Part shown: positions 1-31,422 of the stretch, piece by piece
Numbering within the stretch: the stretch's first letter is position 1
Layout of the letters: each line of letters begins with the position of its first letter
IMG/VR virus record: IMGVR_UViG_3300037189_014140
Span: 1-31,422 of that record
DNA length: 31,422 nucleotides
From: a virus
Reading direction: 5' to 3' (one strand)
The notes under the pieces: generated by a model
What the model was told of the DNA's origin: nothing
The model's database searches: none
What the model saw: the letters and a program-made list of their open reading frames with translations, nothing else
Made by a program: the position numbers and the translations under genes

Positions 1-1
1 C

Positions 2-100
2 GTAGATAATAACATCAGAGGTCTTTTAAAAGATTCAGTGATTGTCAGACTAAGTCGGCCAGAAATTAAAAGAGGAATAAAATACGGATCAGCTAAATAG
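2..100 (+). CDS. C-terminal end of an unidentified gene (partial)
   Basis: An open frame enters from the left edge and ends at TAG 98-100. It gives 32 residues, basic towards the end (RPEIKRGIKYGSAK). There is no start inside the window and too little is left to assign a family. The strand agrees with the early genes downstream. It could be a chance open frame, because only about 100 bases are visible. Confidence 0.35.
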   Translation, partial: VDNNIRGLLKDSVIVRLSRPEIKRGIKYGSAK

Positions 101-133
101 AACACCTAGGAGGAAACTCTGGGGAAAAGAACA

Positions 134-175
134 TGGCAACTTGGCTCGAGTAATGCGACTGCAAGCCAAGTGCCA
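134..175. other. Strong inverted repeat / RNA hairpin in a gene-poor stretch
   Basis: TGGC and ACTTGGCT (134-137 and 139-146, with A138 bulged) pair perfectly with AGCCAAGTGCCA (164-175). This gives a 12-bp stem around a 17-base loop. It is GC-richer than its surroundings and is followed by a terminator-like hairpin. The stretch 101-310 holds no convincing gene, so a small structured RNA or regulatory leader is the simplest reading. I do not recognise the family. One reading frame through 132-245 looks protein-like apart from a TGA, so a decayed small gene is the alternative. Confidence 0.45.
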
Positions 176-201
176 CATAGTTTGATTTAGAGCAGAAGCT
201 C

Positions 202-241
202 ACAACCAAAAGCGTCAGAACTTTTATGTTGTAGGTTTTTT
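202..241 (+). terminator. Probable Rho-independent terminator
   Basis: ACAAC (202-206) pairs with GTTGT (228-232), and AAAAG (208-212) with CTTTT (221-225), around an 8-base loop. A run of six T at 236-241 follows. This is the usual shape of an intrinsic terminator on the plus strand, though the stem is A/T-rich and has a small internal asymmetry. It would end transcripts from the gene at the left edge or from the hairpin element at 134-175. Confidence 0.5.
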
Positions 242-310
242 GTAAAAAATCAAGCATCTTAGTAAACGCTCTGATTTTATTGGGGTGGTCGTACCAAATT
301 TTTCGTGCTT

Positions 311-427
311 ATGGTAAAACATGAAGGCGAAGAAGGATATATTCGCATTTGTTGCAGATATATCACCAGAAACGGCAAGAAGATTTACCCACGTAATGCT
401 TCTTGTTTTTGGGTAAAGGCTAGATAG
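311..427 (+). CDS. Small basic Cys-containing protein, function unknown
   Basis: ATG 311 to TAG 425-427 encodes 38 residues, rich in Lys/Arg and with three Cys. The segment GYIRICCRYITRNGKKIYP looks like a genuine small phage protein rather than noise: CC pair, aromatic/basic pattern, and a C-terminal CFWVKAR. The frame is open upstream to 275, so GTG 305 is another possible start. No good Shine-Dalgarno lies at the usual distance. Its stop codon sits inside a perfect 22-base dyad at 413-434. Confidence 0.45.
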   Translation: MVKHEGEEGYIRICCRYITRNGKKIYPRNASCFWVKAR

Positions 428-434
428 CCTTTAC
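413..434. repeat. Perfect 10+10 bp inverted repeat at the end of the small Cys-rich gene
   Basis: GTAAAGGCTA (413-422) and TAGCCTTTAC (425-434) are exact reverse complements separated by GA. In RNA it would fold as an 8-bp stem with a 6-base loop. It overlaps the stop of the preceding small gene and lies just ahead of a second, GC-rich hairpin. It could be the first half of a tandem terminator or a protein-binding site. Confidence 0.5.
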
Positions 435-441
435 TTCTTCG

Positions 442-474
442 GGACGGCGGCAAAGCCCGCTGCCGTCCTTTCCT
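442..474 (+). terminator. GC-rich hairpin, probable terminator
   Basis: GGACGGC (442-448) pairs with GCCGTCC (462-468), with further GGC/GCC pairing inside. A T-rich tail, TTTCCTT, follows. A stem this GC-rich stands out in a region of about 65-70% AT. The tail is not a pure T run, so termination is inferred. It separates the 311-427 gene from the early operon that starts at 557. The remainder, 475-556, shows only a weak TGACT/AGTCA dyad (485-504) and no clear promoter. Confidence 0.45.
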
Positions 475-556
475 TCGGAGCAAGTGACTGTTAAAAACTA
501 GTCAACCGCTCACAAGTTATTTGTCAACCCATTAACGTATCAGTCCGAATAAAATT

Positions 557-793
557 ATGAAATTTGAACATAGAATTTTAGAAGAAAACATTAATGGTAT
601 TTCAGTTTTTATTCCACAATTTTTTAATAGATACACGGGCTGGAAAATATTCAAATGTTTCGCAACAGATCCTGATAAATGGCTTAATTATACAAGAATG
701 GGGCTTGAAAGAGTAAAATTTAAAACTCTAAAAGAAGCTATTGAATGGGTTAATCCTGAATATTCTCTTAAAATTCATGAAATAAATAACTAA
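557..793 (+). CDS. Hypothetical phage protein (78 aa)
   Basis: ATG 557 to TAA 793, 78 residues, soluble, aromatic-rich (YTGWKIFKCF near 28-37) and mixed charge. No signal, membrane segment or recognisable motif. It is the first gene of the plus-strand early cluster. The sequence before the start is A-rich (AATAAAATT) and lacks an AGGAG, as for many genes here. Function not recognised. Confidence 0.6.
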   Translation: MKFEHRILEENINGISVFIPQFFNRYTGWKIFKCFATDPDKWLNYTRMGLERVKFKTLKEAIEWVNPEYSLKIHEINN

Positions 794-820
794 AGAAGAA
801 CAAGCAACAATCGCGATGAA

Positions 821-1189
821 ATGAAGCCTAGAATTTTCTGCAAATATGAGATTAAAACAAAGCACGAATCAATCGGCATAATAAAGCTGGTCAAATATCA
901 CAAGAGCAGCTTGCCACATATCGAGTTTTCTGTTGACGATGATTTTCAAAACATGGGTGTAATGTCTCAAGAGTTGCCAAAGTATCTAAAGAAAATAAAT
1001 CAGCAGGGCATATTTCGCGCGATGGCAATTGTTGAAAAAGATAATAAGGCAAGCATGAGAGTTTTAGAAAAAAGTGGCTTTATCAAGTTTGCAGATTTAA
1101 CAGAAACATTTGCTTATATTATAGCAATGGACATTGTAAATGAAGTGCAGAAATTCCACAAAGAAGTCTTGAAGAATATTAAGAAGTAA
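821..1189 (+). CDS. GNAT-family N-acetyltransferase
   Basis: 122 residues with the hallmarks of a small GNAT fold. A central strand, PHIEFSVDDDFQNMGVMS (about 32-49), is followed by a helix. The C-terminal acetyl-CoA signature DNKASMRVLEKSGF (74-87) matches the family pattern Asn-x-Ala-Ser-x-x-x-hydrophobic-x-Lys-x-Gly-Phe. The usual pyrophosphate-binding Q/R-x-x-G-x-G/A is degenerate (FQNMGVM), so activity is not certain. GNAT proteins transfer an acetyl group from acetyl-CoA to an amine. The substrate here is unknown. It may modify a host protein or small molecule early in infection. It lies 27 bases after the preceding gene. Confidence 0.75.
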   Translation: MKPRIFCKYEIKTKHESIGIIKLVKYHKSSLPHIEFSVDDDFQNMGVMSQELPKYLKKINQQGIFRAMAIVEKDNKASMRVLEKSGFIKFADLTETFAYIIAMDIVNEVQKFHKEVLKNIKK

Positions 1190-1220
1190 AATCCGAAGCC
1201 GCGCTAGTGTTGATCAAATC

Positions 1221-1310
1221 ATGTCAAGTAATTTATTTGCACAAAATGAAAATAAATGTTTTGCACTTAAAAAAGTTCCAAGTTTAATGCTTTCACAAAT
1301 TAACAAATAA
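1221..1310 (+). CDS. Possible very small protein (29 aa)
   Basis: ATG 1221 to TAA 1308-1310 encodes 29 residues filling most of the gap between the acetyltransferase and the next gene. No Shine-Dalgarno and no recognised family. The codons AAAAAAGTTCCAAGTTTA inside it resemble a sequence also found before the regulator gene at 6969, so the stretch may be regulatory rather than coding. Confidence 0.25.
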   Translation: MSSNLFAQNENKCFALKKVPSLMLSQINK

Positions 1311-1321
1311 ATGAATGATTT

Positions 1322-1585
1322 ATGTTTTATCTTTTTACAAACAAAAACGGCTTGCCAAGTTTTGAAAGTCAAAGTCAAGAAAAGCTAATTGAAGATTATC
1401 TTAATTACAGAGTTGACGGAAGTTGTTCTGAAATTGAAAAAATTGAAGAGCATGACGAAGATGGCAAAGTTTTATCAACTATTCATCTTAATTTAGATTC
1501 TGAGCTTGAAGAGTTAAGAAACATAATTCGACAAGAAAAGCAGGGCATAAAAGAAATCAAATCAGACATTAAGAAATTTAAATAA
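1322..1585 (+). CDS. Hypothetical phage protein (87 aa), acidic with helical tail
   Basis: 87 residues. The N-terminus (FYLFTNKNGLPSFESQ) looks like a beta-hairpin. The C-terminal half from about residue 57 is a charged heptad-like helix (ELEELRNIIRQEKQGIKEIK) suggesting a coiled coil. It lies in the early operon, 7 bases before the next gene. Function not recognised. Confidence 0.6.
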   Translation: MFYLFTNKNGLPSFESQSQEKLIEDYLNYRVDGSCSEIEKIEEHDEDGKVLSTIHLNLDSELEELRNIIRQEKQGIKEIKSDIKKFK

Positions 1586-1592
1586 TTTATTT

Positions 1593-1802
1593 ATGAAATA
1601 TAAAGTTCTAATTACCAAAAAATCAGAAGTTTTTGATTATGTCTTTATCGACGCAATTAATGATTTAGAGGCTAAAGTTATGGCAAGAAAGATAGCTTTG
1701 GAAGCTGATGACTTGTTAAAAGAAAATAAATCAGAGCAAGCCAAGAGCTTGAAATGGACTGAGGGCGAAAGATCAAAATATATAATAACAATCGAGAATT
1801 AG
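1593..1802 (+). CDS. Hypothetical phage protein (69 aa)
   Basis: 69 residues, ATG 1593 to TAG 1800-1802. The pattern is beta strand, helix, beta strand: MKYKVLITKK, then DLEAKVMARKIALEADDLL, then KYIITIEN. This is common among small phage early proteins of unknown function. The start follows the previous stop by 7 bases. No catalytic or binding motif is visible. Confidence 0.6.
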   Translation: MKYKVLITKKSEVFDYVFIDAINDLEAKVMARKIALEADDLLKENKSEQAKSLKWTEGERSKYIITIEN

Positions 1803-1803
1803 C

Positions 1804-1878
1804 ATGGAGCAGGAATTTGACTGGCAAGCTCTTCATTTATTTTTGAGTGAAGAGGAATTTATTAACAATAACAAATAA
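1804..1878 (+). CDS. Possible very small acidic protein (24 aa)
   Basis: ATG 1804 to TAA 1876-1878 gives 24 residues (MEQEFDWQALHLFLSEEEF and five more). It exactly bridges the gap between the 1593 gene and ATG 1883 of the ERF gene, with 4-base spacing, as expected in a tightly packed operon. Translation could couple to the ERF start, which has no Shine-Dalgarno of its own. Too short for certainty. Confidence 0.35.
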   Translation: MEQEFDWQALHLFLSEEEFINNNK

Positions 1879-1882
1879 GAAT

Positions 1883-2590
1883 ATGACAATATTAAACGGA
1901 ATCAATGAAGTTCTAAACTCATTGCAAATCAACGTAAAAACCCCAAAAGGTCACACAAATAGTTTTGGAAGGTATAAATATAGAACTGCTGAAGATATTC
2001 TAGCGGCTGTGAAAGAAGAATTAAGGGATGAAAAATATCCGAAAGACTGCACTTTAGTCACAAATGTTCAACTAATTGAAATTAGTGGCAGGCTTTTTGT
2101 TCAAGTAAAAGCTGTTTTGAGAGTTGGAACACATGAAATTTCTGCCGAAGGAATTGCGGAACACGCGGCTAATAAAAAAGGTATGGATGAAGCTCAATTA
2201 ACTGGCGCAACTATCACTTACGCTAGAAAATATGCTTTGCAAAACTTATTTGGAATTGATGAAAAAGAAGATGATATTGACTCAAGAAATGACGAAAAAG
2301 AGGATAAACAAACAAAAAAAAACGCTTTTGGTCTAAGTCCTAATGGAGCTTTAGCAAATGGCGATGACATGAAAGAAACTTTGAATAAGAAAAATGAAGA
2401 AGATTTTAACGGCTTGAAAGCTTTGATTGAAAACTGCGGAGGTGAAGAAGAGCTTAAGCAAGTTTGGGTAGCAAAGGAAAATGTTAAAATAATCAGCTCA
2501 TTGAAGAAATGGCGACCAGAGCTTTATGAGCTTTTGGTTTCTGTTAAGGACGCAATGAAAGAAAGTTTTGAACAATCAACAAAGGAGTAA
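1883..2590 (+). CDS. ERF-family single-strand annealing protein
   Basis: 235 residues from ATG 1883. A GTG at 1847 would add 12 residues, but ATG 1883 fits the family N-terminus and the upstream spacing better. The ERF core is clear: FGRYKYRTAEDILAAVK (29-44) and GMDEAQLTGATITYARKYAL (100-119), followed by LFGIDEKEDDID (122-133). ERF proteins bind ssDNA and anneal complementary strands, giving RecA-independent recombination and often genome circularisation. The C-terminal third is charged and probably a separate helical domain. Neighbours (NinB-like, SSB, nucleases) make this a recombination module. Confidence 0.9.
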   Translation: MTILNGINEVLNSLQINVKTPKGHTNSFGRYKYRTAEDILAAVKEELRDEKYPKDCTLVTNVQLIEISGRLFVQVKAVLRVGTHEISAEGIAEHAANKKGMDEAQLTGATITYARKYALQNLFGIDEKEDDIDSRNDEKEDKQTKKNAFGLSPNGALANGDDMKETLNKKNEEDFNGLKALIENCGGEEELKQVWVAKENVKIISSLKKWRPELYELLVSVKDAMKESFEQSTKE

Positions 2591-2594
2591 AACT

Positions 2595-2849
2595 ATGCAA
2601 ATAATAGAACAAATCATTAATAATAACATAGACAAAGTAAAAGAACTTATCACTAACCGTTCTTTTACCCCATATTCATTAGAGCCAGAATATTTCTTAG
2701 ATCAATTCGCTAAAGAAATGAAAAGAGGGCGCAGAAAAACGCTTATTGAGATTGCACATTTTCTTAAAAGATCAGAGATTTTAGAAATTATGGACAGCTT
2801 TCGAGATTCTATGATAGAAAAGAAAATGAGAATTACTTTAGCAAGATAA
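2595..2849 (+). CDS. Hypothetical phage protein (84 aa), helical
   Basis: ATG 2595 is chosen because AAAGGAG (2581-2587) sits 7 bases upstream, one of the clearest ribosome-binding sites in the window. An ATG at 2568 inside the ERF gene would add nine residues but has no such site. The 84 residues are basic and mostly helical, with an internal KRGRRKTLIEIAHFLKRSE (about 43-61) that may touch nucleic acid. It directly follows the ERF gene and is probably co-transcribed. Function not recognised. Confidence 0.65.
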   Translation: MQIIEQIINNNIDKVKELITNRSFTPYSLEPEYFLDQFAKEMKRGRRKTLIEIAHFLKRSEILEIMDSFRDSMIEKKMRITLAR

Positions 2850-2918
2850 TTACTAACTTTTATTAACTTTAATTTAAAAACTATATGAACATTCCTACTA
2901 AGCAAAAATAATATTAAT

Positions 2919-3023
2919 ATGAATCAAGCAATTTTACAAGTCTGCTGTTTAGGGAGCAGGAGCGGGAGCAGGAGCGGTAGCGGGAGCAGGAGCGGGAGCT
3001 GGAGCAGGAGCTGGAGCGCATGA
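2919..3023 (+). CDS. Leader ORF with a Ser-alternating (X-Ser) repeat, coupled to the next gene
   Basis: ATG 2919 to TGA 3021-3023 encodes 34 residues: MNQAILQVCCL, then eleven X-Ser dipeptides in which X is Gly, Arg or Trp, then Ala. The stop overlaps the next start as ATGA (3020-3023), the classic arrangement for translational coupling. The coding is almost wholly a tandem GC-rich hexamer repeat (2952-3017). No Shine-Dalgarno precedes ATG 2919. The peptide may serve only as a translated leader. Whether it is made is unproven. Confidence 0.4.
   Translation: MNQAILQVCCLGSRSGSRSGSGSRSGSWSRSWSA
2952..3017 (+). repeat. Eleven tandem hexamers, consensus NGGAGC
   Basis: Eleven 6-base units run without interruption: GGGAGC, AGGAGC, GGGAGC, AGGAGC, GGTAGC, GGGAGC, AGGAGC, GGGAGC, TGGAGC, AGGAGC, TGGAGC. 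They are very GC-rich inside an AT-rich genome. Each unit but one contains GGAG, a Shine-Dalgarno core. The last units lie at ribosome-binding distance from ATG 3020, for example AGGAGC 3006-3011 with 8 bases to the start. Confidence 0.9.
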
Positions 3024-3604
3024 AATTTATTTTTCAAAACAAAGACAAATCAAACTGGGGCGATTTGCAAAAGAATATTTCTGATGAAATTTGCCAAAAG
3101 TTAAAAAGTGGAGACGACTTTTTTGTTCAAGTTCTGACAGCGAAGCCAGTTAAAGATGTTGAGTTTCCAAATGTTTTCTTTTTCCGCCAAGGAAATCCTA
3201 AGTTAGCTCAAATTAAAGCTAACTTAGGGAAAGAAATTAGTCGTAAGATTGGAGAGCCTAATTTTGATGATTTTAAAATTTTGATAGCTCCAGCTTCTGC
3301 GCCAAGTGATAACCAAAGGGCTTATTATTTTGGCGTAGTTTTGCCAGCAATTCAGGAATATTTTATGCAACAAGGAGACTTTATGGGTTTGTCGGAGTTA
3401 GACGAAAACATAAGGGGCGCGATAGCTGAGGAATTTGGCTTAGTCAGAGAGGAAATAAACAAAATCACTGGCGAGGTTGAAAAGAGACGCTTAACGCTTT
3501 CAAATGCAGGCACAAAAGTGGAAGTTAGAAAGTATATTGACGCGGTTTTAATTTGGGCAGCTAGGGATTATGGAATTAATATTCCTTCGCTATCTAGTAA
3601 ATAA
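3020..3604 (+). CDS. NinB-like / phage recombination-associated protein
   Basis: 194 residues. The segment DNQRAYYFGVVLPAIQEYF (about 97-115) resembles the conserved 'xQNxYYWGVVxPxI' block of phage recombination proteins of the NinB type and related families. The C-terminus TKVEVRKYIDAVLIWAARDYGINIPS (about 165-190) matches the usual ending with a helix and 'G-I-x-I-P'. NinB-type proteins are tied to ERF/Red recombination and ssDNA binding, which fits the ERF and SSB neighbours. Translation is probably boosted by the GGAGC repeat just upstream. The assignment is by pattern only; a family of unknown function is the alternative. Confidence 0.5.
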   Translation: MKFIFQNKDKSNWGDLQKNISDEICQKLKSGDDFFVQVLTAKPVKDVEFPNVFFFRQGNPKLAQIKANLGKEISRKIGEPNFDDFKILIAPASAPSDNQRAYYFGVVLPAIQEYFMQQGDFMGLSELDENIRGAIAEEFGLVREEINKITGEVEKRRLTLSNAGTKVEVRKYIDAVLIWAARDYGINIPSLSSK

Positions 3605-3674
3605 TTAAATAAAAAACTTGCAACTTTAATTCAATGAATTAGGGTTTAGGAATTAACAAAAAAGGAGAAATAAT

Positions 3675-3902
3675 ATGAAATTAAAAGAATTAATCGAGCA
3701 ACTAAGTAAATTTGATCCGGAATTGGAGGTCATTTATTCTGTCGATGAAGAGGGTAATGGTTTTGGTGAGGTAAATTCAATCGGCGGCTTAGGAATGTTC
3801 AATGACGATGAGTTTATTTCTAAAGAACATTATGAAGCTGATCCTGAATATTATAAAGAGGAAGGTGTAAAGTTTAAGGTTAATGCGCTTTGCATTAATT
3901 AA
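3675..3902 (+). CDS. Small acidic phage protein (75 aa), conserved type
   Basis: 75 residues, strongly acidic. It begins MKLKELIEQLSKFDPELEVIYSVDEEGNGF, a pattern shared by many short phage proteins that start with 'LI..L..FDPd..V.......G'. The AAAAAGGAGA at about 3659-3668 is a good ribosome-binding site and confirms the start. No catalytic motif. Function unknown; early operon position. Confidence 0.7.
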   Translation: MKLKELIEQLSKFDPELEVIYSVDEEGNGFGEVNSIGGLGMFNDDEFISKEHYEADPEYYKEEGVKFKVNALCIN

Positions 3903-3933
3903 CTCAATTTTTAACAACTAAATAAATAAAAAT

Positions 3934-4173
3934 ATGAAGCATAAATTTAACATCGGAGATCAATTATTCTATTTTGAGACTTGGAAGAAACCAAAAGAGG
4001 AAGAAGAATATTTAGCCTCAGTAATTCCTTTAACAGTTAAGAGTATAATTTTGGAAAAAGATCAAGTTAGTTACTATTCTCATAGAACAGGACACTGTAT
4101 ATCAGAGGAAAAATTATTTACACCTTCTGAAGCCCTGGAAAAATTTACCAGTCATGTCAACAAAATTAAATAA
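3934..4173 (+). CDS. Small phage protein (79 aa), related in layout to the next gene
   Basis: 79 residues opening KHKFNIGDQLFYFETWKK and closing with EKLFTPSEALEKF. This matches a common phage beta-barrel-like design: 'F.iGD.vy......V..I', then Y/H-containing strands, then 'E..lF.t.eEA'. The start is preceded by TAAATAAATAAAAAT. The gene at 4182 has the same order of elements, so the two may be distant paralogues. Function unknown. Confidence 0.6.
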   Translation: MKHKFNIGDQLFYFETWKKPKEEEEYLASVIPLTVKSIILEKDQVSYYSHRTGHCISEEKLFTPSEALEKFTSHVNKIK

Positions 4174-4181
4174 ATAAAAAT

Positions 4182-4592
4182 ATGAAAATACATTATTCAA
4201 AACTAAAAATCGGTCAGAAGTATTGGTTGATTGATTACGAAAAAAACGAAGTTGTCGAAGCGTCGCTTTATCAAAATAGTTTAGACGGAGACAGTAATAC
4301 AATTGATTACGATTTTAAACATTCGCCTGTCGTGGATTCTGACTATCCAAACTCACCACGTTTTCATTGCATTTACGCGAAAGTGATTGACGGAAAGTTG
4401 GTGGAAAATGTAGGAAATCGAGTGGATGAAAGTTATGTTGAAGCTCCTGTTTTCTTAACTAAGGAAGAAGCAGAAAGTAAAAAAGACAAATATATTCTAA
4501 AATCTGTTAAGGCTGTGCGTAAGCTTATCTTGAAAGAGTTGGCAGAAAATTCAGAGGCAATTAAAAAAATTAAAGGAGAAGTAAATGTTTAA
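4182..4592 (+). CDS. Hypothetical phage protein (136 aa), possible paralogue of the previous gene
   Basis: 136 residues, opening KIHYSKLKIGQKYWLIDYEKNEVVEASLY. The later segment VFLTKEEAESKKDKYILKSV corresponds to the LFTPSEALEKF ending of the 79-residue neighbour. The spacer before the start, AAATAAATAAAAATATG, is nearly identical to that of the 3934 gene. A mid-region SPVVDSDYPNSPRFHCIYAKV (about 48-68) has no recognised match. The end overlaps the next start by 8 bases. Function unknown. Confidence 0.6.
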   Translation: MKIHYSKLKIGQKYWLIDYEKNEVVEASLYQNSLDGDSNTIDYDFKHSPVVDSDYPNSPRFHCIYAKVIDGKLVENVGNRVDESYVEAPVFLTKEEAESKKDKYILKSVKAVRKLILKELAENSEAIKKIKGEVNV

Positions 4593-5052
4593 CAAAAAGC
4601 TAAAACAAGAATTAGTGAAATACAAAGGGGAGCTTGAAAGGGTTGACTCTATTTATATAAAGAAATCAAAGGAACTCGCAATATACAAAGAATCCAATGA
4701 GCTACAGTTAAAGAAAATAGACTTTCTTAAAATTGAAGTTGAACAGAAAAGTAAAGAAATAGAAAAGCTTCAGCAATTTGATAAAAAGATGATAGAGAAG
4801 ATTGAAGAACTTTGCAAACCAAAGATTAATGATTTTTGCTTATCTATGGCTGGATCTGGGATAGTGGTAGGTTCTAATCAGTTTAATTCCGAAATCAATG
4901 TTTTGAATAAATCTTATAAGTCATTAGAAGAATTATTAGAATCTCAAGCTAAAGAATTAGCTTATTTAAAAGCAAGAGATGAAGACAATAAACAACTTTT
5001 ATTTTTGGCAACGAAAGTGGAGCAATTAATTAACAAACTAAATAAAAAATAA
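4585..5052 (+). CDS. Coiled-coil phage protein (155 aa)
   Basis: 155 residues. Residues 1-75 form a long charged helix with heptad spacing (LKQELVKYKGELERVDS and IEVEQKSKEIEKLQQF). A short non-helical linker, FCLSMAGSGIVVGSNQ (about 84-99), is followed by a second coiled-coil (LEELLESQAKELAYLKA). It is probably an oligomeric scaffold or accessory to the adjacent SSB. TAAAGGAGAA before ATG 4585 is a good ribosome-binding site inside the end of the preceding gene. No enzymatic motif. Confidence 0.6.
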   Translation: MFNKKLKQELVKYKGELERVDSIYIKKSKELAIYKESNELQLKKIDFLKIEVEQKSKEIEKLQQFDKKMIEKIEELCKPKINDFCLSMAGSGIVVGSNQFNSEINVLNKSYKSLEELLESQAKELAYLKARDEDNKQLLFLATKVEQLINKLNKK

Positions 5053-5053
5053 G

Positions 5054-5482
5054 ATGCAAATATACGGAAAATGCAAAATTGCTAACAAATGGGTCAATAA
5101 TGAAATTGATAAAAACCAATTTGATTTTGAGAACAAAGGCATGATGGCAATTGGGACTCTCCAATGGTCAGATGTTAAAAAAGGTAAAAACGGCACAAAA
5201 GATGAATTCACGACAACGACAAAACGATTCATTACTTTTGATTCTGGTAATATTGATCTGATTCAATCATCTCTTGGTCAAAACATTATGATTGAAGGAA
5301 AGCTACAGGGAAGCTCTTATACTGATAAAGAGGGCAAAAAGAAAAAGAATGAGCAAGTTATCATCGATAAAGTTTCTTTGGCAGAGGGATCAATTTCAAA
5401 GCATTCTGTAGATAAGGGAAATGGTTATGTAGCGGAGAGTAATCAGGATGAGGAAGAGCAAGATTCCGAAATTCCTTTTTAA
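5054..5482 (+). CDS. ssb: Single-stranded DNA-binding protein (SSB)
   Basis: 142 residues with an OB-fold-like N-terminal domain (QIYGKCKIANKWVNNE ... FITFDSGNIDLIQSSLGQNIMIEGKLQGSSYTDKEG). A low-complexity acidic tail ends in EEEQDSEIPF. The acidic tip finishing with Ile-Pro-Phe is the SSB signature that recruits partner proteins. The N-terminal domain is a divergent phage type, so OB-fold strands are inferred. It starts two bases after the previous stop. With ERF and the NinB-like protein it forms the ssDNA-handling set. Confidence 0.8.
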   Translation: MQIYGKCKIANKWVNNEIDKNQFDFENKGMMAIGTLQWSDVKKGKNGTKDEFTTTTKRFITFDSGNIDLIQSSLGQNIMIEGKLQGSSYTDKEGKKKKNEQVIIDKVSLAEGSISKHSVDKGNGYVAESNQDEEEQDSEIPF

Positions 5483-5545
5483 AAAGGTATTCATCATTGA
5501 CATTTAGAACAGAGCTAAAACCTTTTTTAACTTAAACTAAAAAAT

Positions 5546-5686
5546 ATGTTTTTAAATTTATTAGCAGTCCTTTTCATAGGTCTAAAATTAACTGGTTTCA
5601 TTACTTGGAGCTGGTGGTTATTTTTATTACCCCTTTACGTTGGCTTCGTTTTGTTTTTAATTCCACTGTTTAATCGCAAGAAATGA
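5546..5686 (+). CDS. Small two-helix membrane protein ('Fragile-X-F'-type)
   Basis: ATG 5546 to TGA 5684-5686 encodes 46 residues: a hydrophobic helix (LNLLAVLFIGLKLTGFI, 3-19), WSWW, and a second helix (FLLPLYVGFVLFLIPLF). This matches the widespread tiny phage proteins with 'FIGLKLTG-I-x-WSWW', annotated as transmembrane Fragile-X-F-like; their role is unknown. Its stop overlaps the next ATG as ATGA. Upstream, TTGACA (5497-5502) could be a -35 box but no good -10 follows. Confidence 0.7.
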   Translation: MFLNLLAVLFIGLKLTGFITWSWWLFLLPLYVGFVLFLIPLFNRKK

Positions 5687-5919
5687 AATCTTTTCTTAAA
5701 CCTGACCCCAAATTTCGCAACGGATATAAAGACCCTAAGCGCATGGCGGCTATTCATGATTTATATTGCGTTGTTTGTTTTGCTAAGGGCTTAAAACAAA
5801 CAACAAAGACAATCGCCCATCATTCAATTGGTGGAGGCTTTAAAGTAAGTCTTTGCGAATTACACCATAATAAAGGTGAAAATGGCGAAGCAATTCACGA
5901 AACGCCTTTGCATGAATAG
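5683..5919 (+). CDS. Ref-like HNH nuclease (recombination enhancement type), clipped by an in-frame TAG
   Basis: 78 residues. The zinc/HNH pattern is visible: YCVVC (28-32), then TIAHHSIGGGFKV (about 43-55), then SLCELHHNKGENGEAIHETPL. This matches the phage Ref/YodM-like HNH nucleases found beside ERF-type recombinases. The frame ends at TAG 5917-5919, but after it stays open to TAA 5986-5988 with 22 codons (EEKFFTQDELILMTKIIKEL...), which resemble the normal C-terminus of this family. So the TAG is either a nonsense mutation, a sequencing error, or read through. The downstream small gene starts at 5979, inside the extension, as expected if the ancestral stop was 5988. Confidence 0.7.
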   Translation: MKSFLKPDPKFRNGYKDPKRMAAIHDLYCVVCFAKGLKQTTKTIAHHSIGGGFKVSLCELHHNKGENGEAIHETPLHE

Positions 5920-5978
5920 GAAGAGAAATTCTTTACACAAGACGAGCTAATATTAATGACAAAAATAATCAAAGAATT

Positions 5979-6137
5979 ATGCAAATAACAATATGGGAAG
6001 AAGAAGAAATATTAAAATATCAAAAAGAACTTTTGAAATCTATTAATATTTTAAATAAAACTTTAGATCTAAAAATTGAAAGGCTACAAAAATTAAAAAT
6101 TGAGATAACGAATAAATTATTAGAAAATGATATTTAA
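5979..6137 (+). CDS. Small coiled-coil protein (52 aa)
   Basis: ATG 5979 to TAA 6135-6137 encodes 52 residues, MQITIWEEEEILKYQKELL followed by a leucine/isoleucine heptad helix (about 8-48). It overlaps the read-through end of the nuclease gene by 10 bases and the next start by 11 bases, typical of the overlapping chain 5546-6443. Function unknown; short coiled coils beside nucleases may be dimerisation partners, but that is a guess. Confidence 0.5.
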   Translation: MQITIWEEEEILKYQKELLKSINILNKTLDLKIERLQKLKIEITNKLLENDI

Positions 6138-6228
6138 CACAGATCAATACACTAAAATCAATGGCTATTGGGTTAAGATAAAAACCTATTGGCTGATTGA
6201 GGGAAGGGAAATTAAAAGGATTAAATAA
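6127..6228 (+). CDS. Very small basic protein (33 aa)
   Basis: ATG 6127 to TAA 6226-6228 encodes 33 residues, MIFNTDQYTKINGYWVKIK followed by TYWLIEGREIKRIK. It has two aromatic beta strands and a basic end. It overlaps the previous gene by 11 bases and shares the A of TAATG with the next start. The unbroken chain of overlaps supports it as a gene. Function not recognised. Confidence 0.45.
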   Translation: MIFNTDQYTKINGYWVKIKTYWLIEGREIKRIK

Positions 6229-6443
6229 TGAAAGAAATAGAACTACTAGCCGACGGAAAACCAGCAACAGCATTTGAAACTGACGGAGATAAATATGTCC
6301 GAGTTAGATTTGCGGATGGAAGCACCTTGCGCTTAAAAGCTGTTGGATGCGTGGCTTATCATATCAGAAAATATGACCATGAGTTTAGTAGAAAGTTGTT
6401 GAAAGGCTTGCCTAAGAATCCTGAATTTTGGGGGAAGCAATAA
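6228..6443 (+). CDS. Small phage protein (71 aa)
   Basis: 71 residues. An N-terminal beta-rich part (ELLADGKPATAFETDGDKY, then VRVRFADGSTLRLKAV) is followed by a basic helix and PKNPEFWGKQ. It starts at TAATG, coupled to the 33-residue gene, and overlaps the VRR-NUC gene by 16 bases. Function not recognised. Its position just before a nuclease suggests the same replication/recombination operon. Confidence 0.6.
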   Translation: MKEIELLADGKPATAFETDGDKYVRVRFADGSTLRLKAVGCVAYHIRKYDHEFSRKLLKGLPKNPEFWGKQ

Positions 6444-6898
6444 AAACTCTTGAACTAAAACCATTCTACTACAATTCCGACATTGCAGCAATTGTTAAAA
6501 AATCCAAGACTCAAAGCATAAGTCCTTTAGAAGCTAGTTTATTACGTCACAAAGGGCTTACGGAGTCAAAGATTCAAGAACAATGCCGCAGAATATTTCT
6601 AAGTTTATTTCCAAAAGGAAAATTCGTGCAAATCGACAATGGCGGTCATGGAAGCGCGTTTATGAGAATGAAAAAAGGACGTGAAGGCACTGTAACAGGA
6701 ATGAAAGACGTGATGCTTATCAGAAAAGGAAAAATTGCTTTTGTAGAATTTAAAAAAATAGATTTTCCAAGTGAAATTGAGCCATCAGATCAACAAAAAG
6801 AGATTCATAATTATTTATTAGAATGTGGCTTTGATGCTTACTACTGTAATAACATTCTGTATTTTGAACAAGTGATTTGTGAAGAATTTAAAAAATAA
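6428..6898 (+). CDS. VRR-NUC domain nuclease
   Basis: 156 residues if TTG 6428 is the start; no ATG lies near the expected N-terminus. The VRR-NUC (PD-(D/E)xK-type) core is at residues 90-125: GMKDVMLIRKGKIAFVEFKK with Asp94, Glu107 and Lys109, then the SDQQ motif at 120-123 and a helix leading to LLECGFDAYYCNN. In phages this domain stands alone, as here, and is a predicted Holliday-junction or flap nuclease. That fits the ERF/SSB/NinB-like context. The start codon is the uncertain part. Confidence 0.85.
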   Translation: MGEAIKTLELKPFYYNSDIAAIVKKSKTQSISPLEASLLRHKGLTESKIQEQCRRIFLSLFPKGKFVQIDNGGHGSAFMRMKKGREGTVTGMKDVMLIRKGKIAFVEFKKIDFPSEIEPSDQQKEIHNYLLECGFDAYYCNNILYFEQVICEEFKK

Positions 6899-6942
6899 TT
6901 TATTTTGCTATTGCACAATAAAAACATACAAATATCTTAATA

Positions 6943-6956
6943 AAGTTCCAACTTTA
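6943..6956. promoter_or_regulatory. Candidate operator dyad before the RHH gene
   Basis: AAAGTTCCAACTTT has 6-bp arms around CC, 12 bases before ATG 6969. The 14-mer CAACTTTAATTCAA here recurs exactly at about 3620-3633, and a relative (AAAAAGTTCCAAGTTTAAT) lies near 1271-1289. Short inverted repeats beside a ribbon-helix-helix gene are typical autoregulatory sites, but in AT-rich DNA such matches also arise by chance. Confidence 0.3.
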
Positions 6957-6968
6957 ATTCAAATAACA

Positions 6969-7175
6969 ATGGCAGGAAGAAAACCAAAACCAAAAGAACA
7001 TCGTGCAGGACGTTTTGACGTTGTAGTGCCTCAAAAACTCCGTGATGCTGCTTTATTGCGGATTGAAGAAAGAGGAATAAGTAAATCACGTTTTGCTCAA
7101 GAAGGGCTTATTTTAGCTTTAGAAAATAAAAATCTTGAAAGAGTGGGAAAGAAATTGAAGGAGTTTAAAAAATGA
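6969..7175 (+). CDS. Ribbon-helix-helix-type small DNA-binding protein
   Basis: 68 residues from ATG 6969 (MAGRKPKPKEHR...). A frame opening at 6879 would overlap the nuclease gene and add an unlikely aromatic stretch. A basic arm is followed by a strand (RFDVVVPQKL), helix (RDAALLRIEERG) and helix (SKSRFAQEGLILALEN), the order of Arc/CopG repressors. The strand-starting Phe-Asp-Val-Val-Val would make the DNA-contacting ribbon. The upstream AAAGTTCCAACTTT dyad (about 6943-6956) lies just before the start and could be its own operator. Such proteins repress phage promoters. Confidence 0.65.
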   Translation: MAGRKPKPKEHRAGRFDVVVPQKLRDAALLRIEERGISKSRFAQEGLILALENKNLERVGKKLKEFKK

Positions 7176-7229
7176 ATAAAGAAATAAGCAGAAATCACTT
7201 GACTTTGAGGATAGTAAATAGTTTAGAAT

Positions 7230-7424
7230 GGAGGAAGTAGCTTTGCGACGTGCAAAAAAACTACTACTCCCTCCATCGGCTCTCGGATATTAACAGCGTT
7301 AGAAACGTTAATATCTTACCCCTTGAGATAGCACGCCAGCCATCTCTCGGTTACGAGTCTATCCACATGAGATCAGGGCTAGCACTCTGATCTTTCCGCG
7401 TATCTCTTTTAGGCTTTTAAAGCC
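7230..7424 (+). ncRNA. Candidate structured RNA, several hairpins, unknown family
   Basis: A gene-free stretch with consecutive strong helices: GGAGG/CCTCC with AGTAG/CTACT (7230-7274); GATATTAAC/GTTAATATC, a perfect 9-bp stem with a 12-base loop (7286-7315); GAGAT/ATCTC (7325-7346); CTCG-GTTA-CGAG (7346-7357); AGATCAG/CTGATCT (7370-7393); GGCTTT/AAAGCC (7412-7424). GAGATA 7325-7330 can instead pair with TATCTC 7401-7406 and close a multibranch junction. Local GC is well above the surrounding AT-rich DNA. TTGACT (7199) and TAGAAT (7224) with 19-base spacing may be a weak promoter. A 22-codon frame, 7172-7240, overlaps its start and is probably not a gene. The strand is inferred from its neighbours; the helices work on either. 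Confidence 0.55.
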
Positions 7425-7516
7425 CACAATCTCTCTTCTTTATTTACTAACTGAAATCTCTTTTTGTGAAAAATTAAATTCAATGTAAGTTTGTGAAGAA
7501 CAAAATAAATATTCTC

Positions 7517-7545
7517 TTAAAGTCAAGATAGAATTTTAATATAAT
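7517..7545 (+). promoter_or_regulatory. Promoter with consensus -10, giving a leaderless start
   Basis: TATAAT at 7540-7545 is a perfect -10 box, with TTAAAG (weak -35) 17 bases upstream. The next ATG, 7552, lies only six bases after the -10 box, which is where transcription would begin. The transcript for 7552-7683 and the methyltransferases would therefore be leaderless. Between the RNA candidate and this site (7425-7516) I see only AT-rich sequence. Confidence 0.45.
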
Positions 7546-7551
7546 CAATAA

Positions 7552-7683
7552 ATGAAAAGGAAATTGACCCAAACCGAAAAATTTCTCCGAGCCATTAAGG
7601 AAGAAGGTTGTGAAGATTCTGCTGAAGAATTTGAAGCAAAACTCACTTATGGAGAAAGGAAATTAAAGGAGTTTAAAAAGTGA
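7552..7683 (+). CDS. Small charged protein (43 aa) ahead of the methyltransferase
   Basis: ATG 7552 to TGA 7681-7683 encodes 43 residues, MKRKLTQTEKFLRAIKEEG at the N-terminus and GERKLKEFKK at the end, a soluble helical protein. The stop overlaps the GTG start of the methyltransferase as GTGA, so the two are probably translationally coupled. AAAGGAG near the end (about 7665-7671) provides a ribosome-binding site for the next gene. The ending KKLKEFKK/RKLKEFKK is shared with the RHH protein at 6969, which may hint at a duplicated gene end. Confidence 0.55.
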   Translation: MKRKLTQTEKFLRAIKEEGCEDSAEEFEAKLTYGERKLKEFKK

Positions 7684-8168
7684 CTCATTCTATAAAAGAC
7701 ATCTCATTTCATTATACTTCACGATCAATGGCTAAGGATTTGATCTCTATAACACCGTTTTTGTCCGCAAAGTCTGTCTTAGATGCTGGAAGTGGGAAAA
7801 ATAAGGTTTGGTTTGAGAATTTGCCAGATTATTTAGAAAAGTTTGAATGTGAAATTGAGGATGGTATGAATTTCTTTGATTGGCAACAAAAAGTGGACTG
7901 GGTAATTGGGAATCCCCCTTATCATTTAAGCTGGAAGTTTACTGAAAAAGCTTTAGAAGTAGCTGATTTAGGGATTGCATGGTTGATCAATAATCAAGCT
8001 TTAAATTCTCATTTTACACCATGCCGAATTGAAATGATGCAAAACAATGGGTTTTTCTTACAAAAGATTCATGTTGTTTCCGATAAGCGCTGGTTTGGAA
8101 GATATTATTATTTAATTTTTACAAAAAATCCTACTATCATTTTAACTTATCGAAAAGAGAGTTATTAA
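7680..8168 (+). CDS. N6-adenine-type DNA methyltransferase, small
   Basis: 162 residues from GTG 7680. SAM-binding motif I is SVLDAGSGKNK (32-42) and catalytic motif IV is VIGNPPYHLSW (75-85); NPPY is typical of adenine-N6 enzymes. Order motif I then IV with no large insertion means there is little room for a target-recognition domain, so specificity may be loose or the enzyme may work on a short site. The C-terminus RWFGRYYYLIFTKN is typical of this phage subgroup. With the second methyltransferase it probably protects phage DNA from host restriction. No matching restriction enzyme is nearby. Confidence 0.75.
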   Translation: MTHSIKDISFHYTSRSMAKDLISITPFLSAKSVLDAGSGKNKVWFENLPDYLEKFECEIEDGMNFFDWQQKVDWVIGNPPYHLSWKFTEKALEVADLGIAWLINNQALNSHFTPCRIEMMQNNGFFLQKIHVVSDKRWFGRYYYLIFTKNPTIILTYRKESY

Positions 8169-8189
8169 AATCAAGAAATCGTGCAAGCT

Positions 8190-8354
8190 ATGAAAGCAAT
8201 TTTAGAATTTAATTTGCCAGAAGATTTAGAAAGTCACAATATGGCTTTAAATGGCGTGAAATATAATGGCGTTATTGAATCTGTCATTGATCATATCAGG
8301 CAGAAATTAAAATACGAAGATGAACATAGACAAATATATAAACCAAATCATTGA
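8190..8354 (+). CDS. Small conserved-type phage protein (54 aa)
   Basis: ATG 8190 to TGA 8352-8354 encodes 54 residues starting MKAILEFNLPEDLESHNMAL. 'KAILEFNLPED' followed by a hydrophobic helix and a Lys/Tyr-rich end is a common pattern in tiny phage proteins of unknown function. It lies between the two methyltransferase genes and overlaps the second by 35 bases in another frame. No catalytic residues can be assigned. Confidence 0.55.
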   Translation: MKAILEFNLPEDLESHNMALNGVKYNGVIESVIDHIRQKLKYEDEHRQIYKPNH

Positions 8355-9174
8355 AGGCAATTGTGTTGAAGTAATGAAACAATTTGATGATGAAGTTATT
8401 GATTTAACAGTTACTTCGCCACCTTATGACAATTTAAGAAATTACAAAGGATTTTATTTTCCTTTTGAAGATATTGCTAAAGAATTATACAGAGTTACTA
8501 AACAAGGTGGCGTTGTTGTTTGGGTTGTAAACGATGCAACAATTGAAGGAAGTGAAACAGGAACAAGTTTTAGCCAAGCTCTTTATTTCAGAGAAATTGG
8601 CTTTAATCTTCACGACACAATGATTTTCCGTAAGACAAATCCAATTCCTCAAATTTATCGCAAGCGTTACAATAATGAATTTGAATTTATGTTCGTTTTC
8701 AGCAAAGGAACTGTAAATACACATAATCCACTAATGGTTGACTGTTTGCACGCAGGTTTAGAACTTAATGGGACGACTTATAAAAACTTCTCAAAAAACG
8801 AACAGACGAGAAAAAAAATGGCAAAACCCGTTAAAGACAAAAAAATTAAAGGGAACATTTGGGAATATGTAGTAGGAAAAAAACAAGAAGACCAAGAAGC
8901 AAAAGGACACCCAGCACCGTTTCCTTGCGAACTTGTTAGAGACCATATAAAATCGTGGACAAATCAAGGCGACATAGTATTTGACCCAATGAGCGGAAGC
9001 GGAACAGTTGCAAGAGTTGCGGCAGAAATGGGCAGACAATACATTGGCGTTGACATAAGCCACGAATATTGCGATATTGCAAGAAAACGAGTTAGACTAA
9101 TAGAAAACGCCCCAACATTATTTTTTGTAGAAGAACCTCAAGAAAAATACACCGAAGAAGAGGAAATGGAATAA
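8320..9174 (+). CDS. Site-specific DNA methyltransferase, amino-methylating, beta-class order
   Basis: 284 residues. Catalytic motif IV VTSPPYDNLR (31-40) comes before SAM-binding motif I FDPMSGSGTVA (221-231), the beta-class arrangement. HPAPFPCELVRDHIKSW lies between them and the target-recognition region (about 90-180) is in the middle. SPPY favours cytosine-N4 but adenine-N6 is possible. It transfers a methyl group from SAM to a specific DNA site. The C-terminus ends in an acidic run. It is the last plus-strand gene of the early block and ends 18 bases from the converging late genes, with no obvious terminator between. Confidence 0.85.
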   Translation: MNIDKYINQIIEGNCVEVMKQFDDEVIDLTVTSPPYDNLRNYKGFYFPFEDIAKELYRVTKQGGVVVWVVNDATIEGSETGTSFSQALYFREIGFNLHDTMIFRKTNPIPQIYRKRYNNEFEFMFVFSKGTVNTHNPLMVDCLHAGLELNGTTYKNFSKNEQTRKKMAKPVKDKKIKGNIWEYVVGKKQEDQEAKGHPAPFPCELVRDHIKSWTNQGDIVFDPMSGSGTVARVAAEMGRQYIGVDISHEYCDIARKRVRLIENAPTLFFVEEPQEKYTEEEEME

Positions 9175-9192
9175 AAAATATCAAGGCTTTAA

Positions 9193-9411
9193 CTAGATAA
9201 AATCAGATTCGCTTAAAAATTCTGTTGCAATCAAATGTCTTTTTGCAAGACCGACATCAGCAGGGTCGCCAATGTGAACTTGAGGAAAAGCTCTTACGGC
9301 AATTTCTTGAATCTCGAAATCTGAAACTAGGCATTTGCCATCATTTTCAGACTTAATTTGATTAATAACACTAAGGATTGCGTCCATAGCTTCTTGAGGA
9401 AGAGGTGTCAT
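9193..9411 (-). CDS. Hypothetical protein (72 aa) at the end of the late transcript
   Basis: 72 residues, minus strand, ATG at 9411 to TAG at 9193. Sequence begins MTPLPQEAMDAILSVINQIKSE and is acidic and mostly helical, with no motif I recognise. It is the last gene of the late operon, three bases after the previous one. Nothing suggests a function beyond its position after the lysis genes. Confidence 0.55.
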   Translation of the reverse strand: MTPLPQEAMDAILSVINQIKSENDGKCLVSDFEIQEIAVRAFPQVHIGDPADVGLAKRHLIATEFLSESDFI

Positions 9412-9414
9412 AAA

Positions 9415-9606
9415 TTATTCAGTTTTAATTTTTTCTTCTGCTGAGGTTTTTGGCTCTAAATTCTCAGGATATGCTCTTAAAAGAGCGTCTGTCAATGTGT
9501 TGGCTATTTTAACAATTTTAATGCCGTGAGCTTGCAATGCAGCATTAACGATAATTCCCAAAGCATTAATCTCAATTTCATTAAGTGTGAGAGTTCTTTC
9601 CGGCAT
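9415..9606 (-). CDS. Hypothetical protein (63 aa) after the lysis cassette
   Basis: 63 residues when started at ATG 9606 (MPERTLTLNEIEINALGII). A longer frame from 9681 would add 25 Lys-rich residues and overlap the upstream gene for 100 bases, which is less likely. Helical, with a C-terminal charged tail (TSAEEKIKTE). Function not recognised. It overlaps the preceding gene by 26 bases. Confidence 0.5.
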   Translation of the reverse strand: MPERTLTLNEIEINALGIIVNAALQAHGIKIVKIANTLTDALLRAYPENLEPKTSAEEKIKTE

Positions 9607-9769
9607 AGTAATGTATTGTATTGATTGAAGAAGTTTTAGGAATGTAAACAACTTTTTTTTGTTTTCCAGTTTTTTTTTCAAAAAGGAAGTTGCGGAAAAC
9701 TCTTATTGGGTTTACTGGCTTAAATTCAAAGATTTGTGATTGTCTATCGCCCAATATTTCTCTGCTCAT
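9581..9769 (-). CDS. Hypothetical basic protein (62 aa)
   Basis: 62 residues, ATG 9769, stop TAA at 9581. The start overlaps the stop of the amidase gene as ATGA (9766-9769), the coupling pattern seen throughout this cassette, which supports it as a real gene. Sequence MSREILGDRQSQIFEFKPV, then NPIRVFRNFLFEKKTG; basic and beta-rich, without motifs I recognise. Confidence 0.45.
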   Translation of the reverse strand: MSREILGDRQSQIFEFKPVNPIRVFRNFLFEKKTGKQKKVVYIPKTSSINTIHYYAGKNSHT

Positions 9770-10197
9770 AACTGCAAGCGTAAAATATCAAATGCAGGAC
9801 TTTTCTTGCGGATACTGCCGCCGTGCATATCTCTTTGTATGAAATCAGAAACCCATCCTCTTGAGGTAAAGACGCATATATGACCATGAGGTTGAAGAAT
9901 CTTGGAGCCTTCCGTGACTGGTTGAATGATGCAAATATCACCAATTAAAGGCTTATAGCTAAAAATATCTTGTGTAGGAAAACTAAAGACTTTCTTAAAA
10001 CCAACTTCTTGATAAGATGCTGCATAATCTTTAGCGCTTGGAACTGCTTTAATATTAACACCACCTAAACCAAAATCAAAAGCCATTCTAACAGCTCTTG
10101 CACAATATCCGCAGGTATTTTTATCGTAAGATGGAGCCGCCTTTGTGATCAAAAATTGACAAGCTTTCTCTATTTTATCTTTGATTGTATCAGGCAT
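9766..10197 (-). CDS. CHAP/Tae-like peptidoglycan amidase (endolysin)
   Basis: 143 residues. The Cys-His hydrolase pattern is clear: TCGYCARAVRMAF with Cys29 and Cys32, a middle part with PSAKDYAASYQEVGF (53-67), the GD turn PLIGDICII (83-91), PHGHICVF with His104 and His106, and the family ending RGWVSDFIQRD (113-123). This matches phage CHAP amidases related to T6SS effector Tae enzymes, which cut peptide bonds in peptidoglycan. There is no signal peptide, so export needs the neighbouring holin. It overlaps the o-spanin gene upstream. Confidence 0.8.
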   Translation of the reverse strand: MPDTIKDKIEKACQFLITKAAPSYDKNTCGYCARAVRMAFDFGLGGVNIKAVPSAKDYAASYQEVGFKKVFSFPTQDIFSYKPLIGDICIIQPVTEGSKILQPHGHICVFTSRGWVSDFIQRDMHGGSIRKKSPAFDILRLQL

Positions 10198-10418
10198 CCT
10201 TTATCTATAAATTTATTTTCATTATTAGCAATGTGAAGACGAACGATTAGCGGCGATTGTTTGAGTGCTGCAAGACATTCTTGCGTCTTAGGAATTGGGA
10301 CATATTCATAGCAAAAATCATTTACTATTTTGAGTTTGGTCAAATTGTGACTGCAACCAAGCATCGCGCTGCTCATCAGTAAGAGAAGCCCAGTCATTTT
10401 GCTTTTTCTTTTCATCAA
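10170..10418 (-). CDS. Rz1-like o-spanin lipoprotein
   Basis: 82 residues. The N-terminus MMKRKSKMTGLLLLMSSAM followed by LGC is a lipoprotein signal with the lipobox Cys at about residue 22. The mature part has Asp-Phe-Cys-Tyr near 35-38, a Pro-containing segment, and a closing Cys, the layout of short phage outer-membrane spanins of the type 'D-x-C-x-x-Y-x-P-I'. It starts inside the i-spanin gene in another frame and overlaps it by 101 bases, as Rz/Rz1 pairs do. It joins inner and outer membranes during lysis. Ends in TAG. Confidence 0.6.
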   Translation of the reverse strand: MMKRKSKMTGLLLLMSSAMLGCSHNLTKLKIVNDFCYEYVPIPKTQECLAALKQSPLIVRLHIANNENKFIDKGCLIQSKIK

Positions 10419-10566
10419 GAATTTTTTTTATTGTTTCGTCTTTCTCATCTTCTTTTTCTTGGTTTTTAATCAATCCAAAAATAACGCCAAGAAGAACCGG
10501 AATTGCAACCCAGATAAAAGATTTAATATTCTTAATAAGACTAAGAATCAGATTTAGCAATGCCAT
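10318..10566 (-). CDS. Rz-like i-spanin
   Basis: 82 residues from ATG 10566 (MALLNLILSLIKNIKS...). A longer frame from 10635 overlaps the holin gene heavily and is unlikely. One N-terminal membrane helix (FIWVAIPVLLGVIFGLI, 17-33) is followed by a charged periplasmic helix (EKEDEKDETIKKILDEKKKQ), ideal for a coiled coil. It pairs with the lipoprotein in the overlapping frame. It overlaps the holin gene end by 26 bases. Confidence 0.65.
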   Translation of the reverse strand: MALLNLILSLIKNIKSFIWVAIPVLLGVIFGLIKNQEKEDEKDETIKKILDEKKKQNDWASLTDEQRDAWLQSQFDQTQNSK

Positions 10567-10792
10567 TCTTTTTTTCAAATAAAGTTGAGCCAAGCAATGC
10601 TGCACCAGCCAATAATACACTATCAGCACTGCCATCTAATTTGTCAAAGCTATTAGCAATAATATATTTTAATCCATAAGCTAACAAAATCATCTTCATT
10701 AATAAGCCTACAATAATGCAGAGTATTCCGCCTAGTCTTTTAGAGCTTGGTTCATCAGCGCTGCTTAGGAATTTTAAAAGTAAGGAGTTCAT
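10541..10792 (-). CDS. Putative holin (two membrane helices)
   Basis: 83 residues. The N-terminus KFLSSADEPSSKRLGGI leads to helix 1 (LCIIVGLLMKMILLAYGL, about 24-41). A polar loop is followed by helix 2 (DSVLLAGAALLGSTLF, about 57-72) and a charged end. The 'S-x-S-S-K-R' start is typical of one class of phage holins. It would form the inner-membrane lesion that lets the amidase out. The start overlaps the upstream gene's stop as ATGA. Confidence 0.65.
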   Translation of the reverse strand: MNSLLLKFLSSADEPSSKRLGGILCIIVGLLMKMILLAYGLKYIIANSFDKLDGSADSVLLAGAALLGSTLFEKKNGIAKSDS

Positions 10793-10956
10793 TTTACTAT
10801 TACTGAAAGAAGTTTAAGAATGTTGGATGTCGCAAAATTAGCAGATACAATGATTAATGCTGATCCTATTGATGTTGCTATAGTTTTTGCAGCAAAAGAA
10901 TCTTTGGCTAGAAAATCAATAAAATGCTTTAATAAAGAAAGGTCACTTTTTCTCAT
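10789..10956 (-). CDS. Small membrane protein of the lysis cassette (55 aa)
   Basis: ATG 10956 to TGA at 10789. 55 residues: a polar N-terminus (MRKSDLSLLKHFIDFLAKD) and one hydrophobic helix at about 26-45 (IATSIGSALIIVSANFA). It overlaps the gene before by 14 bases and the holin by 4 (ATGA). It may be a second holin or antiholin; the sequence alone does not say which. Confidence 0.5.
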   Translation of the reverse strand: MRKSDLSLLKHFIDFLAKDSFAAKTIATSIGSALIIVSANFATSNILKLLSVIVK

Positions 10957-11323
10957 GTCTTTTCTCATAAGTTTCGATTAATTCCTTGATTAGTTCTTTA
11001 TCTCCGCTTTTTAAAGCAGCAACTAAATTTGCATTCTCACCTTCCAAATCATGCTTTTTTGATTTATACATGCCCAAACCTTTTTTAATTTCTGAAATAT
11101 CCTTATCCAAATCATCCCGTAAAGTTTTTAGTTTCTCATCAAGATACATTTTAATTGAGGGCATTAATCTATTAACTAAATCAGTATTTGCTCCTTGAGC
11201 TATTTTTTCACCACACCAACGCAAGAATTTAACAAAAAACCAACAAAAAGCACCCCATAAAGCAAGAATCCCTCCAGAGGTGCTTATGATTAAATTGTTA
11301 ATAGCATCAGTTATTTTATCCAT
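10943..11323 (-). CDS. Membrane-anchored coiled-coil protein (126 aa)
   Basis: 126 residues from ATG 11323, which shares a base with the preceding stop (TAATG). A longer frame to 11353 would overlap the fibre gene. One membrane helix (SGGILALWGAFCWFFVKFL, about 16-34) is followed by a long charged helix (KMYLDEKLKTLRDDLDKD ... ELIKELIETYEKRH). It is most like a holin-accessory or membrane-tethered protein at the border of the tail and lysis genes. An additional spanin-like role is possible. Confidence 0.55.
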   Translation of the reverse strand: MDKITDAINNLIISTSGGILALWGAFCWFFVKFLRWCGEKIAQGANTDLVNRLMPSIKMYLDEKLKTLRDDLDKDISEIKKGLGMYKSKKHDLEGENANLVAALKSGDKELIKELIETYEKRHEKK

Positions 11324-12543
11324 TATACAACCTCTGCCGCCCCCATAGTCCAAGTCGCGTTGGTATTTGTAGCACCACTAACTTGAATAGCTACAGTTGT
11401 GCCAGAAGTATAAATAATATTAATACCAAATCCGCCGCGAGTTAATAAAGCGTAAAGATTTCTTGCAACAGTAATAACACCGCCAACATTTTTTGCGCTC
11501 ACCTCAAAGCAAAAACTTGTAGCGTCTCCAACGAAGCCAGAAGTGCCACCAGTTTGATAGCCTTTTACAGTTCCTTTGAATGATCTAATGGTTCCTACTG
11601 GGACATCAAAAGTAAAAATATTAGCAGAAGTATTGTTTGTTGTATTAACTGTTGCCACCCAAGGAGTAATTTGATTAACAAGATCCCATCTAGCACGAAA
11701 AACCCCCGAAGTGCTTGTTGGCTCAATAGTGACATTTACCATTGTTGGGAAATTTGCTCGCAAATCACAGGGTAAAATATTAGAAAAGAACGAGTTAGAT
11801 ACAAAGTTTGCAATTCCTGGAGCTTGCGTTAATGAGATTTTATTATTGCCAGTATTACTTTGAACAATAGATAATCCAAAAGAAGTAGTCCAATCTGTTT
11901 GAGGAATATTGCTTAAATCAAATGATATATTAACATCCCCTGTTAGAGCAAGGCGCTTAAAGCCTCCGATTGTAGTAGGGTCTATTATTAAGGTGCTGCC
12001 TACGGATTGGTCTGGTCCACCTTTTTGCAGAAGAGCTTTATCAAATTTAAAACCTTTATTAGTTGCACTAATAAACTCAAAATGATTCTGTCCAGCTCCA
12101 TTATCATTCTGTTTTATTGAAGTAGCAATAGCTGTTGAAGAATCATAAAATGGCAACGCTTCTAAATTACCAAATCCGTTAAATTGAAATCCGGATATGA
12201 GATAAAAGCCCGGTGGTCCCTGAACAATAGGGGACAGGGTATAAACGCAAGCTGATGATGGAGCCAAAAGCATAAGCGGCGGAGTTGAAAAAATATAATC
12301 AAAAGCACTCAGATCAGGAACCCTACCACCAATTGCATCCTGTTTAAGGACTAATGTGATCGGAACGCAAGAGAAACCTGCGAGAGGAAGTTTGCTGGTA
12401 TCAATCGTAATAACGGGAGCGGGAGCCGTTAGAGTAATTTGGAATTGAGTGCCTAGCGTAGGATCAATGGAATAACTAGCGCCAGAATTTGCGATTATAA
12501 CTTTTCCTAGACCGCCTTGTTGTGGATGTAATACAGTAGTCAT
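11323..12543 (-). CDS. Tail fibre / receptor-binding-region protein
   Basis: 406 residues, beta-rich and Gly/Ser/Thr/Asn-rich with almost no helices, as in tail fibre distal parts. The C-terminal sequence GTVKGYQTGGTSGFVGDATSF followed by LYALLTRGGFGINIIYTSGT is typical of fibre tips. It comes after the longer fibre gene at 12546 and before the lysis genes. It probably contacts the host surface. The exact partner is unknown, and fold-based comparison would be needed to place it. Confidence 0.6.
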   Translation of the reverse strand: MTTVLHPQQGGLGKVIIANSGASYSIDPTLGTQFQITLTAPAPVITIDTSKLPLAGFSCVPITLVLKQDAIGGRVPDLSAFDYIFSTPPLMLLAPSSACVYTLSPIVQGPPGFYLISGFQFNGFGNLEALPFYDSSTAIATSIKQNDNGAGQNHFEFISATNKGFKFDKALLQKGGPDQSVGSTLIIDPTTIGGFKRLALTGDVNISFDLSNIPQTDWTTSFGLSIVQSNTGNNKISLTQAPGIANFVSNSFFSNILPCDLRANFPTMVNVTIEPTSTSGVFRARWDLVNQITPWVATVNTTNNTSANIFTFDVPVGTIRSFKGTVKGYQTGGTSGFVGDATSFCFEVSAKNVGGVITVARNLYALLTRGGFGINIIYTSGTTVAIQVSGATNTNATWTMGAAEVV

Positions 12544-12545
12544 TT

Positions 12546-13820
12546 TTAATTAATAATAATTGCAGTTAAAACACCAGCTACGGGAGCAGTTGTGAAAGTA
12601 ATTGTGGTGCCGGTTATTGTGTAATCTACGCCGCTAGTTTGATAGGCTCCATTTAAGAAAAGTGCCAAAAGTGGAGTATTAGTTATGGTAAAAGTGACGT
12701 TTATGCCATTGATAACTCCGCTTGGAGTTTCAGGTGTAAAAGTTGGCGAAGGAGCGGGTGTTTGCCAAGAAACAACGCCGCTACCATTAGTTGTTAAAAC
12801 TTGCCCAGCAGCTCCGTCTGGTAAAGCGCCTAATTTATTAGATGTGCTTTCGATGATTTGAACTCTATTATTTGCAGGTAGAGCGACATTTGCAATACCA
12901 GTAATAGACATACTATTTCCTTCAAATAGAAATCCAGTTGCTCCGCCAAATTTAAGAATACCTGAAGAGCTATTTTCTGGTCCGATTGTGATGTGATGCG
13001 AATTATGATCGAACCAACTAATCAGAGCCTCATCGTAAATATCAATTTTAGCATTGCCTTGCTGATCCGCATTAATAGTAAGACCATCGTTATTAAGAAT
13101 AACATTGCCATAACCACCGGTGACAAATCCGCCTACTGTGGAATATAATGCGTTGTCAAAATTGTAAACTCCGTTATTATCATTTGAAGAAAACTTTAAT
13201 TTACCACCAATTGTTTGCAAAAAAAAGGCTCTTACGCCAGATTCGTTCAAAGTCCATTGACCTTGTGAATTTAGATTAAATACAGTAAGGCTTTTAGTTC
13301 CTGGATCATAAGTAAAATCAGAATATCCACTAAAACCACCAGCGCCATCATTTAATTGAAGTGAATTTGTCGTTCCCCCTGGTATAGAGCCGCCACCTAA
13401 TGCTGAAATTTCAAAGCCTCCAGGGATTGGGGTGAGGGTGATATTTGCGCCTTCTGTCAAGGAAGTAATAACGGCTGCAATATTTATAGAGCTTCCTTTG
13501 ATTAATTTGCCAGACGTTTCGTCAAATACAGCTAAATTATTATTAACAGCAGAAGATGGTCCCACAACATCACCGCCTGATCCTGGAACTACAGTATAAT
13601 TTGTTCCGTTCCAAAACATTACTGTTGCGTTTGGAAAGAACTGTCCAGTGTTTGTTTTAGAAGGGTCATTATCAATCACTCCCGCTGGGTTTATAACAAC
13701 ATATTGAGGAGTTCCTATTTCTGCCGCAGCAAGAGTTGGGAAATCTGATGCTGCAAATATGGTTGCACGGGGAAGTCCGCTATCTGAAGATGGATTTAAT
13801 AATGATGTTAGAAGTGTCAT
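12546..13820 (-). CDS. Tail fibre protein
   Basis: 424 residues, with Gly/Asn/Thr-rich beta repeats through the middle. The C-terminal domain (about 360-424) starts NGINVTFTITNTPLLALFLNG and continues with GVDYTITGTTITFTTAP, a small beta domain found at the ends of many phage tail fibres. 'GGFSGYSDFTYDPGTKSLTV' resembles repeats of trimeric fibre shafts. It lies two bases from the next gene. It probably forms a trimeric shaft. Confidence 0.65.
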   Translation of the reverse strand: MTLLTSLLNPSSDSGLPRATIFAASDFPTLAAAEIGTPQYVVINPAGVIDNDPSKTNTGQFFPNATVMFWNGTNYTVVPGSGGDVVGPSSAVNNNLAVFDETSGKLIKGSSINIAAVITSLTEGANITLTPIPGGFEISALGGGSIPGGTTNSLQLNDGAGGFSGYSDFTYDPGTKSLTVFNLNSQGQWTLNESGVRAFFLQTIGGKLKFSSNDNNGVYNFDNALYSTVGGFVTGGYGNVILNNDGLTINADQQGNAKIDIYDEALISWFDHNSHHITIGPENSSSGILKFGGATGFLFEGNSMSITGIANVALPANNRVQIIESTSNKLGALPDGAAGQVLTTNGSGVVSWQTPAPSPTFTPETPSGVINGINVTFTITNTPLLALFLNGAYQTSGVDYTITGTTITFTTAPVAGVLTAIIIN

Positions 13821-13857
13821 AATTTATATTATTCTGCGTGGTGAGCGCAATTAAAAT

Positions 13858-14355
13858 TTATTCAAAAGTTAATTCAATTTCGTAGCTTTCAACTTCTTCA
13901 ACAGAAGTTAAGCTATTAACAATATCAATGTTTGCTTGAGCAATATCGCATGAATTTTCATCACGAGCGTCAAGATGGCTTAAAATACTTTCATAATCCT
14001 TTTTTGTAAGCGGAACTCTTTCTCCAGTGATCGAAGTCCATTTTCTTGTTGCACCACTTGGAGAATTATTTAGCTTATTTATTATAGAATTAAGATGTGC
14101 AATATCTTGAGGGGCAAACTTAAATGAATAATTTCCAATACTAGGAGCGTCATCTATGTCATAAGAATCTACGCTCTGAGGAGTTGGTTTCACTAATTCA
14201 GCATCTCTCCAAGCTTTTATTTCTTTGATTTTGGATGTTTTAGCTTCTTGTAATTCATAAGCTAAAATTTCGCTTTCGGTTAATTCAACCCAACCCTCGC
14301 CTTGATGATTAGCGAATTGCCCTATGTCATTTGTAATTGTATTTTTTAAGAACAT
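13858..14355 (-). CDS. DUF4376-type phage tail protein
   Basis: 165 residues. The segment SKIKEIKAWRDAELVKPT (about 41-58), then YSFKFAPQDIAHLNSIINKL (about 77-96), WTSITGERVPLTKKDYESIL (about 106-125) and a closing helix follow the DUF4376 pattern of proteins encoded beside tail fibres, thought to help fibre assembly or attach to the fibre base. The N-terminal 35 residues (MFLKNTITNDIGQFANHQGEG) may interact with the fibre. It sits between two fibre genes. Confidence 0.6.
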   Translation of the reverse strand: MFLKNTITNDIGQFANHQGEGWVELTESEILAYELQEAKTSKIKEIKAWRDAELVKPTPQSVDSYDIDDAPSIGNYSFKFAPQDIAHLNSIINKLNNSPSGATRKWTSITGERVPLTKKDYESILSHLDARDENSCDIAQANIDIVNSLTSVEEVESYEIELTFE

Positions 14356-14364
14356 ATATTTTAT

Positions 14365-15576
14365 TTATAAAGTTAAATCAATCCAACCGTCTGTAGCAAG
14401 AGATATCCTTGTTGTGGGAGTCCCAGTTACATATATAGCGTTAGTTTTTACTTGGGAGGAAGTATTGGAAAGAGCCTGATAATAACTCTGTCCGAGTGAA
14501 ATATTATTGGAGGCGTAAGCCATCTGGATAGTTAATGTTAGGGATGAGGTATCTGCTGAATAGACTTTTGCTATGACAGCGCCTGCTGAGTCAGCTAGAA
14601 CTTGAATATTACCTATAACAATTGTTTTTACTCCTAATGGAATTGTAAGAGTCCTTAGAGTTTCAGAAGCAATAGTCTGACTTGCGTTAGTTATATCTAG
14701 TAAAGATGTTGCAAGTGCAAAATATTTTTCTGTTTGAAGAAAAGCTAAAATATTACCACTTCCATTAGTTCTAATACTCCCAACTCTTTTATATTTAGTA
14801 TAGCCAGAAGGAATATTTGCGGCAGTAACACTTGTGTCGAAACCGCAATCACTCACACCAGTTGTTGGATTATAAATTGCAAAGCAGTGATACCAAGTCG
14901 AATTTGCTTTTGCTCCAGTGAATAAACCACCTTGATTTGTTCCTGCTGCCCAAGTTGCATCAAGTCTTTTAATTAAAGCAGAAAGTGAAGCACTTCCAGT
15001 TCCATCACTAAATTGGAAATTACCAGCCGCAAAATCTATGTCGTTGGCTGAATCAGTGACATTATTTGAGATGATAATTTGAGATGGGAGAAGGGATGCG
15101 CCAGCAGTTGTTGTTGTTGCTTGAGCATTTATATTACTATCTATTAGCCACTCATCCAATGTTAAATCATATCTTAATTTAACATCTGATAATGTTGATA
15201 GTGCGGATGCTGTTGGCGTTGATCCGTCTGCGTTCTTAATTGATTTCGCTCCAAATCCAAAAGCATTAATTGTGCAAGCACCAGTGTTGTTATTACCCGG
15301 TCTAAATGAAATTGTCATGCCATTTTTCAAGGCAAATGGAGCAGGAAAAGGCGAAACCTGCGTGAATACGTAAGCATCCGCTATTCCTGAATCTACTCCA
15401 AATACACCGCCTTGCGCCGCTATTGAAGCAACAGCAACTCCTACTTGATTAAGAGACCCTGATGTTGGAGTCATCCCAGCAGGAGTAATTAAATTAGTCT
15501 GAAGTTCAGTTAAAAATTGGTTGAACTCTGCCGCTGGTAAAGTCGTGGTTAAATCTGTCTTTGCTGGAATATACAT
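14365..15576 (-). CDS. Tail fibre protein (N-terminal baseplate-attaching type)
   Basis: 403 residues. The N-terminal half has the domain common to fibres of Mu/P2-type phages: SGSLNQVGVAVASIAAQGG, then GIADAYVFTQVSPFPAPFALKNG and FRPGNNNTGACTINAFGFG (about 35-110). The C-terminal half is beta-rich and variable. It follows gp48, the usual place for the first fibre gene. The fibre attaches to the baseplate through gp48-like partners. Start ATG 15576 is one base from the end of gp48. Confidence 0.75.
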   Translation of the reverse strand: MYIPAKTDLTTTLPAAEFNQFLTELQTNLITPAGMTPTSGSLNQVGVAVASIAAQGGVFGVDSGIADAYVFTQVSPFPAPFALKNGMTISFRPGNNNTGACTINAFGFGAKSIKNADGSTPTASALSTLSDVKLRYDLTLDEWLIDSNINAQATTTTAGASLLPSQIIISNNVTDSANDIDFAAGNFQFSDGTGSASLSALIKRLDATWAAGTNQGGLFTGAKANSTWYHCFAIYNPTTGVSDCGFDTSVTAANIPSGYTKYKRVGSIRTNGSGNILAFLQTEKYFALATSLLDITNASQTIASETLRTLTIPLGVKTIVIGNIQVLADSAGAVIAKVYSADTSSLTLTIQMAYASNNISLGQSYYQALSNTSSQVKTNAIYVTGTPTTRISLATDGWIDLTL

Positions 15577-16194
15577 TTAAACTACGTAATTAAAAATTAG
15601 TATTGTATTGGCAGGAACCAATGTGTTGAATAAATCAGTCAATAAATTATTTTGACTAGAAAATGGTGCTGGGAATGTTAAAGGAAATGGAAATCCCAAT
15701 AATGATGATGATAAATTAACTACCATTACAAATCTTGCCTCATTGACACGATTGATAAACTGCAAAGGAAAAGTTAATGGAAACACCGCATAAGTAGTCC
15801 CATGCGTGATTGTTATGGTGTAATCTAATAAGGCAGCAAGATCAATAAAATCTTGTTCTGTTAAGACCCCTAGACTTCTCAATTGAATCAAAATCTGATT
15901 GCGCCTTTCATTAATTGAAAGTTCTGAAGTTTGAGTAAAATAAGAATTAGGAATCCCAACCATTCCTTCCCACAATTGAATATAATTAACATCCTGAGTT
16001 GTTAAAATATTGGTTCCATCCCAAGCAGATTGAAATATTGCATCAACTCTTTGGAACTCTCCAGATAAACCAGTAAGCAATTTATAAAGATTTTTCCCTT
16101 TAATATTTTTAGCTTGAAATAGTCTATCATTGGGCAAATATTGTCCAAGTGCCTGTTGATGCTCCTCTACTGTGTGTGCTTGAAAATTAGCCAT
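15577..16194 (-). CDS. Mu gp48-like (DUF2313) baseplate/tail protein
   Basis: 205 residues. The N-terminus AHTVEEHQQALGQYLPNDR and the helical body (LLTGLSGEFQRVDAIFQS, then INERRNQILIQLRSLGVLTEQDFIDLAALL) match the DUF2313/YmfQ family, the Mu gp48 and P2 gpI counterparts. The last 60 residues contain short Phe/Pro motifs (VFPLTFPLQF, LLGFPFPLTFP) that look like a beta repeat. The protein sits at the edge of the baseplate where fibres attach, as the neighbouring fibre gene suggests. Confidence 0.8.
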   Translation of the reverse strand: MANFQAHTVEEHQQALGQYLPNDRLFQAKNIKGKNLYKLLTGLSGEFQRVDAIFQSAWDGTNILTTQDVNYIQLWEGMVGIPNSYFTQTSELSINERRNQILIQLRSLGVLTEQDFIDLAALLDYTITITHGTTYAVFPLTFPLQFINRVNEARFVMVVNLSSSLLGFPFPLTFPAPFSSQNNLLTDLFNTLVPANTILIFNYVV

Positions 16195-16198
16195 TTAT

Positions 16199-17746
16199 TT
16201 AAGGGAACGTAATTGTTCCTAAAGTTCCTATTTTATTAAGTCCAATAGCGGTGTTGCCACTAGGGATGGAAAGAGTATAAGTTGGCACAGCGCCACTTGA
16301 ATCAATTACTTGGTTTAATATGCCATTAATATCCGCAATTCTCACATTCTGACCAATATTGTTAGAAATTCTAAAGAAAGCATCCAAACTTTTTGCAATA
16401 GCAGATTGCATAGCTGATGTATTGGGAGATAATGCGGAAAATGTAAAATTAATCGGCACAGCAGTTGGTGAGAAAACAATAATATCATCGTTGGCAATAT
16501 GAGCTGGCTTAATCTCTAATATTTTATCTTTAACTGCATTTACTTCAGTTGCGCTAGGAATAATTGAAGAATCATTATCTCTAGTAAAACCAATCCTAAC
16601 TTGACCTAATTCAACATAAGAATAAGAGGCGGTGATAGTTCCAGTCGCTGGCGTTGCTGGGCTTCCCAAGACAGGAAATGCAAAGGTATTGGCATCAATT
16701 ACAATAACTCCAGTGCTAGAAACATTGTATTCATTTTGAACTGCCCCAGAAAGGGAAACATAAGAGCCATAAACTAATCCATGCGCTGTTGAGGTGGCAA
16801 TGGCAATTTGACCATTTCTAGTAATATTAGAAATATTAATTGAAGCAGAAGTTGTATCAGGAGAAAAAATCCAAACTCTAGTAACGCCAGATACTTTTTT
16901 TGCCTGATTAATCAAAGCATTTTTATTAAAGAAAGAAAATGGGAATTGTATTCTAAATAGAACGCGCGCGCGATAGGAATCAGCACTCTCAATGTTAGTT
17001 CCGCCAGATATTTCGCCAAAAGTAACAAAAGCAGAATTGGCAACTCCAGCAATCGGAGTACTTAATGTTAAAAGACCGCCCGCAGAAACATTAGTATCCT
17101 CGCCAGGTGTGGCAGAGGTAAGTGTGGTGGATCCTACAGTCCATTGAGCGCTAATTGTGCCACTAGCTGCTCCAATTGTACCAACTAAAGTATATTGGAA
17201 TTGAGTAGCAGAGGTAACTGTAATTAGAAGATTTGTTCCATTAAAATCGGACGGACTTGCGCCGGTAATGGCATCAATGACTACGCCACTAGCTAATCCA
17301 TGAGGAGAAGAGAAGTTTACTGTTACAGTAGTTCCAGTTCTGGACATAGAAGTAACTGATACGTTGCTTACTGAAATAGTAGCATTGGAATTTGTAGTAT
17401 ATGAAATGCCAGAAGCGCTTTGCAGCGCAGTGTTTGAAGGTATGGATGTTGCGGCAGTACCAGTGAAAACAATAGTTCCAATCGCAGGAGTTGCGGGGTT
17501 TCTTGTGACACCAAAGAAATCGCCCCACCTTGCAACGTAGGTATCAGAAGCAGTTTGCACAAAAAACTGCGCAATCATTATGGAAATTTTTTGATAGTTA
17601 TCGAAAATCCTAAATGCAAATGCTTTGACGATGGAAGTTAAATATGAGGCAGGAAGAAACGAGCCGCTATCTGGTAATTGCGCGGTTACATCAGAAACTA
17701 ATCTATTATAAACCTCTGTGCGATTAGAGGGCAGGTTTAGAGTCAT
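16199..17746 (-). CDS. Baseplate J-like protein (Mu gp47 type) with two inserted beta modules
   Basis: 515 residues from ATG 17746; an ATG at 17761 would add five. The family opening (LPSNRTEVYNRLVSDVTAQL), VARWGDFFGVTRNPATPAIG (71-90), and SADSYRARVLFRI (254-266) identify the gp47/J wedge subunit. Two similar inserts, residues about 128-200 and 302-375, carry the pattern 'S-x-T-R-x-G ... HGL-x-x-G ... N/Y-N-x ... F-x-Y/F ... GTI'. The same module recurs in the protein at 27713. Larger than usual because of these inserts. It forms the baseplate wedges around the spike. Confidence 0.85.
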   Translation of the reverse strand: MTLNLPSNRTEVYNRLVSDVTAQLPDSGSFLPASYLTSIVKAFAFRIFDNYQKISIMIAQFFVQTASDTYVARWGDFFGVTRNPATPAIGTIVFTGTAATSIPSNTALQSASGISYTTNSNATISVSNVSVTSMSRTGTTVTVNFSSPHGLASGVVIDAITGASPSDFNGTNLLITVTSATQFQYTLVGTIGAASGTISAQWTVGSTTLTSATPGEDTNVSAGGLLTLSTPIAGVANSAFVTFGEISGGTNIESADSYRARVLFRIQFPFSFFNKNALINQAKKVSGVTRVWIFSPDTTSASINISNITRNGQIAIATSTAHGLVYGSYVSLSGAVQNEYNVSSTGVIVIDANTFAFPVLGSPATPATGTITASYSYVELGQVRIGFTRDNDSSIIPSATEVNAVKDKILEIKPAHIANDDIIVFSPTAVPINFTFSALSPNTSAMQSAIAKSLDAFFRISNNIGQNVRIADINGILNQVIDSSGAVPTYTLSIPSGNTAIGLNKIGTLGTITFP

Positions 17747-17767
17747 TGCAGCGTGATGCAATTAAAG

Positions 17768-18223
17768 TTATTGTGGCGTTGCTGATCTTACAGTTTCAAA
17801 CCACAGATCGTAATATTGAACGAATTGCGTATCATCATTACGGGTTAATGTAATACTTGCAATCATTTTTTCTTTGTCAAGAGAAACTTCAACGATTAAT
17901 TCTTTTGCAATTCCTTGGTCTAAATACCATTGAAAAGCCTCTTCTAAATAATTCTGGGCTAGATTTACTGAATCTTCATCTGCGCGTGCTTGAAATAATG
18001 TCCAAGCAAGACTTCCCTGTTCAAATCCATTCTGGTTTAATTGATTTCCAGCCCAACCACCTCTTGAGCTAGGGTCTTCAATTGTCTCCTCTCTTTTTTG
18101 ACAATAACAAGTCATCATCATTGATGTTTCTAATCCAGAATCAAGAGTAAAATCTCCATTAGTGAATGAAATATCATAGATTCCTTGTGCATCTTGATTT
18201 AGTTTGATGTCTTTAACTGGCAT
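17768..18223 (-). CDS. Mu gp46-like baseplate protein
   Basis: 151 residues. DISFTNGDFTLDSGLETSMM (18-37) followed by KREETIEDPSSRGGWAGNQL (43-62) is the GP46 signature, with the Arg-Gly-Gly-Trp motif. WFETVRSATPQ closes it. It is a wedge component equivalent to gp25/gpW of other contractile tails. It lies between gp45 and gp47 as in Mu. Confidence 0.85.
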   Translation of the reverse strand: MPVKDIKLNQDAQGIYDISFTNGDFTLDSGLETSMMMTCYCQKREETIEDPSSRGGWAGNQLNQNGFEQGSLAWTLFQARADEDSVNLAQNYLEEAFQWYLDQGIAKELIVEVSLDKEKMIASITLTRNDDTQFVQYYDLWFETVRSATPQ

Positions 18224-18225
18224 AA

Positions 18226-18792
18226 TTAGGTAGCAATAATGCCATGTGTTTTCATGGCGGTTAAAATAGAGATAATGGCTGTTCTTGCTTCAATATCAAC
18301 AATTGTTCCTCCAGTCGGATTAGCAATAGTTGGCTGTTGCAGTCCAATTACTTGAACATCATCAACCTTATAAACACCATCTACATTAATATCGCCACTG
18401 GCATTAACGCTAGGCGTTATTATATTCACCGCAGTTGTAGCAGAGATATTAATTGAAGGTTTAGTGCTGTCATTCAAAGCATCAATATTAATTGATCCAT
18501 TTTGTTTTAAATAAATCCTAGTTCCTGTTGAGGTAAATATTATTTTTTCTCCAGCTAATATAGAAACTGCATCATTAAGATTAAAAGGTAGAGCGTATTT
18601 TTGGGCGAATTCACCATTAAGAATTACGACAAGACAAGGGCTTCCAGCGGAGGGAAAAGAGTTTTCGCCCCATGCGTTATAAAGCACTGCGGTTTCTATC
18701 TCTTCAGAACCGGGCATCTCAACTTGAACTCTCAAAATAGGAAAAGTATTGTCTATTGCCCTTATAGTTCCTATGCGAATTATTTCTTCCAT
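18226..18792 (-). CDS. Baseplate spike protein (Mu gp45 / gpV type)
   Basis: 188 residues. An N-terminal OB-like part (RIGTIRAIDNTFPILRVQVE) and a Gly/Pro turn (NAWGENSFPSAGSPCLVVIL) are followed by a repetitive beta region (SINIDALNDSTKPSINISAT) as in gpV/gp45 spikes. It makes the trimeric central spike that pierces the outer membrane. The stop of the hub gene shares a base with its start (TAATG). Confidence 0.8.
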   Translation of the reverse strand: MEEIIRIGTIRAIDNTFPILRVQVEMPGSEEIETAVLYNAWGENSFPSAGSPCLVVILNGEFAQKYALPFNLNDAVSILAGEKIIFTSTGTRIYLKQNGSINIDALNDSTKPSINISATTAVNIITPSVNASGDINVDGVYKVDDVQVIGLQQPTIANPTGGTIVDIEARTAIISILTAMKTHGIIAT

Positions 18793-20045
18793 TATACTGG
18801 CCTCGTAACTAATAATGAATTGCTATTTACCCCTTTTTTACCTCTTTTTATCAAAGGCTTAAAAATAGAATGAGTATAAGAATATTCATCAATCAATGTA
18901 AGCTCTGTTATTGAACCTTCTGAATTACTCTGTTTGTATTTTACTGATTTAATCAAATATTCATTATCTAAATTATACCTATCATCTACAAGGTAAATTT
19001 TTTGGTTTGGCTTCCATAAAGGATTCAATTCATTTAAATTAAGAATGTCAAAAGTGCTGGCAATATTCTGTCTAAATCCAGCAACAATGCAGGTATAGGT
19101 AAAATCTTTGGCTTTCCTGATATTAAGTTCCCATTGCGCTCTTTCTTTACATAAAGGGTTTGTTAGGCTAGGAACGACTGCATAGAATTTGCGTGTTTGT
19201 CGCACATCTTCATCATAAACTGTTGCAGAGTAAGAAACGACATCATTTTGAATTGGATCACTAGCATTCTTTTCGGCATCAGTTCCCTTTTTTACAAAAA
19301 ATGGTGATCTAGAATTTGTCGCGCCAGTCCCTTTAGATGCAATAGTATATTCATAAAAGCGGTCATGTAAACTATCGTGCATTGATGCTGATATAATATT
19401 ATTGGTAATAGATGCTTTATCATCTAATATCCTCTGTAGAGTTGTCACAGTTGGTGAAGCTCCAATATTACTAATAACAATATTGCCATAACCGTCTGTG
19501 CTTAAAATTAATTGCCTTTTATCTGCAAGTTTTTTTATTAATTCATAGGATGACTCTCCTGGCGAAAATGAAATTCCCTCTGTAGTTTTGAAATCTTCTA
19601 TTAGGCCATAATCATTAATTACAGCAATTTGATCTTGTCCAAGCTTTCCTACTAATGGATTTGATAAACTATTTGTCGAAGTTACTCTATAGCCAACAAC
19701 TTTAAGTAATTTTCTAAGAATTTGTTGAAATCCAATTGGAGGCGTAAATGTTTTATTGGAAACGCGGCTATCTACAAAATCACAAGTCTTATCTCTTCCT
19801 TTAACTATCATTTGACTTGAATCAGCACTTTCAGAAATATCAATGCTATCAATATAGCCAGTCATAATATTCTGGTTATCAATTCTAACAATAAGCGATT
19901 GCCCTTTCTGGATAGTGTTAGTTATATCAGCAGGAATATTTGTCGTAAGAGTAAAATCATTCCCTAGCTGTTCTAAGCTATCGCAAATTTCACATGATTC
20001 CCAGCCAAGATAAGTATCTCCATTTATATCAATAGTAATAGCCAT
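18792..20045 (-). CDS. Baseplate hub protein (Mu gp44 / gpD type)
   Basis: 417 residues from ATG 20045; the frame extends to 20096 but those residues overlap the previous gene and are unlike the family. TIDINGDTYLGWESCEICDSL and the NIPADITNTIQKGQSLIVRI block form the first beta domain. IVKGRDKTCDFVDSRVSN followed by FQQILRKLLKVVGYRV are typical of gp44/gpD hubs. It links the tail tube to the spike. The order with gp43 and gp45 is exactly Mu's. Confidence 0.85.
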   Translation of the reverse strand: MAITIDINGDTYLGWESCEICDSLEQLGNDFTLTTNIPADITNTIQKGQSLIVRIDNQNIMTGYIDSIDISESADSSQMIVKGRDKTCDFVDSRVSNKTFTPPIGFQQILRKLLKVVGYRVTSTNSLSNPLVGKLGQDQIAVINDYGLIEDFKTTEGISFSPGESSYELIKKLADKRQLILSTDGYGNIVISNIGASPTVTTLQRILDDKASITNNIISASMHDSLHDRFYEYTIASKGTGATNSRSPFFVKKGTDAEKNASDPIQNDVVSYSATVYDEDVRQTRKFYAVVPSLTNPLCKERAQWELNIRKAKDFTYTCIVAGFRQNIASTFDILNLNELNPLWKPNQKIYLVDDRYNLDNEYLIKSVKYKQSNSEGSITELTLIDEYSYTHSIFKPLIKRGKKGVNSNSLLVTRPV

Positions 20046-20046
20046 A

Positions 20047-21255
20047 TTATCGAGATAATACATTAACATTGCCAGAGACAAAGCAAGGATCTTCAACAGC
20101 GTTTACATCGATAATCTCTTGAGCCCTTCTCGAATCTCCATAAATATTGTAGGCTAGGATACTTGAAGGAATAGAATTAGTGTAGATTATTCTATTAAAT
20201 GGAAGCCCTAATTGCAGACTTTCGAGATAGAACCTATTTTGAATCCGCATATTTTGCAGATTATAGTAAATATCTTCGTTGATTGTATTTGGATCAATGC
20301 TTTCAAAAGCAATATTTAATTGTCTTAAAATATTATTGATTTGTTCTTGCGAGGTATAAGTTATATTTATTGATGCTAAATAAGCTATATTTAGAAAAGC
20401 AACATTCGAAAAATTATTTGTTGCAATTCTATTCTGATTAATCTGGTCTGATTGCGGTGAGGAAGTATTCAATGTTGTTGGCGGAACTGTCTTTATTTTG
20501 CCATAAACAGAGCCAAATAAGTTGCCAAAATTATCAGTGATATTAGCTAAAGAGCCAAAAATTGCATTTAATCTTTGTGATAAATTAGTGGGGGTTTGAA
20601 TTAATTGAGTTAAAGAATTTTGGAAATTAGAAATATCATTAGTAATTGCTGCAACTTCGTCAGCAAAGCCATTGATTGTTGCCACAATATCATTAATATC
20701 ATTCGTGACTTCTTCTATCCCGTCTCTTAAATTGTTGAATTTTTCTATTAAACCATTAAATCCATCAATTGCACCAGCAAAATAACTTTCATTTTGTCCA
20801 GTTATTGTATCATAAATGCGACTCAGGTATCCAGCGTTACCTTGCTGAGATTTGGGATATTTATTTTCATCACTTTCCATAAAGGTTAGTGTGAAGCTGG
20901 TAAGACCATTTTCTGAAAGTAGGTTTGCTGATCGAGAACTTTGTGTAGGAACAACTTTTTTTCTTCCTAGTTCAGGGTGACTAAGGACTCCAAGCCCTTC
21001 CGTCTCTAAAACTTTTCTAAGATTTTTGATTGCTCTTTTGTAAGCAGAAGAAGTTGTTTCGTTTATTTCAACTTGAAGGGTATAAATACCAGAAATCTTG
21101 CCATTATCTTGAACATACCGAGTTGAAGACTGAGGATATTCATGGACAACAGTTTTACGACCAATTTGCGGCTCTTGAGATACCCTTGCATAAAAATTAG
21201 CGGTAGTTCCTCCTCTTTTATAACTAGCCTTGTAGAAACCATTTAAAACTGTCAT
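20047..21255 (-). CDS. DNA circularisation N-terminal domain protein (Mu gp43/N type)
   Basis: 402 residues. Residues 1-125 match the DNA-circularisation N-terminal domain: GFYKASYKRGGTTANFYARV, VVHEYPQSSTRYVQDNGK, and VLETEGLGVLSHPELGRK. The rest is helical with a long leucine/asparagine-rich central part (INDIVATINGFADEVAAI), as in Mu gpN. In Mu-like phages it is a tail/baseplate hub component that may be injected with DNA. It starts one base into the tape-measure stop (TAATG). Confidence 0.8.
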   Translation of the reverse strand: MTVLNGFYKASYKRGGTTANFYARVSQEPQIGRKTVVHEYPQSSTRYVQDNGKISGIYTLQVEINETTSSAYKRAIKNLRKVLETEGLGVLSHPELGRKKVVPTQSSRSANLLSENGLTSFTLTFMESDENKYPKSQQGNAGYLSRIYDTITGQNESYFAGAIDGFNGLIEKFNNLRDGIEEVTNDINDIVATINGFADEVAAITNDISNFQNSLTQLIQTPTNLSQRLNAIFGSLANITDNFGNLFGSVYGKIKTVPPTTLNTSSPQSDQINQNRIATNNFSNVAFLNIAYLASINITYTSQEQINNILRQLNIAFESIDPNTINEDIYYNLQNMRIQNRFYLESLQLGLPFNRIIYTNSIPSSILAYNIYGDSRRAQEIIDVNAVEDPCFVSGNVNVLSR

Positions 21256-22565
21256 TAATAGCCTCCTGCTGGTGTTAATGTTCCATCTTTTTTAACTGAA
21301 ACACCTGGGGAAGTCCTGGGCATCATCATTCCTGAAGGTGGATTAACAAATTCAATTACAACTTTCTGTTCGTTTGCCGGAGATGGAAAAGCGAATCTTA
21401 AATCAGCTCCTCTAGCAATACCTTCGTGGACTTTGCCTTCAGGATTTATTATAGCATTATTAAGTTCTAATAATTTAGTTAATCCTATAACGAATCCTTT
21501 CATGGCAGGATTTAGATCGTTTCCCACGATTGAAGTAGTTTTATTAAATTCATTAGCAAGCCTATTTTCTTCGCCTTGCAATCTATGAGAACTATCTAGC
21601 ATTTCTTTTCCATATTTATTTAAGATAACATCTGTAAAAAATGGTAAAATTTCAGCACTTTTAATTCCCTCTTTACTAGACATGGCCTGCATAAATGCGT
21701 CTGATTTTTGTTCTTCTGTGCCTATGTATTTTTTACCCTGTGATTCTTTCATGGCTATAAATGCTTCTACCATTTTTGCTCTACCACCAGGCATACTCTG
21801 AAGTTGTTGATTTACTTCTTGAGAATACAATCTTCCTCTCGAAAACATTTGTTGGACAGCATACATAGTACGCCCCATTTCTGGGCCGCTAGTCCCAACT
21901 AAAGATGAAAAGCCAGCAATCGCTTTGGTTGATTTCTTTGCCATTTCTGGGGAAACTACGCCAGTAGCTAATAATCCTTGATAAGATTTAGCTAAGTCAA
22001 CAAATTTTACCCCTAATTCATCGGCAGTTGTTCTTAGCCATTTTTCTTCTGACTTAACAGTTATTTCAGCTCCAGCTTGAGGCGCTGTTTTTATCAAAGC
22101 TCCTAATGCAGTTCTAAAATTTTCGATTTGAATTGCGGATTCGTGGACAGTCGATGGCAATTCTAAAAGTGCATCAAAAAAACGATAATATCCAGTTGCT
22201 TTCGCAACATTCGTAAATGTTGGGCCATTCCATGAATAATTATCTTTGGGCGTCTCTGGATTGTTATTTCTTGGAGGAGTCGGCGGCTTTCCACCTCCTT
22301 TACCATAGCCAAGCATATCCATTAGTTGCGGATTATATCCCATTCCCCCCATATAGCCAACTCTCATTTTTTCAGTATCGCTTTTGGCTGATTGAGAAAA
22401 TCCTACAATTTTGACGGGAGCTGGTAAACCTAATCTTGCATTTGGAGCATTTAAACCTAGCTGTTGAGACGAATTAATAGAAAGAGGAGAGTTGCCAATT
22501 CCCAATCTGGTATTGTTGCCTATTCTTTTAGAACCGAAATTAGTTCCGACAATCCTCCACCCCAT
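21255..22565 (-). CDS. Tape measure protein, main C-terminal part
   Basis: 436 residues when started at ATG 22565. IENFRTALGALIKTAPQAGA, AKSYQGLLATGVVSPEMAKK and RGRLYSQEVNQQLQSMPGG match the conserved helical core of tape measure proteins (lambda/TP901 type). Upstream, the frame is open and in phase with the 97-residue gene at 22593-22886, separated from it only by TAG 22593-22595 and 9 sense codons. The real product is therefore probably one chain of about 543 residues, made by read-through of or mutation at this amber codon. ATG 22565 has no Shine-Dalgarno. It sets the tail length. Confidence 0.8.
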   Translation of the reverse strand: MGWRIVGTNFGSKRIGNNTRLGIGNSPLSINSSQQLGLNAPNARLGLPAPVKIVGFSQSAKSDTEKMRVGYMGGMGYNPQLMDMLGYGKGGGKPPTPPRNNNPETPKDNYSWNGPTFTNVAKATGYYRFFDALLELPSTVHESAIQIENFRTALGALIKTAPQAGAEITVKSEEKWLRTTADELGVKFVDLAKSYQGLLATGVVSPEMAKKSTKAIAGFSSLVGTSGPEMGRTMYAVQQMFSRGRLYSQEVNQQLQSMPGGRAKMVEAFIAMKESQGKKYIGTEEQKSDAFMQAMSSKEGIKSAEILPFFTDVILNKYGKEMLDSSHRLQGEENRLANEFNKTTSIVGNDLNPAMKGFVIGLTKLLELNNAIINPEGKVHEGIARGADLRFAFPSPANEQKVVIEFVNPPSGMMMPRTSPGVSVKKDGTLTPAGGY

Positions 22566-22592
22566 CTCGTCAACATTATTGCCCCTTTTAGA

Positions 22593-22886
22593 CTAATAAG
22601 CTCTTCTATTTCTGCTTATTATTTCAGCACTTCTTACTGCGCTACGAGATAAATCTTCCGCATCTCTGAATTGTTTTTTAATTGCCGAGGTTCTGGATGA
22701 AGAACCTCCTCCAAACCCTCCCATCGAGGCTGATCCCTTTAAATTAAAGGAATTATTTAATTTTTTTAATGTCTTATCTAAATTTTTGGCAACTTTATCT
22801 ATTGATTCTAATTCTTTTTTAAATTTACGAGTTTGAGAAGAATATTTATCTAAGACCTCTAGGATATAGGTGATTTTGTCGCTCAT
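22593..22886 (-). CDS. Tape measure protein, N-terminal part (ends at an in-frame TAG)
   Basis: 97 residues: SDKITYILEVLDKYSSQTRK (2-21) and a coiled-coil segment (KKELESIDKVAKNLDKTLKK) match the N-terminus of Mu-type tape measure proteins, followed by a Gly/Ser linker. It ends at TAG 22593-22595. No other stop occurs before the 21255-22565 frame. The start overlaps the preceding stop as ATGA. It looks like one half of a split gene, not an independent one. Confidence 0.7.
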   Translation of the reverse strand: MSDKITYILEVLDKYSSQTRKFKKELESIDKVAKNLDKTLKKLNNSFNLKGSASMGGFGGGSSSRTSAIKKQFRDAEDLSRSAVRSAEIISRNRRAY

Positions 22887-23074
22887 CTAGCCCCCTTTAT
22901 TTTAGTCGCTTTTTTCTCAGCCTTGGCACGTTCTTTATTTGAATCTTTTACCGTTATGTCATACCATTCATAATATTCAGGAAAGCGCATATTGATAACA
23001 TCATTATAAGTAAACGATCCTTGATTATATCTCAAAAAATCAAAGACTAACTCTCTAAATTTTCGCCGTTCTCC
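22883..23074 (-). CDS. Frameshift extension of the tail assembly chaperone (GT part)
   Basis: A frame without its own start, in the -1 phase relative to the 23047-23388 gene, runs from the slippery site A_AAA_AAG (minus strand, 23080-23074) to TGA 22883, adding about 63 residues (GERRKFRELVFDFLRYNQG ...). It holds an aromatic block (INMRFPEYYEWYDITVKD) typical of the T domain of Mu/lambda-type chaperones. The stop overlaps the tape-measure start as ATGA. The full frameshift product would be about 168 residues, 105 shared plus 63. It should bind the tape measure. Confidence 0.75.
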   Translation of the reverse strand, partial: GERRKFRELVFDFLRYNQGSFTYNDVINMRFPEYYEWYDITVKDSNKERAKAEKKATKIKGAR

Positions 23075-23388
23075 TTTTTTGGTAAGAAAGGCGAGAAATC
23101 TAAAAAACTTGCCGCATATTCCTCCAAAAGAACGACTGAAGATCTATAATCAAAATCACTAATTTTGATTTTTCCGTCAAGATTAGCTGGAGTAATATAG
23201 CCTTTAGAGCAAAGAAATTCTAAAGCTTTAAGTCTTTTCCCGCTATAAAGAGTATTTTCCACTTCTTCTGCATCGCAAATTTTAAGGCAATAAAGAGTGA
23301 CTTCTTTTGTTTTCTTAAGTTCTCCTTTTGCGTCAAAATAGCTTGCTTCGGAAAGAAGAGTATAATCTTTTTTAGTGATTAGTTCCAT
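23047..23388 (-). CDS. Tail assembly chaperone, unshifted form (Mu gp41-like, G)
   Basis: 113 residues. LITKKDYTLLSEASYFDAKG opens a mixed fold with a closing FLPKKENGENLES. It lies between tube and tape measure, where tail assembly chaperones are always found. Near its end, CCA AAA AAG contains the heptamer A AAA AAG in the right phase for -1 slippage, the same type as in other phage chaperone pairs. The GGAG just downstream of the slip site is unlikely to be a normal start. Ends in TAG. Confidence 0.75.
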   Translation of the reverse strand: MELITKKDYTLLSEASYFDAKGELKKTKEVTLYCLKICDAEEVENTLYSGKRLKALEFLCSKGYITPANLDGKIKISDFDYRSSVVLLEEYAASFLDFSPFLPKKENGENLES

Positions 23389-23393
23389 GGTGA

Positions 23394-23795
23394 TTAGTTA
23401 GTTAGGGTGATAGTAGAACCTTGCCAAGTTAAAGAAATATTCCCATCAGGAGTTTCCATAACTTCGGGATCATTCATTAGAGAAGCTGATTTGATTTGCT
23501 GAGTTTGTCCTGCGCCGTCTGGTTCAAAGGTTAAAATATTAGCGCCAGGATTTGATTTCCAAGTTTTAATAAGAATTCTTGGATCAGCATCAGAATCTAA
23601 ATCTTGAGTGATTAAGTCAAATGAAGCTTCAGAAATATTAGTTTCTAGATTTTGAGCTGGAACTGGAAGAACTGTACGACCAGAAACTTGTACTCTAGTT
23701 GTAGTTTCTCCATAGCCGCCTTTTACTTTAAAAGAACTCTGAACAAAAGGGATAATGTTTCCATTAACATAGATTTTCTTTGGGGTGAAAGACAT
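23394..23795 (-). CDS. Tail tube protein (Mu gp40-like)
   Basis: 133 residues, almost all beta: PKKIYVNGNIIPFVQSSFKV, TTRVQVSGRTVLPVPAQNLE and ISLTWQGSTITLTN, the layout of gp40/gpM and Hcp-like tail tubes. It follows the sheath gene and precedes the chaperone, as in Mu. Hexamers of it stack to make the inner tube. Confidence 0.8.
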   Translation of the reverse strand: MSFTPKKIYVNGNIIPFVQSSFKVKGGYGETTTRVQVSGRTVLPVPAQNLETNISEASFDLITQDLDSDADPRILIKTWKSNPGANILTFEPDGAGQTQQIKSASLMNDPEVMETPDGNISLTWQGSTITLTN

Positions 23796-23802
23796 ATCTT
23801 AA

Positions 23803-25338
23803 TTACAAATTAGGTGTTAAATCAAAGTCAAATGTTTCTAGTTGACCCATTAAATTAAATGTCATTGAACCGCTAACTGAGCCAGTAGAAGTATTGACAT
23901 TGACAATTAAATTTTCTTGGAACTCCGCTAATAAAGGTGGGGAGCCTTGCAAAACTGCATAATTCGGACCAGACAGATCTTGCCACAAACCTACAATATA
24001 AGCTCTAATGCTTTTTTCAGTAGCAACGCGGATCAAAGGATTATTTGGATCAACACCAGCAGTAAGAGCTGATTGAGAATAATAATTTTTTAGATTTTTA
24101 AAAATATACTCTCTTGCAGTAGTGGCGCAGTCAGATTTATTTAGATTTTTATAAGTATATCCGTCGGCAGTGGGAGTCTCTAGTTTATATGCTGTCATCC
24201 AAAGAGGATTGGTTACTGTCACCGTGCCGCTTTCATCTAAACTTAGTGTAGATCCGCCTAAATCAGCTAATCCCTGAGTTTCATCAAGAGTAAATCCCGT
24301 CCCCGCAGGCATAATCGCTAGATCAATAAGTTTCATGTTGTGATAAGGAATGCCTGCCAAAAAAGCTCCGCCTCTGTTATTAGGGCTTTGCATATAAGCA
24401 CTAATAGAAGCACCAGCTCTAAATCTCAAAGCCCTGATAGCTGCAACATAAGAAGAAACAACATAATCCAATTCAGCCAATGCGCCGCCTTTCCAAGCAG
24501 AATCATCAACTAATTTATTATTAAGATAAGTAATTACTTTGGAGGCTAACGTAGCAGGAGCTAACGCAGTTTGAGCGTTAGCATAAGTATCAGTTTTACA
24601 TACGATTCCAATTCCGTCAAGAATTGCATTAGGAATATTAAATTTGCTTTCCAAATGAGTTTTAATGGTTGACAAGAAAGCTACTGGAGCAATAATGTCA
24701 TAGCGAGAAGCATCAATACTAGAAAGAACTCCAGTTAATGATGGGTTAGTTGCCCCACCAGAAAAAGCAATTATAGTTGAAGTAACTCCGCTTGGTAGAA
24801 ACTCAATTCTTAAAGTAATTGTATTTCCTTCGGTTCCAGTATTTTTTGCTGTGAAAGTTACTGTGCCACCTGAATTTATTGCAGTTACTGGAGAGTTTAA
24901 GTCTGCGTTTACCGCTGCCGCAATATCATCTCCAATTGTTGTAGGAGTTGAAGAAGTAGTAGTCGCAATACCATAGCGATTTTTAGTATAAGAGCCTACT
25001 GTTAAATAAAAAGTTCCAGCAGCGGGAGTGCTTACAGCCATAGCAACTGAGCCAGTTGCTGCAACGCCACTTCCATTATCATCAACAATGATAGCGGCCA
25101 ATTTAATATTTGGAGCGACTTGTTTAAAAATATTAATCATTAATGCGCCAATCGAACCAGCCCCGCAAAGTTCATTTGCAGCAGTAAGTCCATTGGGAAC
25201 TTCAGAAACAAGAGCGCCAGAAGTATAGCTACCACTAGAGGTTCCTTGCGCCAGAATCAAAGGCTTCCGAGCCGAGGAGGCAATATTTTGGAGCGATGAT
25301 ACTAAATTAAAAGTAGAAATAGGAGAAGAGCCAGCCAT
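23803..25338 (-). CDS. Tail sheath protein (Mu gp39/gpL type)
   Basis: 511 residues. The N-terminus (KPLILAQGTSSGSYTSGAL) and the VDDNGSGVAATGSVAMAVSTP domain match sheaths of Mu-like phages. Other conserved parts are VVSSYVAAIRALRFRAGASI, RGGAFLAGIPYHNMKLIDLA and the C-terminal TGSVSGSMTFNLMGQLETFD. Contraction of the sheath drives the tube through the envelope. The size is normal for the family. It ends 8 bases before the tube gene. Confidence 0.9.
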   Translation of the reverse strand: MAGSSPISTFNLVSSLQNIASSARKPLILAQGTSSGSYTSGALVSEVPNGLTAANELCGAGSIGALMINIFKQVAPNIKLAAIIVDDNGSGVAATGSVAMAVSTPAAGTFYLTVGSYTKNRYGIATTTSSTPTTIGDDIAAAVNADLNSPVTAINSGGTVTFTAKNTGTEGNTITLRIEFLPSGVTSTIIAFSGGATNPSLTGVLSSIDASRYDIIAPVAFLSTIKTHLESKFNIPNAILDGIGIVCKTDTYANAQTALAPATLASKVITYLNNKLVDDSAWKGGALAELDYVVSSYVAAIRALRFRAGASISAYMQSPNNRGGAFLAGIPYHNMKLIDLAIMPAGTGFTLDETQGLADLGGSTLSLDESGTVTVTNPLWMTAYKLETPTADGYTYKNLNKSDCATTAREYIFKNLKNYYSQSALTAGVDPNNPLIRVATEKSIRAYIVGLWQDLSGPNYAVLQGSPPLLAEFQENLIVNVNTSTGSVSGSMTFNLMGQLETFDFDLTPNL

Positions 25339-25340
25339 AG

Positions 25341-25541
25341 TTAGTCTTTTTTAGTTTTTTTTGTAGTAAGTTGAATTTGAAAAAATGATTTATTTTGTTC
25401 AAATCTTAATTGTTCATACCAAAATGAATGAGTGGGCACACCTTGAGCATCAGCTTCTATCTCGATAAGACTTCCTGCTTTAAGAAGTTTTCTTGTAAGT
25501 GGATTATGAAAATCCTGGAGAATTTTAATTTGTAGCTTCAT
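25341..25541 (-). CDS. DUF2635 protein (Mu gp38-like)
   Basis: 66 residues from ATG 25541 (MKLQIKILQDFHNPLTRKL). A longer frame to 25625 would add hydrophobic, non-family residues and is less likely. DUF2635 proteins have the pattern 'V-x-P ... DP.T...L...G-x-V' then 'F-W'. Here NPLTRKLLKAGSLIEIEADA and HSFWYEQLRFEQNKSFFQI match it. The role is unknown; it always precedes the sheath. It is the first gene after the inverted terminase. Confidence 0.65.
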   Translation of the reverse strand: MKLQIKILQDFHNPLTRKLLKAGSLIEIEADAQGVPTHSFWYEQLRFEQNKSFFQIQLTTKKTKKD

Positions 25542-25572
25542 AAATAATTTAAGGTGGTGACCCAAATAAAAT

Positions 25573-25591
25573 AGAGTTGTGATGAAACTCT
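25573..25591. promoter_or_regulatory. Inverted repeat between divergent late genes
   Basis: AGAGTT (25573-25578) and AACTCT (25586-25591) form a 6-bp dyad with a 7-base loop in the 126-base gap between the DUF2635 gene (leftward) and the terminase (rightward). Minus-strand TTGCAG and TTTATT, 17 bases apart, are a weak promoter candidate. Two promoters are required here if both genes are expressed, so it may be an operator. No perfect consensus -10/-35 pair is seen. Confidence 0.3.
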
Positions 25592-25667
25592 GAGCGAATA
25601 AAACCATTGTAAAATAAGTCTGCAACTATTATCTTTGAATAGTATTCTTTTAATATTATTCGGCATT

Positions 25668-27143
25668 ATGGACTTCTTAGACCCTAGATTTTTAGCACAA
25701 ATTGCGCAGGAAAGCGCCGATGATACTCTTAAAGGGGATTTTAGAGAATTTTTTAAAAAATTCGCTTATCCTTTTATTCACCCAGGAAATAAATTGGTTG
25801 ATACTTGGAGCATTGATTGTCTATGTGAATATGCTCAAGCTTTAGCTGATGGGGATATAAAAAGATTAATTATAAATATTCCGCCAGGACTTCTAAAATC
25901 CACAATCTTTTCTTCTGCTCTTCCAGCTTACATTCTTGGTAGGACTCCTCATGAGAAGATATTTGCAATTTCAAATAAAGAAAATTTAGTTAATCGTAAT
26001 ATTGGCTGGACTAAGAGAATTACTGAAAGCCTAGATTTTCAGAGGATGTTTCCCGAATTTAAACCAGATGATAGAAAAAATACAGAAACTCATTTTAGAA
26101 CTACTAAAGGTGGGGAAATGCAAGGTTTTGCTACAGAAGGCAATATTACTGGTGAACGAGCTAATTTTCTATTCTTTGATGATTATATGTCTTCGACAAT
26201 GATACAAGCCCCAACAACCAATATAAGACTTTTAGAAAAGTTTGACGATACCTTTGAGCGAAGAGCAGATGTTATTAGGAATTGTATCGCAGTTATTGAG
26301 CAAAGGCTTGGTGTAAGTGATTTAACAGGATTTTTACTTAGAACTAGAAAAGGCGAATACGAGCATTTATGCCTTCCTGTAGAATTTGAAGAAAAGAAGT
26401 TTTTTTATATTGGTAAATTTCAAAAAGAAGTTGAAAAGGGTGATTTATTGGCTCCAGAATTATTAACAAGAGAAAAGGTCGATCTTCTCAAAAATCGCAT
26501 TGTTGATACCGAAACAGGGATTGCTAATGGTAAAAAAGTTTTCTTTACACAGTATATGCAAAAACCAGTTGCAGAAGGTGGCAACATGGTTGACATGAAA
26601 TGGTTCCAGAGATTTGATTTAGCTAACTTACCTTATATGCAATTTGATTCTGTTTATGTAAGCGCGGATACAGCCCAAAAAGTAAAAGAAATCAATGACC
26701 CTTCAGGCTTTTTAAAATTCGGAGTAAAGGGAAGTTCTGTTTATTTGATTGATAGATACAACAAAAGGGCAATATACCAAGATACAAAAGCTAATTTATT
26801 AATGTTTGCAGCAAAATTTCCCCCAGCTAATTCTATATTAATTGAGGATGCAAACACTGGGTCATCTTTGATTCAAGAGCTTTCAAGAGAATGCAGTTAT
26901 GGTATAGTGCCTATCTCTCACAATGGAGTTAAAAAAGAAATTAGATTTTATAATTCAACTGGCGCAATGGCAAACGGCAATATTTTTCTTCCTAAAGATG
27001 CAACTTGGTTATTTGATTTTGAAGAATCGTTAATGCAATTTCCAAATAATGCCCATGATGAAGATCCAGACTGCATAGCTCAATTCTTAACTTGGTTTAA
27101 AAACAATTCTATCGACTGGGACAAGTTATTTAGCGTGTTTTAA
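25668..27143 (+). CDS. terL: Terminase large subunit
   Basis: 491 residues from ATG 25668; an upstream ATG at 25635 adds 11 hydrophobic residues and is less likely. The ATPase has a Walker A-like LIINIPPGLLKST (68-80) and Walker B NFLFFDDYM (167-175). The RuvC-like nuclease shows SADTAQ (Asp334), LIEDANTGSS (Glu393/Asp394) and a late Asp near 465-467. It packages DNA into the capsid using ATP and cuts the concatemer. It is on the plus strand in the middle of a minus-strand late region and meets the next gene end to end with 4 bases of overlap. Confidence 0.9.
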   Translation: MDFLDPRFLAQIAQESADDTLKGDFREFFKKFAYPFIHPGNKLVDTWSIDCLCEYAQALADGDIKRLIINIPPGLLKSTIFSSALPAYILGRTPHEKIFAISNKENLVNRNIGWTKRITESLDFQRMFPEFKPDDRKNTETHFRTTKGGEMQGFATEGNITGERANFLFFDDYMSSTMIQAPTTNIRLLEKFDDTFERRADVIRNCIAVIEQRLGVSDLTGFLLRTRKGEYEHLCLPVEFEEKKFFYIGKFQKEVEKGDLLAPELLTREKVDLLKNRIVDTETGIANGKKVFFTQYMQKPVAEGGNMVDMKWFQRFDLANLPYMQFDSVYVSADTAQKVKEINDPSGFLKFGVKGSSVYLIDRYNKRAIYQDTKANLLMFAAKFPPANSILIEDANTGSSLIQELSRECSYGIVPISHNGVKKEIRFYNSTGAMANGNIFLPKDATWLFDFEESLMQFPNNAHDEDPDCIAQFLTWFKNNSIDWDKLFSVF

Positions 27144-27655
27144 CTCACCGCTCCAAAAAATGTAAATACCCATCCTATAACTGGGTTTAAAAAAGATAAA
27201 ACGCTACCAGCTCTACTAAAATATTTTCTGTTTTCTTGACTTTTTATTCTATTATTTTCTGCATATTTTTTATCCAAAGATTCTCCGATAAATACCATTC
27301 TATCCTCATAGGTTTCGATTAAATAATACTCATCTGGTAATTCTCCAATATTGTTAACATATTGATATTCAGCAGAGTTCTTAATATTGGCTTGGCGATA
27401 CCAGACATCTCCTTCGTATTCTCCAGTTTGCAATAATTTCCTCATGCAATAATGGAGTTTATGCTTCTTTGATAAAGCCTGATATTTTTCAGGAAATGGG
27501 GTATGGGGATAATCTTGCTTATAATATTTTTCGCATTTAACAAGCAATTCTTCCAGTGTTTTATCTGTGAAGTGATAAATATTTTTGTTATCATATGCTT
27601 GCGCTTGCTGGCTGGAAAAAGAGATGAGAAAAAGAATTGGCAGAATTTTTTTCAT
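27140..27655 (-). CDS. Secreted protein of unknown function (171 aa)
   Basis: 171 residues. A Sec signal, MKKILPILFLISFSSQQAQA with the cleavage site after Ala20 (AQA-Y), is followed by a helical region with two Cys (KCEKYYKQDYPH ... HYCMRKLLQTGEYEGDVWYRQ). A C-terminal hydrophobic segment (LSFLNPVIGWVFTFFGAV) may anchor it or be a pore loop. I do not recognise the family. With its signal peptide and its place next to the inverted terminase it looks like a 'moron' gene, for example for host-surface change or exclusion of other phages. Confidence 0.65.
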   Translation of the reverse strand: MKKILPILFLISFSSQQAQAYDNKNIYHFTDKTLEELLVKCEKYYKQDYPHTPFPEKYQALSKKHKLHYCMRKLLQTGEYEGDVWYRQANIKNSAEYQYVNNIGELPDEYYLIETYEDRMVFIGESLDKKYAENNRIKSQENRKYFSRAGSVLSFLNPVIGWVFTFFGAVS

Positions 27656-27712
27656 TACAAAATTAATTAAATTCTGTGGTGAATTTTTATAATTTAAGAA
27701 AATTACTTAATG

Positions 27713-29059
27713 TCAAACAGCTTCGTCAACATCTCCTTCGATTTTCATAATACTTGTATCGAAACCTTCATTGTCAATAACATCAAAATCAAAGTGCCTG
27801 AAGGCAAATAAATCATCTGGCTCAACTGCATCGGCTTGGTTAGACCAACTAGAGGCTTGGAAGCCGTAATAATGAACATAATAAGACCCATTAAATGCTT
27901 TCATTCCATTGCCTATTGGCGTTAGTCGAGAATATGAATTATCACTTAGATTACTTGTAGGAGCAAAGCCTAATAATGATTTATAAATATAAGGCTTATA
28001 TGCTGCGCCAGCATCTCTTGTTAAAATGTATGATAGCTCATCATTAGTTGCTCCACATGGAAGAAAAAGATAAATATTAACATTTTGATAAGATTGCTCT
28101 CTAATTGCTAATCCTGGTGCATTATAACTAACCGCATCCGTTCTATTAAAATTATTTTTATTTGTTGCCTCATCATCTAAAATAACAATAACCCATTTCG
28201 CAGATTGTCCGCCAGTAGGAAGACTTTCAAAGAATTTAGTCGCTCTTTCATAATCAATAAATCCCGCTATATTTGGGAATGTTCTTACTCCGATAGTGCC
28301 TTGTGCTGGACTATCTGGCGTTGAGGTAATTGCGTAAGTAAAAGTTGTCGTTGTTGGAACTGTTAAAATTGTTTTATATCCATTATAACCAGTTTTATAT
28401 TCGTAGATTTGTGTAATCGTGCCAGTTGCAGGAGTTGCGGGGTTTCCACTTATTCTAAACATAAAAGTTCTTGAATTAAGAAGAAGTTGCATCTGCATTG
28501 GTTTTGAGCCATTTGAAACACCATCCTCTGTAATGCCTTGAACTGTATAAGTAAAGGTTGTAGTGGTGGCAACGCTATTAAGGACAAAATTACCATTATA
28601 GTTAAGCTGCCTTACTCCACTAATTTGAACTTCAATATTAGCATCAAATACTAAGCCATGTGGGCTTTTGGTTGTTACTGTTGCGGTAGTCCCGCTAATT
28701 ACAATTGATTCAATGAAAATTACTGGAGTTTTCCAAACTAAAGTGTGAACGCCATTGTAAGAAATTGGAGTTGCACCCGATAATTCAACATCAGATTGAT
28801 TTTTAATGAGATTGTGATCAGTTGCAGTAATCGCTAAAGCATTTGTACCATTACGAGTCAATGATGATACTGTAATTGGAGTTTTCGCACCTTTAACCAG
28901 AACTCGATTTCCAGCGATAAGCCCGTGCGCTGCTGAAGTTACAGCAGTAACTACTCCTGCACTTCTACTCAAAGAAGTGACGGTATAATTGGTGGTAAAA
29001 TCAGAGGTATATTTAGGTAATACGCCTTTGAGTTGGTTTATGATTTCTTGTGCTTGCAT
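27713..29059 (-). CDS. Tail terminator-like neck protein (Mu gp37 type) with repeated beta modules
   Basis: 448 residues. The far C-terminal part (KWVIVILDDEATNKNNFNRT, then YQNVNIYLFLPCGATND and LTRDAGAAYKPYIYKSLLGF) has the fold type of gp37/tail terminator. The N-terminal 180 residues carry three beta modules with 'HGL' or 'HNL' at 45-47, 82-84 and 134-136, like the inserts of baseplate J. The protein is far longer than usual gp37 (near 180). It is preceded by the lipoprotein gene, whose TAG is in frame 9 codons before this ATG. The terminator call is partly by context. Confidence 0.55.
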   Translation of the reverse strand: MQAQEIINQLKGVLPKYTSDFTTNYTVTSLSRSAGVVTAVTSAAHGLIAGNRVLVKGAKTPITVSSLTRNGTNALAITATDHNLIKNQSDVELSGATPISYNGVHTLVWKTPVIFIESIVISGTTATVTTKSPHGLVFDANIEVQISGVRQLNYNGNFVLNSVATTTTFTYTVQGITEDGVSNGSKPMQMQLLLNSRTFMFRISGNPATPATGTITQIYEYKTGYNGYKTILTVPTTTTFTYAITSTPDSPAQGTIGVRTFPNIAGFIDYERATKFFESLPTGGQSAKWVIVILDDEATNKNNFNRTDAVSYNAPGLAIREQSYQNVNIYLFLPCGATNDELSYILTRDAGAAYKPYIYKSLLGFAPTSNLSDNSYSRLTPIGNGMKAFNGSYYVHYYGFQASSWSNQADAVEPDDLFAFRHFDFDVIDNEGFDTSIMKIEGDVDEAV

Positions 29060-29086
29060 TGCGTAGTGAGCAATTAAATTATTTTT

Positions 29087-29650
29087 CTATTTTCTTTCTT
29101 TTTCTAATTCGTCAAAAATAGCTTTAGTAGCTTCTTCTGATTTATTAATTGATTCTCTAGCAAGATTCTGATTTTTCAATTTCTCAAGCGTTGAAGTCCT
29201 GGATTCTTTTAAGAATTTAGCGTAATCATTTGGCTTCAATGTCATCATCACATAAAGGTTTCCATCTTTTGCAAGATAAGTGCTTGTACGCGTCATGCCA
29301 CTGATAGGAATATTATTGACGACTTCTTTTGTCGCTTGAGTAAAAAATTCTTCAACATCATCACCCTGATTCACATTTGCGGAACGAAGAGCATTCTTAG
29401 TGATACGGGTAATTTCAGAATAAATTTTTGTTGCTAAATTTCCTTTTGCGTCCAATTCAGCAGCGGCTAATTGATATTTAATTCCACCCCTGCTTTCTGG
29501 TGCAACACCTATACCATTCAGCTCATCAGTAGAGTTAAACCATTCTGGCAAATCTAATTCAGATTTATTAACAAAGTTTTTTTTTGCAGAACATGCAGCC
29601 ACACATGATACCAATAAAAGAGTAAGTGCGATAGATATATATTTTTTCAT
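29087..29650 (-). CDS. LPP20-like lipoprotein in the head-tail cluster
   Basis: 187 residues. The N-terminus MKKYISIALTLLLVSC has a good lipobox (LVSC, Cys16); Cys20 in VAAC is another candidate. The mature body begins DLPEWF and has ELNGIGVAPESRGG and a helix-strand pattern (QLAAAELDAKGNLATKI, then LYVMMTLKPNDY) like LPP20-type lipoproteins of bacteria. Its role in the phage is unknown; outer-membrane attachment suggests exclusion or a change of host surface. Ends in TAG 29087-29089. Confidence 0.6.
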   Translation of the reverse strand: MKKYISIALTLLLVSCVAACSAKKNFVNKSELDLPEWFNSTDELNGIGVAPESRGGIKYQLAAAELDAKGNLATKIYSEITRITKNALRSANVNQGDDVEEFFTQATKEVVNNIPISGMTRTSTYLAKDGNLYVMMTLKPNDYAKFLKESRTSTLEKLKNQNLARESINKSEEATKAIFDELEKERK

Positions 29651-29684
29651 ATAATATTTAAATTATAGCTTGCGTGTGGTATTT

Positions 29685-30161
29685 TTACTTTAATCCGCTT
29701 CTAATCGAATTGTCAATATTGTTTATTATATTGCGCCTAGATGATTCTATCGGGCGTTTTAAGTTATTTCTGGGGGCAACATAAGCACCTCTTCCATTTT
29801 TGCCGCCTTTTTCTTGTAGTGCGGCGTAAGGGGTGTTTGCGCTAATTTCTAACCTTGAAGAGCCTTTCGTTTCTCCCTTAACGCTTCTAGCTAATTGACC
29901 ATCAAGGATTGCAGAACTTTCTAAGCCACTTCGATTTGAAGCCTGATGATTGCGATAGGTTCTGCCTCTTTTAACGATTACTGGATAAATAGTTCCTGTT
30001 TTAGGCTTGTTCATTTCTTGCTTGATTAGGCCAGAAGTTGCATCTCCTTTGTTTCCTGCAAGTTGAATATTTGTTGTTTGCAAACCTTGCCTTACGCCAT
30101 TCTTAAAAGCTTTTTCTAGTTTATTTAGACTGGAAAATTTGAAGGTGGTTTTAAAGCCCAT
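29685..30161 (-). CDS. HK97-gp10-like neck protein
   Basis: 158 residues. A helical N-terminus (LNKLEKAFKNGVRQGLQTTN), a linker rich in Gly/Lys, then EISANTPYAALQEKGGKNGRGAYVAPRNNL (about 105-134 region). The 'YAALQEKGG...' block is typical of HK97 gp10 (tail completion, neck) proteins. It follows the head-closure gene, as in siphophage/myophage connectors. It helps join the tail to the head. Confidence 0.7.
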   Translation of the reverse strand: MGFKTTFKFSSLNKLEKAFKNGVRQGLQTTNIQLAGNKGDATSGLIKQEMNKPKTGTIYPVIVKRGRTYRNHQASNRSGLESSAILDGQLARSVKGETKGSSRLEISANTPYAALQEKGGKNGRGAYVAPRNNLKRPIESSRRNIINNIDNSIRSGLK

Positions 30162-30559
30162 TATAATTTAGTATTTTCAAGAGTATCAAGCCCCCTAATA
30201 GTGCATTTAAGCGCAGTAAAATACCGCCTTCCTTGATAATTTGGCACAACATCGATTATCTCGAATCTATTACCATCATATTCAACCAAATCAGTTTTAT
30301 TAATTGGATGGTCGGGGTCAAAGCGATAAATAAATTTATGGCTTACTTTGCCAACCATGTTCACGCCATCAAAAATTTCTTCACCTCTACCATTTTCTTC
30401 GGCAGCCCAAGTAGAAAAAATAGTTGTAAGGTTTAAGTTTGGATTGGCTGCGCCTGTGTTTTGAGATGCTTTTGTTTTGCGCTTAATCGTGATGTAAGCG
30501 CGCATATCGCCCGTGCAAACTTTATATGGCTTTGGTTTTATTCTAGCACAATTAGGCAT
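30161..30559 (-). CDS. Head-tail adaptor / head closure protein
   Basis: 132 residues. MRAYITIKRKTKASQNTGA (19-37), IFSTWAAEENGRGEEIFDGV and HKFIYRFDPDHPINKTDLVE and YFTALKCTIRGLD are the pattern of the phage head-tail joining family (SPP1 gp16-like). It closes the portal after packaging. Its start overlaps the stop of the connector gene by one base. Confidence 0.8.
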   Translation of the reverse strand: MPNCARIKPKPYKVCTGDMRAYITIKRKTKASQNTGAANPNLNLTTIFSTWAAEENGRGEEIFDGVNMVGKVSHKFIYRFDPDHPINKTDLVEYDGNRFEIIDVVPNYQGRRYFTALKCTIRGLDTLENTKL

Positions 30560-31224
30560 TAGATATTTAGCACAATTTTAAATGGTGTAAAGTATGCAAT
30601 GGCAGCATTTTGTTTTGAATTATCAGCACAGTCTCCACGATTATCATAAAGAAAGCTAATAAAGCGCAACAGAGCTTGTTGAATATCTTCTGGAATGAAA
30701 GTATCATCCACACCATAACCAGCAGTAAAATTAATTACAACAGCTTGTTTACGAACGTCAACATCAGTTGGAAAAGATTTGTTTTGAACCAGATAGATGC
30801 CAGAATAATCAGTGTTTACAGTTGTGTAATAATTCAACGAAGCCCAAGTTGTAAGGACTCCATCAGCGTAATATTGAATTGAAGAAACTGACCCAAGTGG
30901 CGATTTTCTTAGAACGATACCATTATCTTGATATTGCGGCAGCAGAGGACTAACTCCAGAATAATAATATAGTCCATCAGTGATAGGAAAAGAATCTAGG
31001 TAAGTTTTGTAAGTTTTTGTGAGTAAATCTCGTCCTGTAATTTTCTCAAAATATCCAGTAGCAGATTTAATTAAATGAGTAATGAGACTATCATCAATAG
31101 AAAGAGTGGTGGGTATTTTTAGCCAATCTTTTACATTGGCTAAAGATACTGCTAAACCAGCAGCAGGAGTGACTAGTAAATAGTCAATCGGCTGCCTAAA
31201 TGGTAAGGCATAAATATTGGTCAT
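30559..31224 (-). CDS. Phage gp6-like head-tail connector protein
   Basis: 221 residues. The conserved N-terminal helical part SLANVKDWLKIPTTLSIDDSL and LIKSATGYFEKITGRDLL match the HK97 gp6/phiE125 gp8 connector family, then SSIQYYADGVLTTWASLNYY and a late helix. Twelve copies would form a ring beneath the portal. The start overlaps the preceding stop (TAATG). Confidence 0.8.
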   Translation of the reverse strand: MTNIYALPFRQPIDYLLVTPAAGLAVSLANVKDWLKIPTTLSIDDSLITHLIKSATGYFEKITGRDLLTKTYKTYLDSFPITDGLYYYSGVSPLLPQYQDNGIVLRKSPLGSVSSIQYYADGVLTTWASLNYYTTVNTDYSGIYLVQNKSFPTDVDVRKQAVVINFTAGYGVDDTFIPEDIQQALLRFISFLYDNRGDCADNSKQNAAIAYFTPFKIVLNI

Positions 31225-31422
31225 TATGCAATTGTTCTAGTTACCAAAATAATTTCTGTATCTGAGCCAGATTGTGGTGCATTAGCAACAAATTTAAAAT
31301 ATTCGGCAGAAGCAAAATCATTTGCATTGGTTGCATATTGCGAATTAGCAGAACAAAAAGACGTTACTACATTACCTAAGCCCATATTTTTTAGGGGTAA
31401 ATAAGTTCCGTCTAAAGCATCA
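31224..31422 (-). CDS. Partial late-region protein, N-terminus beyond the window
   Basis: A minus-strand frame runs to the right edge and ends with TAA 31224-31226. The 65 visible residues include YLPLKNMGLGNVVTSFCSAN and SGSDTEIILVTRTIA, a beta-rich ending. It is coupled to the connector start. Probably a capsid-associated structural protein by position; no family recognised. Confidence 0.55.
   Translation of the reverse strand, partial: DALDGTYLPLKNMGLGNVVTSFCSANSQYATNANDFASAEYFKFVANAPQSGSDTEIILVTRTIA

Follow-up and report, generated by a model that had tools for sequence, protein, structure and literature searches.

How is an in-frame TAG that cuts the tape-measure protein (TMP) gene of a phage in two to be understood: as a codon that is decoded, as the border between two cooperating proteins, or as damage to the gene or to its record? 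The window in which this question arises is a whole virus record of 31,422 bases, which is possibly a fragment. The coordinates, frame and sizes that the first-pass annotation had given for the two pieces of the gene proved exact. The features concerned are as follows.

18792-20096: second hub gene
20047-21255, minus strand: baseplate hub gene, DNA circularisation-like, intact and directly downstream of the TMP gene (PF07157, E 4e-11; phrog_184, E 2e-40)
21255-22592, minus strand: remainder of the TMP frame, 445 codons past the TAG and then TAA, with matches to TMP_3 and to the TMP of the relative L012
22523-22576, minus strand: out-of-frame ORF of 18 codons, whose ATG at 22576 has the only good Shine-Dalgarno sequence past the TAG (AAAAGGGG)
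22593-22595, minus strand: in-frame TAG in the context GCT TAT TAG TCT; every aligned relative has a sense codon or a gap here
22593-22886, minus strand: N-terminal piece of the TMP, 97 aa from ATG 22886 to the TAG, with a strong Shine-Dalgarno sequence
22887-23388, minus strand: tail assembly chaperone gene with a conserved -1 overlap; the 0-frame ends at 23047 and the -1 frame reaches the TMP start
23394-23795: putative tube gene, assigned by position only
23803-25338: sheath gene, which gives the context of a contractile-tail phage

The interrupted gene and its surroundings

The N-terminal piece is preceded by the Shine-Dalgarno sequence AAAGGGGG, 5 nt before ATG 22886. Past the TAG, nine sense codons lead to ATG 22565, from which 436 aa extend to the TAA ending at 21255, and the product with the TAG read through would have 543 aa. 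Frame 0 is favoured by codon usage before and after the TAG, although the signal weakens around 22646-22616. The first 40 residues align with the beginning of the TMP of L012 (63% identity, E 4e-13), an uninterrupted ORF whose residues 224-506 are matched by the main piece (34% identity, E 3e-37). The main piece also hits Pfam TMP_3 with E 1.2e-9 and 38.6 bits, just under the gathering score of 41, as well as several tape-measure families of PHROG, the lowest E being 1.1e-8. The gene lies between the tail chaperones and the baseplate hub genes, as expected for a tape measure. Because both halves match one ORF and the TMP genes of the relatives are uninterrupted, the pieces are judged from their homology to have been one gene originally, which agrees with the earlier proposal that they are parts of one tape measure; the continuous chain is found in the relatives, and in this record it is broken by the TAG.

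The gene neighbours, including the baseplate wedge proteins also encoded in the window, fit a contractile-tail phage. The upstream chaperone gene (23388-22887) resembles the frameshifted chaperones of the lambda G/GT type in its -1 overlap before the TMP gene and its slippery site A AAA AAG, and frameshifting is predicted from the sequence; this likeness, however, concerns the neighbouring gene and not the TAG of the TMP gene. The overlap is shared by L002, L003, L004, L005, L009, L012, L015, L016, L019, L025 and L029. Where the window has its textbook slippery site, most relatives have ACA AAG TAG, with the 0-frame stop right after AAG, and L016 and L029 are without that TAG. The large terminase gene (25635-27143, plus strand) is flanked on either side by structural genes that run in the other direction; no gene of the window is better conserved, its identity to the counterpart in L024 being 81%.

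Apart from the TMP gene, the conserved genes of the window are free of internal stops, and among 234 copies of these other genes in the relatives, a count that leaves out Baseplate_J, none is broken. Widespread gene decay was also considered; since all the other conserved genes are intact, it is unlikely and was rejected.

The tape-measure gene in related phages

Relatives were gathered from IMG/VR by the sheath and then by a TMP profile and a hub profile. The close set consists of 17 distinct relatives with both ends of the TMP gene on the contig, most of them with a sheath 52-69% identical, and in all 17 the TMP is encoded without interruption in one ORF (475-704 aa). The TMP is likewise in one ORF (778-1110 aa) in about ten relatives at a greater distance, recognised by BLAST, and about a dozen further distant ones have a single ORF of 509-907 aa, which is called TMP only by its position before the hub gene. 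The sole exception is the distant relative L186 (L186:156-1842), which has an apparent TMP frameshift of its own near 1183-1200; after it, the first TMP frame continues into the hub gene. The TMP of L159 was not judged, as the contig edge cuts the gene; this edge (L159:1-60) translates as MCIRDS and is presumably leftover sequencing-adapter sequence. Of the sheath relatives, L042 (JALREU010000017.1; 34% identity), a contig of a Rickettsiales metagenome-assembled genome, is the only one confirmed in a genome collection; it points no more than faintly to a host group and is too little to name a host.

The 543-aa read-through product aligns across the close set at 21-32% identity, and the position of the TAG falls in a fast-changing, variable linker. 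Under two of the three alignment settings Q, E, K or R mostly stand opposite the TAG, and the third disagrees. The homologues were compared as had been proposed, and each one aligned shows either sense or a gap at this position. Homologues making two separate proteins, the finding that the first-pass annotation had set against its own reading, were looked for, and a TMP split by TAG was found in none of the 17 close or about 20 more distant relatives. A near-identical genome was not found either with peptide patterns from the TMP and hub of the window, with two DNA patterns, or by searching phage and plasmid DNA. Within the collections searched, and judged against relatives that are only 21-32% identical in the TMP, the stop appears to be private to this record.

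An indel at the TAG was also considered, because the +1 frame just past it (SLKGAIM...GGG) resembles SLKNAIV...GGG of the relatives. As a control, detours out of frame were placed arbitrarily at other points of the TMP, and they gained up to 9.4 bits of profile score against 8.3 bits here. Since such detours score as high, the indel reading was rejected.

Decoding, restart and read-through

TAG terminates eight of the 48 listed ORFs, the N-terminal TMP piece among them. It had been stated earlier that the extra frame behind the other TAG-ended genes is very short; this holds for six of the other seven, in which read-through adds 2-22 codons, but fails for the TAG at 29087, where 457 codons follow and extend into the next gene. 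Read-through there would join an LPP20-like lipoprotein (a weak match) and a conserved protein of 448 aa, which the relatives encode as a separate protein. The junction at 29059-29089 (minus strand) consists of a TAG, nine sense codons and an in-frame ATG, the same geometry as that of the TMP break, so the geometry alone means little.

The search for an amber-suppressor tRNA (anticodon CUA) came back empty: the window and 45 related loci have no tRNA of any kind, and none of the six tRNAs of 12 whole related records is a CUA tRNA. A suppressor tRNA might nevertheless be supplied by the host or by a missing part of the genome, so that the TAG would be read as an amino acid and a full-length TMP made; the window may be a genome fragment, the 445 open codons past the TAG have coding-like codon use, and under two of the three alignment settings mostly Q, E, K or R stand opposite the TAG. 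Against this stand the empty tRNA searches, the fact that the TAG is kept in no relative, and the fusion at 29087 that efficient decoding would produce, and we regard suppression as quite unlikely. A small chance of about the same order is given to an amber-suppressing host or a low read-through that is tolerated, in which case functional TMP, and hence tail assembly, would depend on the decoding state of the host. Recoded phages have their TAG codons in late genes, to which the TMP gene belongs, and the in-frame TAG of this structural gene is a likeness to the code-15 phages (crAss-like, Lak), in which TAG would be glutamine or another residue. Unlike those, the conserved genes of this window have one in-frame TAG across 31 kb, TAG also terminates seven other ORFs, and no suppressor tRNA was found in the window or in the related records searched. 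Table 11 strongly shortens the median gene of recoded phages, and a CUA suppressor tRNA is found in about half of the code-15 phages (PMC11210395). Such shortening is absent from the window, code 15 would likewise produce the gene fusion at 29087, and the marks of this code, namely many in-frame TAGs, TAG unused as a terminator and a CUA tRNA, are all missing from the window, which may be a fragment; code 15 is therefore very unlikely. The earlier suggestion that TAG is decoded as an amino acid fails every available test, and all routes to a functional decoding of the TAG, taken together, are unlikely.

As noted in the first-pass annotation, ATG 22565 is without a usable Shine-Dalgarno sequence; AAAAGGGG lies 16 nt upstream of it and serves ATG 22576, from which frame 1 translates as MLTRWGGGLSELISVLKE and then stops, a predicted dead-end restart. 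Since past the TAG a good ribosome site is present only in front of this out-of-frame ATG, a two-protein gene is unlikely. The two frames are open and closely consecutive, as they would be if 97 aa and 436 aa from ATG 22565 cooperated as a split tape measure, but no relative has the gene split in this way, 436 aa alone are fewer than in any close relative, and in TP901-1 the N-terminal 154 and the C-terminal 60 residues of the TMP are both required, the loss of 30 residues from either end leading to aberrant assembly (PMC5099701). A conserved second start with its own ribosome-binding site, as a natural split would have, is absent, and we hold the split to be very improbable. Tape-measure protein is required in low copy number per tail, so low-level programmed read-through of the TAG might set its amount. 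A TMP hexamer has been predicted in lambda, T5 and SPP1 (PMC4493119). The chaperone gene just upstream would already use recoding, as predicted from its slippery site, and a frame of coding character continues past the stop as in known programmed read-through. In contrast to such systems, however, the TAG is conserved in no relative, its context (CTTAT TAG T) is of a kind that lowers read-through in E. coli, although the true host may differ, and the 96 nt from the TAG onward show no unusual RNA fold (z -0.74). Reporters in E. coli gave less read-through with T downstream and with ATTAT upstream, the mean for TAG being 0.01-0.8% (PMC11126739), and +4U has a lowering effect as well (PMC5289835). 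The earlier proposal that the TAG is read through found no support in tRNA, context or RNA structure, and programmed read-through receives a very low probability.

A nonsense lesion or a base error

The TAG is very probably a single nonsense lesion, either a real mutation or a base error, in the otherwise intact TMP gene of one metagenome-assembled contig. A defective particle, which was among the options raised at the outset, or a base error is what remains after the other explanations fail, and of the two a real loss-of-function mutation is somewhat more likely than a wrong consensus base. If the base is real, translation from ATG 22886 would give the 97-aa fragment and then stop; with no in-frame restart site, no full TMP would be made and the tail tube could not assemble. 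We infer that no decoding would rescue the TMP, and by analogy with TP901-1 the particles would lose their tails unless an intact sister phage complemented them. If the base is wrong, the TMP gene would be normal.

The independent apparent frameshift in the TMP of L186 indicates that such lesions occur in these collections. On the other side, the healthy rest of the genome and the normal codon statistics downstream imply that a lesion would be recent or unreal, and a tolerated TAG would also fit them. Furthermore, no copy in the 234-copy count is broken, so neither mutation nor base error is common in the relatives; scanning many windows will select such rare cases.

The situation resembles the amber mutations of phage tail genes, in that an essential structural gene, continuous in the relatives, is interrupted by an in-frame TAG while the genome is otherwise intact. 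Unlike the classical amber mutants, which were isolated on suppressor hosts, it was seen once in a metagenome contig, and a base error is possible. The TAG is most likely an ordinary nonsense lesion or base error. If it were truly decoded as sense, tail assembly gated by the decoding of a stop codon would have a rare natural example here. A lone in-frame stop in one metagenome contig, however, is to be presumed a lesion or a base error until relatives, tRNAs and reads disagree.
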